From assembly GCA_025463135.1 (NCBI GenBank), contig JAOAPY010000010.1:62001-126000 (forward strand): DNA of 64,000 nucleotides. Reading direction: 5' to 3'. The notes under the pieces are model-generated. The model saw only the letters and a program-made list of their open reading frames with translations, ran no database searches and was not told where the DNA came from. How positions within the stretch are numbered: the first letter of the stretch is position 1; each line of letters starts with the position of its first letter. The position numbers and the translations under genes are program-made. The stretch comes from Acidobacteriota bacterium (GTDB taxonomy: Bacteria > Acidobacteriota > Blastocatellia > Pyrinomonadales > Pyrinomonadaceae). Shown here piece by piece: positions 1 through 64,000 of this stretch.

Positions 1-270
1 GAGACCGCCATCGTCGAGCCTTACGGGCTCAGCATCTTTCAACACTCCCGTACGGATCTTTGGTCCGGACAAATCAACAAGGACGGCAAGTGGGCAATTC
101 AGCTGGGCGGCAGCAGCGCGGACTGCCTGAATATCGGCTTCCTTTTCGGCCAGAGAGCCATGCGACATGTTAATGCGTACGCCATTAATGCCTGCTGCCA
201 TTAGAGCTTCAATAACACCTGGGCCGCGTGTCGCAGGGCCGAGCGTGGCTAGAATTTTCGCTTTTCTCAA
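1..270 (-). CDS. pyk: pyruvate kinase, N-terminal fragment (cut by window edge)
   Basis: Only the first 90 codons are present. The reverse-strand product starts LRKAKILATLGPATRGPG and contains GVRINMSHG and VDLSGPKIRTG, the N-terminal signature of pyruvate kinase (phosphoenolpyruvate + ADP to pyruvate + ATP, last step of glycolysis). The start is a TTG at 268-270: an in-frame TAG lies directly upstream, so no earlier start is possible, and an AAGGA sits a few bases before it. The identity is clear from these motifs; the rest of the enzyme lies outside the window. A palindromic repeat pair (286-365) fills the gap to the next gene. Confidence 0.9.
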   Translation of the reverse strand, partial: MRKAKILATLGPATRGPGVIEALMAAGINGVRINMSHGSLAEKEADIQAVRAAAAQLNCPLAVLVDLSGPKIRTGVLKDAEPVRLDDGGL

Positions 271-285
271 CTATATATCCTTGTC

Positions 286-365
286 CGACAAACTTCAGTT
301 TGTCGTCTCTTTGTTCATATTCAATGTTGCTTCCTAATGTTCAATCGACAAAGTGAAGTTTGTCG
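286..365. repeat. family A: doublet of 20-bp palindromes (REPIN-like)
   Basis: Two 20-bp palindromes, 286-305 (CGACAAACT-tc-AGTTTGTCG) and 346-365, are separated by 40 bp and fill the gap between pyk and the next gene. The same doublet architecture recurs at 49402-49470 and 50811-50886. The pairing of palindromes resembles REP doublets; no RAYT transposase is present in the window. Confidence 0.8.
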
Positions 366-375
366 TGCAGATGGC

Positions 376-1146
376 TTAATCACTAATCTGCGGTTCGGCT
401 GCAGTCACCACTTCCTCGAGCCGTCGGCGACTCTTGCCCATGATCATTCCGTGGATAGTCAGCACGACCCCGACCAACATATATGACGGTCCCGACAGGG
501 GCGCATATCGACCACCAAACAGCACCAGGGAAATCGAAACCAGGCCGATGCTGACATTGAGGGCGCTTTCCTGAATACTGTTGCGGGTATCGAAAAGCTC
601 CAGCTCGTTCAAGGCCAGCACAAAGCGTTTGCGATAAGCATGCAAGTGAAGCAGGATGAAAACTCCAAAGACGGCAACATAACCGAGACCGAAAATCAAC
701 ATCAGCGTTGCCATCTGATTCCCCTCGACCATTGCTTCCACGTTGCCGTTGGCAAGCCTGACTTCACCGTGACCGCCACTCAAGACGTTTACCAGATAGG
801 AGAAGAGGAATTTAAGCGGATAGACATAGAACAACACCACAAATAAGAGGATTCCATTAAGGCAAACCGTAATAGTGTCCTGAAGTCCATAGCGGCGAAA
901 GAACTTGAACTGGATGAACCAGATCATAAACAGCAGCGCGAAACTAATTGCAAAGGCGCCAAACCCGCGCATCGTTGCCGCCAGTTCTGAGAAGGTCTTT
1001 GGCACTTCCAATGACACCACCAGCAGGGTGACGGCGAAAGCAAAGACTCCGTCGCTCAGACCTTCGATACGGGAAATCTCATGACTGCGCCAACGGAAAT
1101 CTTTCTGCGAACCAAATTCCTTTTCAATCAGCTTCTTACGAATCAT
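376..1146 (-). CDS. TMEM175-family (DUF1211) membrane protein, putative potassium channel
   Basis: The product carries GLSDGVFAFAVTLLV in its first predicted membrane helix, matching the conserved helix-1 motif of TMEM175/DUF1211 proteins, which in characterised members form potassium-selective channels. Several further hydrophobic segments follow, consistent with about six membrane spans in 256 residues. The ATG at 1144-1146 is chosen because AAGGGA lies 8-9 bases upstream; an alternative in-frame ATG at 1200 would add 18 residues translated from a palindromic repeat (1168-1185) and has no good ribosome site. The channel role is inferred from family only. Confidence 0.75.
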   Translation of the reverse strand: MIRKKLIEKEFGSQKDFRWRSHEISRIEGLSDGVFAFAVTLLVVSLEVPKTFSELAATMRGFGAFAISFALLFMIWFIQFKFFRRYGLQDTITVCLNGILLFVVLFYVYPLKFLFSYLVNVLSGGHGEVRLANGNVEAMVEGNQMATLMLIFGLGYVAVFGVFILLHLHAYRKRFVLALNELELFDTRNSIQESALNVSIGLVSISLVLFGGRYAPLSGPSYMLVGVVLTIHGMIMGKSRRRLEEVVTAAEPQISD

Positions 1147-1167
1147 TCTCGGGTCCCTTCGAAGTAG

Positions 1168-1246
1168 CTCAGACCTCAGTCTGAGGCACCAATCGATCAT
1201 CCAATGTTGATTGTACTGCTCCTAACGCAGACTGAAGGCTGCGCTA
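1168..1246. repeat. family E palindromes between the channel gene and the tlpA-like gene
   Basis: Two palindromes, CTCAGAC-ctca-GTCTGAG (1168-1185) and CGCAGaCTgaAGgCTGCG (1226-1243). The second abuts the TAG stop of the tlpA-like gene (1244-1246). Related copies are at 29131-29148 and 30509-30613. Confidence 0.6.
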
Positions 1247-1834
1247 CCTCGCTCCGAGTGCTGATTGGATTGCACTCTCCAGTTCCTCTCCCGCTGAGTC
1301 GTCGTAACCGATGAATCGTTTAATAAACACACCGTTCCGATCAAGAATGAGCGTCTGAGGAATCGCGGAATCGTCGCCCATGTAAAGATTTTCCAGCTCA
1401 CGATCGGGAATGCCCAACTGATAAGAGATCTTGAATTCTCTGGCAAAACTCGGGACCTTCTCATAGTCTTCGGGTCCACCCACGTTGAGCCCGACTATCT
1501 GCAATCCCTTCTCACCATAAAGCTTTTGTAACTCAACCAGGTGGGGAATGCTTTCGCGGCAAGGCTCGCACCAGGTGGCATAAAAGTCCAGGACCACAAC
1601 TTTCTGCCTGAGATCCGACAACTTCACGTGTTGGGTATTGGCGATCATCCAACCCATCTCAGAATTGGCGGTCTTAGCCGGAGGTATGGGATAAGTAGTC
1701 TGCGGCGGTTGCGAGAGAACAGGAGTTGGGGACGTGTCTGATGGTTTCCGACGACAACTCGACGCAGTGACGGCAACGGCACTCAGCGCGATAAGGATCG
1801 CCAGCCCTCTGTTTTTGACGAATATTGAGCGCAC
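1244..1834 (-). CDS. TlpA/ResA-like thioredoxin-fold lipoprotein
   Basis: The 196-residue product starts with a basic, hydrophobic leader ending in SSC at Cys27, a plausible lipobox, followed by a Pro/Thr-rich linker. The core contains VVVLDFYATWCEPC with the redox pair Cys89/Cys92, then a cis-Pro region (AIPQTLILD), the layout of TlpA/ResA extracytoplasmic thiol-disulfide reductases. It is therefore expected to be membrane-anchored outside the cytoplasm and to reduce protein or cytochrome c maturation thiols; the specific partner cannot be told. The TAG stop lies at the edge of a family E repeat. It is followed upstream by yacG and a Crp-type regulator on the same strand. Confidence 0.85.
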   Translation of the reverse strand: MRSIFVKNRGLAILIALSAVAVTASSCRRKPSDTSPTPVLSQPPQTTYPIPPAKTANSEMGWMIANTQHVKLSDLRQKVVVLDFYATWCEPCRESIPHLVELQKLYGEKGLQIVGLNVGGPEDYEKVPSFAREFKISYQLGIPDRELENLYMGDDSAIPQTLILDRNGVFIKRFIGYDDSAGEELESAIQSALGAR

Positions 1835-1860
1835 CAGTCGACCATTCTACACGACTCCCC

Positions 1861-1883
1861 GGGACCGCACGCATCCTGCGTGC
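1861..1883. repeat. family C single arm (hairpin-forming)
   Basis: GGGACCGCACGCATCCTGCG and the bases after it match one arm of the long inverted repeats at 16021-16132 and 19705-19801. GCACGCA/TGCGTGC gives a short hairpin. Here only one arm is seen. Confidence 0.6.
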
Positions 1884-1897
1884 AGAACGGTAGCGCC

Positions 1898-2086
1898 TTA
1901 GCACTTTCCGGCTTGCCGTTCCGGCTGATCTTCAGGCTCGTCCGGAATAGTCACCTTTTCGCCGGGCACGGCGTACTCTTCATTCACCCAGGCGCCGAGA
2001 TCAATCAACTTACAACGCTCGGAGCAAAACGGTCGATAGGGATTATCTTGCCATTGGGCGGGTTTATCGCAGGTGGGACACTTCAT
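1898..2086 (-). CDS. yacG: YacG, zinc-ribbon DNA gyrase inhibitor
   Basis: The 62-residue protein starts [12 protein letters not shown] and contains [16 protein letters not shown], so it has the two CxxC-type pairs of YacG, a small zinc protein that binds GyrB and inhibits DNA gyrase in E. coli. The C-terminus is acidic and Pro-rich, as usual. The ATG at 2084-2086 is chosen because the zinc ribbon begins right there; a longer in-frame reading adds 42 unrelated residues that overlap the upstream regulator gene. It lies 43 bases downstream of the Crp/Fnr-type gene and may be co-transcribed with it. Confidence 0.9.
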
Positions 2087-2129
2087 CGAAAAAGAACTGA
2101 CCTCAGTATGGGTAAGCGCCCGCGGAATT

Positions 2130-2867
2130 TCACGATGCAGCAAGCCCCGTCGGGCGCTTGACCAGGATTTTTCTATTGACAAAGTCGATGGTACCTTCCC
2201 GGCGCATCGCATTCAACCGCACGGTGACGCTCTCGCGCGTGGAGCCGACAATCGAGGCAATTTCGCGATGGGGCAGGGGTATATCAATTAGCACGCCGCG
2301 ATCTTCCGCGACGCCGTAACGTTGGGAAAATTCCTCCAGCATGCGTTCCAACCGCTGCGGGATGGCATTGAGGGCAAAATCCGCCAGGCGCCGTTCGGCA
2401 TTTTCAAGTCGTTGACCGATCAAACGGAACGTGTAATTATGAAGTAGCTGATCCTCAGCCATACTTTCTTGAAAGGCCCCCGCAGGAATTTTCAATAATA
2501 ACGTTTGCTCGTAGGCGATGGCGCTATTCTCACGCAGACCGGCAGTTGAATAAAGTGCGGATTCGCCAAAAAGAGAGCCCCGGGACAAGATGTCAATTAC
2601 CGCTTCGCGATCGCTATCAGCCTCTATACGGCAGAGCTTCACGCGGCCCTGGACGATGGCCAACAGCGAATCGGCAGGGTCTCCGGCTCGATAGATGAAT
2701 CGGCGACGCCGGAAATCAAGCGCGTCGGAACTGTGGGTCAGACGGTCAAGCGAGGCGTCGCTCAAGTTCTTGCCCCAGTCCAGTTGCTTGAGAAGTTCAC
2801 CGCGATCTTCAATAGTTAGATCGCGAGCGCGTTTGGAATGCGCCAATTTCTGGTGCGTTTGCATCAT
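2130..2867 (-). CDS. Crp/Fnr-family transcriptional regulator
   Basis: The product has an N-terminal cyclic-nucleotide-binding-like beta-roll ([19 protein letters not shown] and [13 protein letters not shown]) and a C-terminal winged helix ([20 protein letters not shown]), the arrangement of Crp/Fnr regulators. Unlike Fnr there is no N-terminal Cys cluster, so it is not an obvious iron-sulfur oxygen sensor; the ligand is unknown. Length (245 residues) is normal. Two consecutive Met codons start the reading frame, and either could be used. It is divergent from the diguanylate cyclase gene across a 225-base gap in which I see no convincing palindromic operator. Confidence 0.9.
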
Positions 2868-3092
2868 GGGAGTTTTTAGGTCGGGATAATTTGAGTTGAA
2901 CTACGGATGAATGCGACCCAAGTCAAATGTGGCACGGATCGCTAACAAATTGTAACCTTTGTAAGGAAAACCTTGATGCCTGTAAACCGGGGTTTCGGAA
3001 TCGATCCAACTATTTTGACGGATTCTGCCAACGTGGCGAGGTAAAAATGAAAACGGACAACTATCGAATGGGCGCACTTTAGCACGAAGCCT

Positions 3093-4061
3093 ATGGCTGC
3101 GCAAGACCGAGACTCTGCATCAAAATTAAAACCTATGCTCGGCAAATTTCAAGTACTCGTGGTCGATGACAACTCGGATAAGCGGAACCTGCTCGAGGTA
3201 GCCTTGAGTATGGCAGGTTATGACGTGCGGGCCACGTCTAACGGCATTGAAGCGCTGGCGGCCGTCGAATCCTACCCACCGGATTTGATCGTGACCGATG
3301 TCATGATGCCCGAAATGGACGGCTATGAACTGGCCCGTCGTATTCGTCAGAACCCGCAAACCAGATTCATTCCCTTGATTCTGCAAACCGCCGGGCGTCA
3401 CGACGCCGACGATGTGCGCATGGGCGCCGAGGTGGGGGCGCTGGGTTTCATTACGGACCCCACGGACCTCGATCTATTGTTGGCCCGTGCGCGAACCCTG
3501 CTGGAGTTCAAGGCTTATCTCGATACCTGGCAGGAAGCCGCGTTCACGGATCACCTTAGCGGTCTGGCAAATCGCCGCCGTCTGGAACGCCAGTTGGAGC
3601 GCGAGATCGCACGCACTGAGCGCTTCGGCCATCCCTTTAGCCTGGTGATGCTGGACATTGATGAGTTTAAGAAGGTCAACGACACCTTCGGTCATGAAAT
3701 GGGGGATGAGGTAATCAAGTCCTTGGCCAAGACTCTGCAAGAAGGTATTCGCGGAATAGATCTGGCGGCGCGTATCGGCGGCGAAGAGTTTGCGGTGATT
3801 CTGACTGAGACCCCACTTGAAAGAGCCACTGAAGTGGCGGAACGTTTACGACTGGCCATCAAGGACGTCGAGCTTCCCGATGTTGGCTCTGTAACCGTGA
3901 GCCTCGGAGTTGCTGAGGCGCCTTTCTGTGCGCACACGGGGCGTGAGTTGTTAGCCTGCGCTGACACCGCGCTGTACGCTGCTAAAGATCTGGGACGTGA
4001 TCGCGTCGTGCGGGCTGACCGAGCTAAAGAGAACTCAGTGAGGACCGCTGACGTACAGTAA
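3093..4061 (+). CDS. response regulator with GGDEF domain (diguanylate cyclase)
   Basis: A receiver domain (about residues 19-138) is followed by a GGDEF domain (about 152-315). The receiver has the acidic pair D25/D26, phospho-acceptor D69 (VTDVMMPEMDG) and T99, but the lysine normally found in the TKP motif is Asp122 (ITDPTD). The cyclase active site is GGEEF (229-233), and RGID (220-223), five residues upstream, fits the RxxD product-inhibition site. It should make cyclic di-GMP from two GTP. The start could instead be Met15 at 3135. PilZ proteins at 13 kb are possible downstream receptors, but no direct link is visible. Confidence 0.92.
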   Translation: MAAQDRDSASKLKPMLGKFQVLVVDDNSDKRNLLEVALSMAGYDVRATSNGIEALAAVESYPPDLIVTDVMMPEMDGYELARRIRQNPQTRFIPLILQTAGRHDADDVRMGAEVGALGFITDPTDLDLLLARARTLLEFKAYLDTWQEAAFTDHLSGLANRRRLERQLEREIARTERFGHPFSLVMLDIDEFKKVNDTFGHEMGDEVIKSLAKTLQEGIRGIDLAARIGGEEFAVILTETPLERATEVAERLRLAIKDVELPDVGSVTVSLGVAEAPFCAHTGRELLACADTALYAAKDLGRDRVVRADRAKENSVRTADVQ

Positions 4062-4065
4062 AAAA

Positions 4066-4215
4066 GCGGGCTTTGATCTTTGGCTTTTGGTCTTTGGTTT
4101 TTGAGCTTTGTACTTTGTTCTTTGCTTTCCTTTCGAAGCTTGATGCGGAGTAGCGACAGACCTCGGCACCAAGAGAACAAAGTACAAAGCTCAAAGAACA
4201 AAAGAGTGAAGACCA
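4066..4215. repeat. imperfect inverted repeat of CTTTG/CAAAG words
   Basis: The gap after the diguanylate cyclase is built of ctttggtctttg-type words on the left and their complements (aacaaagtacaaagctcaaag) on the right, so the whole stretch can fold on itself. Similar words occur at 7080-7200 and 33140-33240. Confidence 0.7.
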
Positions 4216-4239
4216 AGGTACGTTGGTTTGGGGGTAAGG

Positions 4240-5193
4240 ATGGCTGATTACAAAGAAAAATTTGATGAACTGCATCGGGCGGCACGGCGCAAGGCTCAGG
4301 ATCTGGACGAGAAGTTTGCCATCAAGGATCTGGTCGGAGAAGGGGCTCGAATAGCCAGCGAAGCAGCTCGACGCGGAGCGGAAACTGTCGCCAGCGGCGC
4401 CGAGCGTCTGCGGACCGAGGCCGAACGGATGGGCGAGGATGGCCAGGTCCGTGACGCGACTGATCGGGCCGCGAAAGAAGCGCGCAAAGCCGGCGAAGCT
4501 CTGCGCAGCGCCGCGGGCAGTGCCGGGAAAAAGGCCGGCGAGGTATACGAGGACGCGAAAACCTACTATGAACGGGCTTCAAAGGTGTATGACACAAGTG
4601 CCCGCTTGACTCGAGCTTCGACTGCGGCGACCGCCGGTGTCTTAAAAGCCAAAGACTGGATCAAAGAAAATCCCGGCAAGGCGACAGTGGTCGGTTTTTC
4701 GCTGGTGCTGGGTGTGCGGCTGGGCTCGTCGCTGCCGGGCCTTGATGCAATTTTGCTGGGCTCGCATCCGCACTGGCTAACACACTCAGCCTTGCCCGTC
4801 CTGGGATTGAAAATGGCGAGTGACAAATTCGATAGCTATCTGCGCAAGCAGGAAGAGCTAATCGCCGCGGGTCAACTGACCGAGGCCGAACGTGAACGCG
4901 TTCAGTTTCAACGCAAGATAGCTAAGTACGTGGGCGCACCATTGTTGGGAGCTTTTAGTTGCGCCGCCGGCGCGGCAATGTTCGCGCAGATCGTTCAACC
5001 CGGCGCCATCACCGGCGCGCCGATCAGTTGGTTGCTGGGCGGCAATCCATTTCTCGACGGCGTCTGGCTGTTCGCGAATGGAGTTATCTGCTTTCACCAG
5101 GGTTACAAATTTTTTATGATCGCACTTGCGGATCAGGACGAAGTGAACCGCGTGGTGCGCGAGATCAAGGGACTGTTGCCCGCTGCGGTTTGA
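4240..5193 (+). CDS. membrane-anchored protein with long amphipathic helical N-terminus, function unknown
   Basis: I do not recognise this 317-residue protein. The first ~140 residues are rich in Ala, Arg, Glu and Lys in helix-favouring patterns (ARIASEAARRGAETVASGAE, AKEARKAGEALRSAAG), similar in style to apolipoprotein- or LEA-like amphipathic helices. The C-terminal half has hydrophobic stretches (TVVGFSLVLGVRLGSSL; APLLGAFSCAAGAAMFAQIV; FFMIALADQ) suggesting membrane insertion. The ATG at 4240 is preceded by a G-rich stretch; a TTG four codons earlier is also possible. It stands alone between repeat-filled gaps. Confidence 0.7.
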   Translation: MADYKEKFDELHRAARRKAQDLDEKFAIKDLVGEGARIASEAARRGAETVASGAERLRTEAERMGEDGQVRDATDRAAKEARKAGEALRSAAGSAGKKAGEVYEDAKTYYERASKVYDTSARLTRASTAATAGVLKAKDWIKENPGKATVVGFSLVLGVRLGSSLPGLDAILLGSHPHWLTHSALPVLGLKMASDKFDSYLRKQEELIAAGQLTEAERERVQFQRKIAKYVGAPLLGAFSCAAGAAMFAQIVQPGAITGAPISWLLGGNPFLDGVWLFANGVICFHQGYKFFMIALADQDEVNRVVREIKGLLPAAV

Positions 5194-5246
5194 TATTGGT
5201 TCGTTGCATCTCATTCATAACCTGACTTTCTGACTGCTTGTAATCC

Positions 5247-5410
5247 CATCTCATTCTCACCCGGTTTCAACCGGGTGATTGAGTTAGCTCGTGATCTCCG
5301 TAACCGTTTCAACGGTTTCTGATTTCCGGAGACAGGTAGACCATTGAAACGTTTTGGGAGATTTAGACAGCTGCTGATCACCCAGTTGAAACCGGCTGAG
5401 AATGAGATGA
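5247..5410. repeat. family B: 164-bp nested inverted repeat
   Basis: The element opens with CATCTCATTCTCACCCGG and closes with its complement ending GAGAATGAGATGA. Each end contains its own hairpin (CCGGTTTCAACCGG), and an inner pair (ACCGTTTCAACGGTTT and TTGAAACG) nests inside. A second copy of identical length is at 16281-16444, and a 100-bp internally deleted copy is at 52745-52844. Confidence 0.85.
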
Positions 5411-5435
5411 AGAACTTTTCAGGAGCGAGCGCTGA

Positions 5436-5484
5436 TTTTGCCACCAGGATTTTAGCCCCTCAATCTTATCCACTGAGCTAAGCC
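5436..5484 (-). other. possible tRNA-derived remnant or hairpin
   Basis: On the minus strand this stretch reads TTAGCTCAGTGGATAAGA, like a tRNA position 8 to D-arm, then GGGGCTAAAATCCTGG, which only loosely resembles an anticodon or T-arm. No complete cloverleaf or acceptor stem can be drawn. TTAGC and GCTAA could pair as a simple hairpin behind the site-2 protease gene. Confidence 0.25.
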
Positions 5485-5502
5485 TGAAGACTTACATCTT
5501 TC

Positions 5503-6525
5503 TCAAGTAATCGTGATCGGAAACGGCCAGAAGGAAAGTGCGAAGACAATCAGTGTGAGGATCGCGATCCAGATGCGCGTGGCGCCCAGGGGTTCCATAA
5601 CACGCGGCTGTGGATGCCGTACCCATAACATCACAGCCAACAGGACGGTGTACAAAAATCCGCTGGGGCTGCCATGCCAAAACCAGCCAAGAATGGCGAG
5701 CGCAGCCATACTCACAAACGCCAGCCGTCCAATCCACTGATGCGCCCGCCCGCCAAACAGCGCGAACGTTCCATGCCCGCCATCAAGTTGGCCCACCGGC
5801 ATAAGATTGAGACTCGTCACCAACAGTCCGATCCACGCTGCCATGTAACAGGGATTGGTCGGTGAATACGGATCGAGCCGCACGCTCAGCACACGAGCTA
5901 ACAACCGCAACAACAATGGGTCGTTAAAAAAGATCTCATGGCCCGAAGGCCGCAAGGGCGTTCCCATGCTCAAGATTCCGATGAACGCAATCGGCAATAA
6001 CGCAACGAAGCCGGCCAGAGGCCCGGCCAGACCGATATCAAACAGCGCCCGTCGCGTGGGGATGGGCGCCTTGATCTTGATGAACGCGCCAAACGTTCCC
6101 GCCAAAAAAAGCGGTGGTGCGGGAATGAAAAACGGCAGGGTGGCGTCAACTCCATAAAGGCGGCAGGCGACGTAGTGGCCCATCTCGTGCGCGAACAGAA
6201 TCGTCAGCAAAGCTCCGGAGAAAATTATTCCCTGGCCGAGGATGTGGGGATTTAACAGTGCGAAGTTGATCAGTAAGGCAATCGTTTGCAGGTAGTACTG
6301 AGGTACAAACAGTATCCAGCCAACCACCGAAGAAGGTTGAGCCAGATCGGGCTCGACATTGGGTGATGCTAAAACGATCCCCGCGATGACGGTGGTGATT
6401 ACGGTCAGCAGAAGCAGCAGCGAATGGCGCACCCATTCCCTGGTGGTCGGCCGCAAGGCCATGCTTCGTTGCCGCAGTGACTGCGTTTCCGCGAAGGGTG
6501 GTATTACTCGAACAGATTCTGCCAT
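5503..6525 (-). CDS. site-2 protease family (M50) intramembrane metalloprotease
   Basis: The 340-residue protein has the zinc motif HEMGH (113-117) inside a hydrophobic segment and the second M50 motif NLMPVGQLDGGH (240-251, Asp248 the likely third zinc ligand). Several other membrane spans surround them. This is the core of site-2 proteases, which cut membrane-spanning substrates, typically in regulated intramembrane proteolysis. No PDZ domain is visible between the two motifs, so it belongs to the short PDZ-less group. No anti-sigma factor or other obvious substrate gene is adjacent. Confidence 0.9.
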   Translation of the reverse strand: MAESVRVIPPFAETQSLRQRSMALRPTTREWVRHSLLLLLTVITTVIAGIVLASPNVEPDLAQPSSVVGWILFVPQYYLQTIALLINFALLNPHILGQGIIFSGALLTILFAHEMGHYVACRLYGVDATLPFFIPAPPLFLAGTFGAFIKIKAPIPTRRALFDIGLAGPLAGFVALLPIAFIGILSMGTPLRPSGHEIFFNDPLLLRLLARVLSVRLDPYSPTNPCYMAAWIGLLVTSLNLMPVGQLDGGHGTFALFGGRAHQWIGRLAFVSMAALAILGWFWHGSPSGFLYTVLLAVMLWVRHPQPRVMEPLGATRIWIAILTLIVFALSFWPFPITIT

Positions 6526-6617
6526 GACGCTTAGAGACTCAAAGGCTAGAGTCTGGATGCCTGTTGCACTCAGCCTCTAGCCCTGGGTGACCAAATACGA
6601 TTTCTCTTTCGGTGCTT

Positions 6618-6932
6618 TTACTCAGCGGCAGCCGGAGCAGCATCTTTCCCTGCCTCGTCGCCATCGTCATGGCCCTGAAGTTCTTTACCGGGTTTGAAGC
6701 GAATCGTCTTGCCGGAAGGAATAGCTACCTCTTCACCAGTGCGCGGGTTTCGACCCACGCCGCGCTTGCGGGGTTTGACCACAAAGACTCCAAAGCCGCG
6801 CAACTCGATACGCTCGCCGCGCGTCAGGGCCTCTTTCATTGAATGAAAGAGGGCGTCAACCGCCTGTTCAGCTTTCATTTTGGGTACGCCGGTGCGGTCG
6901 GCGACGCGGTTGATGATGTCCAATTTGATCAC
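6618..6932 (-). CDS. HU/IHF-family DNA-binding protein with acidic tail
   Basis: The product contains the HU core, with helix-rich N-terminus (MIKLDIINRVADRTGV), ELRGFGVFVVKPRK and the DNA-binding beta-arm GRNPRTGEEVAIP. It should bind and bend DNA as a dimer in nucleoid organisation. The core ends near residue 92 and is followed by a tail rich in Asp, Gly and Ala (GHDDGDEAGKDAAPAAAE), which is unusual for classical HU. A strong sigma70-like promoter lies upstream at 7003-7032. Confidence 0.93.
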   Translation of the reverse strand: MIKLDIINRVADRTGVPKMKAEQAVDALFHSMKEALTRGERIELRGFGVFVVKPRKRGVGRNPRTGEEVAIPSGKTIRFKPGKELQGHDDGDEAGKDAAPAAAE

Positions 6933-7002
6933 AGCTTTTCAGCCTCCGGGATTTTTATCGCGTACGACGCCACGATTTAACTCACTTCTTATCGTCGCGC
7001 CG

Positions 7003-7032
7003 ATGATAGAGAGGCGCACCAAAAGCTGTCAA
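7003..7032 (-). promoter_or_regulatory. sigma70-type promoter of the HU gene
   Basis: On the minus strand TTGACA (7027-7032) and TATCAT (7003-7008) are separated by 18 bases, close to the sigma70 consensus. Transcription would start near 6996, leaving a leader of about 65 nt before the HU start codon. Confidence 0.65.
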
Positions 7033-7039
7033 GGAAGTT

Positions 7040-7245
7040 AGTAAGAAGTTGTCAGTGGTCAGTGGTCAGTAGTCAGTGGTCGGTTTGTCGTACTGGGTAC
7101 TTGGTCTTTGTCTTGGTCCTTTTGCGCGGGTACGTGGATCTCATCAAACACCAAAGCATTGTGAAACGAAACAAAGAACCAAGAACAAAGAACCAAGTAC
7201 GATCAACTGACAACTGACAACTGATCACTGACAGATCACTGACCC
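7040..7245. repeat. low-complexity word repeats between the HU and signal peptidase genes
   Basis: The 395-bp gap between HU and lepB has no gene. It holds short tandem words: gtcagtggtcagtggtcagt near 7050, then ttggtctttg-type words near 7100 and their complement caaagaaccaag near 7180, then caactgacaactgacaactg near 7205. The outer and inner words are complementary, so the region can fold as one long hairpin. Confidence 0.75.
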
Positions 7246-7327
7246 CGATGTTTGACAACTGCGCAGGTGAAAGCTAACCTCAAAACGGTCGATTTTGCAG
7301 CACCGAAGTAGCGTTTGATACTCCATT

Positions 7328-8050
7328 ATGTTTGGAATTAAGAGTCGTCACACACTGCCCTTTGGCGACATCCACGTCGACGACGACCAGGATATTCAGA
7401 TTCACCGGCCACAGGAGGCGGCCCGGGGCAACCTCTGGGCTGAGGGTCGATTGCTTTTGCGCGACCTGGTGTTTGCCCTGATGCTCGCTGCCTTGATGGT
7501 GGTATTTGTGGTGCAACCCGTAAAGGTCGAAGGCACTTCCATGCTGCCGCGACTGCACGATGGCGAACGTATCTTCGTCAATAAACTGGTTTACTATGAC
7601 GAGTACCGCTGGGCCCCCAAGATCGACCGCGGCGACATCGTTGTATTCTGGTTTCCTGACGACCCTTCAAAGAGTTATATCAAACGTGTAATCGGTCTCC
7701 CCGGCGACACAGTCGAGGTTCATGATGGCCTGGTCAGGGTAAACGGCAAGGACCTGCAGGAGACTTATCTGGATCCTCGGCTTAACGTGTCACATCGTAC
7801 GCAGCCGCCGGTTTTCGTAAAGCCCAGCTACTATTTCGTGATGGGCGACAACCGTGACAATTCCAGCGACTCTCGAATCTGGGGTCTGGTTCCCAAAAAG
7901 TACGTGTACGGAAAAGCATTGCTGCGCTATTGGCCATTGAATAATGCCAGCGTGATTCACCATGAAAGTGTTTCCCCCAGCGTGCCGCCACCCCCATCAG
8001 GTTATAACCCTGAATTTCGCGATGCGCCGGGCAGCGACTTCGATCGCTAG
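7328..8050 (+). CDS. lepB: signal peptidase I
   Basis: The 240-residue protein has one membrane segment (about 43-63), then the catalytic serine in EGTSMLP (Ser71), the general-base lysine in YIKRVIGLPGD (Lys119) and the conserved GDNRDNSSDSR box. It cleaves signal peptides from exported proteins on the outer face of the inner membrane. The N-terminus before the membrane segment is about 40 residues and carries an Asp-rich stretch, longer than in minimal enzymes. It is followed closely by the Yip1-TPR gene on the same strand. Confidence 0.96.
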   Translation: MFGIKSRHTLPFGDIHVDDDQDIQIHRPQEAARGNLWAEGRLLLRDLVFALMLAALMVVFVVQPVKVEGTSMLPRLHDGERIFVNKLVYYDEYRWAPKIDRGDIVVFWFPDDPSKSYIKRVIGLPGDTVEVHDGLVRVNGKDLQETYLDPRLNVSHRTQPPVFVKPSYYFVMGDNRDNSSDSRIWGLVPKKYVYGKALLRYWPLNNASVIHHESVSPSVPPPPSGYNPEFRDAPGSDFDR

Positions 8051-8124
8051 CAGAGATTTCAAAGACAGGAATTTGAAATCCTGGATCGGCGAACCCTAAC
8101 GCCCTGGAAAGTTTGACGGTTACG

Positions 8125-9435
8125 ATGCTTGATTGGTTACGGCTGCTGTCAATGATCTTTTACGCGCCGTTACGTGGTATGCGCGCAGTGCGTGATCGTG
8201 CGTCGCTCGCCCCCGCGGTCTTTACCGCCATCCTTTCTCAGTTCCTCTACGTAATCCTTACCCAGCTACTCGCCGGCAACAGAGGCATCGTGGCCAATGT
8301 CGGCGTCGTTGCTCTGGTGCTTTTCCAATCAGGTCTGGTGCTGGTGCCCGTGGCGCTGTTCCTTGTACCGCTGCTTACTCTGGTGGTCAACCTTTTCGAT
8401 CGCCGAGGCAGTTTCGGTGTAGTTCTCACGCAGGAATATGCGCCGGCCGCTTCTGTAGTTTTCTACGTGCTGACCGCCGTGAATTTGGGTGTGATCCTGA
8501 TTGCAGTATTTTTTCACTTCTCAGGTATCCAGGCAGCGCACGTGGCGAACACAATTCAGACTGCTCCCCAGGTCCGGGCTATGTTCTCGTTTGGTCCCGA
8601 GGCGGACGCACAGTTGGCACAACAACTGAGTGATCCTCGGGTCATCGCCGAAAATCTTTTTCGCATGGTCAAGCTGGGATTGCTGGGCATCGGCCTGGTG
8701 CTGGGAACGCGAGAAGTGTTCCGCGTCTCCGCGGTGCGGGCTTTGGCCATTACCGTGATCTCAGCCATCGGGATGTTTCCGATTCTGCTTGTCTGGGGAC
8801 TGCTTTTTTCCAGAGTCCTCGGCTCGCCGTTCCTGCTGCTGATGTTGTTTCTTTTTCTGCGCGGTTACGTTACCGATATTCTCAAGACGCAAAGGTCCAA
8901 GGCATCTTTCAGACGCAACCTCGAGGCCGCCACGCTGAATCCGGCGGACGCCTCGGCGCATTACAACATTGGCTTGATTCATCAACAGCGTGGTGAGTTG
9001 GATGCGGCGCGCGAACGTTTCGAGCGGGCGATACAGATCGATGAGGAAGAGGTTGATTCCTATTATCAACTGGGGCGCATCGCGCGCCAGCAAAAACGCT
9101 GGGCTGATGCCATCAAGAATTTCGAACAGGTGGTGGCGCGTGATCCGGCACATTCACAGCATGAGATCTGGCGCGAAGTGGGAGCCACCTATATCGCTGC
9201 CGAACAATTTGAAGATGCGCGCGGCGTGCTGGAACGCTTTCTCGAGCGACGTGAATCTGATCCGGAAGGGCTGTATTTGATGGGTCGCGCAGAAGCGGGT
9301 CTCGGGCATAAACGCGAAGCCACCAGCATGATGGAAGCATGCATCAACGCCGTCAAAACTTCGCCTGCGTATAAGTATCGCCTGGAAAAACGCTGGCTTA
9401 ATGAAGCGCAGCAGTTCTTGCGATCGCAGGTCTAA
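8125..9435 (+). CDS. Yip1-like membrane domain with C-terminal TPR repeats
   Basis: The N-terminal ~250 residues contain five or six hydrophobic segments in a Yip1-like arrangement (LDWLRLLSMIFYAPLRGMR at the start). The C-terminal ~160 residues are tetratricopeptide repeats (ASAHYNIGLIHQQRGELDAA; DSYYQLGRIARQQKRWADAI). The protein probably sits in the inner membrane with TPRs as a protein-binding platform in the cytoplasm. The ATG at 8125 is used; a TTG at 8113 is also in frame. Its position 74 bases behind lepB suggests co-transcription, but a role in secretion is only inference. Confidence 0.8.
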   Translation: MLDWLRLLSMIFYAPLRGMRAVRDRASLAPAVFTAILSQFLYVILTQLLAGNRGIVANVGVVALVLFQSGLVLVPVALFLVPLLTLVVNLFDRRGSFGVVLTQEYAPAASVVFYVLTAVNLGVILIAVFFHFSGIQAAHVANTIQTAPQVRAMFSFGPEADAQLAQQLSDPRVIAENLFRMVKLGLLGIGLVLGTREVFRVSAVRALAITVISAIGMFPILLVWGLLFSRVLGSPFLLLMLFLFLRGYVTDILKTQRSKASFRRNLEAATLNPADASAHYNIGLIHQQRGELDAARERFERAIQIDEEEVDSYYQLGRIARQQKRWADAIKNFEQVVARDPAHSQHEIWREVGATYIAAEQFEDARGVLERFLERRESDPEGLYLMGRAEAGLGHKREATSMMEACINAVKTSPAYKYRLEKRWLNEAQQFLRSQV

Positions 9436-9439
9436 GAAT

Positions 9440-9545
9440 TACAGTTTCCGGTTCAAGGTTTCAAGAATAGAAGTCTCAGGTTCCAGGGTTCAGCTTTCAA
9501 TTCGGCGATAGTGGATCTGAAACCTGAAATTTTGAAACCTGAAAC
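9440..9545. repeat. GGTTTCAA/TTGAAACC word repeats upstream of carA
   Basis: The gap holds ggttcaaggtttcaag on the left and gaaacctgaaattttgaaac on the right, forming an imperfect inverted repeat that ends 12 bases before the carA start codon. Confidence 0.6.
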
Positions 9546-9556
9546 ACCCAGAAGAA

Positions 9557-10672
9557 ATGTCCTTCAGAAACTCAAAGCCCGCCATACTGGCCCTCGAAGA
9601 CGGCCGAACTTTTCGTGGCCGTTCGTGGGCTGCTGAAACCGAAGCCTGCGGCGAGATGGTTTTCAATACTTCCATGACCGGCTATCAGGAAGTCCTTACC
9701 GATCCTTCCTACGCGGGCCAAATTGTTTGTATGACCTATCCGCTAATCGGGAACTATGGTGTGAACAGTGCGGATGCGGAATCAGCGCGTCCCTGGGTGG
9801 AAGGGTTTGTGGTGCGCGAGTCGAGCCGCGTGGCGTCAAACTGGCGTTCTGAAGAAACGTTGGCTGCGTATCTGACTCGCTGGAACATCCCCGCAATCGA
9901 AAACATCGATACCCGTGCGCTGGTTCGGCACATTCGTGATAAGGGAGCAATGCGCGCGTGTATCTCGACCATCGACACTGACGAAAACAGCGTGATTGAA
10001 AAAGCTCGACACTCGCCGTCAATGCAGAACCGCGAACTGGCGAGTGTTGTGAGCACCAAAGAACAGTACGAGATTGCCGCTGAAATTCACGAGCGCTTTC
10101 ATGTCGTCTGCTACGACTTTGGCGTCAAACGCAATTCACTGCGAGCGCTGGCGCGGGCCGGCTGTCGTGTCACCGTGGTGCCCTCCGCGACCAGTGCCGC
10201 TGAAGTGTTGGCGCTCAAGCCCGATGGGGTCTATCTCTCAAATGGTCCGGGCGATCCCGCTTCCATGACAAGCGAAGTTGAACAAGTGCGCCGGATAGCT
10301 GAGTCAGGTACGCCGACTTTTGGTATCTGCTTCGGCCATCAGTTGCTGGGACGCGCGTTCGGGGGCGAGACTTTCAAACTCGTCTTTGGCCACCGCGGTG
10401 GCAATCAACCGGTGCAGGACCTGGCCTCCGGCAGCGTCGAAATCACTTCACACAATCATGGCTTTGCCGTAGTGGCGGACAGTCTTCCCGAGGCAGTCGA
10501 AGTGACCCACATTAATCTCAACGACGCCTGCGTCGAAGGCATGCGCCACAAGACCCTGCCGATTATTTCCGTGCAATACCATCCCGAAGCCGCTCCCGGT
10601 CCGCATGATGCGGCGCATCACTTTCAACGTTTCATTAAGCTGATGGAAAGTGCGGGCAGCACCGAGCAGTGA
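9557..10672 (+). CDS. carA: carbamoyl-phosphate synthase, small (glutaminase) subunit
   Basis: The N-terminal domain has the small-subunit signature ([17 protein letters not shown] and [15 protein letters not shown]). The C-terminal class I glutamine amidotransferase domain has nucleophile Cys258 ([11 protein letters not shown]), and His342/Glu344 (VQYHPEA). It hydrolyses glutamine and channels ammonia to the large subunit CarB for carbamoyl phosphate in pyrimidine and arginine synthesis. Length (371 residues) is normal. No carB is present in the window, so the two subunits are not encoded side by side here. Confidence 0.97.
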
Positions 10673-10751
10673 GTCCGTAACCTCTCATTCTCACTCGTTC
10701 TTGACCACACGCGAGTTACTTCTAATTTAAGAATCTAGTTACCACCGGGCA

Positions 10752-10883
10752 GTCAGGAAGGGGACCTTGTCTCCGCTCAAGTTGGCAGATGTTCATCAAG
10801 ATCTAAACCTTCCACGCTGGTCAGAATTAGCAAGCTGCTTGATCGATCTGTAAGTTGAGCGGGGACAAGGTCCCCTTCCTGAC
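10752..10883. repeat. family G: long inverted repeat with 29-bp arms
   Basis: GTCAGGAAGGGGACCTTGTC at 10752 and the bases after it are matched by the complement at 10855-10883 with one mismatch over 29 bases. About 74 bp lie between the arms. It sits in the 271-bp gap between the convergent carA and coiled-coil genes, so it could also act as a bidirectional transcription stop. Confidence 0.85.
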
Positions 10884-10943
10884 CTGTCCGGTGCTCACTT
10901 GACTCTTTACTTTGGGAGTTGGGGATTCGAAGACTATGCAAAC

Positions 10944-11450
10944 TTAGGAGCGCGACGATGTCCGTCTCGGTCTTACTCGTCGCGTTCGACGACGGGTGGT
11001 CCGCGGCCTGGTCGTGGTTGTGTTTTCAACACTCGCGGCGTTTGGTCCTTTGTTACTCGCACCCGCATCATTAGGCCGCGCACTCTGTTGATAGGCGGCA
11101 GCGTCGGCCTCAGCGATCGCGGTTTCCAAACGACGCTGGCTAACTGCCAATTGGTCGAGTTGCGCGGTCACACCGGCTCTTTCACTCTCGAGTTGTTTCC
11201 TGCGCATTTCACGCAACTCTTCAGGATGCGTGCTGCCAACCCCTGCAAGACTATTGGCAATATTCTCCGGCTTCAATGCTTCTTCAAGCTGGGCGAGGCG
11301 CATTTGTTTGTCGGCCTGCTGAGTCTGCACTTCAGCCAATTGAGCGCGTAGGGCCGCAGCACGATCCTGAGCACTCGACTGCGCTTGCGCGCCCGCTACG
11401 AGCCCAACAACCAAAAGAACGGCTGAGAAAATCTTTGTTAAATATTGCAT
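10944..11450 (-). CDS. secreted coiled-coil protein with basic C-terminus, function unknown
   Basis: The product has a signal peptide (MQYLTKIFSAVLLVVGLVAG, cleavage after AQA), a Gln/Glu/Ala-rich coiled-coil region (about 28-120) and a C-terminal tail very rich in Arg and Thr (TTRPRTTRRRTRRVRPRR). I do not recognise a family. The design suggests a periplasmic or surface-bound structural protein; the basic tail could bind acidic polymers, but that is inference. It reads alone, upstream of nothing on its strand. Confidence 0.7.
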   Translation of the reverse strand: MQYLTKIFSAVLLVVGLVAGAQAQSSAQDRAAALRAQLAEVQTQQADKQMRLAQLEEALKPENIANSLAGVGSTHPEELREMRRKQLESERAGVTAQLDQLAVSQRRLETAIAEADAAAYQQSARPNDAGASNKGPNAASVENTTTTRPRTTRRRTRRVRPRRTSSRS

Positions 11451-11601
11451 GCCGCTATTCTATAACGAACTCGAACGAACCAGACGGACGGCAACGAAAA
11501 CTCAACAGAAACGAATCAATTGAAACGACATTGAATTCACGGGGCAATGCAGCCGCAAGATCCGGGCGCGGATGCTCGCCAAATTTAGAGTTTGCTTCTT
11601 T

Positions 11602-12972
11602 CTATTCTTCGGCGGGCAGGGTTAGCTCGCCCGTCGTGAGATCCGGACGGTCGCGGGCCATTTCTGCTGGGGTCGTGTTGGAAGTCGGATGGTGATGAAT
11701 CGCTGCCGGCGGAGTTTCCGGAACAATTACTTGAAGAGCTGGCTGATTACTCTCCGGTACAAGCGGAACGGTGATTATTGCCGGATATGCCGCGACCGAA
11801 TCTTCTGGCATTGCCGGTTCCAGTTCCAATAGATCGGCCAGTCCTTCGCTGCCGCGATGTTCCATCCAGTGTCGATAGCTGACGGTAACCACCGCGACGA
11901 TTGGTATCGCGAGAAAGACTCCAGCGACACCCGCCAACTTTTCTCCGCAAAGGATCGCCAGGATGATCGCCAGCGGATGCAGGTGAATGCCATGACCGAT
12001 GAGTCGCGGATAGACAATGTAATCCTGAACAATGCGCAACACGCCGAGAAACAGGATCACGATCAATGCCGAACTTAGTCCCGAGTGAAAGACTGCGATC
12101 AATACCGCGATGATCGCTATCAGCACCGGCCCAATCATCGGTACAAACTCAAACAACCCCGCGATCATTCCCAGCACCAGCGGGCTGGGCAGCCCAAGGA
12201 CGGCGAACCCTCCCGCGCACAGGGCGCCGATGAAAAGCGAAGCAGTCAATTGCGCGCGAATGTAGGCAGCGAGCGTGCTGTTGACGTCCTGAAAAAATTC
12301 GTCACCGCGCCAACGCCACCGCCCGCGGGGCAGCATTTGCAGAGCAGACCGGCGAAAACTGTCGGCATCCTTGAGCAGAAAAAAACTGAGAATGGGAATG
12401 AGCACCAGCCAGGGGATAAAAACCACCCAGCCGGCGATACTGGTCAAGACAAAGGTGGCGCTGGCGCCAATGCTCTCGAGAACGAAGGGCACCGCTTTGT
12501 TGATGGCATCGACAATGGCGCCGGGCATGCGCCGTTGGGTTAGATACTCATTAAATTGCTGGGTCTTGCTACTAATCAGTTTGCCGTAGCTTTGTGCCTG
12601 TTCGGAAAACTGTGGGAACTGGTTGACCAGTTGGGGCACTACAAAATAGATGATGAGAAGTATCCCCGCAAAGATCAGAAAATAGGCAATCGCAATCGCG
12701 GCTGCGCGCGGCATCACGATGCGGCGTTGGCCAAGGCTGAGTGGGCGGCGCAATACCTCAACCAGCGGTGAGACCAGATAGGCAAAGAATATCGAAAGAA
12801 CGATCAGCAGAATTACTGTCGTAAGTTTTAGCAGGATCCAAAGAGTGGCAACGACGGCGAGGGTAATGAAGATCACTCGCAGGATGGCCCGGACCGGCGG
12901 CCACGAAGCTTCTATAAGGGTCGGCTGCGGGATGACGACTGCCTCTTTGGGTTCTTCAGTTTGTTTGCCCAC
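11602..12972 (-). CDS. AI-2E family (DUF20) membrane transporter
   Basis: The 456-residue protein has about seven to eight membrane segments and the family pattern: a long first loop (VVPQLVNQFPQFSEQAQSYG), FIPWLVLIPILSFFLLKD and the terminal LAIPIVAVVTV. AI-2E family members export or transport small molecules or ions; the name comes from TqsA and does not prove autoinducer transport. A C-terminal extension of about 80 polar residues follows the last helix. The GTG start overlaps the TAG stop of the upstream PilZ gene by one base (TAGTG), so translation is probably coupled. Confidence 0.88.
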   Translation of the reverse strand: MGKQTEEPKEAVVIPQPTLIEASWPPVRAILRVIFITLAVVATLWILLKLTTVILLIVLSIFFAYLVSPLVEVLRRPLSLGQRRIVMPRAAAIAIAYFLIFAGILLIIYFVVPQLVNQFPQFSEQAQSYGKLISSKTQQFNEYLTQRRMPGAIVDAINKAVPFVLESIGASATFVLTSIAGWVVFIPWLVLIPILSFFLLKDADSFRRSALQMLPRGRWRWRGDEFFQDVNSTLAAYIRAQLTASLFIGALCAGGFAVLGLPSPLVLGMIAGLFEFVPMIGPVLIAIIAVLIAVFHSGLSSALIVILFLGVLRIVQDYIVYPRLIGHGIHLHPLAIILAILCGEKLAGVAGVFLAIPIVAVVTVSYRHWMEHRGSEGLADLLELEPAMPEDSVAAYPAIITVPLVPESNQPALQVIVPETPPAAIHHHPTSNTTPAEMARDRPDLTTGELTLPAEE

Positions 12973-13346
12973 TAAGTGCCTGTGTAACGATGCAAGCGAT
13001 CGATTACGCCGCCGACCGCCACCCGCTCAGATGGGCTCAAGTCTTGAAACTCTACCCCGAACGTGTCGGGAGTAGCGTGGTGCACAACTTCTCCCAATAG
13101 CGAAAATGCGTCTTCGCGATCGACCAGTAATAGATTCAGGCGATCGCCGACTCTCACATTCGGACAAGCGGGCAGGTTCCGAACTCGAACTCCGCCTACG
13201 CTGATGTCGTCCGGCTCGCCCAAACCAATTGATTCCTGCAGACTGGCATCATCAATAGCGAGGGTTAGACCGGAACCGACGAAGTAACGAGGATACTTGC
13301 GTCTTTCTTGCCAGGACGCGCTGTTTTCAACATGAGAAATGGACAT
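12972..13346 (-). CDS. PilZ-domain protein
   Basis: The 124-residue protein shows the cyclic di-GMP-binding PilZ motifs: an Arg-rich N-terminal switch (QERRKYPRYFVG) and DDISVGGVRVRN fitting the (D/N)xSxxG motif. It is a single-domain PilZ, so it probably acts by binding another protein after cyclic di-GMP binding. Its stop overlaps the start of the AI-2E-type transporter, suggesting that the two work together. A second PilZ-like gene lies 32 bases upstream. Confidence 0.87.
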   Translation of the reverse strand: MSISHVENSASWQERRKYPRYFVGSGLTLAIDDASLQESIGLGEPDDISVGGVRVRNLPACPNVRVGDRLNLLLVDREDAFSLLGEVVHHATPDTFGVEFQDLSPSERVAVGGVIDRLHRYTGT

Positions 13347-13378
13347 TCGCAGTACCTCTGATCGGGGGTTTGGGATTG

Positions 13379-13789
13379 CTACTCATCATCCTCGTCCTCT
13401 TCGCCTTCTTCACCCTCCAGGGGTGGTGGAGCGCTAACGCGCGGGGCGGCTGGTTCCCAGATTAACCCCTTCCATTCATCTGACTGATCGAGCAGTTGCA
13501 GTGCCGCCAAAGGGTATCCGGGATTGCGTTCGATACGCAGTACCTCCGTCACAACCATCAATGCTTTGCCATCGGGATCATGGACCTCGAGACTGACTCT
13601 ACCACCGACCTGTGGTAAGCGGCGCGGCAGGTGGACCAGAGTGCCTTCAGGGCCAATGTTCTCCGTGGTGCCTTCAGTGACGATATGGGTGCCGTCAGTT
13701 TCATCCCATTCGGCGCGTACTTCCAATGCGGCCAGATAGCGCGGCCCGGAACGATAATCAACTTCGACTTGGCTGGCCATAGATGTCAA
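13379..13789 (-). CDS. PilZ-like domain protein with acidic tail
   Basis: The protein resembles a PilZ beta-barrel (YRSGPRYLAALEVRAEW; TENIGPEGTLVHLP), but the motifs are weaker than in its neighbour: the Arg pair is RSGPR, and the second motif is ENIGPEG with Gly in the place of Ser. It may bind cyclic di-GMP poorly or not at all. The C-terminus is strongly acidic (EGEEGEEDEDDE). The start could be Met4 at 13780. It is the first gene of a three-gene unit with the PilZ and transporter genes. Confidence 0.72.
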   Translation of the reverse strand: MTSMASQVEVDYRSGPRYLAALEVRAEWDETDGTHIVTEGTTENIGPEGTLVHLPRRLPQVGGRVSLEVHDPDGKALMVVTEVLRIERNPGYPLAALQLLDQSDEWKGLIWEPAAPRVSAPPPLEGEEGEEDEDDE

Positions 13790-13923
13790 CTCCTTGTCTT
13801 ACCCCATTTACCGCGGTCGCGACTCTGAGTCTTAGCCTACTGAAGGGAACTGCTAAAACAGCGGAGCAGTTTATAACTTTTTAGGCAAAGAGGGCAGCAA
13901 ATTCTGGGGGGATAGTAACAGAG

Positions 13924-14020
13924 GAAAGATAATCCGCAGATTGCGCAGATTTCGCAGACGAGAGGTAGAACCATGCTCGGCCTCGCAGAAGATCGGCGTA
14001 ATCTGGACTCTGCGGATAAC
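13924..14020. repeat. CGCAGATT-word inverted repeat downstream of acs
   Basis: The stretch begins taatccgcagattgcgcag and ends with a near complement (taatctggactctgcggat). It starts two bases after the acs stop codon on the minus strand and could act as a hairpin terminator. Confidence 0.65.
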
Positions 14021-14021
14021 T

Positions 14022-15977
14022 TCACTCCTCTTCTGTTCTTAGTTTTTCGAGGACGGAAAAGTCTTCCAGAGTCGTGACGTCGCCGGCGACGCCGCCGCTG
14101 GTGGCAATCTCTCGCAGCAGGCGGCGCATGATCTTTCCCGATCTGGTTTTGGGTAAGGCGTCTGAAAAGCGAATCTCGTCAGGCCGGGCCAGCGCGCCAA
14201 TCTCTTTGGTAACGTGCGCGCGCAACTCATCCTTCAACTGATCTGAACCTTTATGCGATCCTTCGAGCGTTACAAAGGCGATGATCGCCGAGCCCTTCAG
14301 TTCATCAGGCCGCGCCACCACGGCCGCTTCGGCAACTGCTTCGTGCGAAACCAGGGCGCTTTCAACTTCCGCGGTACCCAAACGGTGGCCGCTGACGTTA
14401 ATCACGTCATCAATCCGGCCCATGATCCAGAAATAGCCGTCCTGATCGCGTCGCGCTCCGTCACCCGCAAAGTACACGCCTTCGATTTGCGACCAGTACT
14501 GTTCGCGATACCGCGCGTCATCTCCCCAAATAGTTCTGAGCATCGAAGGCCAGGGGCGAGTGATGACCAGATAGCCCCCTTCATTCGCACCCACCGGCTT
14601 ACCGTCACGAGTCATGACATCCGCCTCGATCCCGGGAAAGGGTTTGGTAGCGGAACCTGGTTTCGTTGCGGTGGCGCCCGGCAGAGGCGTAATCATGATC
14701 GCGCCGGTTTCGGTTTGCCACCACGTATCGACAATGGGACAACGGCCCTTGCCGATAATCTCGCGATACCACATCCACGCTTCGGGATTGATCGGCTCGC
14801 CGACAGTACCCAACAAACGCAGACTCGAAAGATCGTGCTTGAGCGGCCAATGCTCGCCCCACTTTATGAATGCCCGAATGGCGGTCGGCGCCGTGTAGAG
14901 AATGTTGACGCGATGACGCTCGATGATGCTCCAGAAACGATCAGGCTCGGGATGATTCGGCGCGCCCTCGTACATCAACACGGTCGCTCCGTTTGAGAGC
15001 GGACCATAGACGACGTAGCTGTGGCCGGTCACCCAGCCGATGTCCGCGGTGCACCAGTAGAGGTCTTCGTCCTTCAGATCGAAAACCCATTTCGTCGTCA
15101 GATGCGCCTGCAAAAGATAGCCGGCCGTTGTGTGCAATATGCCTTTCGGTTTTCCCGTGGTGCCCGAGGTGTAAAGAATGTAGAGCGGGTGTTCGCTTTC
15201 CAGCGCTTCCGCGGGACAGTCGGCGTTAACCGTTTCGATTAGCTCGTGCCACCAATAGTCACGGCCCGCCTGCATATGAATCGGCACCGCCGTGCGCCTA
15301 ACCACGATACAGGTTTCAACGGATGGTGTTTCCCGCAAGGCTTCGTCAACCGCGCCTTTCAGTTTTACTTCTTTGCCGCGGCGCCAGCCGCCATCGGCGG
15401 TGACCACGAGTTTGCAACTCGCGTCGTTGATGCGGTCGATTAATGCGGTGCTGGAAAAGCCGCCGAAGATTACTGAGTGCGTGGCGCCGATCCGGGCGCA
15501 GGCGAGCATTGAAATCGCCAGCTCAGGAATCAGCGGCAAATAGAGGGCTACGCGATCTCCCTTGCCGACTCCGGCGCGCTTCAGGACATTCGCAAACTTG
15601 CAGACTTCGGTATGCAGTTGTTGATAAGTGAGTGTCCGCTGATCGCCGGGCTCGCCTTCCCAGATCAGCGCGGCTTTGTTGCGGCGCCAGGTCGACAAGT
15701 GACGGTCGAGGCAGTTGTCGGAAATATTCAACTCTCCGCCAACAAACCACTGCGCGTGTGGCGGTTCCCACTGCAACACCTTGTCCCATTTCTTGAACCA
15801 ATGAAGTTCCTCAGCCATGCGGGCCCAAAACTTTTCGGGATCGGCGGTAGCTTCCGCGCGCAGCCCTTCCAGTTCTTCGGCTGATGTCACGTGCGCCTGA
15901 GCAGCAAAAGATGCGGGGGGCGGAAAGATACGTTCTTCATGTTGAAGGGATTCGATGTTGGTTGTACCTGTGGACAT
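14022..15977 (-). CDS. acs: acetyl-coenzyme A synthetase
   Basis: The product has the adenylate-forming motif [11 protein letters not shown], the acetate-pocket region [18 protein letters not shown] and the C-terminal catalytic lysine motif TRSGKIMRR, which is the target of regulatory acetylation in characterised Acs. It converts acetate, ATP and CoA to acetyl-CoA, AMP and pyrophosphate. With the ATG at 15975-15977 the protein is 651 residues, the usual length; a GTG at 16016 would add 13 residues with no homology. Several hundred bases of repeat DNA lie upstream. Confidence 0.96.
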
Positions 15978-16020
15978 AACCCTTGATTGTCTCCGCGATG
16001 ACTGGTCTGGCTGCACTTAT

Positions 16021-16132
16021 CGACTCTGGGACCGCATGCATCCTGCGTGTTGCAGTTTCGTTAATAGCTCTTGCACGGCAGAGGGAATCTGAAGCAACTT
16101 CAGCACGCTGGATGCGCGGTCCCAGGAGTCGA
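16021..16132. repeat. family C: inverted repeat, GGGACCGCATGCATCC type
   Basis: Arms CGACTCtGGGACCGC and GCGGTCCCaGGAGTCG close a 112-bp element whose inner parts (GCATCCTGCGTG and CAGCACGCTGGATGC) also pair. Related to 1861-1883 and 19705-19801. Confidence 0.8.
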
Positions 16133-16280
16133 ATTTAGGTGCGTATCATACATCAATCGAAGCCTGGCAACCGGACAGACCAACGACGTCTAATCGCGAA
16201 CGATCGGTTCCTCTCTTCCACACTCGAAGGCGTTTCACGCAAGCCTGAGATGCTATCTGGGCAATAACTGATTAGTTCTT

Positions 16281-16444
16281 CATCTCATTCTCACCCGGTT
16301 TCAACCGGGTGACCAGCTCTTATCCCATTTCTCAAAACCGTTTCAACGGTTTACCTTCACTTCGCCCCCGAGAAATGTTGAAACGGTTCGAATTCCAATA
16401 AGTGCCTTAATCACCCGGTTGAAACCGGGGTGAGAATGAGATGA
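16281..16444. repeat. family B: 164-bp nested inverted repeat
   Basis: Same length, ends (CATCTCATTCTCACCCGG and GTGAGAATGAGATGA) and inner AACCGTTTCAACGGTTT hairpin as the copy at 5247-5410. Apart from this and family C, the gap from 15978 to 16546 shows no gene. Confidence 0.85.
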
Positions 16445-16546
16445 AGCCTGCTTTAAGAACCACTTGCGCCTGCCCCGTTCGTCGGCGTATTTTCATTACC
16501 AGGATTCTGAAGCTGTTTTCTAATAGTTTGAATCCGCAAGAACAAC

Positions 16547-16733
16547 ATGAAGGAGTATTACGTCCTGCTTGAGTTGGAGAATTGGTGCCTCGATAGAGGA
16601 GGTCAAATCTGCGCGCAGGGAGTTGCTGCAAGTCTGGCACCCGGATCGCTTTAAGCATAAACCTGACTTGACGCAAAGAGCAGAAACGAAGTCAAAGCGC
16701 AGTAATGATGGCGCCGATAGACTGATGGAGTAA
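16547..16733 (+). pseudogene. J-domain (DnaJ-like) gene broken by a one-base frameshift
   Basis: Starting at ATG 16547 the frame reads MKEYYVLLELEN and then goes out of frame. In the next frame from 16587 it continues ASIEEVKSARRELLQVWHPD and RFKHKPDLTQRAETK up to TAA 16731-16733. Removing one T from GAATTGGTGCC (16579-16589) gives LELENGASIEEVK, a proper J-domain helix I-II junction, followed by the HPD motif that stimulates Hsp70 ATPase. The stop is followed at once, in the same frame, by the ATG of the next gene, so both may derive from one J-domain membrane protein. A sequencing error is possible. Confidence 0.75.
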
Positions 16734-17237
16734 ATGAGTTCGGGCCAACAAGACCGGACCCAGTCCAGTAGCCAAATGAAAGAACGACCCGCGACCCCAG
16801 TCCCCAGCGAAGAAACTCGCTCAGGAACTTCGACGTCCCAATCATCTGCAGCAGGATCTACCGCTCCCAGTGGAAGACTGAAAGTTGTGCTCGCCGCCCT
16901 GATCATCGCGGCGCTTTTTGGTTTGGGTTCCGTCGTGCGATCGGTTATTAAGAACCGGCCCACCATCAAAGCCGGTGCGCCGGTCAGCAGGACACTCATG
17001 TATCCCGGTTCCCATGTGGTTATCGACCTCACCAACGAAAGCGGCGGTAGTATTCTGCAACTGACGACCTCGGATCCGCTCGACAAAGTTCAGAACTGGT
17101 ATATCTCGAATCTTCAGCCCACAAAAATTCTTCAGGTCACCCTGGGTACGGTGATATTGAAGAAGGATAATGTGACCGCTACTATTGTCGCTGAAAACAC
17201 AACGACGAATATCGTCATCAAACAGTCCGTGCCGTAG
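16734..17237 (+). CDS. single-pass membrane protein of unknown function, downstream of the J-domain fragment
   Basis: The 167-residue protein has a Ser/Thr/Pro-rich N-terminus (about 1-48), one membrane segment (LKVVLAALIIAALFGLGSVV) and a C-terminal ~95-residue domain predicted outside the cytoplasm (GSHVVIDLTNESGGSILQLT; NWYISNLQPTKILQVTLG). I do not recognise the domain. Its ATG directly follows the TAA of the J-domain remnant in the same frame, so it could be the membrane and C-terminal part of an originally longer J-domain protein. Confidence 0.65.
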   Translation: MSSGQQDRTQSSSQMKERPATPVPSEETRSGTSTSQSSAAGSTAPSGRLKVVLAALIIAALFGLGSVVRSVIKNRPTIKAGAPVSRTLMYPGSHVVIDLTNESGGSILQLTTSDPLDKVQNWYISNLQPTKILQVTLGTVILKKDNVTATIVAENTTTNIVIKQSVP

Positions 17238-17298
17238 CGGTAATGCCGAGACTTGCTTGCGGCGCCAGTTGCGCGGAAAATCAACTCAGAGGTAAAGC

Positions 17299-17535
17299 AT
17301 GAGTCAAACTTTCGAGGCTATCATCGACGAACATGGCGCGGTTCGGTTGCTCGAACCGATCCAGCTCGAGCAACCACGCCGGGCGCTGGTGACGATTCTC
17401 GACGACAAGCAACCGTGGGACGAGGGCAGTCTCGATGCTGGCTACCGTCAGATGGCGGCGGACGAGGCGCGGGAAGCTGAGGGCCTGGAGCTGGTTGAAT
17501 CCACGATCGGAGATTTGAGCGATGAAACGTGGTGA
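17299..17535 (+). CDS. antitoxin-like protein of a MazEF-type module
   Basis: The 78-residue protein starts [20 protein letters not shown], an AbrB/AF2212-like antitoxin N-terminus that dimerises and binds DNA, and ends with an acidic tail ([19 protein letters not shown]) suited to wrap the toxin. It overlaps the toxin gene by 14 bases, the classical antitoxin-first order with translational coupling. It should neutralise the toxin and repress the operon. Confidence 0.8.
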
Positions 17536-17842
17536 AATCTGGTGGGTGAACTTCGATCCGTCTCGTGGTGGCGAGATCAAAAAAACCCGCCCGGCGGTCC
17601 TTGTCAGCAACGATGCCTCAAACAAACATCTCAATCGCGTTCAAGTTGTGCCGCTATCAAGCAACGTCGACCGCCTCTACCCCAGTGAGGCGTACGTGAC
17701 CGTCAGCGGAAAAAAGAGCAAGGCCATGGCCGATCAGCTAATGACCGTCAGTAAGCTGCGCTTGATCAATTTACACGGGCGACTCTCGGATGTTGATCTT
17801 AGAGCAGTGGAAGCCGCGGTCAGGACACAGCCTGGTCTCTGA
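17522..17842 (+). CDS. MazF/PemK-type toxin endoribonuclease
   Basis: The protein starts [20 protein letters not shown] and continues [11 protein letters not shown], the MazF/PemK signature including the Arg and Thr/Ser residues of the RNase site. [18 protein letters not shown] and [12 protein letters not shown] follow as expected. Such toxins cut mRNA at short sequence motifs when the antitoxin is degraded. It is full length (106 residues) and looks intact. Confidence 0.92.
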
Positions 17843-17915
17843 CGAGCCTTCGATGGTCAAACTGCAAACCTCAACGACAAATACGTGTGAACTGATTAAC
17901 GGTTGAGGAAATATC

Positions 17916-18623
17916 ATGAATCTTCAAGTCGGCACCAGCGGGTTTAGTTATAAAGAATGGAAGGGTAGTTTTTACCCTGAGGACCTGCCCGCCAAAGGGA
18001 TGCTCTCGTATTACGCGTCGCGACTGCCGGCGGTCGAGATTAACAACACGTTCTACCGTCTGCCGCAGAAGAGTATGCTCGAAACCTGGAAAGAACAGGT
18101 GCCTGCAAATTTTCGCTTTTCGCTCAAAGCCTCTCAGCGCATCACGCATTTCAAAAGGTTGAAGGAAGTCGAGAACGAGACAAAATACCTGCTCGAGACC
18201 GCGGGCGCCCTTGCAGATCGCCTGGGTGTTATCCTGTTTCAGCTGCCGCCGAACATGAAAAAGGATCTGCCCCGGCTGGAAACATTTCTGGAGTGTTTGC
18301 CCGCTACGACCCGCGCGGCTTTTGAATTTCGGCATCAGACGTGGCTGGACGATGACGTGCTCCAGTTGCTGGCCAGTAAGAATCATGCGTTGTGTATTTC
18401 CGACACTGACGACTTGCCGGTTACCCACATCGACCGCACGGCTGAGTGGGGCTATCTGCGTTTGCGGCGGGTCCAGTACTCAGATGCGAATCTACAAGAG
18501 TGGCTGGACCGAGTGCGTCAACAGAACTGGGCAGAGGCTTTTGTCTTTTTCAAGCACGAAGACGAAGGGACCGGCCCAAAACTCGCAGCTCAGTTTCTGA
18601 ATCTTGCGTCCGACAACGCCTGA
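17916..18623 (+). CDS. DUF72 (YecE-like) TIM-barrel protein
   Basis: The product starts NLQVGTSGFSYKEWKGSFYP and contains AVEINNTFYRLP, FRFSLKASQRITHFKRL and AAFEFRHQTWLDDDV, the pattern of DUF72 proteins, a TIM-barrel family of unknown function. Length (235 residues) is in the usual range. It stands alone between the toxin pair and a secreted protein. Confidence 0.9.
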   Translation: MNLQVGTSGFSYKEWKGSFYPEDLPAKGMLSYYASRLPAVEINNTFYRLPQKSMLETWKEQVPANFRFSLKASQRITHFKRLKEVENETKYLLETAGALADRLGVILFQLPPNMKKDLPRLETFLECLPATTRAAFEFRHQTWLDDDVLQLLASKNHALCISDTDDLPVTHIDRTAEWGYLRLRRVQYSDANLQEWLDRVRQQNWAEAFVFFKHEDEGTGPKLAAQFLNLASDNA

Positions 18624-18644
18624 GAGCCAACGTTCGGAGTAGTC

Positions 18645-18726
18645 ACAGGCGTTTAGTTTGCCGCCTTTCAGGCGGGCTTTACGTTGGGCGAAAACCCGAC
18701 TGAAGTCGGTACCCTGAACGTCTGTC
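18645..18726. repeat. family D repeat, CCCGACTGAAGTCGG type
   Basis: Contains GCCGCCTTTCAGGCGGGC, then CCCGACTGAAGTCGGTACC and CTGAACGTCTGTC. The same blocks in reverse order are found at 51567-51639, where they carry the rlmN stop codon. Confidence 0.75.
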
Positions 18727-18854
18727 ACCAGGCCAGGGGCACTACCTGACTTCTCCTTCAAGTCACTAATTTCCAATGACCACCAAACCCTGAAAAGGTT
18801 CCTCGCATCAAACCGCCGTTCTTGAATCCAATTCTTCGGGAGATACTTCCGGTC

Positions 18855-19673
18855 ATGAAACTGACCTTCGCATGTATTCTGTTGGCAATCGCAACCATGG
18901 CCGGGATTGCGTTTCAATCTTCGCAAACGGCAAGTGCGCAGGAGCCGGCGGACAATATCAAAAAATCCGGGCCCGTTGATGTCGACCACATTGTTCAGGC
19001 TTTTTCCGCGAAGGAAACCGAGTTTCGCCAGGCGCTGAACAACTACTCCTTCAAGCGGGATGCTGCGGTGCAGCAAATCGGGATGGGCGGCTCAGTCACG
19101 GGAGAGTACCATCGCGTCTCGCAGTTTGTGTTTGACGATCGCGCGAATCGCTTTGAGAAGATCACTTACTTTCCGGCAAGCACCTTGACGGAATTGGTGA
19201 TCACTCCGGAAGACATTGAGGACCTGGGTGGCATTCAACCGTTTGCTTTGGAAGCTTCAAAGATCAATCTGTACAACTTCAATTACCTGGGCACCGAGCA
19301 TATAGACGAGCTCGATACCTACGTTTTCGATGTGCAGCCGAAGGTCCTGCCGAAAAAAATCAGCGAGCGCTTTTTCCAGGGACGAATCTGGGTCGACAAC
19401 CGCGACTTGCAGATTGTCAAAGTGCGTGGCAAAGGCGTCCCGGAAGGCAAGCAGCGTTTTCCGCTCTTCGAAACTTATCGACAACAGATCGATGGACACT
19501 ATTGGTTCCCGGTCTATACTTACGCGGACGACACTTTGATTTTTCCCGAGGTGGCGATTCACGTGCGCATGTTGGTCCGTTACACCGACTTTCAACGCTT
19601 CCGTAGTCGCGTAACGATCACTGAGGCGGACGAGCCCACACCCAGCCCCACGCCGCTGCCCAAGAAGCCATAA
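18855..19673 (+). CDS. secreted protein, possible LolA-like outer-membrane-related protein
   Basis: A signal peptide (MKLTFACILLAIATMAGIAF, cleavage near TASA) is followed by a domain of about 240 residues with alternating beta strands (GRIWVDNRDLQIVKVRGKG; YWFPVYTYADDTLIF), reminiscent of LolA/LppX-type half-barrels that bind lipids. The assignment is weak. The ATG at 18855 places the signal peptide at the very N-terminus; a TTG at 18822 is in frame. The C-terminus is Pro/Thr-rich. It is followed by a family C repeat and a bidirectional terminator. Confidence 0.65.
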   Translation: MKLTFACILLAIATMAGIAFQSSQTASAQEPADNIKKSGPVDVDHIVQAFSAKETEFRQALNNYSFKRDAAVQQIGMGGSVTGEYHRVSQFVFDDRANRFEKITYFPASTLTELVITPEDIEDLGGIQPFALEASKINLYNFNYLGTEHIDELDTYVFDVQPKVLPKKISERFFQGRIWVDNRDLQIVKVRGKGVPEGKQRFPLFETYRQQIDGHYWFPVYTYADDTLIFPEVAIHVRMLVRYTDFQRFRSRVTITEADEPTPSPTPLPKKP

Positions 19674-19704
19674 CCATCCTGAGATAATTCCGGGACGCTT
19701 TCCT

Positions 19705-19801
19705 GGACCGCACGCATCCTGCGTGCTGAGGTCTGGAAGATTAATCTTTTGGGTAAGCCCGAGAGTTGCCAACAGTCAGCACGCAGGATGCATGCGGTCC
19801 C
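19705..19801. repeat. family C: inverted repeat
   Basis: Arms GGACCGCACGCATCCTGCG and CGCAGGATGCATGCGGTCC, about 45 bp apart, follow the secreted-protein gene. Related copies are at 1861 and 16021. Confidence 0.85.
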
Positions 19802-19802
19802 A

Positions 19803-19840
19803 AAAAAAGAGAGAGGCGCCGCAACGCCTCTTTCTCTTTT
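19803..19840. terminator. bidirectional rho-independent terminator
   Basis: GAGGCG-ccgcaa-CGCCTC is flanked by an A-run on the left and a T-rich run on the right, so it can end transcription from both the secreted-protein gene (plus) and the metallothionein gene (minus). Confidence 0.75.
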
Positions 19841-19863
19841 CTTAATGACGATTTGAGTAGTGG

Positions 19864-20010
19864 TTAAAAGTTGCCGGCGCACTCGTCGTGGCCGCAGTCG
19901 CAATCCAGTTCTATGGTGTCTCCGGTACCTTCGCACGAGGCACTGCAGTACTTGCCGTCTGGCTGCGGCGGGCAGCTGCACACCGGATTCTTACACTTCT
20001 CTTCTGCCAT
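19864..20010 (-). CDS. bacterial metallothionein-like protein
   Basis: A 48-residue reading frame with eight Cys (positions 6, 11, 13, 22, 26, 37, 39, 44) and His41: it starts MAEEKCKNPVCSC, then GKYCSASC and ends CDCGHDECAGNF. The spacing and the GKYCS core match bacterial metallothioneins of the BmtA/SmtA type, small cytoplasmic proteins that bind zinc, cadmium or copper in thiolate clusters. The ATG (20008-20010) is preceded by AAGGAGAGAAAC, a very good ribosome site, and the gene ends before a bidirectional terminator. No ArsR/SmtB regulator is adjacent. The gene is short enough to be missed by automatic calling. Confidence 0.85.
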   Translation of the reverse strand: MAEEKCKNPVCSCPPQPDGKYCSASCEGTGDTIELDCDCGHDECAGNF

Positions 20011-20094
20011 GTTTCTCTCCTTGTCTGATGCTGAAAGTTTGGGTGCCTAGAGTAGCATACCCAGCCTCTGTCTAACATCACCGCCACGACGGTT

Positions 20095-20191
20095 GTACTG
20101 CAGGCTGCCAGCCTGCAGTGATACCCAAGATTCTCTGTCGGAATTAAGGGGCCTCTAATCGTCGTGCGCAGCAGGCTGGCAGCCTGCTGTA
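20095..20191. repeat. family H: inverted repeat CAGGCTGCCAGCCTG
   Basis: Two palindromes, gtactgCAGGCTGCCAGCCTG (20095-20115) and GCAGCAGGCTGGCAGCCTGC (20169-20188), face each other and together form a long stem. It lies just downstream of the ankyrin gene's stop codon. Confidence 0.8.
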
Positions 20192-20202
20192 CACTGAGAG
20201 CT

Positions 20203-21726
20203 TTATTCCTGTGCGCCGCGGGATTTCAGAAGCTCAATCACCGCCGTCTTCTCGTTCTTTACAGCCAGACTCAGCGCGGTTTCCTGCTCTTGATTGCGGG
20301 ACGAGAGGTCCGCGCCGGCATTGAGCAAGAACCTTAGGGATTCCAAATTGCCCACAGCCGCGGCGTTAATGAGCGCTGTGTAGCCACGATTATCTTTGGC
20401 ATTTACTTCAGCACCCGCATCAATCAATCCCCTGACGGTTGTCTCTGGTCCACCGCCGGCCGCCAATATTAAGGCCGTTTCACCATCATCGTTCCGAGCA
20501 TTGACGTCCGCCCCGAGGGCAATCAGGAACTTCGCAACCTGCGGATCTTCGTTACTGACCGCAAACATAAGGACGGTCCTGCCCTCATTACTTTTCTCCT
20601 CGATCCTGGCGCCGTTTTCGGTAAGGATGCGGACGACCGCAAGGTTGCTCTCGCTCACGGTTTTCATCAACACCGATTCGCCGTCTTCGTCACGCTCATT
20701 GACTCGAGCTCCGGCCGTAAGCAACTCACGAACGAGCTCCGGCGTGGCGTTCTCGCCCAGATACATCAAAGGCGTATGGTTCCTGTTGCCCTTGAGTCTG
20801 ACGTCGGCACCCGCGGCCAGCAGCGTGCGAGTAATCTCGAGGTTGCTGTTTTCCACTGCGTGTTCCAGCGCCGTCAGACCGGTGTGCTCATCCCTTACAT
20901 TGATGTTGGGACTGGAATAGGCGAGTTGTTTGATGGCCTCCAGATCATTTTCGGCCGCCGCTTTGACCAACGGTTCCTTCGCTGAGACAAATATTGCCCC
21001 ACCCGAAACTGAAGTTGTTGAATCCTCAGGCGCCAGTATGTCGACCTCGGCCATAATCAAAGGCAAGTCGAGGTTTAGGTCAAGCGCGAGGGAATCCCGC
21101 GCCGAAAGGTTCAAATTCTGCATCTCTTTTTGCGCCAGTCCTCCTCCCGAGGCAGTAAGGGCATAAGCACCTGGACTAAGAAAGGCGAAGAAATATGCGC
21201 CCGTCTCACTGGTGGTCGTCGTGAACGAGGTATGCTCCGCGCTGTTTACCAGCTTCACAGTGGCTCCCTGGACCAACGCACCAGCCGGATCCTTCACCGT
21301 TCCGGACACGGTGGCAGTGGCTTCGCCGGCAGGTGACCTTTCCATTTTGGGTTGCGTGATTGACGTTAGAGTAGAGGCCTCTGGAACCGAGCGGCTCTGT
21401 GCCGCGGCGCTCGCCAGGCTAAGAGTTGCGGTGAACGCGCCAGCCGCCAAACGAGACACCCGCGGGCTGATACGATAAAGGTTTTTCGGCGGACGCGTGT
21501 TTGCGATACCACCATCAGGTCGGGTTACGTACCGCACACAGATGCGACCATTCGAGCGCGCAAGCAAACGCTGAGCTTTGGAGCGCGTCATCTCTGATAG
21601 ATTATTGACTTCCAGGTTGCAGTGTTCGCAAAAGCGCACTGTGTCGCTGCCGATCATCTGGTCCCAATCGGCGTCACAGGAAGATTCAACTCTAAGGCGA
21701 TCGAGAGAACGAAACTGATTGGACAT
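20203..21726 (-). CDS. Cys-motif / carboxypeptidase-regulatory-like / ankyrin repeat membrane protein
   Basis: The 507-residue protein has four parts. Residues 15-72 hold a Cys-rich motif (SSCDADWDQM, VRFCEHCNLEVNNLS, RICVRYVTRPDG) that I associate with Acidobacteriota proteins and that may bind metal (C17, C33, C36, C63). A hydrophobic segment follows (about 90-110). Residues ~140-230 form a CarboxypepD-regulatory-like beta-sandwich (GTVKDPAGALVQGATVKLVN). Residues ~265-507 are about seven ankyrin repeats (GDTALILAAGGG-like units). It is probably anchored in the membrane with the repeats binding partner proteins. The start has AAAGGAG seven bases upstream. Confidence 0.8.
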   Translation of the reverse strand: MSNQFRSLDRLRVESSCDADWDQMIGSDTVRFCEHCNLEVNNLSEMTRSKAQRLLARSNGRICVRYVTRPDGGIANTRPPKNLYRISPRVSRLAAGAFTATLSLASAAAQSRSVPEASTLTSITQPKMERSPAGEATATVSGTVKDPAGALVQGATVKLVNSAEHTSFTTTTSETGAYFFAFLSPGAYALTASGGGLAQKEMQNLNLSARDSLALDLNLDLPLIMAEVDILAPEDSTTSVSGGAIFVSAKEPLVKAAAENDLEAIKQLAYSSPNINVRDEHTGLTALEHAVENSNLEITRTLLAAGADVRLKGNRNHTPLMYLGENATPELVRELLTAGARVNERDEDGESVLMKTVSESNLAVVRILTENGARIEEKSNEGRTVLMFAVSNEDPQVAKFLIALGADVNARNDDGETALILAAGGGPETTVRGLIDAGAEVNAKDNRGYTALINAAAVGNLESLRFLLNAGADLSSRNQEQETALSLAVKNEKTAVIELLKSRGAQE

Positions 21727-22111
21727 AGCTGGCTCCTTTCAAGTAAACGCACTTGAGAATCCAGGGGAGAATGCCTGGCGTGGTCTTAGACACTACTGCC
21801 TTTAACAAGTTCCGCTGCTTTACAACAAACTCTTTCGGCACAACTACGGCGCGCGTGATCACGAAATACACTACGGCCAAAAAGAAACCCGGGGCTTCAG
21901 CGTTACTGGCTGATCAATTCTTATCGTGACCGCGAGACTGGGAAGGATCTCGCTAACTAACGTTTGAGTTGGGGCGCAGCCTGGGGAGGAGCTTGTCTTT
22001 TCTCGTATTGCGCGGGTGAGATGCGGTGGGGTTGCCGCCGGGTTGTTGGCAGGTCAAGAAATATTTGGAAAGAAGTTCGGAATTTCGGATCGGGATTAAA
22101 GGAACTCTCTT
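21727..22111. other. gene-free stretch
   Basis: Apart from a small hairpin next to the ankyrin gene's ribosome site (TCAAGT-aaacgc-ACTTGA, 21739-21756) I see nothing here. A 62-codon minus-strand frame overlapping the ankyrin gene start has no family resemblance and no ribosome site. Confidence 0.5.
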
Positions 22112-23029
22112 CTAAGCGTCCGCGGCCTTACTCACGGCCATCGCGATCTCCGCCGCCACGCGCGCGTTGTTCTCGAGCAGCGCGATATTGGCTTTGAGAG
22201 TAGCGCCGTCGCTTTGCCGCGCCATGCGCGAAAGCAGGAAGGGAGTTAACTCGCGTCCGCCGATGTGTTCCCGTTCGGCAGCCCTCAGCGAGTCGTCGAG
22301 AATCTTTTCCAGAACATCAAGCGGCAGTTCTGCCGCGGCGGGCACCGGCACCGTAACGAGCAACGCGCTCTGAATTCCCAGATAGAGTTGTGCCTTGAAC
22401 AGTTGCGCTACCTCGTCTCCTGAATCCACCCGGGCATCAAGGGGCAGGCCGCTTTGACGCGAATAAAACGCGGGCATCTCGTCACACTGAAAGCCCAGCA
22501 CAGTGATGCCGTGCGTCTCGAGCCATTCTCGGGTGGCGGGCAAATCCAAAACGATCTTTGCGCCTGAACAAACGACAATCAGCGGCGTGCGCGCCAACTC
22601 CGGCAAGTCTGCCGAGACATCGGATAGTGCGCCGCGATGAACTCCGCCGATGCCGCCAGTCGCGAAAACCTGAATGCCGGCGCGCTGGGCAATCCAACTA
22701 GTGGTGGCGACGGTGGTGGCGCCGTCGATTCGCCGGGCGACTGCCACGGCCAGGTCGCGCGTGCTGATTTTTTTGATGTCGTCGCCGTCGGCAATATGCC
22801 GGATCTGATCTTCGTTCAAGCCGGCACAGAGCCGGCCGTTAAGAATTGCGATCGTAGCCGGCGTGGCTCCCGCTTCGCTGACAATCTGCTCCAGGCGACG
22901 TGCGGTTTCCAGATTCTGCGGACGTGGCAAGCCGTGCGCGATCACGGTTGACTCGAGCGCAACCACCGGCCCGCGCGCCTCAAGCGCCGCGCGCACCGCC
23001 GGACTAAAATTTAGGTGTTCACGAATCAT
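22112..23029 (-). CDS. psuG: pseudouridine-5'-phosphate glycosidase
   Basis: The product contains GPVVALESTVIAHGLPRPQN, IAILNGRLCAGL, TTVATTSWIAQRAGI and VFATGGIGGVHRGA, characteristic of PsuG. The enzyme splits pseudouridine 5'-phosphate into uracil and ribose 5-phosphate (or the reverse). Length (305 residues) is normal. No psuK kinase gene is adjacent, so pseudouridine phosphorylation must be encoded elsewhere or not occur. Confidence 0.95.
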   Translation of the reverse strand: MIREHLNFSPAVRAALEARGPVVALESTVIAHGLPRPQNLETARRLEQIVSEAGATPATIAILNGRLCAGLNEDQIRHIADGDDIKKISTRDLAVAVARRIDGATTVATTSWIAQRAGIQVFATGGIGGVHRGALSDVSADLPELARTPLIVVCSGAKIVLDLPATREWLETHGITVLGFQCDEMPAFYSRQSGLPLDARVDSGDEVAQLFKAQLYLGIQSALLVTVPVPAAAELPLDVLEKILDDSLRAAEREHIGGRELTPFLLSRMARQSDGATLKANIALLENNARVAAEIAMAVSKAADA

Positions 23030-23038
23030 GATTATTTT

Positions 23039-23137
23039 GGCTACAGGCGCGACTTTAGTCGGGCACTTGTTATCGCTTAAAGCCCGACTGAAAGAAAAAA
23101 CACCCGACTGAGGTCGGAACTCTATACGCCTGTAGCT
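23039..23137. repeat. family D repeat carrying the histidine kinase stop codon
   Basis: Outer arms GGCTACAGGCG and CGCCTGTAGCTGCC enclose GACTTTAGTCGGGC and CCCGACTGAGGTCGG units. The TAG stop (23122-23124) and the last codons of the histidine kinase lie in the right arm. Confidence 0.8.
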
Positions 23138-26100
23138 GCCGGTCGCTCGTTCTTTGTCAAAGTAAAAATGGTGCCACCTGCCGCGCGTTTATTCCAAGTT
23201 ACTTCGGCTTCGATCAAGCTGGCGCGGGCATGAATATTTGCCAGGCCCCGACCTTGCGCGGGCAGGTCAACCGGGGCAAAGAATTCGCCGTCATCGGCGA
23301 TTGTCAAAATGAGATTATTCCCGGCGGACGTCTTAAGCTCAAGGCGCACATGGCGCGCCTGCGAGTGCCGGCAGATGTTGTTAATAATCTCTTGCGCGAT
23401 GCGATAGATCTGTATGCGCTCGCCGGGCTCGAGCTTGATACGTTCTTCGATCTCTTCAGCGGCAATCACCTCATACTCAAACTTTTTCTCGGATGGCAGG
23501 TGGGCCACCGCACTGGCCAGGGCCCATTCGAGTGCCGCCGCCAGCCCTACATTATCAAGCACCGAAGGACTCAGGTCTTCACAGATACGCCGGATCTCAT
23601 TCGAAACCGACTCAATCTCTTTGCGGAAAGCCGCGGGCTCGAAGCTCGAATTATCACCGTTGCCGTCATGGCCCGAGTTCCGCTCGTTAACGCTCGCGGC
23701 ATTAGAGTGTGCCGCGCCGCCGGGCATGTTATCCGTTATGAGCAGCAAGCGGCGCAGATCAGCGAGTGTCTGATCGTGCAGGTCGCGCGCGATGCGCCGG
23801 CGCTCGCGTTCTGCTTCATTGGCCAGGTCGAGACGCGCACCTGCCAGCTCGCGATTGGCACTGACCAATGCAGCGCTGGTGCGCACGATGCGGCGATGCT
23901 CCAACACGGCCCACATCAACGCCAGCAAGGCGAGAATTAAAAGCACAGCCAGCGCGGTCGAGGTCCACGGAAAAGGCGCGCCAGCCACATTTAGTTCGAA
24001 CGAAAGAGGGCTTGAGGCGATCAGATCTTTCGTAAACGCGCGCACCGTCGCCTTGTATTTTCCTGGCTTAAGACCTTCCATTGTGAACTGGGAATCGCGC
24101 GAAAGCTTTTGCTTGATCACCTTACCTTTGCTGTCTGCCAGCAAAAACGCGTATTGAAACTGCTCGGGAAACGTGCGGCTGCTCGTGGCCGTCACGTCGA
24201 GCAGCAAACTATTCTGCGGGTACTCGAGATTCAAACCCGTGCGCAATTCTTCCGGTTGATGAACCCGCTTACTGATGATGCGGGTCGCCGAAAGCGAAGG
24301 CTGCATGCGACCCGGCCGGTAACGCACCACGCCACGGTTGGTTCCGATCAGCAGGAACGCATTGCCTTCGCCGTCACGCTCCGGCAGGACAGCGAAAACA
24401 TTTTGCGAAGGCAGTCCCTGTTCGACATCCAACTGCGAGACGATTGGTCCATGCGTTTCGTCAAACAGAATCTTTATCAAACCACCGCCGGCGGTTGCAC
24501 ACCAGGCTTCGCGAATTCCGCCATCATGAATAGCCACAATACTGCGGGCATCAAAGCCAGGCGCGGCGCCAAGGCAATTGCCGCCGGCCGCGCAGAGAAA
24601 GACGCCCCGGCTGGTAGCGAACCAGATTGCGCCGTCCGCCGTCCGGTCGATCGATCTGACCACAGCGTCTTTGAAAATCTCAAAGGCGGGTTCAGGTTTG
24701 GTGGACTGTCCGTCAAAAATCACCACGCCGCTGGTGGTGCCGATCAGCAAGCGGCGATCACCATCTGAAAACAAGCTGATTACTTCCGGCGAGTCAGCTA
24801 ACCCGTTGGGCCAGACTCTTCTGGCTCGTCCTTCATCGATGCGTTCAACGCCACGTCCGAAACTGGCGATGTAGACGCCGCCCTGAAACTGGGCAATCGC
24901 CCGCACGCTGCCCGGCGCATCGACCGCGCCCGAAGCGGATCCAATCCGCGCGAACGATTGATCCGCATCGCTTACCGCGTGCCCCGATTTAGGGCCGATA
25001 TAGAATCCGCTTGCTGCTCCCACCAGCAAACGACCGCTCTGATCTTCACTCAACGCATAGATAATGCTGCGCGCGAGATTGTTCACCGGCTTCCACGCCG
25101 CGGCTTTTTTGTCATAGATAAAGAGACCGCGATTCGTGCCGCAGTAGACGCTGCCTTCCACAGTCTGATAGAGCGCCCGCACAAAATTGCTTTCCGGATT
25201 ATCGCTTACCAGCTCCACCCGGGGTGCATTAGGATCGTAACGACTGACGCCGCGATCGGTGCCGAACCAGACCACCTCTTCGCGATCCACGAAGATGGCG
25301 TAAACGTGGTCCGACCGCAGGCCGCCCAGAGTGCCATCAAAAGTGAAACGGACGACATTTTTCGGATTCGTGAAATGAAAAACGCCGCGCCCGTCTGAAC
25401 CTACCCACATGTCGTCGTGGCCACCCGGACGCAAAGCGGTGACGGGACCAGTGGGTGCATCGACTCTGGCAATGCGGCTCGCGTCTTCGCCTTCATAGAA
25501 ACCGCTTTCTTCTTTTTTGCTCTTGCTACCCACCCACAGCGTACCTTTCGGATCAGTTTCAAGAGCGCGAATAAAGTAAGCCTGCGGCCGCATTTCGAGC
25601 GGGCGAGCTGAAGCGTTCTCGATCGCCAGCACTCCGCGACTGGATGATCCCGCGAGCAACTTGCCCTGAGCAAGGGTAAGGCTGGTCAACGGTAACAGAC
25701 CCGGATGATCAGCGTCGGCGCTCTGCAAGGGCGTGGCCAGCAATTGTTTTGTTTTGATGCCGGGGTCAGAAGGCGGCCGGCGAATTACGCCCTCAACCTC
25801 CGATGCGGATGAAATAGGATCGATGTGGCAGTCATAAACCATCCCCTGCTCCGCTGCCATGATCGCGTGGCTGTGTTCAGGCGCGATGATCGCGTTGATT
25901 GTTTTGCCGTCGAGTTCCTTAATCTGCTCAAACTTGCCATTGGCAAAACGCGCGGCGCCGCTGTCGGTCCCAATCCATAGTGAGCCGTCCTGATCGGATT
26001 GCAAGGCCAATACACGTCCTCCGGGCAATTCGGGATCGGTGACTGCCTGGGTCCGGCGCCCGTCGAACTTTGCCAGCCCGGCTTCGGTACCGAACCACAT

Positions 26101-26532
26101 CGTGCCGTCCCCATCCTGCGCGATTGCGTGCACGCGGTCCGAAGGCAAACCATGAAAAAGCGTCACAGCGCCCCATTGATGCAAGCCGGTTACGGGCGTG
26201 GGAGATGGGGAGGGCGAAGGAGAAGGGGAGACAGTCGGCGAAGGTTGCGCCGGTTCGTTTTGTGCGAAAGAAGAAAAAAAGGAAGGCAGTAGGCAGAAGG
26301 CAGAAAGCAGCAAGCCGGAAAGAACTAGGCGGAGACGCGGGGACGCGGGGACATGGAGATACCGATCAACATGACCAGCCGATTTCGTGATCCTGACTAC
26401 TGCGGCAAAGCCGCAAAGACTTGTCCCGCACCTTCGGCGCTCCAGGTTTTGCTTTAATACTGCTAACCACGCCCTTACGGACGTGGCTATTGATTGCCGG
26501 CCCTGCGGGCCTTCGCGCATTTCATCCCTCAC
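23122..26532 (-). CDS. two-component regulator-propeller sensor histidine kinase
   Basis: The 1136-residue protein has many repeats of a beta-propeller sensor (DRVHAIAQDGDGTMWFGTEA; VLALQSDQDGSLWIGTDSG), then a Y_Y_Y-like domain near 830, a membrane segment (TSTALAVLLILALLALMWAV), a HisKA_3-type phospho-acceptor region with His919 (RRRIARDLHDQT) and a C-terminal ATPase domain (EIINNICRHSQ, TIADDGE, GRGLANIHARA). It senses a signal outside the inner membrane and phosphorylates the response regulator encoded 6 bases upstream. The first ~95 residues are unusual: they derive from repeat DNA, including the hydrophobic leader LLLSAFCLLPSFF. GTG 26532 or ATG 26520 (GAGGG five bases upstream) may be the start. 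Confidence 0.88.
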   Translation of the reverse strand: MRDEMREGPQGRQSIATSVRAWLAVLKQNLERRRCGTSLCGFAAVVRITKSAGHVDRYLHVPASPRLRLVLSGLLLSAFCLLPSFFSSFAQNEPAQPSPTVSPSPSPSPSPTPVTGLHQWGAVTLFHGLPSDRVHAIAQDGDGTMWFGTEAGLAKFDGRRTQAVTDPELPGGRVLALQSDQDGSLWIGTDSGAARFANGKFEQIKELDGKTINAIIAPEHSHAIMAAEQGMVYDCHIDPISSASEVEGVIRRPPSDPGIKTKQLLATPLQSADADHPGLLPLTSLTLAQGKLLAGSSSRGVLAIENASARPLEMRPQAYFIRALETDPKGTLWVGSKSKKEESGFYEGEDASRIARVDAPTGPVTALRPGGHDDMWVGSDGRGVFHFTNPKNVVRFTFDGTLGGLRSDHVYAIFVDREEVVWFGTDRGVSRYDPNAPRVELVSDNPESNFVRALYQTVEGSVYCGTNRGLFIYDKKAAAWKPVNNLARSIIYALSEDQSGRLLVGAASGFYIGPKSGHAVSDADQSFARIGSASGAVDAPGSVRAIAQFQGGVYIASFGRGVERIDEGRARRVWPNGLADSPEVISLFSDGDRRLLIGTTSGVVIFDGQSTKPEPAFEIFKDAVVRSIDRTADGAIWFATSRGVFLCAAGGNCLGAAPGFDARSIVAIHDGGIREAWCATAGGGLIKILFDETHGPIVSQLDVEQGLPSQNVFAVLPERDGEGNAFLLIGTNRGVVRYRPGRMQPSLSATRIISKRVHQPEELRTGLNLEYPQNSLLLDVTATSSRTFPEQFQYAFLLADSKGKVIKQKLSRDSQFTMEGLKPGKYKATVRAFTKDLIASSPLSFELNVAGAPFPWTSTALAVLLILALLALMWAVLEHRRIVRTSAALVSANRELAGARLDLANEAERERRRIARDLHDQTLADLRRLLLITDNMPGGAAHSNAASVNERNSGHDGNGDNSSFEPAAFRKEIESVSNEIRRICEDLSPSVLDNVGLAAALEWALASAVAHLPSEKKFEYEVIAAEEIEERIKLEPGERIQIYRIAQEIINNICRHSQARHVRLELKTSAGNNLILTIADDGEFFAPVDLPAQGRGLANIHARASLIEAEVTWNKRAAGGTIFTLTKNERPAATGV
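26263..26520. repeat. composite of palindromic and word repeats in the 5' end of the kinase gene
   Basis: Read on the minus strand, four repeat types follow each other: GGCCCGCAGGGCC, CCACGTCCGTAAGGGCGTGG, GCGGCTTTGCCGC and a GC-rich GTCCCCGCGTCCCCGCGTC, followed by TGCTTTCTGCCTTCTGCCTA words. The last unit encodes the hydrophobic core of the putative signal peptide. Confidence 0.7.
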
Positions 26533-26538
26533 GTTTGC

Positions 26539-27321
26539 CTAGCGTCGCGTTTTTCCCGTCTCGCGCTTCTGCTCTTCGATGAACTTTTTCCGGTCGCGTT
26601 CGAGCCACACGTCCAACTCGCCCGAAGCTTTCTCCAGCTCGTCATTGTTCAGCAACCCGCGCCGCAGTGCTTCGAAAAACGCGCGCGTGCGGATGTTGTA
26701 AGCAAGCTTGTCATAGGCTTCGTGCTCGGTCCCTTCGGCCATCGAGACGAAAAGTTTTTCATACAGTGTCGCCAAACGGCTTTCCACACCGCGGAGTGAA
26801 AGGCTGCACTTGCGCGCGATGGCCCAGTTGGAAAGACCGAGTGCGAGATAGTAAAGCGCCTCGGCTTCAAACTCAGTCAACAGCGGCCGCTTGAACGAAT
26901 CCTTGAACGCCGGATCGATCATGTCGGCGCCGTCTTCAAGGACCGCGGCGACAAAACGCAGGAAACGCGATTCAGGATTGTTCTTGTGAATGAAACCGTA
27001 GGCGGGCGGCGGATCGACTGATTTGACGATCTTGCGAATCTCGTTGATGTAAATCTCGTGTGGGAACTGGGTCCAGAAAATGATGCGCGCTGAAGGAAAG
27101 TCGCGCCAGATAGCGCGCGCGGCTTTCACTCCCGACAGTTTTGGCATTTGTATATCGAGAATGCTGACCGCCGGCTGGTGTTCCAGCGCCAGTTTTACCG
27201 TCTCTTCGCCGTCGGCGGCTTCGATCACCGGCGCGTGCGAGGGAAATTCCTTCTCGAGGATTTCGCGCAGGTAATGGCGCTGGGCCACGTTGTCTTCGGC
27301 GATTAGAATGGACATGGACAT
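26539..27321 (-). CDS. response regulator with LuxR-like helix-turn-helix
   Basis: A receiver domain (MSILIAEDNVAQRHYLRE, phospho-acceptor Asp56 in SILDIQMPKLSG) is followed by an HTH region (LTEFEAEALYYLALGLSNWA; RGVESRLATLYEKLF, about 148-195) resembling NarL/LuxR-type domains, then a charged C-terminal helix. The long insert near 85-110 (PHEIYINEIRKIVKSVDPPP) is not typical. It is the first gene of a tight pair with the propeller histidine kinase (6-base gap), so it is that kinase's likely target. Confidence 0.88.
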   Translation of the reverse strand: MSMSILIAEDNVAQRHYLREILEKEFPSHAPVIEAADGEETVKLALEHQPAVSILDIQMPKLSGVKAARAIWRDFPSARIIFWTQFPHEIYINEIRKIVKSVDPPPAYGFIHKNNPESRFLRFVAAVLEDGADMIDPAFKDSFKRPLLTEFEAEALYYLALGLSNWAIARKCSLSLRGVESRLATLYEKLFVSMAEGTEHEAYDKLAYNIRTRAFFEALRRGLLNNDELEKASGELDVWLERDRKKFIEEQKRETGKTRR

Positions 27322-27377
27322 GATTCTAGCTCAATCCCGCTTTTGAATCGTCATCTCCAGCGCCTGATCGTTGATTT

Positions 27378-27519
27378 GTCAGTACCACTTGCGTAAGCGG
27401 GTGGGTAATTCAATGCCGATCTGAGATTTCGGATTGTTCGTTTCTTCAGACCTAATCCGAAATCCCCCGTCGTAATTCAGAAATCGGATGATCCAGCCGC
27501 TTACGCAGATGGTACTGAC
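27378..27519. repeat. family F: inverted repeat GTCAGTACCA...GCGTAAGCGG
   Basis: Left arm GTCAGTACCACTTGCGTAAG (27378 on) and right arm CTTACGCAGATGGTACTGAC (27500-27519) close a 142-bp element; inner AATCCGAAAT/ATTTCGGATT words also pair. It fills the gap between the response regulator and the secreted-protein gene. Confidence 0.8.
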
Positions 27520-27557
27520 GGTATCTGCACCGCCTCATCATGAGTGCAACGTCGACA

Positions 27558-28994
27558 CTAATCGCTCGTGACAATCGATCGGAATCTTCCGTTTTCGTAG
27601 ATGTATGAACTCCCTGCTTTCTCAAATATTCCGGTGAAGATGGCGTCGTGCGGGTAAGTGAAATACCGTTGCGCTTCGAAGTCATAGTCCCACGCGCCGC
27701 GCTTCATTGAAACAAGATAGTCTCCTTCTGGATCCAGGACGTGCATCTTGAACCCGGTTACCGTTCTTAGAAATATCACCAGAGACACAGGCGACTCGTC
27801 AGGGCTTCCAGTCTTTCCACTGCTGTTTTTATGCTCGATGAGCGCCGCGTAATCCCTGTCGCCGTTGCCGTCAAAATCGCCGCTAATGAGATTAGGCCGG
27901 GCGTATGGTGAAACGTTTTCGCGCAGGAACGAACTTATCTCGTCGTCAACTGTCAGATAGCGCCAGCCTGGAAATTTACGATCGAGGTCGAATTTTAGGG
28001 AAGCAGGGAGCGAGACTTCGGCGGATTGCCAGGCTTTCCGGTTCTTGTAGAGGAATTGATAAACGGGATCGGCCCGGAGATCAGTCTCCACTCTCATTCG
28101 GATTTCTTCTTTGTCAGAAGCCCTGTAGCTTTTGTCATAGAATGCCCACCCTTCGTCTTTCTTGCCTGCGTAGATTAATGGCAGCGTAACATTGAGAATA
28201 TTTGTCAGCTGATCATTGGCCGTGGGATTCACATCCAGCATTGCCTTGTCGATGTCTCTCAGCGAATAATCCTTATGCAGAGTGTTCGCAGGCAGGTACT
28301 TCTTCGCTCTTGCGTCGTACTTGAAAATCACTTCGGGTAGAGGAACCCGCGTTGTGTGAACCTTGTCCTGGAGATCATAGAAAGCGGTGCTCTCGTCAAC
28401 TATCTCGTCTACACCATCGTTATCAATATCCAGAGCCTGAATGCTTTCTCCCCTCCCGACGCCCCAATCACCGCTGCAATATACCGTGAGTGCCGCTGGA
28501 GTTAAGCTGACGATCCAATATTGTCCACCTCTCCAGATCGTTTGCGAGACTACTAACTGTTTGGTATCGGTCCCGAGCAGGGACGCCAAGCCGAAGTTTG
28601 TCGCGTTGCCTAGCGGGTGATAGAAGACATCATCAAACGTTGCCAGGACCTTTCCGTTGCGAGCGAGGCGCGCGAAGGAAACCTGAATGTCCACGGGATT
28701 CATCCGCCCCGGTTCTTCTGGAACACCTTCAATCCTTGCGGTCTTGTAAAAACGCTTCACCAGGTAACCCTCATAAGCGAGCGTTTCAGTGTTCACAAAC
28801 TCCAGGTCAATGGTGCGCGGCTCAGGCCAGACTCTGCCCCGAAGAGCAGGGTTAGACGGGATTACCTTGATGTCTTGGGGAGCAGTCACCTTTGGCACCA
28901 CGCGCTGATTAACAACCGTGTAGAGACGCATGGTGGCAAGGCCACTTAAGAATGTTAGAAGTGCCAGCGCAATTCTAAGAAGGTAGGTTCTCAT
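27558..28994 (-). CDS. secreted protein with FG-GAP/EF-hand-like calcium motifs, function unknown
   Basis: The 478-residue protein begins with a signal peptide or anchor (LLRIALALLTFLSGLATMRL). It carries two Asp/Asn-rich loops, ALDIDNDGVDEIVD and ISGDFDGNGDRDYAAL, typical of FG-GAP or VCBS-like calcium-binding repeats. The rest is beta-rich without a family I recognise. It likely acts in the periplasm or outside the cell. It has the same orientation as the two-component pair downstream but a repeat-filled gap separates them. Confidence 0.7.
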   Translation of the reverse strand: MRTYLLRIALALLTFLSGLATMRLYTVVNQRVVPKVTAPQDIKVIPSNPALRGRVWPEPRTIDLEFVNTETLAYEGYLVKRFYKTARIEGVPEEPGRMNPVDIQVSFARLARNGKVLATFDDVFYHPLGNATNFGLASLLGTDTKQLVVSQTIWRGGQYWIVSLTPAALTVYCSGDWGVGRGESIQALDIDNDGVDEIVDESTAFYDLQDKVHTTRVPLPEVIFKYDARAKKYLPANTLHKDYSLRDIDKAMLDVNPTANDQLTNILNVTLPLIYAGKKDEGWAFYDKSYRASDKEEIRMRVETDLRADPVYQFLYKNRKAWQSAEVSLPASLKFDLDRKFPGWRYLTVDDEISSFLRENVSPYARPNLISGDFDGNGDRDYAALIEHKNSSGKTGSPDESPVSLVIFLRTVTGFKMHVLDPEGDYLVSMKRGAWDYDFEAQRYFTYPHDAIFTGIFEKAGSSYIYENGRFRSIVTSD

Positions 28995-29130
28995 ACGAGT
29001 CTGTTATGCGCTGTCGAGATCGTGGTGACAATGTGGCTTGCCACAGCTGCGCTGGTGGGTGTTGTGGTTCGCGAACGCAGACAAGCACAGCTCGCTTGCA
29101 ACCTTTTCCAAATCCAGATTGCCGGCGGAA

Positions 29131-29148
29131 CACAGACTGAAGTCTGTG
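29131..29148. repeat. family E palindrome CACAGACTGAAGTCTGTG
   Basis: An 18-bp perfect palindrome in the divergent gap between the secreted-protein gene and the dipeptidase gene, 50 bases upstream of the dipeptidase start. It could be a repeat or an operator; family members elsewhere favour a repeat. Confidence 0.7.
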
Positions 29149-29197
29149 CTACCATAAAGGCCTTCGTTTAATCCTGCAAAAAACCGAAAGGCTTCTG

Positions 29198-30511
29198 ATG
29201 CACTTTTCAAAAATTTCGCACTCAACTGCACTCGCGTCCATCTTGTTTTCATTCGTCACGCCGTTGCTGGCGACCGCGCGAACTCCTAAAAAAGTTCCTA
29301 TGGCGGCTACGCCCGCGACGGAGCCGCGCGATGAAAAGCTCTGGAAGCGCGCGCTCGAGATACACAGGAAAGCCATCGTCATCGACACGCATAACGATGT
29401 CACTACGCCGATGACCAATGACGATTACGATCTGAGTGGCGTACCGCCCGTGCCGTACCGAACCAGTATCGAACGAATGAAGCAGGGCGGGATGACGGCC
29501 GAATTCTTTTCGCTTTACGTCAAACCTCATTACGCCACCAGTGGAGGCGCGGCCCGGCGGACGCTCGAGATGATCGACTCAGTCTATCGGGCAGTTGAAC
29601 GGCACCCCAATGATCTTATGTTCGCGACCAGCGCCGCGGACATTCGCCGGGCCAAGAAGCAAGGGAAGATAGCGGCCTTGATGGGTATCGAAGGCGGACA
29701 CGCGATCGAGAATTCGCTGCCGACGCTGCGCGAGTTTTATCGGTTGGGTGTGCGTTACATGACCTTGACCTGGAATAACACCAATGACTGGGCCGACGCA
29801 GGTCGCGGCGAGAAAAAACACAACGGTTTAAGCGATTTCGGAAAAGACGTCGTGCGCGAGATGAACCGTTTGGGAATGCTGGTCGATGTGTCGCACGTGT
29901 CGGACAAGACGATGAGCGACGCGCTCGATGTTTCCAAAGCGCCGATTATCGCTTCGCACTCCTCGGCCCGCGCCCTCAGCAATGTACCGCGAAATATTCC
30001 CGACGATTTGTTGCGTCGCATCGCGAAAAACGGCGGCGTGGTGCAGGTGAATTTTTACAGCCTGTTTGTGGACGCGGCCACGGTTTCGCCGCAAAGCGCG
30101 GAACGCGACCACCGCCTGAAAGCGCAGCAGGACGCCCTTAACGAAAAGTACAAGGGCGATCCGGAACGTTTGGCTGAAGAGAGCGACAAGCTCGAAGCTG
30201 CGAGTCCGCTGCCGCCTCTGCCCATAGGCAAGCTTATCGATCACATCGATCACATCGCGAAAGTCGCCGGCATCGATCACGTCGGCCTCGGCGCTGACTT
30301 TGACGGCGCCAACGATATGCCCGAAGGAGCTCAGGACGTGTCGATGCTGCCGAATATCACATATGAATTATTGAAACGGGGTTACAGCGAGAAGGACATT
30401 CGCAAAATTCTCGGTGAGAATTTCCTGCGCGTCTTTGCTGAGGCGGAAAGGGTCGCCCGCAGTCAAAGCAAGAACATCAGCGGCGACGGCAGTACGCGCC
30501 GCATCAAGTAG
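29198..30511 (+). CDS. membrane dipeptidase (peptidase family M19), exported
   Basis: After a signal peptide (ISHSTALASILFSFVTPLLA), the 437-residue protein has the M19 features: the metal-binding IDTHNDV, GIEGGHAIEN, GVRYMTLTWNNTNDWAD, LVDVSHVSDKTM, APIIASHSSARA and HVGLGADFDGAND. M19 enzymes are zinc dipeptidases, and bacterial ones can act on D-amino-acid-containing dipeptides. The location in the periplasm suggests nutrient or cell-wall peptide turnover. The TAG stop is the first base triplet of a family E repeat. Confidence 0.94.
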   Translation: MHFSKISHSTALASILFSFVTPLLATARTPKKVPMAATPATEPRDEKLWKRALEIHRKAIVIDTHNDVTTPMTNDDYDLSGVPPVPYRTSIERMKQGGMTAEFFSLYVKPHYATSGGAARRTLEMIDSVYRAVERHPNDLMFATSAADIRRAKKQGKIAALMGIEGGHAIENSLPTLREFYRLGVRYMTLTWNNTNDWADAGRGEKKHNGLSDFGKDVVREMNRLGMLVDVSHVSDKTMSDALDVSKAPIIASHSSARALSNVPRNIPDDLLRRIAKNGGVVQVNFYSLFVDAATVSPQSAERDHRLKAQQDALNEKYKGDPERLAEESDKLEAASPLPPLPIGKLIDHIDHIAKVAGIDHVGLGADFDGANDMPEGAQDVSMLPNITYELLKRGYSEKDIRKILGENFLRVFAEAERVARSQSKNISGDGSTRRIK

Positions 30512-30613
30512 CACAGACTTCAGTCCGTGTTCCGTTGCACTTAAGATCGAGTCGCGTCAACACCGCGATCGTTCGGTAGGGCGTAAACGATCACAGCCTG
30601 AAAGTCTGTGCCA
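30509..30613. repeat. family E: inverted repeat carrying the dipeptidase stop codon
   Basis: TAGCACAGACTTCAGTCCGT at the left (30509 on) and CACAGCCTGAAAGTCTGTG at the right (30592-30610). The TAG of the dipeptidase is part of the repeat's conserved GTAGCACAGAC start. Confidence 0.75.
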
Positions 30614-30618
30614 CTAAC

Positions 30619-30655
30619 AAAAAAGCGCGGTGAGATCTTTAGATCATCACCGCGC
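30619..30655 (-). terminator. rho-independent terminator of the small hydrophilic protein gene
   Basis: GCGCGGTGA and TCACCGCGC form a 9-bp stem (30625-30633 with 30647-30655) around a loop with an inner GATC/GATC. The A-run at 30619-30624 gives a U-run on the minus-strand transcript. Confidence 0.8.
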
Positions 30656-30682
30656 AAAGCTTCCGGAAAGTCTGTTGTGGGA

Positions 30683-30892
30683 TCAGTCCCCCTGATTCTG
30701 ATGGCCACCCTGAGTGCCTCTTGACTCTTCGGGGTTGCGTTGCGACCCGCCGACTCCGCCGGCGTCCTGGCCTTTATCCTGCGGATTGCGTCCGGCTTGT
30801 TCTCCCTGTTGATATTGGCCTCCGGTTGTCGCGCCGGCGCCCGCGCCCATCCCTTTTTCGTTTTCTTTGTTCTTCAGATTGTCGTCTGCCAT
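30683..30892 (-). CDS. small hydrophilic Gly/Gln-rich protein, function unknown
   Basis: A 69-residue protein starting MADDNLKNKENEKGMGAG, rich in Gly, Gln, Asn and charged residues (GGQYQQGEQAGRNPQDKG) with no hydrophobic core. Such composition resembles small stress or desiccation-related disordered proteins, but no family is recognised. The ATG (30890-30892) has GGAGG eight bases upstream; a longer frame adds 21 residues without support. A good terminator follows. Confidence 0.65.
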   Translation of the reverse strand: MADDNLKNKENEKGMGAGAGATTGGQYQQGEQAGRNPQDKGQDAGGVGGSQRNPEESRGTQGGHQNQGD

Positions 30893-31205
30893 TTCTGACT
30901 CCTCCCATGTTCGTTCTGTTATTGATTCGTGCTGACGAGACCGGGTGAAGTTCAAGAAGTTTCATCCCGGCACTGCACAAGGTACCTATCAACTCGCATG
31001 CCAGTAGCCGCTGCAAAAAAAAGTCAAGAAATCTCTTTTCGGAGGGCGGCCGCGGCGGATTCAAAGTTAGAGAAATAATACAGTCCGACGAAAAGAAAGC
31101 GTACACGGCTTTTTGCTGTCGCTGGAACCGAACGGCGAGTGCGAATAGCCCCGGGGACAGCCTGGCCATATCTCATAATCGCGCGTGCTATACTTTTCGT
31201 GAATC
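30893..31205. other. divergent intergenic region without a gene
   Basis: This 313-bp gap between the small hydrophilic gene (minus) and hemW (plus) must contain both promoters. TATACT at 31190-31195 could be a -10 element for hemW with a very short leader, but no convincing -35 is seen. No repeat family is recognised. Confidence 0.4.
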
Positions 31206-32342
31206 ATGAATCCCGGCATCTATATCCATATCCCCTTCTGTCGCTCACGTTGCTCTTACTGCGACTTCGCGACCGGAATGTTTGAGCCGGCCGCCGCGGA
31301 CAGATATGTGCGCGCGTTGAGCAACGAAATTCGCGATTGGAAACAAGTTGCACCAGCTGCGGACGTTGATACGATTTACCTTGGCGGAGGCACGCCGTCG
31401 TTGCTCACATCAGAACAGATCGAGCACATCCTGCGTGCCGTGCACGAGCGGTTTGAGGTGGCTGCCGGCGCTGAAGTGACCATCGAAATGAACCCCGGCG
31501 ACGGCGAAGCGCAGCAGGCATTGCGAGCGTGGCGCGAGCTGGGCATCACTCGTGTCAGCTTTGGCGCGCAGACTTTCGACGATGAGGGTCTAAAGCAGTT
31601 GGGCCGGACGCATACCGCTGCTGATATTCGTCGCACGTTCCAGGATTTGCGCGCGGCCGGCTTTACGAACATCAACTTTGATTTGATTGCCGGGCTATCA
31701 GGGCAAACACTTTCCCGTTGGGAACAGAATCTTGACGAAGCAATTGCGCTGGGTCCGGAACACCTCTCGCTGTACCTGCTGGACGTACACGAGGGCACGC
31801 CGTTGGCTGATCAGATCCGGCGCGGCATGCGCGCCCAGCCCGATGACGATCTGACGGCCGAGATGTACCGGTTTATGATCGACCGCGTCTGCGCCGCCGG
31901 TTATGAGCACTACGAGATCTCAAACTTTTGTTTACCCGGACACGAAGCGCGACATAACACCAAGTACTGGATCGGCGCGCCGTACTACGGCTTTGGCTGT
32001 TCGGCGCATTCCTATGACGGTGTGTTTCAGCGTTGGTCGAACGAGCGCGATTCGGCGCGCTACACCAGCTTGCTTGAAGATGGTCGAAGCCCGATTGTGG
32101 AAACGTTGGCGCTGAGCGAACGAGACGTGCGCGCGGAATCAATGTTCCTGGGTTTGCGGATGATGCGCGGGCTAAGTTTGCGGGAGTTGAAGGCACGCTT
32201 CGGCGCGGATCCCTTTGCACCCTATCAGAGTGATTTAGAACGTTTTGGCGCGGCGGGGTTGATCGAAATTGAGGGTGATTTGATTAAATTGACGCGCCAC
32301 GGTGCCCTGCTTTCGAACGAAGTGTTTGCGGCATTTGTGTAG
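31206..32342 (+). CDS. hemW: HemW-type radical SAM protein
   Basis: The product starts MNPGIYIHIPFCRSRCSYCD with the radical-SAM cluster cysteines Cys12, Cys16 and Cys19, followed by YLGGGTPSLL and EMNPGD. HemW was formerly annotated as oxygen-independent coproporphyrinogen oxidase; it lacks that activity in studied cases and is a heme-binding chaperone. The length (378 residues) and the NTKYWIGAPYYGFGCSAHSY region fit HemW. The cytidylate kinase gene follows on the same strand. Confidence 0.94.
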   Translation: MNPGIYIHIPFCRSRCSYCDFATGMFEPAAADRYVRALSNEIRDWKQVAPAADVDTIYLGGGTPSLLTSEQIEHILRAVHERFEVAAGAEVTIEMNPGDGEAQQALRAWRELGITRVSFGAQTFDDEGLKQLGRTHTAADIRRTFQDLRAAGFTNINFDLIAGLSGQTLSRWEQNLDEAIALGPEHLSLYLLDVHEGTPLADQIRRGMRAQPDDDLTAEMYRFMIDRVCAAGYEHYEISNFCLPGHEARHNTKYWIGAPYYGFGCSAHSYDGVFQRWSNERDSARYTSLLEDGRSPIVETLALSERDVRAESMFLGLRMMRGLSLRELKARFGADPFAPYQSDLERFGAAGLIEIEGDLIKLTRHGALLSNEVFAAFV

Positions 32343-32423
32343 CGGCGCACCCGCGCGTGCGCCTACCCTGCAAGGCTATTTTGTTCAACGAGGGCGAACA
32401 CACAGGTCCGCCCCTACAAAAAA

Positions 32424-33128
32424 ATGATCATCGCCATTGATGGGCCATCGGGCGCTGGTAAATCGACACTCGGTCGCATGCTTGCGCGCGAGCTTGGCTT
32501 GCTGTACATCGACACGGGGTGGATGTATCGGGCGGTAGCATTCGCCGTTATCGAGGCCAACGTAAATGCGAGTGATGATCTGGCGGTCGGCTCACTGGCC
32601 CGCCGCATCGATATTGACCTTCATGGTGATCCGGATACATTGCGCGTTACGCTTGACAGGCGAGATGTGACGGAAGCGATTCGCAGCGAAGACGTGACGC
32701 ACATGTCTTCGGTGATTTCTGCCATTCCGGACGTACGCCGCGCCATGGTCGAGCGTCAGCGCGAGATGGGCCGACGCGGCGCTGTCTTGAATGGCCGCGA
32801 TATCGGCACGGTGGTTTTTCCCGACGCCGATGTGAAATTCTTTCTGACGGCGGTGGCTGAGGAGCGCGCCAAACGAAGATTTGCGGAAGAATTCGAACAG
32901 AACAAAACGGTTGATTTCGGCGAAACGCTGGCCGACATGACCGAACGGGATCGGCGGGATTCAACCCGCGCGGATTCGCCACTCAGAGTGGCTGATGATG
33001 CGATATTGATCGATTCAACCGGCCAGTCGATCGAAGAGGTTTTTGCGGGCATGATGGCCATCGTGAATCAGAAGTCAGAGATCGTGAATCAGAAGTCAGA
33101 GATCAGAAATCAGAAGTCAGTGATCTGA
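32424..33128 (+). CDS. cmk: cytidylate kinase with repeat-derived C-terminal tail
   Basis: The protein has a P-loop GPSGAGKST (7-15), the Cmk motif LLYIDTGWMYRAVAF, MVERQREMGRRGAVLNGRDI and RDSTRADSPLRVADDA. It phosphorylates CMP and dCMP. The normal fold ends near residue 215; the last residues, IVNQKSEIVNQKSEIRNQKS, are translated from tandem word repeats (33060-33125) that extend into the gap. The tail is likely dispensable. The short gap to ribE is full of CAAAGACCAA words. Confidence 0.95.
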   Translation: MIIAIDGPSGAGKSTLGRMLARELGLLYIDTGWMYRAVAFAVIEANVNASDDLAVGSLARRIDIDLHGDPDTLRVTLDRRDVTEAIRSEDVTHMSSVISAIPDVRRAMVERQREMGRRGAVLNGRDIGTVVFPDADVKFFLTAVAEERAKRRFAEEFEQNKTVDFGETLADMTERDRRDSTRADSPLRVADDAILIDSTGQSIEEVFAGMMAIVNQKSEIVNQKSEIRNQKSVI

Positions 33129-33240
33129 CAACTGAGATCTGAAGCCGGCATCAGGACCAAACAAAAACCAAACAAAGACCAAAGACCAAAAACCAAAGAC
33201 CCAAGACCCAAGTCCAAACACCAACGACCAAGACCAAAAA
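33060..33240. repeat. tandem word repeats spanning the cmk end and the gap
   Basis: GTGAATCAGAAGTCAGAGATC occurs as tandem copies inside the last cmk codons; after the stop come CAACTGAGATCTG and a run of accaaacaaagaccaaagac words. The first part is coding, so the repeat has changed the protein's C-terminus. Confidence 0.8.
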
Positions 33241-33242
33241 CA

Positions 33243-33893
33243 ATGTTCACCGGCATCATCGAAGAACTCGGCCTCGTCCGCAGCATTGAGCGGCGGGGCG
33301 AAGGCGTGCGCATCGTCATCGCCGCCAACACTGTCAGCGCCAGTTCCAGCGAAGGCGACTCGATCTCCGTCAACGGCGTATGTTTGACGGCGCTGGATGT
33401 GCGCCGCGATTCATTCTCCGCCGACGGCTCGCGCGAAACCCTGGATCGTTCGACGTTGGGTCGTCTGCGCCCCGGCTCGCGAGTGAACCTCGAGCGCGCG
33501 GTAACGCCGACCACGAGACTGGGCGGCCACATTGTGCAGGGCCACGTTGACGCGCGCGGAGCGTTCGTGGGCGCCACTGATCACGTCGGCTCCTGGACGG
33601 TCCGCATCGCCTATCCGCCGGAGGTCTCGCGTTATCTGGTGTTCAAAGGCTCAATCGCCGTCGAAGGTATTAGTCTGACGATCGCCGATCTCACTGATGA
33701 GTATTTCGACATCGCTGTGATCCCGAAGACATGGGAAGTGACAAACCTCTCTCAGCTGCACGCGGGCGACGATGTGAACCTGGAAGTCGACGTCATCGCC
33801 AAGTATGTCGAGCGAATCATGAGCCGTACACTGCCCGATGATTGGGGCGACACGCTGACAATTGAGAAGCTTGCTGAACTGGGCTTTGAATAG
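33243..33893 (+). CDS. ribE: riboflavin synthase, alpha-subunit type
   Basis: The 216-residue product starts MFTGIIEELGLVRSIERRG and has two lumazine-binding half-domains (SISVNGVCLTAL with GGHIVQGHVD; SIAVEGISLTI), the trimeric riboflavin synthase that dismutates two 6,7-dimethyl-8-ribityllumazine. It lies near ribBA, with a DUF2059 gene between. No FMN riboswitch pattern is visible upstream. Confidence 0.96.
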   Translation: MFTGIIEELGLVRSIERRGEGVRIVIAANTVSASSSEGDSISVNGVCLTALDVRRDSFSADGSRETLDRSTLGRLRPGSRVNLERAVTPTTRLGGHIVQGHVDARGAFVGATDHVGSWTVRIAYPPEVSRYLVFKGSIAVEGISLTIADLTDEYFDIAVIPKTWEVTNLSQLHAGDDVNLEVDVIAKYVERIMSRTLPDDWGDTLTIEKLAELGFE

Positions 33894-33936
33894 TTCGTGC
33901 GACACGAACGAACTGACTGCGGAAAGGATTGGAGTA

Positions 33937-34617
33937 ATGAACCGTAAAGCATTCAGGTTCGTGGCGGCGCCGGCGATCATCCTGCTGTGTTGCCTCGCCG
34001 CGTCGCAGGCCCAGGAAGCCGCCGCAACACCCAAGCCAGAGGCGCCCAAACAAGAGGTCTCCGCGACAAAACGCACCTTGATTAAACAGATCCTTGACCT
34101 GACCAATGCGGCGCGCATCTCCGAGGGAATGTTCGACGCTCAGTTCGATGAGATGAAGAAGGAATTGCCCGCCATGCAATTGCGAGTGATTTCTTCGCTG
34201 GATGAATTCAAGAGGCTTTCGCCAACCCAGCAGGAAGAGGTAAGGACGAGAGTCAAGGAAAGCTCGGATCGTATTAGCAAGCGGCTCAAAGAAGTCTTTC
34301 TGCAGCGCATTGACTTGAAGCAACTGGTCGAGGAAATTTCCTACTCGATTTACGACAAGCATTTTAGTGAAGGTGAGTTGACTGATCTGGTAACGTTCTA
34401 TAAATCCACTACCGGGCAAAAAGTGATTGCGGAGATGCCTTCATTGTTCGCGGAGTCCATCGAGAAGTCTTCAGAAATCGTAATACCAAAGGTCAAGGAA
34501 GTCGTCGCCGACATGCAGAAGGAACAGACCAGCCAGCTGACCAAAGAGATAGATGCGGTGCTCAAATCCTCGCCCAAGTCTCCCAAAAAGACCACCTCCA
34601 CGCGTCGGCGACACTAA
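33937..34617 (+). CDS. exported DUF2059-domain protein
   Basis: A signal peptide (FRFVAAPAIILLCCLAASQA, cleavage near AQA) is followed by a Pro-rich linker and a helical domain ending with the DUF2059 signature LVTFYKSTTGQKVIAEMP. Function is unknown. The ATG at 33937 has AGGATTGGAG upstream and puts the signal peptide at the N-terminus; a longer frame overlaps ribE. The position inside a riboflavin gene neighbourhood may be accidental. Confidence 0.85.
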   Translation: MNRKAFRFVAAPAIILLCCLAASQAQEAAATPKPEAPKQEVSATKRTLIKQILDLTNAARISEGMFDAQFDEMKKELPAMQLRVISSLDEFKRLSPTQQEEVRTRVKESSDRISKRLKEVFLQRIDLKQLVEEISYSIYDKHFSEGELTDLVTFYKSTTGQKVIAEMPSLFAESIEKSSEIVIPKVKEVVADMQKEQTSQLTKEIDAVLKSSPKSPKKTTSTRRRH

Positions 34618-34832
34618 TACTCTTTAGCCGCTGGTCGCGCGGTCTTCGTCCCTGCGGGACTGCAGCGCGAGTGACCCGAGTTCACAGATCCCTGATTACA
34701 AGGACTTTCGAAATCGCTCCCGGCTCAATGATGTCCCTGACAGCAGAGCGGGACGCGGCGCCACTTTTTGGGGTAACATAGGCGGGAAATTTGAATTTGA
34801 AATCTGCAGAGTCTGGGGCCCGGAAACAGGAA

Positions 34833-36032
34833 ATGTCGTTCGCCAGCATCGAAGAGGCCGTCGCGGAAATACGCGAAGGCCGCATGGTCATTATCATTGA
34901 CGATGAGGATCGCGAGAACGAGGGCGATCTGGTGTGCGCGGCTGAGAAGGTAACGCCGGAGATCATCAACTTCATGGCCCGGCATGCGCGCGGTTTGATC
35001 TGTTTGCCCTTGACCGAAGACCGCTGTGACGAACTTCACCTGACGACCCAGGTCGCTGACAACACTTCTAATCACGGCACCGCCTTTACCGTATCCATTG
35101 ACGCTCGCAAAGGAGTGACCACCGGCATTTCGGCTGCCGATCGGGCGACAACGATTCTGGTGGCGGTGGATCCCCAAACGCGCCCACAGGACCTGGCGCG
35201 GCCCGGCCACATCTTTCCCTTGCGCGCAAAAAAAGGCGGCGTTCTGGTGCGACCGGGTCAAACGGAAGCCAGCGTCGATTTATCTCGCATCGCCGGTCTG
35301 TATCCCGCCGGGGTAATCTGCGAGATCATGAACGAAGATGGCACGATGGCCCGGCTGCGCGAGCTAAAGGAATTTGCGACCCTTCATGGATTGAAAATGG
35401 TGCGCGTGGCCGACCTGGTGCGATATCGCATCAGTAAGGAAATGCTGGTGCGCCGCGTCGTGGAAACCGAGCTGCCTACCGTTTATGGAAAGTTTCGCGC
35501 CGTAGCTTATGAGAACGTCATCAACGGTGATGTCCATCTGGCCATGGTGATGGGCAACGTCGAGACAACTGATCCGGTGCTGGTCAGGGTCCATACCGAA
35601 AACGTCACCTGCGACATGTTTGGATCATTGATCGACGACACCGGGTTTCAGTTACATACGGCCCTGGAAAAGATCGCCGCCGCCGGACAGGGAGTCGTGC
35701 TCTATCTGCGCCAGCGCGAGCACAGTTTGGACCTGGTCCATCAACTGCGCACCTATGCGCTGATGCAGGAGCGCGGCTTGCGTAAACGCGAGGCCAGCGT
35801 GGAAACCGGCTATGGCTTGAATCGCGACTATGGAATTGGCGCGCAGATTCTTCATGATCTGGGATTGCGGCGCATTGTCCTGTTGACTAATCACCCCCCT
35901 AAAGTTGCCGCCCTCGAGGGCTTTGAGCTCGAAGTTACGGGCAACGTTTATTTGGGCCAGCCCGCGCATTTGAGCGAGCAAAAATTGGCGGAAGAGGGTG
36001 TTAATGGATTGAGCACGGAACAACGATCCTGA
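34833..36032 (+). CDS. ribBA: RibBA-like protein: intact DHBP synthase, degenerate GTP cyclohydrolase II domain
   Basis: The N-terminal half is a complete 3,4-dihydroxy-2-butanone-4-phosphate synthase ([31 protein letters not shown]), which makes the four-carbon unit of riboflavin from ribulose 5-phosphate. The C-terminal half aligns with GTP cyclohydrolase II, but the three zinc cysteines are replaced: [19 protein letters not shown] has Asn257, Asp268 and Thr270 at the ligand positions, and the RQEGRGIGL motif is RQREHSLDL. It should not have cyclohydrolase activity, as in RibBX-type proteins known from Proteobacteria. The organism then needs another RibA. ATG 34833 is used; a TTG 14 codons earlier is less likely. 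Confidence 0.9.
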
Positions 36033-36220
36033 CGGTTGGTTGCATCTTTCACTGGCCGGGATTTTGGCTGCGGGCCCTGCTCACGAAGATCCTCTTGATT
36101 TTCGCAAGGCCCGCCTTTAGCATTCGGGTTTCTCCCTCTTTAAATCTAATTATCCGGTAGTCGCTTTTTGGGGCAGGACCCACCGGCTACCCGCAGATAG
36201 TTCCGACAAGTACGCACGTT

Positions 36221-39200
36221 ATGCCTGTGAACGATCACGACGACCGCGCGCCGCAATCACCATCAGAAGGCGATAAGCAGTCGACCAGCGACGCACTGCA
36301 GTCGAAGACTGACCAGCCGTTGCCGCCCAAAGCGGAAGCGATTGCTGAGCGCGACGCGAATCGGCCCGAGCCAGTGACACCTCAGGGCAAACGCCGCCGC
36401 TATTTGACGCGCCGCAATGCTTTTATCACCGCGCTTGGTTTTGGAGTGGCCATCGTCGCCCTGGTGTTGATTGCGGTGGTTCTCTATCGGCTCGGTTTCG
36501 TGGATCGCTATGTGGTGGGCCAAATCAAAAGTGATTTTGCCAAATATGGCATTCGCGCCGAGATCAAGACTTTTCATGCCAACGTCCCGCCCAGTACTGT
36601 TGAAATTGACGGCATCGAGCTTTACGACGCGCTCAGCGGCGAAAAGCTGGGCAAGATTGATCGGATGGTTGCGTCTATTCGGGTTCAGGATCTTTACGCG
36701 TTCAACATGCAACGTCATGTCGATCTTAAGGACCTGAAAATCGAAGGGCTCGAGGTTTGGGTAAATTTTGATAACCAGGGTCGATCAAATTTCCGGAATC
36801 TGCATCTGCAACCGCGCGAGGAGAACAAGCGAATTCTTTTCGCATACTCAACGGCGCACGTCGAAATCAAAAACTCGCTGATTCATTACGGCGATGCGCT
36901 GCATTCGCTCTCAGGCGAAGCCCGCAATCTTAACATAATTATCGATCCCGATAATCCCAGTGCTCCGGTTGAAAGCGCGATGAACCGCATCACGCTGGGC
37001 TTGACCAACTCCACGTTTGTTTATGACGGACGACCAGTCAACAACATCGATGTCGAGCTTAAGGGTCGCGCCAATCAAACAAGAGCAGAGATTCAGGAAC
37101 TGGTGCTGCGATCGCCGGTGGCAGAGGCCCATCTCGAGGGCACGATGGATGATTGGCGCGCGCTGCGGTATCAGATGAAGGTCACTTCGAGCGTGGACCT
37201 GACGCAGCTTTCAGACCTGTTGCAAGCGGGCGCCACCCTGCGCGGCGCCGGTAATTTCATCGGTACCGTTTCCGGTGAGGGTGACAACTACAAAGTCCAG
37301 GGCAATATCAAATCCGACGCCCTGGCTGCCGACAATGTGCGCTTGCAGGGGTTGAATGTAACCGCTTCCGGATCGGGTCACGGAAAAAGCTATGACGTTA
37401 ACGGCAATGCGGTAGTGGCGTTACTGGCGGCTGGAGAATTTCAACTCAACAGCGTGCAGCTGACCGGCAACGTAATGGGGACTGGCTCGGACTTTCGCTG
37501 GGTGGGGGAACTGCGCGCCGCGGCTGAGCGCAGTTATGGCACGACCATTACCGGCTTGATTCTTCACGATGCGCGCGCGGAGATGAATAACGGAGCTATC
37601 ACCGGATCATCCAGCCGCTTTACAGCTAATGGAGTCGTTTCCTCAGGCGCGAAAGTCAATGGCATCTCTGCTTCCGATTTGCGTTTTCGCAAAGCCGGCG
37701 CCGAGACAACCGGTTCAGTCGCCGGCGTCAAGACCGGGGAGATAGTTTCAAAAGACGCGCGGATAAAAGACGTAACCGCAAACTCGGTGGTCTTCGCAGG
37801 ACAGAACGGGGCCACGACAGTCAACATAAAAGAGATCCTGGTGGGGGGCATCAATGCGCAGGGCGCTGAAATTGCCAGCTTCAACATTGCCGGGGTGCGT
37901 TTGTCGGTGCGTGGGGGCCGAGTCGAAGGGTCAACCGCGGACATCACTCCCGGGACTGTCAAGCTGGCCGACGGACAACTGGAAAATCTAAAGCTGGCAA
38001 AGCCGGTGTTCGTAGTTGAGCCGTCGGGACGTTATCGCGCCAGCGCCGACCTGAGTATCGGAGGCGGCGTGTTGGGCCAGATGAAGATGGGCCAGGCAAA
38101 GGCTGCGGTGGTCGCGACCAGCGGCCAGATTCAGCTTAATGATTTCACTGCCGACTTGTTTTCCGGCGGAGTGCGCGGCAACGCCACGATTGGCCTGACG
38201 CCTTCAGCCGCTTCGCGAGTAGTAGCTAGCTTTGAAGGTCTGGACGTGGCAGCGCCGATAACCTTACTGGCCGGCACGGCCATGCCGTTAGCGGGAAAGG
38301 CTGCGGGTAAAGTTGACCTTTCTTTTCCCGGCACCAATTTCAAAAAAGCTTCGGGCAGCATCAATACCCAATTCACAGCCGAGACCGTCACCGCACAAGA
38401 TGACCGGACCCCGATTTCCGGCGAAGTTGCGCTGCACGCCAACAGTGGCTTGTTTCAGATTGAGCGCGTCGATTTGCAAACCGCTGCCAGTCACCTGAAA
38501 GCGAGCGGCCAGTTCTCCTTCGACGGCAACTCTGATCTGCAAATCGACCTTAACTCCACCGATGCCGCTGAACTGCAGCACGTTGTAATTTCCTCGGGCG
38601 CTTTGCCCGATCTTGAAGACCAGATCAATCAATACGGACTGGAGTTGAAAGGGCCATTCGCTTTTAACGGAAACGTCCGCGGGAAACTAAGCTCGCCGGA
38701 CTTTGACGGCAAAGTGTCGTTGGGATCGCTCGTGGTCAGCGGCAACGATTTGGGCTCGTTGAGTGCGTCACTGCTTGCGACCCAGACGGAACTTCGCATT
38801 GCCGATGGCAAACTCACTGAGCCCGACGGCGGGAGCATACAGTTCAGTCTCAATGCGCCGCGCACTGGTGAAAACAATATTTCAGTGGACGCGACGCTGG
38901 ATCGGGCCAACGCCGCCGTCCTGTTGGCAGTATTGCCGCTGAACAAAGATACAAAAGAAAAATTAAAAAACACGCAATCAGATATTTCCGGCCATGTTGC
39001 CGTTACCGGTTTGCCCAAGGCCATGAACGGATCGGCGGAATTGAATTTCGGCGCGGGGCGTCTGGCCGGCGAACCTTTTGACAGTATTGTCGCGCGCGCA
39101 ACTTTCAGCGGCTCCAAAGTAAATCTTGAAAGCGTCGATGGCCATTTCGCCGCGGGCCATATCACTGCCAGCGGCAGTTTTGACGACACAACGAAGCTGG

Positions 39201-41176
39201 TAGATCTACAGGCAAATGCGCAAGCCATTCAACTGAGTCGACTGGCCACGCTGTCCGGCAAACCCGCGCTGCAAAACTTGAGCGGCACCGCCGACGTCAC
39301 TGCCCACATCATCGGCAATTACACCGAAAAAGATTTCTCGTCGTACCAGATTACTTTTGACGCCCAGGGCAAGGACGTCAGTGTCAACAACAGACCGTTG
39401 GGTACTCTGTCGCTGGTGGGACGAACAGAGAACAAGAAACTCAATGTTACGTTCACTACGGGTGTCTTCGGTCAGGCGCAAACTGTCAACGCCCGAGTAG
39501 ATCTGTCGAACGAACAACTGCCGGCCACGATTGATGCCACTTTCAATGGGGCGGATCTGACGAAGGTGCTCGCCCTGGCGTTGCCCAATGCCAACGTAAA
39601 ATTGAGCGGGCGCGCGACCGGGACGATTAAGGCCAGCGGCAATCTGCTGGATGAGGATGGTTACCCTACCCTCGAAGGCTTGCGTGGGACGGCTGAGTTT
39701 TCTGAACTTAGTTTCCGCGTGGAAGACATAGCCCTGTCGGCGGTTGCGCCCTTCGTTGTGCGCCTGACCGCCAGCGAACTGGTCTTTGATCGCGCCCAAC
39801 TTACCGGCACGGGCACCAACATCACTCTGGATGGCGCCCTGGCAGTGGCCGAAGGCGGGAAGGAAACTCTGAGTGTTGATGGTCGCTTGAATCTGCGCGT
39901 GCTCAATGGCCTGTCTCCGGATGTTTTCTTGTCGGGAGCAGCGGACATCGCGGTGCGTGTTTCCGGCTCCTACAACCAACCACGGGTCAACGGCACGGCG
40001 TCATTAAATGGCGCATCGGTCGCGGCCCTGGTGGGTAACGATCGCTGGCAAGTCTCGAACATCAAATCCGTGCTCAGATTCACCGCCGATCAGGCGCAGA
40101 TAGAATCGTTCAACGGCACGTTGGGCGGAGGACGCGTTAGCGCCTCAGGTGGTGCCTTGCTCGACGGCATTACTGTCAATCGTTTCCTGTTGAATGTGCA
40201 TGCGGATAACGTGACCGCGCCCTTTCCCCAGGATTTCAGTTCAACGTTGGATGCGGATGTGGAAATCAAGGGCGACGGGAATGAACAACTTATTAGCGGC
40301 GTCGTTAACTTGATCCGGGCGGAGTACACCAAGGACATAGAGCTGGCCGATCTTGTTAATCGTCGTCAGGAGTCGATCGAAGAAGGCGGTGAGATTTCTC
40401 TGGTAAGAACGGCGCGGTTCGCGGACTTGCGTGTCGAAGGCCGCAATGCGCTGGTGGTGCGCAACAATCTGGCGGATCTCATCGGCTCGGTCTCGCTGCA
40501 AATCAATGGACAAATCAAAGATCCGATCATCTCCGGCAGGATAACCGCGAGTAACGGCACGCTTACCTTCCGTAATGATCGCTATGAGATCAAGCGCGCA
40601 TTCATGGACCTGCCCCCGCGCCGCAGCGCTGATCCACTGCTCAACATCGAAGCCGAGTCGGAAATTCGCGGCTACCGCGTCATCATCGATCTCACCGGGC
40701 CACTATCGCAGCCACAAGCCGCCGTGCGGTCGGAGCCGGCTCTGCCCCAGGCCGACGTCGTGTCGCTGATAACAACGGGAACACTTTCATCCGGTGACAC
40801 CAGCACTTCGGCGCTGGCCTCGTCGGGACTGGGCACGGCCACCAGTCTTTTGACCGACGCTTTAATCAATGCGCCGGCGCAGCGTGCGACCAGTAAACTT
40901 TTTGGCTTGAGCCGTTTCGAAATAAATCCGGTAATCGGCGGAAGCGCGGGAGCTAATCCGGGAGCGCGTTTGACTGTGGGCAAACGAATCAGCAAGGAGC
41001 TGTCAGTTACATATTCGACGAATGTTACCTCCGATCCCAATCAGATTCTGGCGGTTGAATATCGCGTCTCGGATCGCTTGTCGTTTGTCGCACAGTACGA
41101 ACAGGCTTCAACGCAGCAACTCAGCGCACGCAATAACAGCTTCAGTTTTGAAATCAGATTCAGGAAAAGATTTTGA
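36221..41176 (+). CDS. tamB: TamB-like (DUF490) inner-membrane anchored protein
   Basis: The 1651-residue protein has a short cytoplasmic N-terminus, one membrane helix (about 68-89) and a very long beta-rich periplasmic part, ending with the TamB C-terminal domain (VSLITTGTLSSG; ARLTVGKRISKELSVTYST). TamB-type proteins span the periplasm as a lipid-conducting groove and work with an Omp85 protein in envelope assembly. Here the partner is the BamA/TamA-type gene that overlaps by 4 bases (TTGA), strong support for a coupled pair. The last residue is Phe, as in outer-membrane beta proteins. Confidence 0.93.
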   Translation: MPVNDHDDRAPQSPSEGDKQSTSDALQSKTDQPLPPKAEAIAERDANRPEPVTPQGKRRRYLTRRNAFITALGFGVAIVALVLIAVVLYRLGFVDRYVVGQIKSDFAKYGIRAEIKTFHANVPPSTVEIDGIELYDALSGEKLGKIDRMVASIRVQDLYAFNMQRHVDLKDLKIEGLEVWVNFDNQGRSNFRNLHLQPREENKRILFAYSTAHVEIKNSLIHYGDALHSLSGEARNLNIIIDPDNPSAPVESAMNRITLGLTNSTFVYDGRPVNNIDVELKGRANQTRAEIQELVLRSPVAEAHLEGTMDDWRALRYQMKVTSSVDLTQLSDLLQAGATLRGAGNFIGTVSGEGDNYKVQGNIKSDALAADNVRLQGLNVTASGSGHGKSYDVNGNAVVALLAAGEFQLNSVQLTGNVMGTGSDFRWVGELRAAAERSYGTTITGLILHDARAEMNNGAITGSSSRFTANGVVSSGAKVNGISASDLRFRKAGAETTGSVAGVKTGEIVSKDARIKDVTANSVVFAGQNGATTVNIKEILVGGINAQGAEIASFNIAGVRLSVRGGRVEGSTADITPGTVKLADGQLENLKLAKPVFVVEPSGRYRASADLSIGGGVLGQMKMGQAKAAVVATSGQIQLNDFTADLFSGGVRGNATIGLTPSAASRVVASFEGLDVAAPITLLAGTAMPLAGKAAGKVDLSFPGTNFKKASGSINTQFTAETVTAQDDRTPISGEVALHANSGLFQIERVDLQTAASHLKASGQFSFDGNSDLQIDLNSTDAAELQHVVISSGALPDLEDQINQYGLELKGPFAFNGNVRGKLSSPDFDGKVSLGSLVVSGNDLGSLSASLLATQTELRIADGKLTEPDGGSIQFSLNAPRTGENNISVDATLDRANAAVLLAVLPLNKDTKEKLKNTQSDISGHVAVTGLPKAMNGSAELNFGAGRLAGEPFDSIVARATFSGSKVNLESVDGHFAAGHITASGSFDDTTKLVDLQANAQAIQLSRLATLSGKPALQNLSGTADVTAHIIGNYTEKDFSSYQITFDAQGKDVSVNNRPLGTLSLVGRTENKKLNVTFTTGVFGQAQTVNARVDLSNEQLPATIDATFNGADLTKVLALALPNANVKLSGRATGTIKASGNLLDEDGYPTLEGLRGTAEFSELSFRVEDIALSAVAPFVVRLTASELVFDRAQLTGTGTNITLDGALAVAEGGKETLSVDGRLNLRVLNGLSPDVFLSGAADIAVRVSGSYNQPRVNGTASLNGASVAALVGNDRWQVSNIKSVLRFTADQAQIESFNGTLGGGRVSASGGALLDGITVNRFLLNVHADNVTAPFPQDFSSTLDADVEIKGDGNEQLISGVVNLIRAEYTKDIELADLVNRRQESIEEGGEISLVRTARFADLRVEGRNALVVRNNLADLIGSVSLQINGQIKDPIISGRITASNGTLTFRNDRYEIKRAFMDLPPRRSADPLLNIEAESEIRGYRVIIDLTGPLSQPQAAVRSEPALPQADVVSLITTGTLSSGDTSTSALASSGLGTATSLLTDALINAPAQRATSKLFGLSRFEINPVIGGSAGANPGARLTVGKRISKELSVTYSTNVTSDPNQILAVEYRVSDRLSFVAQYEQASTQQLSARNNSFSFEIRFRKRF

Positions 41177-44100
41177 GCGAGGGCGCGATCAGGAACAAGG
41201 TGAAAGTACACCGGCGGCAGGAAATGGAGCTGGCGGACGCAAAGGCTGGATGCCACTTTCCGGGCCGTCGATTTGTGCTCTGTTGTGTTGCTGTTTCCCT
41301 GATGCTCGCCGTTCTGGCAGCGCCGCCCATCAAGGCTGGCCCAGCCACTCTCGCCAATGCCTGTGTGTCTGGAGCCACCAACGCTCCTTCGGCTGAGCCA
41401 GCCGGGCTCCACTCGCTCGCGCTCCCCAGGATTTCTTCGTTTAGTTCGTCGTTTAGAGAGGGTACCTGGGCCCCGGCCGCGGGCCGAAGAGTCCACTTTC
41501 TAAACGGAGAGTCTGTTGGAATTTTGAACTTTGCCGACAATGGCGATTATGACGGACGGACCATCGCCGCTGTTGAAATAGTTTTTGAAGGCTCACCCGC
41601 TGATGAAGCCGTCCAGGCGGAGTTCATGGTTATGTTGAGAGTCGCGCCGAACAGCGAGTATTCGGCGGTGCGCATTCGCGACTCGTTACAGGCGCTGTTT
41701 GATTCGGGCCGCGTGGCGTCGGCGCGTGTGGAAGTCACCGAAGTCAGCGGCAGGAAAGGCCCGTTGCGGGTCCGTTTCATTATTCAGCGCCAGGTAATCG
41801 TCGCCGACATCCGCCTGGAGATTGGACTGGCAACGGGCGCCCCCATCGCCACGGATGAAATACGCGCGCGGCTTAATTTGATCAAGCCAGGCGCGCGTGC
41901 CTCGAAACAGTCTGTGTTGCGCAACGTGGATGAGATCCAGGGGTATCTTAGAGATCGAGGTTACTTTAACGCGATGGTGGACTCGTCGCAGGAGGTTGAT
42001 GCCGGCGGCACGCGCGCCACAGTCTTTTATCGCATTACGCCGGGTGAAGCCGCGCGCGTGGCTGCGTTCAATCTGGACATCAAGGGTTTTGATCCCGCTA
42101 CGGTCCGTCCAACTCTCACCCTCCAGCCCGGCGCGTGGTTCACTCGCCAGGCGTTGGGGGAAGACGTCACTCGCCTTCGCCAGGCGATTATCGCTCGCGG
42201 TTACCTTGCTCCGCAGATTGCCGACCCACGCGTGGAACGCGAAATCGAAAAGAACCAGATGACCATAACTCTGACCGGTGCAGTGGGCCCAAAGGTCAAC
42301 GTCGCGGTCGAGAATTATAAGATCAGCGACAAGCTTTCGCGCGATCTGCTGCCGGTCAAGCGCGAGGGCAACATCGATCAGTCGGCCATCGTCGAAGGCG
42401 CGCGACGCTTGCGCAACAAGCTGCAAGAGGATGGATACTTTTTTGCTGAGGTGACACCTGTCTGCAAAGTTACTCCGCCGCTACCTGACTTACTCGCCAA
42501 CGGCACGCGCGAAACTTGTGAGACCCTCAATCCCGACGCGTTGGGAGATCACACCGTCGATATTACCTATCAGGTAGAGCAGGGCCGTCGCTTTACGCTG
42601 AAGGACATCCGCATCACCGGCACGAACAAAGTTACCTACGACGATGTTGCCGCGGAACTGAAATCACAGAAGGCGAATGCCCTTGGGTTCATTCCGTATC
42701 TGGGATACGGCCGGGGTTACACCAGCCTCGCGCTGCTGGAACAGGACAAGCGCACCGTGGCCGCGCACATGCGCGAGTTTGGCTATCGTCGCTCTGTGGT
42801 CCAGGTGATCCAGGGTGTGGCCATCAACGGTGAAGATCTAATCATCACTTTCAAAGTCACTGAGGGCCCACTGACGCGCGTCGCCGGTGTGGAAATACGA
42901 GGCAACAAGATCTACACCGAAGAGCGTCTGCGACGAGAGCTGAGAACGATTGTGGGCGCTCCTATTTCGCGCGCCATAGCCAGGGTCGACGTCGACAGCC
43001 TGCACAACCTGTACGCGCACGACGGCTACATTGACGCCGAGATCGCTCCTTCCCTCGTTGAACTGCCAAAGAAAGGCGAAGACGAGCAGGTCAGGATTAT
43101 CTACACCATCAGAAACGAAGGCGACAAAGTTTTCATCAACCGCATTATCGTCAATGGTGTAACGGGCGACGCGGGAACGCAGCAAACAAAACGGAACGCA
43201 ATCGCCCGCGCCAGCGCCCTGGCGCCGGGCGAACTGCTGCGCTCCGATCGTCTTAACGAAGCTGAGCGCACTCTTTATACGACTGATGCTTACAGCCAGG
43301 TCACCATCCACACCGAGCCGGCCGGCGAAACCAGCGCGGGCTATAAGAAGAGGGATGTGATCATCGATGTCGAAGAGAAGAAACCGCGAGTGGTCGACTA
43401 CGGTGGCGGTTATTCCACCGATACCGGACCGTTGGGACTGTTCGAACTCAGCAACGTGAACCTGATGAATAAACTGCGGCAGGGCGCCGTTCGCCTGCGA
43501 GTCAGCAGTCGCCAGCAATCGCTGAGGCTGGAATATTTTGATCCGCGCTTTGCGCGCTATGGCACTAACCAGTTCGCGCCGTTATCGCTTTCCCTGCAAT
43601 ACCGCCGCGATTCAACCATCACGCGTTTCTTCCGTTCGGCGATCGATCGCGGCACGATGGGCATAGTGCAGCGATTGGACAAGAAGGGAAATCCCATTGA
43701 CCAGTTTGGGATTAAGACCGGACAACCAACCATCAACCGGTTTACGTTCAGTATCGAGACGCAGCGCGGTCTGAATCAGAAGACGCGGTCGATTGTTTTT
43801 GCGCGCTACATGTACGAAGACGTGCGCCTGTTGAATCTGCAGAGCCTGGTGATCAAGGACATTCTCTTGCCCGACCGTGTGGTCCGACTTTCCCGTTTTG
43901 GGCTGTCTTTTGCCCGCGACACACGTGAAAGGTGCGAGGCTGGTATTCCCGGATCGGCTGAAGAAGCGTCGTCCCACGGTGGCGAAGTCTGTCGTTACAA
44001 TCAGCTTGATCCAACCCAGGGAGACTTCTTAACGGCCGATTATTCGATCGCGGTCCGGCAGCTGGGCGGCAATATTTCGTTCAGCAAGTTTCAGAGCTCC

Positions 44101-44781
44101 TACCGTCGCTATTATCGCCTGCGTGGTTTTCGCAAAACCGTGCTGGCCGGAAACATGTCTCTCGGTCTGGCAAATGTGTTCAATCCACGCGATCGCGACG
44201 GCAACGGTAGAATCGACGAGATCGATCGCACGCTGCCGATTAGCGAGCGGTTTTACTCGGGCGGTGCGACTACGTTGCGCGGTTTTAACTATGAAGAAGC
44301 CGGACCGCGGCAGGCCGTCGTAACTGAAGGAAGTTTTCTGACGCAGAACAAGAAGGTCGTCTTTCTTAATCCCTTTACGGTGCCCGTGGGCGGCAACGCC
44401 CTGGCTGTGCTTAATCTCGAGGCGCGTGTGCCGACGACGAAAGAGCTTCAGATAGTTCCATTCTACGACGGCGGCAACGTGTTCCGTCGCGTTGGCGATC
44501 TATTTGGCAGACACGAGAAGCCCGATACGACCAGTACTTTGACATTGATCAATTCCTTGAACCTGCGCACGCATTGGACCCATACCGTGGGCCTCGGCTT
44601 TCGCATTCAGACACCGCTGGGCGGCGCGCTGGCGGTTGACTACGGTTACCTGTTGAACCCGCCTTCGTTCCTGGTTCCGCAGCGCGGGCCAAGCGGAGCA
44701 AGCGGAGACTTTGACGGAACGCCGGCGGTCTTTCGCCTGAATCGTGGTCAGGTGCAGTTCCGATTTACGCAAACGTTTTAG
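41173..44781 (+). CDS. Omp85-family outer membrane assembly protein (BamA/TamA-type)
   Basis: The 1202-residue protein has a signal peptide (FVLCCVAVSLMLAVLAAPPI), several POTRA domains (e.g. RRFTLKDIRITGTNKVTYDD; LTRVAGVEIRGNKIYTEERL) and a C-terminal barrel containing a GGATTLRGFNYEE loop that matches the conserved RGF motif and ending VQFRFTQTF. It inserts or moves proteins or lipids at the outer membrane. The TTG start overlaps the tamB stop (TTGA) and has AGGA seven bases upstream; ATG 41224 is an alternative that puts the signal peptide nearer the N-terminus. Operon order suggests that it is the TamB partner, whatever its exact subfamily. Confidence 0.92.
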   Translation: MSEGAIRNKVKVHRRQEMELADAKAGCHFPGRRFVLCCVAVSLMLAVLAAPPIKAGPATLANACVSGATNAPSAEPAGLHSLALPRISSFSSSFREGTWAPAAGRRVHFLNGESVGILNFADNGDYDGRTIAAVEIVFEGSPADEAVQAEFMVMLRVAPNSEYSAVRIRDSLQALFDSGRVASARVEVTEVSGRKGPLRVRFIIQRQVIVADIRLEIGLATGAPIATDEIRARLNLIKPGARASKQSVLRNVDEIQGYLRDRGYFNAMVDSSQEVDAGGTRATVFYRITPGEAARVAAFNLDIKGFDPATVRPTLTLQPGAWFTRQALGEDVTRLRQAIIARGYLAPQIADPRVEREIEKNQMTITLTGAVGPKVNVAVENYKISDKLSRDLLPVKREGNIDQSAIVEGARRLRNKLQEDGYFFAEVTPVCKVTPPLPDLLANGTRETCETLNPDALGDHTVDITYQVEQGRRFTLKDIRITGTNKVTYDDVAAELKSQKANALGFIPYLGYGRGYTSLALLEQDKRTVAAHMREFGYRRSVVQVIQGVAINGEDLIITFKVTEGPLTRVAGVEIRGNKIYTEERLRRELRTIVGAPISRAIARVDVDSLHNLYAHDGYIDAEIAPSLVELPKKGEDEQVRIIYTIRNEGDKVFINRIIVNGVTGDAGTQQTKRNAIARASALAPGELLRSDRLNEAERTLYTTDAYSQVTIHTEPAGETSAGYKKRDVIIDVEEKKPRVVDYGGGYSTDTGPLGLFELSNVNLMNKLRQGAVRLRVSSRQQSLRLEYFDPRFARYGTNQFAPLSLSLQYRRDSTITRFFRSAIDRGTMGIVQRLDKKGNPIDQFGIKTGQPTINRFTFSIETQRGLNQKTRSIVFARYMYEDVRLLNLQSLVIKDILLPDRVVRLSRFGLSFARDTRERCEAGIPGSAEEASSHGGEVCRYNQLDPTQGDFLTADYSIAVRQLGGNISFSKFQSSYRRYYRLRGFRKTVLAGNMSLGLANVFNPRDRDGNGRIDEIDRTLPISERFYSGGATTLRGFNYEEAGPRQAVVTEGSFLTQNKKVVFLNPFTVPVGGNALAVLNLEARVPTTKELQIVPFYDGGNVFRRVGDLFGRHEKPDTTSTLTLINSLNLRTHWTHTVGLGFRIQTPLGGALAVDYGYLLNPPSFLVPQRGPSGASGDFDGTPAVFRLNRGQVQFRFTQTF

Positions 44782-45020
44782 TTGTCAGTTGTCAGTTTGT
44801 AGGGAAGGGGCTCAAAGTGATGTCGAACGTATTACATTTCAGAAAGAACACATCCGGATCCGTATCGAGTCCGCGATCAATGACAAATGAGAAATGTCCA
44901 ACGACAAATGGAAAATGGAACGCTTTCTCCATCGTCACGAATGTTTTTCCCGCCAAGAGTCTGCCGTACTGCTTTCTGCCTACTGCCTTCTGTCTACTGT
45001 TCTGCCTACTACCTTCCGCC
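44782..45020. repeat. word repeats forming the 5' part of the SurA-like gene
   Basis: Three word types follow the Omp85 gene: TTGTCAGTTGTCAG (44783-44798), ATGACAAATGAGAAATGTCC with its partner near 44880-44930, and a CTGCCTACTGCCTTCTGTC run at 44975-45015. The last two are inside the reading frame of the next gene and encode its leader. Confidence 0.75.
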
Positions 45021-45626
45021 GCGCGCGGTCAGGAGGTCGTCGACAAAACCGTGGCCACCGTTAACGGCGGTGTACGCACGGACTTGATTACTTACTCCGA
45101 CCTGCTTTGGCAATTGGCGTTGCAACCAAACACCGTGCTGGCCCAGCCAACCTCGGAAGCATTGAATGGCGCGCTGCGCCTGGTGGAAGATCAGCGCCTG
45201 ATTTTGCAGGAAGCGGTGAAGCTACCGACGATTTCCCCGACCGAACAGGAGATTGCCGAGGCCCGCGACGCTCTGGCCAAGCAATTTGCCTCGCGAGACG
45301 AGCTTGAGCAACGAATGATTCGCGTGGGGCTGACGAGCGAAAAACTCAACGAGATTCTCGAGCAGCGAGTACAGATCGAAAAGTACCTCGAGTTTCGCTT
45401 TCGTAGTTTCATTGTGATTGGGCAAAAGGACGTCGCCGATTATTACCGTGCTACCTGGGTGACTCGTTTCAGAGGTCGATCTCCAGGAGGTATTGTGCCT
45501 ACGCTGGAAGAGGCGCGACCGGAAATCGAAAGGACGCTGACCGAGACCAAAGTCGAATCTGATATTGACAGTTTCCTGGATAATGCCCGCGACCGCGCCG
45601 AGATCGTGATCTTAAATCCCGTCTGA
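44820..45626 (+). CDS. SurA N-terminal-like periplasmic chaperone without PPIase domain
   Basis: The mature part begins QEVVDKTVATVNGGVRTDLI and continues with SurA-N-like helices (ALRLVEDQRLILQEAVKLPT; LTSEKLNEILEQRVQIEKYL). No parvulin-type prolyl isomerase domain follows, so it is a chaperone-only form, as expected for a helper of outer-membrane protein assembly next to TamB and Omp85. The leader of about 70 residues is odd: its hydrophobic core (LPTAFCLLFCLLPSAARG) is translated from a CTGCCT-type word repeat. The start is ATG 44820 (GAAGGGG upstream). Confidence 0.8.
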   Translation: MSNVLHFRKNTSGSVSSPRSMTNEKCPTTNGKWNAFSIVTNVFPAKSLPYCFLPTAFCLLFCLLPSAARGQEVVDKTVATVNGGVRTDLITYSDLLWQLALQPNTVLAQPTSEALNGALRLVEDQRLILQEAVKLPTISPTEQEIAEARDALAKQFASRDELEQRMIRVGLTSEKLNEILEQRVQIEKYLEFRFRSFIVIGQKDVADYYRATWVTRFRGRSPGGIVPTLEEARPEIERTLTETKVESDIDSFLDNARDRAEIVILNPV

Positions 45627-45800
45627 GGTAGCGCAGACTTTAAATTTTTGGGCAAGCGGTTTCTTTGCGTGCTTTGCGCCCTGGCGGGAAATTCTTTGTC
45701 GCCATTGAAGCGCCTCCCGCAAAGCACGCAAAGGAATCCTGTCGGTCTGAGGCGGAGCCTCGCTAGTCTTCAGGCGTCGCTACGCGACGCTACGCATCGA
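45627..45800. repeat. family J: inverted repeat CTTTGCGTGCTTTGCG and short palindromes
   Basis: CTTTGCGTGCTTTGCG (45663-45678) and its complement CGCAAAGCACGCAAAG (45718-45733) close a 71-bp element. The stretch begins with GGTAGCGCAGACTT, a family E start, right behind the SurA-like stop codon. Palindromes GAGGCGGAGCCTC and CGTCGCTACGCGACG follow before the patatin gene. Confidence 0.8.
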
Positions 45801-45805
45801 AGATC

Positions 45806-46648
45806 TTGTCGACCCAACTCAACAACCAAATACCGAGAATCGGCCTCGCCCTTTCGGGCGGTGCGGCCAGGGGCATCGCCCATATCGGCGTGCTGCAGGC
45901 TTTAGGCGATCATGAGATCAAGATCGATTGCGTCGCCGGTAGTTCGGCAGGCGCGCTGGTTGGCGGCGCCTTCGCTTCGGGCCTGCCACTTTCGGAAATC
46001 GAAGCTATCGGCAAAAGCATGCGCTGGCGGGACGTCGGTCGGGTAACGGTCTCGCGCCTCGGGATTCAATCGAATGCGCGAATGGAGGACTATCTACGCG
46101 CGCATCTGCCGGTAACTCGTTTCGAGGATCTGCCGATTCCTTTTGCGGCAGTAGCCACGAACCTGGAGTCCGGGGAGGCCGTGGTGATGCGCGACCAGGG
46201 CGATGTGCCGTTCGCCATTCGCGCCAGCTGCGCCATTCCCGGCTGGTACATTCCGGCGATTGATCCACAGGGCCGGCAGTTGCTCGACGGCGGTTTGGTC
46301 TCGATGATTCCTTCAGCGGCGGCGCGCGCGCTCGGATCCGATATTGTTATCGCCGTGGACGTGAACGCCGAAGGAGCGACATTCTTAGGCCCGCCGCAAT
46401 CGGTAATCGGCATCATCCTGCAATCGATGCTGATCGTACAAAAGACTGTTTCCCAGCACCAGTTGCAGGAGGCAGACTTTGTCGTCAGGCCGCGCACCGG
46501 CCATATTCGTTGGGACGAGCTGGGCCGGGCTGAAGAATTAATAGCGGCCGGTTATGAAGCAGGATTGGCAAGTGTTGAAGGGATCCGGAAGCTGATCGCA
46601 GAGCATGAAGTAACGAAGGATTTATTGGCCACAGATGAACACGGATAA
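45806..46648 (+). CDS. patatin-like phospholipase (RssA-type)
   Basis: The 280-residue protein has the oxyanion motif LSGGAARGIAHIGVL, the nucleophile elbow GSSAG (45-49, Ser47) and the catalytic Asp161 in DGGLVSMIPS, the Ser-Asp dyad of patatin-like lipases. No signal peptide is visible, so it acts from the cytoplasmic side. It would cleave phospholipids or lysophospholipids. The start is a TTG (45806); no ATG fits. It follows the TamB/Omp85/SurA genes, so lipid homeostasis of the envelope is a reasonable guess. Confidence 0.92.
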   Translation: MSTQLNNQIPRIGLALSGGAARGIAHIGVLQALGDHEIKIDCVAGSSAGALVGGAFASGLPLSEIEAIGKSMRWRDVGRVTVSRLGIQSNARMEDYLRAHLPVTRFEDLPIPFAAVATNLESGEAVVMRDQGDVPFAIRASCAIPGWYIPAIDPQGRQLLDGGLVSMIPSAAARALGSDIVIAVDVNAEGATFLGPPQSVIGIILQSMLIVQKTVSQHQLQEADFVVRPRTGHIRWDELGRAEELIAAGYEAGLASVEGIRKLIAEHEVTKDLLATDEHG

Positions 46649-46688
46649 TTCGGATTTGAAGTGGATGGCTTTGAGGTTGTAGAGATTC

Positions 46689-46712
46689 TTCATCTCATTC
46701 TTACCCCACTTC
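46689..46712. repeat. partial family B end
   Basis: TTCATCTCATTCTTACCCC matches the outer end of the family B elements; the rest of the element is missing. The gap 46649-46881 otherwise has a G-rich stretch (46838-46870) and no gene. Confidence 0.5.
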
Positions 46713-46881
46713 AGCTTTTCTGATCTGTACCCATCCGTGTCAATCTGTGGCTAATTTTCTTGACTGAAGAATAGAATCCTTCCCCCATTCGCTCTTTATA
46801 ACGAATACACAGAATTCGTATTAGGGAGAGCACTGAGGGGGGCAGGCGGCGGGCGGGCCTTTCTCGAGGGGGACCGCCAGG

Positions 46882-49371
46882 ATGACCATTGAGGTTACAT
46901 CCGTTTTTAGCCGACGATCATTTCCGAAAATGATGCGCCGGTTTTTTCGTTTTGCCTTCTGGCTCGAACGATACAAGCGCTATCGGATCGTACTCAACGT
47001 CGTGGCCCTTCTACTGCTTATTACTTTCGGCACGGCCACCCTCACGCTGGTACGGTCCTATCGTTTTTATTCCAGCCTGATCGAGGCGCGTCTCAAGAGC
47101 GGATACCTGACCAGCCGGCCGGGAATTTATGCGGCGCCGCGCAACATTGCCCTCGGGCAAAAGGTGACGCGCGATGATTTGATCAGAGTATTGCGTCGCG
47201 CTGGTTACACCGAAACAAAAATAAGTGACGTGTGGAGCGGCACCTTCAAGACGGAAGGAAACTCTGTCGAGATTTATCCGAACCGCGTGCAGGAACCGGG
47301 CCCGGCGGTGGTGCGATTTATTATCAATGCGCAGGGACGCGTCGCCGATCTCGCCGGCGACGGTCGAGCGCTCGATCACTTTACGCTCGAACCCGAAGTA
47401 TTATCCACCGATCTGTCGACGAAGAACGGGCAACACACCCAGTTAACTTTCCACGAACTGCCGCCTGTGCTGGTCCATGCGATCCTTTCAATCGAAGACC
47501 GCCGTTTCTTCGCGCATCGCGGCTTGGATCTTTTCGGAGTCGCGCGCGCCCTCTTACGAAATGTCGGGGACGATCGCATTGGTCAGGGTGGTTCGACCAT
47601 CACGCAACAGTTGGTCAAGAATACCTATCTCTCGCCGGAGCGCACCTACAAACGAAAATTTGCCGAGGCTATGCTCGCCTTTGCTCTTGAACGCCGCCTT
47701 TCAAAGGAAGACATCTTTGCCCTCTACTGCAATGAAGTGTTTCTCGGTCAGCGCGGCGCTGTTGCGGTGCGCGGAGTCGAGCAGGCCGCGCGCACTTACT
47801 TCGGCAAGGACGTCAAAGACCTTTCAACGTCCGAAGCAGCCGCCATCGCCGGCATGATTCAGGGTCCTACCCGTTACTCACCGATTCGTCATCCGGAAGT
47901 CGCGCAGGCTCGGCGCAACACCGTGCTGAGCACGATGACGCGCGATGGCTGGCTTACCCTGGAGCAGGAAAGCGAAGCGGCGAAAGAGCCCGTTGCGGTG
48001 ACTTCGTTCAAGACTGATTCAGAAGCGTTGGCGCCTTATTTTATCGATTACGTTAACCGCAGCGTGGACTCTGAGGAGGTCACTGGACCACAGGGACAGC
48101 GCATTTACACCACCATCGATCTGGACCTGCAGCGTTTGGCAGAGGCGGCCCTCAAGAAACAGTTGGCGCGTTTGGACCAGACCTATAAGAACCGCGACGC
48201 AAAACCACAAGCAGCGTTGGTAGCGATGGATCCACGCACCGGTGAAGTGTTGGCGATGGTCGGCGGTCGCGACTATGCCGAGTCCCAGTTGAACCGCGCG
48301 ACGGATGCGCGCCGGCAACCCGGATCAACCTTTAAGCCCTTTGTTTATGCCGCCGCTCTTGAAAGTGGCATCTCGCCGGTGCGGATGTTCGCGGACGCAC
48401 CGCGAGAGTTTATCTATGACGGGAATAGAACTTACCGGCCGGCAAATTTCGGCGGCGGGTTTTCGATGCGCGATGTGACCATGCGGACCGGGTTGGTGAA
48501 ATCACTGAACGTCGTGACCGTGGATGTGGCTATGCAGACGGGTCTGGCCCGCATCGCTAATCTCACAGAACAGTTTGGTCTGCCCAAGCCGGAACGCTAT
48601 CCGGCACTGGCCCTGGGCACAACCGAAGTTACCCCTTTGCAACTCGCTACCGCTTACGCTGCGTTTGTGCGTGGCGGCCAAACCATATCGCAGCAGGCCA
48701 TCACCAGCATCGGGACGCCCGCAACGCATGCGCGCGACATTCAGTCTCGGCAAGTGATCAAGCCGACCACCGCATACATGATCACGAACATGCTGGCGGC
48801 GGTAATCGATCACGGAACCGCGCGCGCGGCGCGGGGCGCGGTCAGGGGAACTGCGATAGCAGGAAAGACGGGAACGTCGCGCGATGGTTGGTTTGTCGGC
48901 TATACGCCGAACCTGGTCTGTGTCGTTTGGATCGGCTTTGACGACAACCAACAGCTTGGTTTGACCGGAGCTGAAGCCGCCTTGCCGGCCTGGACCGAGT
49001 TCGTTAACGGCGCGGTCCAGTTGAGGCCGGAACTTGGCGGCAAGAACTTTGAATGTCCTGAAGGAATTAAGTTCGTGGAGATCGATACAGAGGATGGTCT
49101 GATCTCAACTCTCTCTTGCCCTTCACGAGAGTTGATTGCAGTTACCGACGAGCTGGCCCCCAACGCCGAGTGCTTCAAACACTCGAATGTTCCAAAAGGT
49201 ATCGAGCAGGAACCTGAGCAGCGGATAGCAGCGAGAGAACCATCTGCTTCAGTCGCGACCCGCAAGCCGGCGACGGAGCTTGGCCCAATGATTCGCGAGA
49301 TTAACCCCTGGACCACGCGAGTCGAAGTAGACGTACGGGGCCGCAAGACGCTCGTCAATGCAATGCGCTAA
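46882..49371 (+). CDS. bifunctional peptidoglycan synthase, PBP1b-type class A
   Basis: The 829-residue protein has a membrane helix (about 37-57), a UB2H-like domain (RPGIYAAPRNIALGQKVTRD, about 78-165), a glycosyltransferase domain with Glu205 (SIEDRRFF) and GQGGSTITQQL (235-244), and a transpeptidase domain with Ser482/Lys485 (GSTFKPF), SLN (541-543) and KTGT (662-665). It polymerises lipid II and crosslinks the strands in the periplasm. UB2H is the LpoB-binding domain of E. coli PBP1b; no lpoB is seen here. Confidence 0.94.
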   Translation: MTIEVTSVFSRRSFPKMMRRFFRFAFWLERYKRYRIVLNVVALLLLITFGTATLTLVRSYRFYSSLIEARLKSGYLTSRPGIYAAPRNIALGQKVTRDDLIRVLRRAGYTETKISDVWSGTFKTEGNSVEIYPNRVQEPGPAVVRFIINAQGRVADLAGDGRALDHFTLEPEVLSTDLSTKNGQHTQLTFHELPPVLVHAILSIEDRRFFAHRGLDLFGVARALLRNVGDDRIGQGGSTITQQLVKNTYLSPERTYKRKFAEAMLAFALERRLSKEDIFALYCNEVFLGQRGAVAVRGVEQAARTYFGKDVKDLSTSEAAAIAGMIQGPTRYSPIRHPEVAQARRNTVLSTMTRDGWLTLEQESEAAKEPVAVTSFKTDSEALAPYFIDYVNRSVDSEEVTGPQGQRIYTTIDLDLQRLAEAALKKQLARLDQTYKNRDAKPQAALVAMDPRTGEVLAMVGGRDYAESQLNRATDARRQPGSTFKPFVYAAALESGISPVRMFADAPREFIYDGNRTYRPANFGGGFSMRDVTMRTGLVKSLNVVTVDVAMQTGLARIANLTEQFGLPKPERYPALALGTTEVTPLQLATAYAAFVRGGQTISQQAITSIGTPATHARDIQSRQVIKPTTAYMITNMLAAVIDHGTARAARGAVRGTAIAGKTGTSRDGWFVGYTPNLVCVVWIGFDDNQQLGLTGAEAALPAWTEFVNGAVQLRPELGGKNFECPEGIKFVEIDTEDGLISTLSCPSRELIAVTDELAPNAECFKHSNVPKGIEQEPEQRIAAREPSASVATRKPATELGPMIREINPWTTRVEVDVRGRKTLVNAMR

Positions 49372-49401
49372 CTGGGTTCGTGGGTCAGTTTCACTGCAAA
49401 T

Positions 49402-49470
49402 GTCCGACAAACTTTTTTAGTTTGTCGCGGCGTTACGACAAGCGACAAGCTAAAAAAGCTTATCGGACAT
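49402..49470. repeat. family A doublet
   Basis: TGTCCGACAAACTTTTTTAG with TTTGTCG (49402-49427) faces GACAAGCTAAAAAAGCTTAT CGGACA (49443-49470, space added). Same doublet layout as 286-365 and 50811-50886, with T-rich centres. Confidence 0.75.
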
Positions 49471-49591
49471 CGGGTGGGTTGAGATCGCCGTTCTGAGAGT
49501 TCGTTAGCAAGCGGACTTGTCCGCCCGCATCGGGGCACAGAGGCCTTCGGGAACGCCCCGTAGAACGCGGCTGAGGCAGCACTCCAAATCC

Positions 49592-49972
49592 TCAAGCCTT
49601 CTCAAGCACGACTTGTGCGATCGCGTGTTCGCTGGTATGCGACAGCGAAAGATGCGCGGTCGTCGCCCCGGACTCTTCAATTAACTTTCGCACCTGCCCG
49701 TGAAAAATTAAATACGGTGCGCCGCTCTCGAGTGACGCAACTTCGACATCCTGCCAGGCAATCCCACCTCGCCAGCCAGTTTGCAGGGCCTTTAGGACCG
49801 CTTCTTTTGCAGCAAAGCGAGCGGCATAATGTTGCGCTGCCACGGCGCCACGGCTGTCGCAATAGCTTCTTTCCGCGACGGTAAACACACGTTCTACAAA
49901 ACGCGGCGTGCGCGTGAGCACTTCGCGAATGCGAACGACTTCGATAATGTCTATGCCAATGGAGATGATCAC
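49592..49972 (-). CDS. acpS: holo-[acyl-carrier-protein] synthase
   Basis: The 126-residue product starts MIISIGIDIIEVVRIREVL and contains FAAKEAVLKALQTG and LSLSHTSEHAIAQVVLE, the AcpS motifs for magnesium and CoA binding. It transfers 4'-phosphopantetheine from CoA to acyl carrier protein. The start is GTG (49970-49972). The 5' end overlaps that of pgeF, transcribed in the other direction, so the two promoters must lie within each other's genes or coding ends. Confidence 0.95.
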   Translation of the reverse strand: MIISIGIDIIEVVRIREVLTRTPRFVERVFTVAERSYCDSRGAVAAQHYAARFAAKEAVLKALQTGWRGGIAWQDVEVASLESGAPYLIFHGQVRKLIEESGATTAHLSLSHTSEHAIAQVVLEKA

Positions 49973-50828
49973 GGAAGATACGGCACTAACCGGCTCAGGC
50001 TTTTACTGGCGCGAACTTGACGGCGTGCGGGCCCTGGTGTGCGCGCCATTGGAACAGGACGGATTCATCAACGGATTCTCAACGCGCGACGGCGGTATCA
50101 GTCCGATGCCCAGGGGCGCGCTTAACCTCGCCGGCTTTAACGAAGACTCGGCCGAGAACATTTTGGAGAATCGGCGCCGCTTTCTCAAGCTATTTCCAGG
50201 CGAATGGTCGCTGGCGGGCTGCTGGCAAGTGCACGGCGTGGATATTCGCCTCGTAAAAGAAGCCTCGCAAGCTCAGCCGCGGCCGTATGCGACCGGCGAC
50301 GATGATCGCTGCGACGCTTTGGTCACCAGTCTCCCGCACACGCTGTTGGGAGTTAAGACCGCTGACTGTGTGCCGATCCTGATCGGCGATGCGCGCACGG
50401 GCGCGTGTGCGGCGGTGCATGCCGGTTGGCGCGGCACTGTCGCGTCGATCGTTACTCACACGCTGGAACGAATGATTCAGGAGTACGGCACGCGACCGGC
50501 AGAGGTGCGCGTAGCGATTGGACCAGCGGCAGGCGCCTGCTGTTACGAAGTCGGCAGCGAAGTGATCGATGCTTTCAAAACACATTTTCCCGGCAGCGAA
50601 GATTTGTTCACAGTCACACGCGAAGGCCACGCGCGCGTCGATCTCTTCAAAGCAAATCGGGATCAACTAACGAAGCTGGGCGTGGCGCGTGACCGCATTC
50701 ATAGCAGCACGCTTTGTACGATGTGTCGTACGGATCTCTTCTTTTCTTATCGCCGGGAAAAGAGTGTGCATGGGAAAGTTGGGCGCCTGATGGCCGTGAT
50801 TGGCAGGAAATTGTCCGACGAACTTTAG
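49965..50828 (+). CDS. pgeF: PgeF/YfiH-family peptidoglycan editing factor (laccase domain)
   Basis: The product contains GFSTRDGGIS, GCWQVHGVDI, LGVKTADCVPILIGD, AAVHAGWRGT and IGPAAGACCYEVG, with the Cys/His metal site of the DUF152/YfiH family. Characterised members remove wrongly incorporated L-Ser from peptidoglycan precursors or act on purine nucleosides. Several Met codons (49947, 49953, 49959, 49965) are in frame; ATG 49965 gives MITEDTALTGSGF. All overlap the divergent acpS start. The last six residues (KLSDEL) and the TAG stop come from a family A palindrome. Confidence 0.92.
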   Translation: MITEDTALTGSGFYWRELDGVRALVCAPLEQDGFINGFSTRDGGISPMPRGALNLAGFNEDSAENILENRRRFLKLFPGEWSLAGCWQVHGVDIRLVKEASQAQPRPYATGDDDRCDALVTSLPHTLLGVKTADCVPILIGDARTGACAAVHAGWRGTVASIVTHTLERMIQEYGTRPAEVRVAIGPAAGACCYEVGSEVIDAFKTHFPGSEDLFTVTREGHARVDLFKANRDQLTKLGVARDRIHSSTLCTMCRTDLFFSYRREKSVHGKVGRLMAVIGRKLSDEL

Positions 50829-50886
50829 TTTGTCGTCGGCGTCATCGGAGGCCTCTTAACAAACAACGACAAACTGAAGTTTGTCG
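50811..50886. repeat. family A doublet between convergent pgeF and dsbD-like genes
   Basis: CGACGAACTTTAGTTTGTCG (50816-50835) holds the pgeF TAG stop (50826-50828). CGACAAACTGAAGTTTGTCG (50867-50886) ends four bases before the stop of the minus-strand gene at 50890. Confidence 0.85.
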
Positions 50887-50889
50887 AAC

Positions 50890-51453
50890 TCACCGGCCGC
50901 GGCCAAAATACTCGCTGTTGATTCTTTTCACTGATTCAGTCGCGCCGACGATCGGCAGATTGAGTTTCACTTCGCGCGTCTGCGGTGGGAAACAGAGCGC
51001 ATTGCTGCAGCTCTGATAACGCAACTTCGCTTTCAATTCCAGCGAGCCGGAATTGAAGTTCGCGGGCACGGTCACGTTGAAGCGCAGGATTGCACGCCCC
51101 TCATAAACCGACAGCTTATCCTTGGAAAACTCGAAATTCTGCAGCCGCGCCCGCGGGTAAGCGACTGGTCCAACGCGAATTTCTTTTGGACCGTCGATTG
51201 ACAGTTGCGTTGCCACCAGAAACTTTTCCAGCGGCCGATTAGAGTTGACGTGATACCCGCCCGGAATATCCATCACTATAGCTGCCTGGATGATATGTCC
51301 ACGCTGTGCTTTATCAGCGGATAGGTACCCGTTGACGCCGATGTTGGGAGCTGATTGCGGAGCCGGCGTGGCGTAAAAGTTAACGGGAAGGATCATCAGG
51401 GCGATCAAGAAAAAGGATCGTAGAGATTGTCGTCTCAAACTATTCAGTTTCAT
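50890..51453 (-). CDS. secreted DsbD N-terminal-like domain protein
   Basis: A signal peptide (RSFFLIALMILPVNFYATPA) is followed by one domain of about 150 residues with the DsbD-N (DsbDalpha-like) features YRYQSCSN-type and SNALCFPPQTREVKLNLPI (here LRYQSCSNALCFPP). This is the immunoglobulin-like domain that passes electrons from the DsbD membrane part to periplasmic partners; the membrane and thioredoxin parts are absent. The ATG at 51451-51453 has AGGA eight bases upstream. A 52-residue upstream extension would be translated from family D repeat and is rejected. Confidence 0.78.
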   Translation of the reverse strand: MKLNSLRRQSLRSFFLIALMILPVNFYATPAPQSAPNIGVNGYLSADKAQRGHIIQAAIVMDIPGGYHVNSNRPLEKFLVATQLSIDGPKEIRVGPVAYPRARLQNFEFSKDKLSVYEGRAILRFNVTVPANFNSGSLELKAKLRYQSCSNALCFPPQTREVKLNLPIVGATESVKRINSEYFGRGR

Positions 51454-51566
51454 CAAATATTTCCTGCCGGGCTCTTGATTTATCAAGCGAGCTATTTTAG
51501 CAAGGGAATGCTCAGAGGCCGAAATGACAAATCCTGCTCTCGCCGCCAATCCAGGTTGCCGACCGG

Positions 51567-51639
51567 CGTTCAGAGTACCGACTTCAGTCGGGTTTTTCGC
51601 CCAGTCCAAAAGCCCGCTTAAAAGGCGGTACTCTGAACG
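51567..51639. repeat. family D: inverted repeat carrying the rlmN stop codon
   Basis: CGTTCAGAGTACCG (51567-51580) and CGGTACTCTGAACG (51626-51639) are perfect complements; between lie CTTCAGTCGGG and AGCCCGC units. On the minus strand the right arm is read as TDVQSTAF then TAA (51618-51620), the end of RlmN. Confidence 0.85.
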
Positions 51640-52715
51640 TCTGTCGCCGAATCAGGGTTCTCGTGACGCGCCGCCAGTTGGCCACAGGCGGCAAAGATGT
51701 CGCGCCCACGCGGCTGCCGCACGAATGCATGAATTCCTTTAGCTTCGAGGATCGCTTTGAATACCTCGACCCTTTCCGGTGGCGAGGGATGGTAAGGCAG
51801 CGGGTCTGCGGGATTGTGCGGAATCAAATTAACTTTCGCGCGGAGCCCATGACGATTCAGCAGGTTTGCCAGTTGACGCGCCTGTTCGTCCGCATCGTTG
51901 ACGCCGTCGAGCATGACATATTCGAATGTAAATCGCTCGCTTGGTTTTAAGGACTTCTCAAACTCCTCACAGGCCGCCAATAGCTCTGCCAATGGCCAGC
52001 GTTTATTGATCGGCATCAGCTGATCGCGCAGTTCATCGGTCGGCGCCGCCAGTGAAATTGCCAGATGCGGTCGTTTGGGAATCGTGGCCAGCTCGCGTAT
52101 GCGTGGCACAATGCCCGCGGTCGATATGGTCACACGATTCGGCACGATAAAGAGTCCCTTTGGATCGGCCATGATGTTGAGGGCCTTCAGCAGTTCATCG
52201 AAGTTGAGGAAGGGCTCGCCCGCGCCCATGCCGACCAGATTGACACCGCGCGGAGTTTTTACGCCGACGCCGTACGCATCGTTAAGGGCATAGATGATCT
52301 GTTCGACAATCTCGCCCGCCGTTAATGAGCGCAGCAAGCCAAGCTGTGCGGTCAAACAAAAAGTGCACTGCAGTGGACAGCCCGATTGCGAAGAAAAGCA
52401 AATCGTGTCGCGATGCTCTTCAGGTATGAAAACAGTTTCAACCGGATAATTGTCCCGGGTTTTAGTGAGGTAGCGTCGCGTTCCGTCCGTTGAAAGATAA
52501 CGCGACTCAAGAGTGAGCGTGGCAGCGGCGGCGCTTTCATTCAGCTTCGCACGCAGTTCCTTTGGCAAATCAGTCATTGCGTCGAAAGACTGCAGACGCC
52601 GCGCGTGCAGTGCCGCGAAGACTTGCTTTGCGCGATACGCCGGCTCGCCGAGTGCTTCAACGAAAGTCGTGAGCTCAGACTGGGTTAGGCCCGTAAGATG
52701 TGTAATCGTGCCCAT
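51618..52715 (-). CDS. rlmN: 23S rRNA (adenine-2503-C2)/tRNA methyltransferase RlmN
   Basis: The 365-residue protein has the radical-SAM motif CPLQCTFC (Cys113, Cys117, Cys120), DTICFSSQSGCP upstream of it and a C-terminal GRDIFAACGQL with the methyl-carrying Cys. RlmN methylates A2503 of 23S rRNA and A37 of some tRNAs. The ATG at 52713-52715 is used. The final eight residues TDVQSTAF are translated from a family D repeat. Confidence 0.95.
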   Translation of the reverse strand: MGTITHLTGLTQSELTTFVEALGEPAYRAKQVFAALHARRLQSFDAMTDLPKELRAKLNESAAAATLTLESRYLSTDGTRRYLTKTRDNYPVETVFIPEEHRDTICFSSQSGCPLQCTFCLTAQLGLLRSLTAGEIVEQIIYALNDAYGVGVKTPRGVNLVGMGAGEPFLNFDELLKALNIMADPKGLFIVPNRVTISTAGIVPRIRELATIPKRPHLAISLAAPTDELRDQLMPINKRWPLAELLAACEEFEKSLKPSERFTFEYVMLDGVNDADEQARQLANLLNRHGLRAKVNLIPHNPADPLPYHPSPPERVEVFKAILEAKGIHAFVRQPRGRDIFAACGQLAARHENPDSATDVQSTAF

Positions 52716-52744
52716 CGCCAATCATCTTAACATTGCTTGCGTTT

Positions 52745-52844
52745 CATCTCATTCACACTCGGTTTCAACCGGGTGAATGGGCACTTGTTGGGGTATTGGG
52801 TGTTGTCCATTCTCACCCGGTTGAAACCGGATGAGAATGAGATG
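52745..52844. repeat. family B element, internally deleted (100 bp)
   Basis: CATCTCATTCACACTCGG at one end and the complement with GAGAATGAGATG at the other, each with a GGTTTCAACCGG-type hairpin, but without the inner hairpin pair of the 164-bp copies. Confidence 0.8.
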
Positions 52845-52890
52845 TGGAGGATTTTGTTTATCGCGGTGGGTAGGTCTTAGCTCAGGTAAC

Positions 52891-54459
52891 TCAAGGGACT
52901 ACGGTAAAGTTCGTCGACGGCGAAAGCGTCTGGCCGCTGACATGGTCGCGGATGCGAATTTGTATCTCGTACTCGCCGGCGGCCAAATTGCTCGAATCCA
53001 GCAGCCGTCCCAACGTCAGTCGCGTGCCGGCTTCGCTCATGCCGACCCAGTCTTCCGTCTGCCTGGCAATTTCCTTACCGTCCTTGAGCACGAAGTAATC
53101 GACATCAACCGATGGTCGCAGAGTTGTTTGGTCGACGCCGGAGTTGTAGACCTGCAGGTAGACCCCGACCGGATCACCACGACGGTAAATTCCTGCGATG
53201 TTGGGGACGACCTTGTTGCGGCCAATGGTGAACTGATGTCCACCGATTTGATCCTTCAGGCTTTCCAGTTTCGCGGCCAGCACAATCGATGAAATCTGCA
53301 ATTGTGTCGCATCGGGTTTGGGCACAGTGAAGGCGAACTGTCGGAAGCCAGCCGCCCCTGAACCGATATCGCGGACCAACACATCGAGCCGGTACTTTCC
53401 GGGCGGCAGAATAACGGCCCTTTGGTAAACCGATTTCCGATCCTTCGCCTCAGCTAATTCTTCCTTGGTCGCGGTCGTTACCACGGTGTCTTCAAAAGCC
53501 CCAAGCTTGCGAGCGTCGACCGTCAGCACTTTGCCAAAGATATTCATCCTCGCTGTTTGCAAACCACCGCTGTCCTGAAAGACGAGATCGCGGTTGTTGG
53601 TCTGAATCGTGAACGCTGCGATCACATTTCCTTCCGCTTGAAAAAAGTAATAAGGCTTGATTTCGAAATCGAGCGGGTTGTCATCTATAACGACGGACCG
53701 CGCGTCAATGGAGTTAGAGTTGGCGGCGACCGGCGGCGCTGCCTCCATTCTGTTCTGTAAATCCATTACTTCAAAAGGCGAGTCCTGGTGTCTGGTGGAG
53801 TTGGGATTGCCAAATCCATTGATACCTTCGCGAGTGTTGCTGTACGGGCCGGCTTCTTTTTCAAATGGATTTCGAGCGATGCGATATTCACCACTGCCGG
53901 TGGGATCAACGAATTCGATCTCTATACCACTGCCGACACCCGCCAGATAACGATAGAACCATCGTTCGAAAGGATAGGTGCTGGTCGAGTCACTTCCTTC
54001 ATACGACATGCGTTGGTACTGGCCGCCCGCTGGGTGCGATTCGATACTGTCCGGCTTTCCCCACTTGACGTACATGCGACCGCGGTCAGTCAACCAGCCG
54101 GGCTTGCCCGAGGCGAAGTGCTCATTCGCATAGGCCACGCGTTCGTAGTACTCATCCTTGTATTCGTTCTCTTCCGTGTCGGGCGTGGGATCGCGACGGC
54201 GCCAGAAAGCGTCGATGAAATGCTCGCGCTCTTCATTTGTTTTGAGCTGGTCAAAGGCAGCCTGTTCCTCGGGCGTGATTATCAGGCGAACATCTCTCTT
54301 GGACCACTCTCGCATCGTGCGGTTCTCTTCGCGTCGAACCTTGCGATCCTTATTCTCCGGCACTTGTGGTTGTTGTTTTTGAGCGCGAGCACTCGAGGAT
54401 GCTGCGAACAGCGATAGGGCAATCGCAGCGATAATAAAAGTCAGTCCGCGACGAGACAT
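52891..54459 (-). CDS. GWxTD-domain secreted protein
   Basis: After a signal peptide (GLTFIIAAIALSLFAASSSA, cleavage near ARA) the 522-residue protein contains REWSKRDVRLIITPEEQAAF, AFWRRRDPTPDTEENE and KPGWLTDRGRMYVKWGKPD, the GWxTD domain typical of Acidobacteriota and relatives. The C-terminal half has beta-sandwich-like parts (GKYRLDVLVRDIGSG; AGEYEIQIRIRDHVSGQTLS). Function is unknown. The ATG at 54457-54459 has AGGAG seven bases upstream. It is a paralogue of the next gene, the two forming a tandem. Confidence 0.85.
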   Translation of the reverse strand: MSRRGLTFIIAAIALSLFAASSSARAQKQQPQVPENKDRKVRREENRTMREWSKRDVRLIITPEEQAAFDQLKTNEEREHFIDAFWRRRDPTPDTEENEYKDEYYERVAYANEHFASGKPGWLTDRGRMYVKWGKPDSIESHPAGGQYQRMSYEGSDSTSTYPFERWFYRYLAGVGSGIEIEFVDPTGSGEYRIARNPFEKEAGPYSNTREGINGFGNPNSTRHQDSPFEVMDLQNRMEAAPPVAANSNSIDARSVVIDDNPLDFEIKPYYFFQAEGNVIAAFTIQTNNRDLVFQDSGGLQTARMNIFGKVLTVDARKLGAFEDTVVTTATKEELAEAKDRKSVYQRAVILPPGKYRLDVLVRDIGSGAAGFRQFAFTVPKPDATQLQISSIVLAAKLESLKDQIGGHQFTIGRNKVVPNIAGIYRRGDPVGVYLQVYNSGVDQTTLRPSVDVDYFVLKDGKEIARQTEDWVGMSEAGTRLTLGRLLDSSNLAAGEYEIQIRIRDHVSGQTLSPSTNFTVVP

Positions 54460-54550
54460 ACGAACACTCCTTTGGCTTGAGCTGCGAATTGGTTCGCAGG
54501 CGATCCAGGACGGAGACCGAGGATGGAGACCGAGGAAGTCTGAAACCAAA

Positions 54551-54581
54551 AGAGGTTGCCGCTTTTTCTTCGGCAACCTCT
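54551..54581. terminator. rho-independent terminator between the two GWxTD genes
   Basis: AGAGGTTGCCG-ctttttctt-CGGCAACCTCT forms an 11-bp stem immediately behind the stop codon at 54590 of the upstream paralogue, with TTTT following on the minus strand. The two paralogues are thus likely to be separate transcripts or to be expressed at different levels. Confidence 0.8.
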
Positions 54582-54589
54582 TTGTTTAA

Positions 54590-56215
54590 TTATTGCGTGA
54601 TGGAAAACTTTCCTGTGGGAGAGAGTTGCTGGTTCGTTACGTGATCACGAATGCGAACCTGAAGCTCGTAATCACCGTTGGCCAGGCCACGCGTATCTAT
54701 CAAACGGGACAGAGTCAAGCGTTGACCGGCATTGCCCATGCCGCGCCAGTCTTCGGCCTGCTTCCCGATTTCCTTGCCGTTCTTTAGCAGCGCGTACTCG
54801 ACGTCAACCGATGGTCGCAAAGTGGTTTGATCGATGCCGGCATTATAGATTTGCAGGTAGACGCCGACTGCTTCGCCGCGACGATAAACTCCGGAAACAT
54901 TCGGAATCACTTTTACCTGGCCGATAACAAACTGGCCGACGGCCGGCTGATCGCCCACGCTCTCGAGTTTGGAAGCCAACACGAGGGTCGAGGTTGAAAG
55001 CTTCTGCGGATCGTACCTCGGTACCGTGAATCCCTGGTGACGGATTCCCGTTGCACCCGAGGTCACGTCGCGAACGATCACGTCCACCTTATAAGTTCCC
55101 GGCGCCAGGGGCATCGCCTTTTGATAAGCAGACTTGCGATCCTTTGCCTCCGAGAGTTCCTCGGCAGTCGCGTTAGTCACGACCGGATCTTCGAACACAC
55201 CCACGCGCCGCCCGGCGACTGAGGTGATCTTGGCAAAGATATTCATGCGTGCCTGCTGCAATCCACCGCTGTCCTGAAACACCAGATCCTTGTTGTCGGT
55301 TTGAATGGTGAACGCAGTGATGACGCGATCATCCGACTGCCGGAAGAAATCGACGCGCAAATCAAAATTGAGCGGGTTATCTTCGATTACCGCCGTGCTG
55401 GTTAGGCCGGCCAGATCGTTGAACTTCACCTGGGGGGGACGATTGAGATCAGCGAGCAACGTCAGGCGAGAGAATGGGCTGTCCTGCTCGCGTGTGTAGT
55501 TTGCATTGCCGATGCCTCCCATATTTCCTACGCGGCTCGACTTATCGGACAATCCCAACTGCTCGGAAAGCGTCAGGCCGGCGCCGGGAACATGCAACAT
55601 GGCATCTTTCTCATCCGGATTGCGGGCGATACGATATTCGCCGGAGCCCGTGGGATCGACAAACTCAATCTCTACACCTGACCCTACGCCCGCCAGATAA
55701 CGATAAAACCAGGTCTCAAAAGGATAGGTGCTGGTCGAGCCGCCGCCTTCATTCGAGGGTCGTTCGTAATTGCCGCCCATCGGATGCGTCTCACGCTCGT
55801 CGGGCTTGCCGTACATGATCCAGATGCGGCCGCGATCCGACTTCCAGCCAGGGATACCGGAAGCAAAGTGCTCGTTAGCATAAGCGACGCGTTCGTAGTA
55901 TTCCTCTTTGAATTCGTTCTCGTCCGTATCCGGATCGGGATCACGGCGGCGCCAGAACTCTTCAATAAAGCGCTCGCGCTCTTCGTCGGTTTGGAGTTTC
56001 TTGAAAGCCTTCCGCTCTTCGTCAGTGATGATGTAAACGACGTCCTTCTCGAGCCAGTCCTTGTAGGCTTTTTTGAGCTCGGGCTTTACATTGCGCGGTT
56101 TATCCGCGGGATCCTGAGACGCGCCTTTTGGTTTTGGTTGCGCCGAGGCAATGCCAGCCGAGACCAGGGCAAACACAATGATTCCCAGACGAAGAGAGAA
56201 TTTCCGGTAAGACAT
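54590..56215 (-). CDS. GWxTD-domain secreted protein (paralogue)
   Basis: The 541-residue protein has a signal peptide (LRLGIIVFALVSAGIASA) and the same architecture as its neighbour, with KDWLEKDVVYIITDEERKAF, EFWRRRDPDPDTDENEF and PGWKSDRGRIWIMYGKPD. In the eponymous motif the Thr is replaced by Ser (GWKSD). The C-terminal half aligns with the neighbour (DYELQVRIRDHVTNQQLSPT). The ATG has AGGAG eight bases upstream. Duplication and divergence are evident; the role is unknown, though secretion is clear. Confidence 0.85.
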   Translation of the reverse strand: MSYRKFSLRLGIIVFALVSAGIASAQPKPKGASQDPADKPRNVKPELKKAYKDWLEKDVVYIITDEERKAFKKLQTDEERERFIEEFWRRRDPDPDTDENEFKEEYYERVAYANEHFASGIPGWKSDRGRIWIMYGKPDERETHPMGGNYERPSNEGGGSTSTYPFETWFYRYLAGVGSGVEIEFVDPTGSGEYRIARNPDEKDAMLHVPGAGLTLSEQLGLSDKSSRVGNMGGIGNANYTREQDSPFSRLTLLADLNRPPQVKFNDLAGLTSTAVIEDNPLNFDLRVDFFRQSDDRVITAFTIQTDNKDLVFQDSGGLQQARMNIFAKITSVAGRRVGVFEDPVVTNATAEELSEAKDRKSAYQKAMPLAPGTYKVDVIVRDVTSGATGIRHQGFTVPRYDPQKLSTSTLVLASKLESVGDQPAVGQFVIGQVKVIPNVSGVYRRGEAVGVYLQIYNAGIDQTTLRPSVDVEYALLKNGKEIGKQAEDWRGMGNAGQRLTLSRLIDTRGLANGDYELQVRIRDHVTNQQLSPTGKFSITQ

Positions 56216-56485
56216 TAAAAACTCCTGTTCCGATCGCTAATAAGTTTGCCCATCAGTCTGACGGGCCATGATTCTTCCAGGGTAACTCCAAATTAAGACC
56301 CAAAGCGGGCTGACGGGTATTGACCGAGGCGTTTACACCTTAACACTTAGGCGCTGATTCTAAGGGTTGGCCGAGAACACAGTCAAGATGCCGCAACCTC
56401 CCGCATTCGTTGCCTTTTCCGGACCCCCTGGCCCGGGATAAAGTCTGTGTTACTCAGGAAAAATCGAGGAATTTTTCCGGACCGG

Positions 56486-57544
56486 CTAGGACTCAGTCCT
56501 TGGCTTGCCGAAAATCCACGCCACAAAAATCGAAATGACGTACAGACCGAGCATGGGCGCGGCAAAAAGCATCATGTTGGGAATATCGTTGGTGGGTGAC
56601 ACTATGGCCGCCACTATCAGAATTACGATTACCGACGTCTTCCAAATACGTACCATGTACCCGGCTGTAACGAGCCCGATGCGTGCCAGAACATAGGTGA
56701 TGGCAGGCATCTGAAAAATCAAACCCATTCCCAGCATGATAATGATTATGAAGTCAAAGTAATCGTCGGCTTTCAACAGCAAACGAAACTCGTGGCCCAG
56801 TCCCAGCAGATATCTTGCCGCCGGGGGAAAGATAATTTTGTAAGCGAAAGCCCCTCCGATAATAAAAGAGACGGACGAAAGACCGATGAAGGGAAAGACG
56901 TAACTTCGTTCGTGAGGGTAGAGCCCCGGCGCAACGAAGGCCCATATTTGCCACAGCAGGAAGGGAACAGACAAACATACCGCCGCATAAAGCGAGACCT
57001 TGACGTAAAGCGAAAAAGGTTCGATGGCTGTGTTTACGATCAGTTTGTCATTGAATCCGGCCTTCTTCGTACTGTTGAAATCAATCAGCACGCGCACACC
57101 TTTTGGCACAATCTCATTACCGACGTAGAGAGGTTCTTCGGTAAAGAGTCCCAACTGACGGTTGGCGTCGCGGGCATAACGTACGGTAACGGTCGTTCCA
57201 GCGGGTATTACGGCGGTCCCGAGCGTAGTCTCCTGAGCGAACACATAGCGGCCGACATCATTCTCGTGCAGGTAGTTCAATGGCAGGATGGTTTCTGAGC
57301 CGCTCAGTCCGGCTATGGGAACATCACTGCGTTGCGCTTCCGCGAGCGCCCGCTCAATAGGAATAGCGAGAAAGTTATAGATGCGCCCCGAAGCAAACCA
57401 ACACCCCATTGCTGAGACGACTACAAATAAGATGGACCACATCAAGCGACGCCGCAGTTCGTCCAGATGCTCCAAAAAAGACATCTGGCCGCCGAGATCT
57501 TCAACCGGCTCTTTCGCCGAACGGGTTCTAAAGAAGGTTGCCAT
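56486..57544 (-). CDS. tatC: Sec-independent (Tat) translocase subunit TatC with enlarged first loop
   Basis: The 352-residue protein has the TatC motifs SFLEHLDELRRRL (Glu29 being the conserved glutamate) and WAFVAPGLYPHER, and six hydrophobic helices. It is the twin-arginine signal receptor of the Tat pathway for folded proteins. Typical TatC is about 240-260 residues; here residues ~64-165 form an extra periplasmic domain between helices 1 and 2 (AIPAGTTVTVRYARDANRQ-like, PLYVGNEIVPKGVRVLIDFN). The tatA-type gene lies 18 bases upstream in the same operon. Confidence 0.93.
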   Translation of the reverse strand: MATFFRTRSAKEPVEDLGGQMSFLEHLDELRRRLMWSILFVVVSAMGCWFASGRIYNFLAIPIERALAEAQRSDVPIAGLSGSETILPLNYLHENDVGRYVFAQETTLGTAVIPAGTTVTVRYARDANRQLGLFTEEPLYVGNEIVPKGVRVLIDFNSTKKAGFNDKLIVNTAIEPFSLYVKVSLYAAVCLSVPFLLWQIWAFVAPGLYPHERSYVFPFIGLSSVSFIIGGAFAYKIIFPPAARYLLGLGHEFRLLLKADDYFDFIIIIMLGMGLIFQMPAITYVLARIGLVTAGYMVRIWKTSVIVILIVAAIVSPTNDIPNMMLFAAPMLGLYVISIFVAWIFGKPRTES

Positions 57545-57562
57545 CGTAGGAAGGAAAGGGGA

Positions 57563-57985
57563 CTACAACCAATCTCGCTTTGACGCCGGCTCAGGGTGCG
57601 CCGGCTCATGGGCAGGACCAACATTTTCAATTTCATTCTGCGCCTGGACTGGTTCCGATATCCCGTCGTTGTTAACAACGGACGTCTGTTCAGGCGGGGG
57701 ATTGTATGCCTGTCCGCGCCCGACGGTCGCATCGAGGTAGGAATTGTCCGGCGGTAGGATCGGCTGCTTGGGATCCGGTTCGGTATGCGTGGTCTCGAGT
57801 GCGACTTCGCGTTCCCAGGTGCGCTTGAAATCTTCCGAAGCTCTTTTGAATTCCGCCAGGCTCTTGCCAATTTGCCGACTCAATTGTGGCAGCTTGCGCG
57901 GACCAAAGAAAATCAACGCGACCACCAGTATGAGCAATAGCTCACTGGTGCCGAGAGAATCCAGAATAAGCAATGGTGCGGGCAC
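57563..57985 (-). CDS. tatA: TatA/TatB-family translocase subunit
   Basis: The 140-residue protein has the short N-terminal membrane helix and the hinge FFGPRKLPQLSRQIGKSL, followed by an amphipathic helix and a polar tail. FGPRKLPQL is the TatA/B signature. The SLGTSELLLILVVALI start and the length fit either TatA or TatB; only one such gene is present here. The start is GTG (57983-57985). It forms the pore-forming component with TatC, encoded next. Confidence 0.88.
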   Translation of the reverse strand: MPAPLLILDSLGTSELLLILVVALIFFGPRKLPQLSRQIGKSLAEFKRASEDFKRTWEREVALETTHTEPDPKQPILPPDNSYLDATVGRGQAYNPPPEQTSVVNNDGISEPVQAQNEIENVGPAHEPAHPEPASKRDWL

Positions 57986-58179
57986 GGATTTTAGTTACCT
58001 CTCTTGGTCAAACGCGTGTTCTTCAGCCGATGCGAACCCTCGGCTCATTTGCGACAGTATATTACTTCCGCCGTTACCACGGCTCGTTCCGGGGAACGGA
58101 CGGGCGGCAAACCGTGCAGATCGAGTCTGAGGTTTCTACGTTCGGTAGTCAACTCAGAAGCTGCCCTGGGGATCAACTT

Positions 58180-58872
58180 TCAAGTATCTTGCGTCCATGG
58201 CTCGCCGTAAGCTTCTTCGTAAACAATCTGGTCCAGGGCAAAACGTCCCGGATAAGCTTTGTCGGGCGCCACTCCACGACCGATGGCTACCAGCGCAACT
58301 ACTTCGGCTTCATCAGGGACACCGAACTCCGTCTTGACACCGGCCGGATCGAATCCTTCCATGGGCGCGGTGTCATAGCCGTAAGCCTCAGCGATCAGCA
58401 TCAGGCTGGTAACAGCAATCATCGTGTGACGTGTTACCCAAACCGACATCGGTAGTGCTTTAGTGATAAAGCCAATGGCGCCATCGCGCGTCTGTTGCCA
58501 GGCGTCCGTTTGGCCGGCGCCCCGCTCCGCGCCTTCCTTGAAAACTTCAGTCGCGCGCTCTTTCCATTCCTCTTTCATACCGAGGCAAATGATCACGACC
58601 GGTGCTTCAACTACTTTTGGTTGCTTGAAGGCCACCGCCTGCAGGCGTCGCTTGTTCTCTTCCTTGCGCACGACAATGAAGCGCCACGGCTGCAAGTTGT
58701 AGCCCGACGGCGCCTGGGCTGCAAGTGAAAGAATCGCGTTCAGGTATTCTTCAGGTACTGGATCGGGAGCAAAGTGCATTGTCGCTCGCCGCTCGAGCAT
58801 CACGTCGATGATCGATTTAAGTGCGGCGCCATCGGGTTGCGTCCTCGGAAGATTACTCGGCTTATCCTGCAT
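58180..58872 (-). CDS. nitroreductase-family protein
   Basis: The 230-residue product contains MLERRATMHFAPDPVPEEYL, AAQAPSGYNLQPWRFIVVR and LVAIGRGVAPDKAYPGR, the FMN-binding pattern of nitroreductases, which reduce nitro groups, quinones or similar with NAD(P)H. The substrate cannot be told. The ATG (58870-58872) has GGGGGAA six bases upstream. It is divergent from the DNA ligase gene, across a gap with a strong inverted repeat (58919-58950). Confidence 0.88.
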   Translation of the reverse strand: MQDKPSNLPRTQPDGAALKSIIDVMLERRATMHFAPDPVPEEYLNAILSLAAQAPSGYNLQPWRFIVVRKEENKRRLQAVAFKQPKVVEAPVVIICLGMKEEWKERATEVFKEGAERGAGQTDAWQQTRDGAIGFITKALPMSVWVTRHTMIAVTSLMLIAEAYGYDTAPMEGFDPAGVKTEFGVPDEAEVVALVAIGRGVAPDKAYPGRFALDQIVYEEAYGEPWTQDT

Positions 58873-58918
58873 GTTAGTTCCCCCGGTTTCGTCTTTGCGT
58901 TTCGAAAGCTATGATTGT

Positions 58919-58950
58919 AGCGCCGCTGCAAACAGATAAAAAGCGGCGCT
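58919..58950. promoter_or_regulatory. 9-bp inverted repeat upstream of the DNA ligase gene
   Basis: AGCGCCGCT (58919-58927) and AGCGGCGCT (58942-58950) flank 14 bases, ending 20 bases before the ligase ATG. It could be an operator for the divergent pair or a leader hairpin; no matching copy was noticed elsewhere in the window. Confidence 0.35.
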
Positions 58951-58970
58951 GGTTCTGAATAGAATTAAAT

Positions 58971-60662
58971 ATGACAAACGCTTCCCACGACAACAGCGAG
59001 TCAACTGATCTCTTGCTCGAAGTGGGCTCACTGGCTCGCCTGGCGCACACCGCCGAGGCTGTAGCAGCTACAACAAAGAAGCTCGAGAAGGCCGCTTTGC
59101 TGGGTGATTATTTCAAAGCCCTAAGCGATGCGGACCTCACCAGGGCGGCCCGATATTTCGCCGGCCATCAATTTGCACTCAACGATTCCCGGACTACTAA
59201 TGTTGGTGGCAGCATCATCAGCGACGCGCTGGCCCAGGCCACTGGTTTTAGCATGGAAGATCTGCTGCCCCGCTACGTGCGCCTGGGAGACGCCGGCGAG
59301 GCAGCTTATGAATTGGTCCTGGATGCCGGGCGCAATTATCAGCCTCCCACAATCACTCTCGCGGAAACCGAATCTCTCATAACGAGGTTGAGTGAGACTC
59401 GGGGCACAAAAAATAAAACCGGGTTGTTGACTACCTTGTTGCGACAGGCCACGCCACTCGAAGCCAAATATCTTGTGAAGCTGCTGGTTAGCGATCTGCG
59501 CATCGGCTTGAAAGAGGGACTTGTCGAAGATGCCATCGCGCGCGCTTTTAGTCAGCCCCTTGCCGCGATTTCTCATGCGAACATGTTGCTCGGTGATATC
59601 GGCGAGACCGCCGTTCGCGCGCGCGCCAACGACCTGGAAGACATCAGCATGCGGCTGTTTCATCCGCTCAAGTTCATGCTGGCCACGCCGGCTGCCGACC
59701 TCGCCGACATTACGCGAACGATGCCTGACGAATTCTTTGTGGAAGACAAGTTTGATGGAATTCGCGCTCAGGCGCACGTAAGCGGGGAACGGGTAGCCAT
59801 TTATTCGCGCACCATGGACGAGATCACTCACCGCTTCCCGGAGTTGACCGGCCCGCTGCGAGACCTGCCCGTTGACGCGATCATCGACGGTGAGATTGTT
59901 CCGGCCCTTGGCGACGTCATCCTGCCTTTCAGTGAGTTACAGAAGCGACTGGGCCGCAAGACTGTTAGCCAGGATCTCCTGGCTGAAGTTCCGGTGATCC
60001 TGGTTGCCTACGATCTCCTTTACGCCAATGGCCGAGTCTTAATCAATGAACCTCTCGATGCCCGCAGGCGGATGCTGGAAGATTTGATTGTTAAGGACGA
60101 AACACTCAAGTTGTCAAAAGCAACGCGTTTTCAGGAAGCGGCGGCGCTGGATGAAGAATTCGCGGCAGCACGGGCTCGCGGAAATGAGGGATTGATGATC
60201 AAGAGTCCGGCTTCGCACTATAAGCCGGGTAGACGAGGCCGAGAGTGGTTGAAACTAAAACGCGCGATTGCCACTCTCGATGTGGTGGTGACGGCCGTTG
60301 AGGTTGGTCATGGAAAGCGGCGCAACCTGCTTTCCGATTACACCTTCGCGGTCCGGCGCTCAGAAGATGACGGCGAACTCCTGAATATCGGCAAAGCTTA
60401 CTCTGGTTTGACGGACGCCGAATTAGCTGAAATGACTGAATGGTTCAAGGCGCATACACTCCAGCAATTTGCTCACGGACGCGTCCGCATCGTTGAGCCA
60501 ACGATCGTCATCGAAGTAACGTGTGATCGAATTCAAGAATCAAAGCGACACAAGAGTGGCTATGCCATGCGCTTTCCCCGGATTTTGCGACTGCGAGTAG
60601 ATAAAAACGCCGCGGAAATTGATACCTTGGCCACAGTTCGCAAGCTGGCAGCAAAAGTCTAG
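58971..60662 (+). CDS. lig: ATP-dependent DNA ligase
   Basis: The 563-residue protein has an N-terminal DNA-binding helical domain (KKLEKAALLGDYFKALSDAD), the adenylation domain with Lys260 in EDKFDGIRAQ, GEIVPALGDVILPFSELQKR and EGLMIKSPASHYKPGRRGREWLKLK-type motif V, and a C-terminal OB-fold with PTIVIEVTCDRIQESKRHKSG (here split). This full-length three-domain form resembles archaeal and eukaryotic ligase I more than bacterial LigD. It would seal nicks using ATP. The main replicative ligase of bacteria is the NAD-dependent LigA, so it may serve repair. Confidence 0.93.
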   Translation: MTNASHDNSESTDLLLEVGSLARLAHTAEAVAATTKKLEKAALLGDYFKALSDADLTRAARYFAGHQFALNDSRTTNVGGSIISDALAQATGFSMEDLLPRYVRLGDAGEAAYELVLDAGRNYQPPTITLAETESLITRLSETRGTKNKTGLLTTLLRQATPLEAKYLVKLLVSDLRIGLKEGLVEDAIARAFSQPLAAISHANMLLGDIGETAVRARANDLEDISMRLFHPLKFMLATPAADLADITRTMPDEFFVEDKFDGIRAQAHVSGERVAIYSRTMDEITHRFPELTGPLRDLPVDAIIDGEIVPALGDVILPFSELQKRLGRKTVSQDLLAEVPVILVAYDLLYANGRVLINEPLDARRRMLEDLIVKDETLKLSKATRFQEAAALDEEFAAARARGNEGLMIKSPASHYKPGRRGREWLKLKRAIATLDVVVTAVEVGHGKRRNLLSDYTFAVRRSEDDGELLNIGKAYSGLTDAELAEMTEWFKAHTLQQFAHGRVRIVEPTIVIEVTCDRIQESKRHKSGYAMRFPRILRLRVDKNAAEIDTLATVRKLAAKV

Positions 60663-60663
60663 T

Positions 60664-60748
60664 GCGTAAAGCTACACCTCTCCATCCTCAGCCGAGATGG
60701 TTGAAACCTTGCTGGGGCATCGGAACTGCCTTTTTTGTTGCTTTACGC
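60664..60748. terminator. structured element / possible terminator behind the ligase gene
   Basis: GCGTAAAGC (60664-60672) and GCTTTACGC (60740-60748) close the element. Inside, CCTCAGC/GCTGGGG and GGTTGAAACC pair, followed by GGC/GCC and TTTTTT (60731-60736). The U-run favours a terminator; the outer stem suggests another repeat family. Confidence 0.5.
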
Positions 60749-60891
60749 GGGCGGAAGAGGGTACGATGCACGCCTGTTGAGGCGCCCCTCATTGTTGTTA
60801 ACCGCTCATTCCCGGCGAGTGCTGGGCACTAATGACGCCGTAGAGATGAATCAACGACCGCCGAAACTGAAATAATGGACTAGTAACGTGT

Positions 60892-61146
60892 TTAGTATAT
60901 CGACAGCATGCTGACCAGCACTTCGATTGTGGCCATTGCAGCATCAATAGCGGCAGGGGTCCAAGCGGTTCCGCTACAAGTAGAATTGGCTAACGTTCCG
61001 CCTGAAGTCGTTACGGCACATTGGGTTGACGTTGGAGTTGAAGGCGGGGTGGGAGCCGGGGGAGAATTCATCTCACCGGCCCACACGGGTACTCCGAGTA
61101 CCAGAGCCAGAACGATTGGGGCGAGCAACTTGCGAAAGTTTTCCAT
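60892..61146 (-). CDS. small secreted peptide precursor, divergent from a TPR/Fis regulator
   Basis: An 84-residue product with a clear signal peptide (FRKLLAPIVLALVLGVPVWA, cleavage after WAG or before GEMNSPP). The mature part (~61 residues) starts with a Pro/Thr/Ser-rich segment (GEMNSPPAPTPPSTPTSTQC), has two Cys and ends in a short hydrophobic helix (AAMATIEVLVSMLSIY). No family is recognised. The ATG has GGAG seven bases upstream, and a sigma70-like promoter precedes it. Its gene faces the TPR/HTH gene at 61287, which suggests that the regulator controls or senses the peptide. Confidence 0.7.
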   Translation of the reverse strand: MENFRKLLAPIVLALVLGVPVWAGEMNSPPAPTPPSTPTSTQCAVTTSGGTLANSTCSGTAWTPAAIDAAMATIEVLVSMLSIY

Positions 61147-61222
61147 GGTGGTCTCCTAAGAAGGATGTCTTTGATCAATTACAGGTGGACAGGCACGTCC
61201 AACCGAAATGCCGGGCGAGCGC

Positions 61223-61251
61223 ATAATACCCGCCTAACGAACGTCTTGCAA
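61223..61251 (-). promoter_or_regulatory. sigma70-type promoter of the secreted peptide gene
   Basis: On the minus strand TTGCAA (61246-61251) and TATTAT (61223-61228) are spaced by 17 bases, giving a leader of about 70 nt. In the leader, GGAC-aggcac-GTCC (61183-61201 region) is a small imperfect palindrome that could be an operator. Confidence 0.6.
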
Positions 61252-61286
61252 GAACCATTACACACGCTTACAAAGGATTCATATTC

Positions 61287-62855
61287 ATGAACTTACACGA
61301 CTTAATTTCAACAAAAGAGATTTCTGCGAACCTAAGTGGGGCGGCTCTCAGCCGTGATGAGGAAGTTCTAAACCGTTGCCTTAGGGCAAAACGGTACGAA
61401 GAGGCCGGTGACTATGAGGGTGCGCGCCAGGCCCTGGGGGATTGGTGGGAGCGTGTTGGTGAAACACCCAAGCTCGAGGGCTTAGGCGATCCGGCTCAGG
61501 CAGAGTTGTTGTTACGTGCTGGTTCCCTGTCGGGCAGGATCGGTAGTGCCAATCAGATCGAAGGGGCGCAAGAGATTGCAAAAGATCTGATCTCCCACAG
61601 CCACAGGATATTTGAAAAGCTGGAATTGGTCGAGAAGGTTGCGGAGACGCAGATTGACCTCGCGATCTGTTATTGGCGGGCCGGGGGTTTGGATGAAGCT
61701 CGCATAACTCTGCAAGAGACGCTCGACAAAATGAGCGATGGCGAAAGTGAGCAACGATTACGCGCTCTGGTGAGTATGGCGATCTTTGAGATCTCGGCGG
61801 CACGATACCGGGATGCGTTGCGCATTCAGATAGAATCCGCGCCCCTGTTCGAGCGCAGCAAGAATCATACGCTTAGAGGCATATTCCATAATGAGTATGC
61901 ACTGGCATTGCGGAACATTGGAGAAGCAGAATCAAGACCGGACTACAACGATCGTGCTTTGATCGAGTACACGGCTGCCGGTTACCACTTTGAACAGGCT
62001 GGTCACACTCGTTACCTGGCTTTGGTGGAAAACAATCTGGGATTTCTCTTTCTTAGATCGGGCAAGTTGATTGAGGCACATCAACACCTCAATCGCGCGC
62101 GCGCCCTGTTCGTGAAGCTCAAGGACAAAGGCAGCATTGCGCAAGTTGATGAAACTCGCGCGAGGGCCTTCCTGGCGCAGGGATCATATTCTCAAGCTGA
62201 AACGACGGTGAGCGGATCGGTGCGCACCCTGGAACAGGGTGATGAAAGCTCGCTTCTGGCGGAAGCCTTAACCACGCACGGACGGGCCCTGGCAAACTTG
62301 GAGCGCTTCGAGCGATCGCTCGGACAACTTAAGCGCGCGATTGCCGTAGCAGAGAAAGCCAGTGATCCGGAAAAGGCGGGTTTGGCGGCCCTGGCGATTG
62401 TGGAAGCACTGCCGGCCTATTTACCGCCGGTGGGGCTACGCGAATTCTACGGACAGGCGGAATCGCTTCTGGCTCAGTCACAAGCTCCCGGCGCCGAAGA
62501 TCGTTTAGGTCGTTGCGCGCGGGCGATACTTGCGCTCGGTGAGTCCCGCGGCGCTGGCTTAGGAAAAGCGGACGTGGCGGCCCTGGAAGACGGTGACGCG
62601 GGCGAAGCGCTGGAAGTGGTGGCTGCGAATCAGAAGTGGACCGGCTGTTCACTGGAGAATGAAGTGCTCCGCTATGAGGGTGAACTAATTCAACGAGCTC
62701 TCGAGACGGCGTCCGGAAGCGTAACCCGCGCGGCTCGAATGTTGGGAATTACACACCAGGGTCTCGCTTTTATCTTGAATGGACGGCATCGAACTCTATT
62801 GACTGTAAGAACGCCAGTCCGAAGGCGACGAAAAAGCATTTTCCGACCACAGTAA
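61287..62855 (+). CDS. TPR-repeat regulator with C-terminal Fis-type HTH
   Basis: The 522-residue protein is mostly TPR-like helical repeats (about 30-400; AKRYEEAGDYEGARQALGDW; AICYWRAGGLDEARITLQET; NNLGFLFLRSGKLIEAHQHL). The end (463-505) is a Fis/HTH_8-type helix-turn-helix (LIQRALETASGSVTRAARML; GITHQGLAFILNGRHRTLL) and then a basic tail (VRRRRKSIFRPQ). No sigma54-interaction or receiver domain is present, so it is not a classical NtrC protein. TPR plus HTH recalls peptide-sensing RRNPP regulators, with the order reversed. AAAGGA lies nine bases before the ATG. The secreted-peptide gene is divergent from it. Confidence 0.82.
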   Translation: MNLHDLISTKEISANLSGAALSRDEEVLNRCLRAKRYEEAGDYEGARQALGDWWERVGETPKLEGLGDPAQAELLLRAGSLSGRIGSANQIEGAQEIAKDLISHSHRIFEKLELVEKVAETQIDLAICYWRAGGLDEARITLQETLDKMSDGESEQRLRALVSMAIFEISAARYRDALRIQIESAPLFERSKNHTLRGIFHNEYALALRNIGEAESRPDYNDRALIEYTAAGYHFEQAGHTRYLALVENNLGFLFLRSGKLIEAHQHLNRARALFVKLKDKGSIAQVDETRARAFLAQGSYSQAETTVSGSVRTLEQGDESSLLAEALTTHGRALANLERFERSLGQLKRAIAVAEKASDPEKAGLAALAIVEALPAYLPPVGLREFYGQAESLLAQSQAPGAEDRLGRCARAILALGESRGAGLGKADVAALEDGDAGEALEVVAANQKWTGCSLENEVLRYEGELIQRALETASGSVTRAARMLGITHQGLAFILNGRHRTLLTVRTPVRRRRKSIFRPQ

Positions 62856-62907
62856 TTTGCCTTGTCCCTGACCGGTTGGTCATAAGCATCCTTTCTGCCT
62901 GACTGCA

Positions 62908-62950
62908 TTCGCCCGGCCTTTGCCTTTAACACGGGGCAACGGCCGGGCCT
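62908..62950 (+). terminator. hairpin terminator behind the TPR regulator gene
   Basis: GCCCGGCC and GGCCGGGC form an 8-bp GC-rich stem with a loop of about 22 bases, followed by a short, weak T-stretch (CGTTTGTCC). It lies between the regulator and the next gene. Confidence 0.5.
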
Positions 62951-63032
62951 GCGTTTGTCCTCTAAAGGCGGCATCAAATATCATGCGCCATGCAGTTTAT
63001 CTAAATTCCCCAAGCTAAGAGGAATGAGTTTC

Positions 63033-64000
63033 ATGAAGTATTTGACCTTAGTTATGACAGTCGTTTTGCTATTGGTATCCACCGGCAGCGTGACGGCGCA
63101 GACGGCGCGCAAGAGAACGACGGCGAGACCTCAGCCCGTAACCAAAGCGGTTGTCACGCAACCGGCCGTTGAATTGGAAGCACAGCCCACCGCGGCGGTA
63201 ACGCCCACCATCGTACCTTTGGACACGACCATCCCAGCGTCGCTCGCGATCTTGAATGGTCAGACCGTCACAGTTTCTGATCTCAACCCTCAGGTTGCAG
63301 AGGGGATTGGCAAGCTGGGAGAAAAGGTCGGCCAGGCGCGCAGTCAGATTCTTGAACTTCAAATCAACACGATGTTGCTTGATATTGAAGCAAAGAAACG
63401 AAAGCTGACATCCCAACAGGTCTATGAGTCGGAAGTAGCAAAACGCATCACCGATCCGACTGAGGCTGAGATCGCAAAGTTGCTTGACGCCAATCGCGCC
63501 AATCTTGCTGATAGCGATCCCAAAACGCTTCACGCCGATGCGATTGCCTACATAAAAAGCCAACAGGAGCAAAAGCTTTCGGAGGATCTGATTCGGCGAG
63601 CGAAGATTGGTAACCCGGTAGTCATGGGAGTCGACATCAACAGCCCGGATCTAAAGGCGACCGCGGTTCTGGCGACCGTCGGTGGACAACCAATCACGGC
63701 AGCTAGCCTGACAGAGAGACTGAAACCGATCATTTACCGCTTGCGGCTAAACGCCTACCAGGTTACCAGTCAGGCGCTGCAGCAAACGATTAACGATCTG
63801 CTCTTGCTGGCTGAAGCAAAGCGCCTCAACATGCCGCCTGAGAATTTTATTCGGACTGAAGTAACTGACAAAGTTCACACGCCAACCGATGCCGAAGTTG
63901 AGAAGTTCTACAACGAAAATAAAGCTCGCATTCCCGGGGATTTGGCGAGCGTTAAAAATTCGATCGCCGCATTTTTGAGAGAAAAGCAGGGACAGGTTTT
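63033..64000 (+). CDS. exported SurA-like protein, N-terminal part (cut by window end)
   Basis: The frame stays open to the end of the window (322 codons seen). A signal peptide (KYLTLVMTVVLLLVSTGSVT, cleavage after AQ) is followed by a Thr/Pro-rich linker and two SurA-N-like segments (SQILELQINTMLLDIEAKKR; LQQTINDLLLLAEAKRLNMP), each preceded by a short strand like LAILNGQTVTVSDL and LATVGGQPITAASLT. In related proteins I recall from this phylum a thioredoxin/DsbA domain follows; this cannot be seen here. ATG 63033 has GAGGA ten bases upstream; ATG 63024 is also in frame. Confidence 0.75.
   Translation, partial: MKYLTLVMTVVLLLVSTGSVTAQTARKRTTARPQPVTKAVVTQPAVELEAQPTAAVTPTIVPLDTTIPASLAILNGQTVTVSDLNPQVAEGIGKLGEKVGQARSQILELQINTMLLDIEAKKRKLTSQQVYESEVAKRITDPTEAEIAKLLDANRANLADSDPKTLHADAIAYIKSQQEQKLSEDLIRRAKIGNPVVMGVDINSPDLKATAVLATVGGQPITAASLTERLKPIIYRLRLNAYQVTSQALQQTINDLLLLAEAKRLNMPPENFIRTEVTDKVHTPTDAEVEKFYNENKARIPGDLASVKNSIAAFLREKQGQV

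Follow-up and report, generated by a model that had tools for sequence, protein, structure and literature searches.

Organization of the divergent gene pair

The window, the whole stretch of 64,000 nucleotides that was analysed, carries a divergent pair composed of a gene for a small Sec-type peptide and a gene for a protein with TPRs and a Fis-type HTH, whose starts are separated by 140 bp. The features of the pair are as follows.

60892..61146, minus strand: propeptide gene, 84 aa (ORF; peptide-profile match G000:C2:122904-123146, E 1.3e-16, the window peptide itself being one of the 54 rows of that profile)
61078..61146, minus strand: predicted Sec signal peptide, residues 1-23, cleavage between VWA and GEM (sequence pattern, hydropathy heuristic)
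61060..61077, minus strand: predicted mature N-terminal hexapeptide GEMNSP (motif composition of relatives)
60898..60957, minus strand: hydrophobic C-terminal helix, residues 64-83 (AlphaFold, low confidence; like C-termini in relatives)
61147..61286, no strand: intergenic control region, 140 bp (sequence; alignment with 4 orthologues)
61153..61157, minus strand: Shine-Dalgarno AGGAG of the peptide gene (sequence)
61223..61251, minus strand: sigma70-like promoter of the peptide gene, TTGCAA-17-TATTAT, 9/12 (motif scan; conserved in 4 orthologues)
61245..61252, no strand: CTTGCAAG, a palindrome and candidate operator that overlaps the -35 of the peptide gene (enriched octamer; kept in 4 orthologues)
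61287..62855, plus strand: TPR-HTH_8 regulator, 522 aa, putative peptide receptor (ORF, Pfam, family membership)
61344..62546, plus strand: N-terminal TPR superhelix, approximately residues 20-420, the part common to the family (AlphaFold; TPR_12 in 87/87 members scanned)
62676..62765, plus strand: C-terminal Fis-type HTH, HTH_8, residues 464-493 (Pfam, 7.5e-07)

A gene for an ATP-dependent DNA ligase (58971-60662; Pfam DNA_ligase_A_M, 5.4e-46) flanks the pair on one side, and on the other stands a gene for an exported protein with SurA_N_3, Rotamase_2 and DSBA/Thioredoxin_4 domains. By eye, the ligase ORF was likewise seen upstream in the closest relatives (L055-L058).

The peptide precursor reads MENFRKLLAPIVLALVLGVPVWA followed by GEMNSPPAPTPP...VLVSMLSIY, with the predicted cleavage between the two parts. 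A basic N-terminus and a hydrophobic core precede the likely cleavage site, and the part behind it has a Pro-rich stretch, two Cys and a hydrophobic C-terminus. Signal-peptide calls throughout this work come from a heuristic on hydropathy and small residues and denote a signal-peptide pattern. The AlphaFold model of the peptide, with low confidence (mean pLDDT 61.4), has helices at residues 4-22 and 64-83. As a single query, the peptide matched its own paralogues weakly. The initial annotation had described a small exported peptide with a signal peptide, a Pro-rich mature part, two Cys and a hydrophobic C-terminal helix, facing across 140 bp a protein of TPRs with a C-terminal Fis-type HTH and no other known input domain. 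The ORFs and sequence features agree with this description, and the other Pfam matches of the regulator were TPR-type or below the cut-off.

The regulator matched TPR_12 at 1.9e-14 besides HTH_8. Its AlphaFold model (25 sequences; mean pLDDT 87.3, with 376 of the 522 residues at pLDDT ≥90) is an unbroken TPR superhelix with the HTH set apart at the C-terminus. Among solved structures, Rap in complex with its pheromones, RapF bound to its inhibitory peptide and Rap with CSF, as well as NprR and AimR, could be aligned with the model along most of their chain length, with Z 21-30. Unrelated TPR proteins aligned as well, including APPBP2 (Z 30.9), an APC/C subunit (Z 29.7) and MalT domain III (Z 26.9); Foldseek ranked eukaryotic TPR proteins first and Rap at rank 29, and the nearest solved proteins by sequence were designed TPRs and kinesin light chains. 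Because other TPR proteins match equally, the predicted fold is consistent with peptide sensing and is no proof of it. MalT/AfsR-type regulators also join a TPR region to a DNA-binding output, but they are STAND/SARP proteins with NTPase parts, and the AfsR profile scored far below its cut-off. We know of no peptide partner for these TPR regulators.

Distribution of the TPR domain and its pairing with small peptides

A profile was built from five TPR domains, those of the window regulator and its paralogues. At E ≤1e-20 it matched 62 of the 119 genomes in f1, the family to which the window's genome belongs; each of the 62 had 1-9 matches, where a split gene may count twice. The named relatives carrying the regulator are Pyrinomonadaceae, Acidobacteria/Acidobacteriota and Blastocatellia records. 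Wider searches covered 162 genomes of the class (best 12 candidates each) and 396 genomes of the phylum (best 4 each). When the profile was widened to 45 rows, the highest-scoring match listed from outside f1 reached 115.2 bits (E 3.1e-33), and the full-length f1 members listed scored at least 198.5 bits; one paired regulator, L302, was matched in part only, at 180 bits. Near 20 loci with generic TPR matches, mostly from other families of the phylum (L248-L267), no credible peptide was found (best profile E 0.34), although these loci may not reach the protein start. Within the limits of the class and phylum searches, the TPR-peptide family is confined to the f1 group.

To assess the pairing, a main set was drawn from the matches listed, taking distinct regulators that were complete at the N-terminus, scored 200 bits or more and had 450 nt or more of upstream sequence. 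This gave 127 regulators, among them the one of the window and its four paralogues; two regulators with too little upstream and the named duplicates L055-L083 were kept out. Under a strict rule, a regulator counted as paired when an ORF coding for 48-100 aa and showing a signal-peptide pattern lay divergent to it at a distance of 40-520 nt. In this way 117/127 regulators were paired, at a median distance of 152 nt. The same rule was passed by 4/128 other large ORFs in the same loci, and by eye none of these four was family-like. A hand check added L043, which is cut at a contig end, giving 118/127, and left nine regulators with no peptide (L090, L128, L142, L151, L163, L166, L174, L180 and L182). 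A looser rule also counted 118/127, omitting L043 and L045; the upstream ORFs of L128 and L166 that it accepted were false peptides. Among 15 further listed rows, 12 were countable and 10 of these had a peptide, and the start of one unpaired regulator in this added set is unsure because it lies inside a longer open frame. Under the strict rule, the two sets together gave 127/139 paired regulators. The pairing is far beyond chance, and the finding that would have told against the initial annotation, namely regulators mostly standing without a neighbouring peptide, did not appear.

The TPR domain also has a distant clade (L184-L211), in which 25 of 28 members were paired. The typical peptide there is GDMGTGGKTC...C, and one of the three unpaired members, L203, had a weak peptide-profile match alongside (E 0.026). 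In the reverse direction, the 54-peptide profile gave 69 matches at E ≤1e-6 in 20 chosen genomes, the best at 1.2e-24. By hand count, 64 of the 69 lay at a regulator, 59 of them adjoining it and 5 as a second or third peptide; the remaining five were four non-adjacent matches, one of them within a 197-aa ORF, and one match at a contig edge. At least three peptides had no neighbouring regulator.

One putative TPR sensor domain joined to different outputs

The window's genome holds four further copies of the TPR domain (one on C40, two on C33 and one on C37), each with a divergent small exported peptide. The C40 copy is a TPR-receiver protein with an HTH-like stretch, as by alignment is the second C33 copy; the first C33 copy is a TPR-HTH protein cut by the contig end, and the C37 copy is a TPR-histidine kinase-receiver protein. 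The C40 and C33 peptides follow a common plan, with a signal peptide, G-D-I-x-I-G-K, a Pro-rich linker and a C-terminus like NLLQSILSVF, and the peptide of the kinase-linked copy is the tandem array GNITVSSNGNITVSSNGNITV.

The same exchange was seen across the family. Motif-based sorting of the 117 pairs gave 60 regulators with HTH or other outputs, 35 with a receiver, 16 with AAA+ and 6 with a histidine kinase, and a Pfam scan of 87 members found TPR_12 in 87, HTH_8 in 51, Response_reg in 22 and Sigma54_activat in 10. A TPR-only protein of 360 aa (L185) is also paired, and L186 and L187 are similarly short. The N-terminal TPR domain is the constant part, and the outputs vary among HTH_8, HTH/receiver, AAA+, hybrid histidine kinase and TPR only.

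These outputs bear on whether the TPR protein responds to the peptide. If the peptide were an exported effector, with a surface, structural or antimicrobial role, the TPR protein might control its expression and sense something else. The palindrome in the shared region fits such simple control, an action on membranes is conceivable for the hydrophobic helix at the C-terminus, and the 4/69 profile matches away from regulators, including the one within a 197-aa ORF, are also in keeping with it. The neighbours of the pairs may, moreover, include transporter or immunity genes. Effector control leaves unexplained, however, why histidine-kinase and TPR-only members, which have no recognised DNA-binding domain, are paired as well, and why a repeated peptide motif (described below) varies between paralogues and is kept within a precursor. 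We regard this explanation as unlikely, though it deserves to be taken seriously. Since the kinase and TPR-only members lack a recognised DNA-binding part, sensing of the peptide would seem to explain the pairing better than control of the peptide gene alone.

Conservation and internal repeats of the peptides

Family precursors have a median length of 79 aa. Statistics on peptide repeats, selection, distances and codons refer to the main set only. The peptide frame is under purifying selection, with 57 usable dN/dS ratios of 0.10-0.74; they come from 58 non-independent pairs, one of them saturated and 37 of them within one genus (g19). The other outcome that could have undermined the initial annotation, a peptide frame without conservation at the protein level, was thus not observed, and its mention of similar 'NSPP' peptides beside such regulators was borne out by GETSSPPC, SETNSPPC and GEVNSPPC, for example. 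In favour of an ORF artefact or a chance neighbourhood, the promoter match by itself is no better than chance; set against the pairing of 127/139 versus 4/128, the dN/dS ratios and profile matches down to E 1.2e-24, the probability of this explanation is negligible.

In most peptides, the predicted cleavage site is occupied by residues like G-[DE]-[IM]-x-[TS]-[PG], and GEMNSP of the window peptide stands in the same place. The first mature hexamer recurred at 5/6 identities or better in 47/117 precursors, and exactly in 27. Its mean best identity was 3.65, compared to 2.01 in the same peptide shuffled and 2.21 in other peptides, and the shuffle p was ≤0.01 for 59/117 precursors. Mature starts were set by a rule favouring G/D/E at +1, which biases the start and not the recurrence. 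The window's own precursor showed no hexamer repeat (2/6 identities, p 0.665). Copies per peptide averaged 4.4 for the five pairs with a histidine kinase and receiver, numbered 3 for the one pair with a histidine kinase, and averaged 1.6-1.8 in the other classes. In the 47 repeat precursors, 69 neighbouring copy pairs gave 372 codon pairs for identical residues; 165 were silently different and 207 were the same, versus 129 expected under random codon use, which indicates that many copies are old with their amino acids kept and that some are recent. As the copies were picked by amino-acid likeness, no dN/dS claim is made between them.

A further explanation is that the propeptide is bound by the regulator before it leaves the cytoplasm, so that the regulator would report on Sec load or on the state of the envelope and nothing would be signalled between cells. 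An import step would then be unnecessary, receptor and precursor are made in one cell, and in the window's genome, the one inspected for this neighbour, the pair is followed by the gene for the SurA_N/DSBA-domain protein. The repeated motif, however, starts at the predicted cleavage site, albeit one chosen by rule, which points to use after cleavage, and we consider binding before export very improbable.

The part of the peptide that would act as signal was approached through its distances. Peptide and TPR distances correlated at r 0.65 (Mantel; rows non-independent); the mature hexamer alone gave r 0.19 and the C-terminal 18 residues r 0.52. As the C-terminal residues follow the TPR distance more closely than the hexamer does, they could themselves be the signal. 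Region conservation as a guide to its position was not decisive, as the mature hexamer (0.559) was barely above other regions (0.489-0.538). In SHP and cCF10-type pheromones, the signal is the hydrophobic C-terminal end. The mature peptide is also usually C-terminal in known RRNPP propeptides (PMC10075063). The repeats, on the other hand, concern the N-terminal motif, and paralogue C-termini are alike within one genome (NLLQSILSVF, NLLQNLLSAF), which would cause cross-talk. A C-terminal signal seems to us a minority prospect, about as doubtful as the effector explanation; being a variant of the signalling module, it shares part of its probability with that module.

As a minor observation, the peptide of L022 scored 19.2 bits against NCBIfam PhrK (cutoff 35), a match that is probably driven by the signal peptide, and a PHR-type identity was rejected.

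A candidate operator in the shared intergenic region

The initial annotation had pointed to a good sigma70-like promoter for the peptide gene. Taken alone, the match is at chance level (2 found, 1.1 expected), and what supports the promoter is that TTGCAA, 17 bp and TATGAT occur at the same place in four orthologues of the intergenic region. The RNA fold of the window's 5ʹ leader was unremarkable.

Intergenic statistics were drawn from 115 of the 117 regions of the main set, a 54-bp and a 502-bp region falling outside the length window. The palindrome CTTGCAAG was present in 29/115 regions versus 0.6-0.85 expected in dinucleotide shuffles, a count inflated by kinship of the loci. In 12 of the 29, TTGCAA was followed after 17 bp by a hexamer with 5/6 matches to TATAAT. 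At least two sites (≤1 mismatch) occurred in 13 regions, and 9 of the 12 spacings within 40 bp were 10-12 bp. By output class, the palindrome was found in 22/59 HTH, 6/16 AAA+, 1/35 receiver and 0/5 kinase regions. The 64-kb window has one copy, with 1.49 expected by chance, so the weight of this copy lies in where it stands and not in how often it occurs. Its combination with the -10 is found a single time in the genome, and the four orthologues retain it. We read the palindrome as a candidate operator by which DNA-binding members would control the peptide gene, probably in a feedback loop; it could instead be an unusual -35. A role as operator common to all classes was rejected, given its presence in part of the regions only (29/115 overall, 1/35 receiver-type).

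AGGAGA was found in 65/115 regions versus 5.0 in shuffles, and in our reading several other enriched octamers represent ribosome-binding sites, that of the peptide gene being AGGAGA and that of the regulator gene AGAAAGG. Some enriched octamers of the receiver class are parts of inverted repeats, mainly from one genus. Upstream of the peptides paired with AAA+ regulators, a sigma-54 -24/-12 site (≥9/12) was found in 0/16 loci, and sigma-54 promoters directly upstream of these peptides were set aside; a GAFTGA-like loop of strict pattern, an NtrC-type feature, was found in 3/16 AAA+ paralogues.

A proposed peptide signalling module

Since the pairing recurs many times in one Acidobacteriota family and the peptide motifs are often repeated, the system has the look of pheromone-type signalling. 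We think it probable that the pair is a peptide signalling module, with an exported propeptide, a re-imported signal and a TPR receptor with a switched output, and such a module would most likely resemble RRNPP-like signalling built the other way round. Behind this reading stand the gene pair, its family-wide recurrence, the exchanged outputs, purifying selection on the peptide, the repeats and the promoter motif, all of which can be read directly from the genomes. From comparative genomics, the fold match and the promoter motif, we infer that the TPR protein senses the peptide; export, processing, import, binding, the direction of regulation and the part of the peptide that signals are steps of a model.

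According to this model, the small gene would encode a propeptide that is exported by Sec, and a signal peptidase cut would expose a short sequence of the type G-x-[I/M]-x-[T/S]-[G/P], in one or several copies per precursor. Trimmed further, this sequence would be the signal and would re-enter the cell, the probable route being an ABC importer for oligopeptides. In the cytoplasm it would bind the TPR superhelix that forms the N-terminal part of the divergent gene's product, and so switch the C-terminal output. In the window, this output is the Fis-type HTH, which would act on the shared intergenic region, where CTTGCAAG overlaps the -35 of the peptide gene, and presumably on other sites too. 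As paralogues join the same sensor to other outputs, a cell may have several separate channels. The oligopeptide importer was tried as a marker of the system; PF00496 was present in 119/119 genomes, with or without the system, and is thus uninformative on re-import.

We give about even chances to a broader proposal, namely a whole pheromone system that evolved separately in Acidobacteriota. A single TPR receptor domain would serve five or more outputs (TPR only, HTH, HTH-receiver, AAA+ and hybrid histidine kinase), and a genome could have as many as about nine private channels, each with its own, often multi-copy, peptide code. If true, a common and poorly understood group of soil bacteria would possess many parallel peptide channels. 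The repeated motifs would be ready-made candidate signals, available as synthetic hexa- to nonapeptides, and with different outputs attached to a single sensor domain, ligand-receptor specificity would become testable.

Relation to known peptide-responsive systems

Cytoplasmic TPR receptors with exported peptides have been described, in the papers reached by the searches, for Gram-positive bacteria and their phages, and we found no account of peptide-TPR signalling in Acidobacteriota in the open-access PMC literature. The RRNPP/RRNPPA systems (Rap-Phr, NprR-NprX, PlcR-PapR and AimR-arbitrium) share with the Acidobacteriota pairs a small propeptide with predicted export adjoining a TPR protein, and multi-copy propeptides; the TPR superhelix resembles that of Rap, NprR and AimR at the Z 21-30 given above, and that of unrelated TPR proteins equally. 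In RRNPP systems the mature peptide is bound by the TPRs after an oligopeptide permease has re-imported it. They differ from the Acidobacteriota regulators, in which the TPRs are N-terminal and the output is C-terminal, being a Fis-type HTH, a receiver, AAA+ or a histidine kinase; moreover, the Acidobacteriota pair is divergent and the repeat lies at the N-terminus of the mature part.

Measured against RRNPP features, propeptides of 10-100 aa (PMC10075063) compare with 84 aa in the window and a family median of 79. The window and family peptides show, by the hydropathy rule, a signal-peptide pattern that would suit Sec export, TPR_12 was found in all 87 members scanned, and the genes are directly adjacent (140 bp in the window; 127/139 in the family set). 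RRNPP receptors have 250-500 aa, whereas the window regulator has 522 aa and the family members listed have 360-889 aa. The RRNPP domain order, with a C-terminal TPR and an N-terminal HTH or 3-helix bundle (PMC10075063 and PMC9765709), is the reverse of the window order, in which the TPRs at about 20-420 precede HTH_8 at 464-493, just as the initial annotation had observed in placing the RRNPP HTH at the opposite end. RRNPP hosts are Firmicutes with their phages and plasmids, and the relatives found here are named as Pyrinomonadaceae, Acidobacteria and Blastocatellia. Because of its receptor length and domain order, the system is not filed as RRNPP. According to PMC10075063, RRNPP_detector was applied to Firmicutes and viruses, and clusters with an N-terminal TPR were discarded.

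PipR of Pseudomonas GM79 is of the LuxR type, and its response requires an ABC peptide transporter; its signal comes from leaf macerates, hydrolysates or a tripeptide, and the abstract of PMC4981722 names no dedicated propeptide. It is comparable as a regulator of a Gram-negative bacterium that responds to imported peptides, and differs in its LuxR family. RRNPPA precursors with tandemly duplicated propeptides carry several signal copies (PMC11343458 and PMC9765709); in this they are like the Acidobacteriota precursors, and they are unlike them in precursor design, outputs and phylum.

Composition of the peptide and regulator loci

Three related propeptides, of the types DMPAVNPAP, DIPGVDSA and EMPTVEPAP, were arranged in tandem at one locus (L300 3373-4399) with a single regulator (L300 4453-5968), an organization resembling that of RRNPPA loci with multiple propeptide genes. 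Upstream of the peptide start in eight peptide leaders (L103, L106, L108, L109, L110, L117, L126, and L146), two inverted repeats were observed, CCTATC..GATAGG and AAACCAG..CTGGTTT, which showed little covariation and could be either RNA hairpins or operator dyads.

At the locus L308, a peptide with repeated GPTEIPG (3065-3434) adjoined a 912-aa protein (3764-6500), which scored only about 100 bits against the family TPR-domain profile and possibly represents an additional receptor class. The peptides in five further loci had no recognisable adjoining regulator:

L298 2982-3252, peptide
L299 3401-3815, peptide
L301 3559-3895, peptide
L307 3038-3329, peptide
L311 2930-3230, peptide (genome G056)

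The L311 peptide carried a GDGIIIAGF-type repeat, and no TPR-family match was found in G056 with the 45-row version of the profile, applied to the class genomes with the best 12 candidates per genome scored. The regulators at L151, L163, L174, and L090 had no peptide, and may act as listeners that produce no signal themselves. By eye, these regulators had an upstream codirectional gene in common, which in L151 contained a PCRF (peptide chain release factor) domain.

Surroundings of the window pair and a paralogue

The window regulator was followed on its 3ʹ side, in this order, by:

window 62955-64000, continuing in L024 to 6096, SurA_N/Rotamase/DSBA-domain protein
L024 6196-6774, opposite strand, AhpC-TSA-type ORF, seemingly split

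These neighbours point to a possible redox or envelope function adjoining the pair. In the same genome, a TPR-HTH paralogue (L021 1-1389 and L023 3-248), located at the ends of contigs C33 and C3, seems to be one gene split across the two contig ends.
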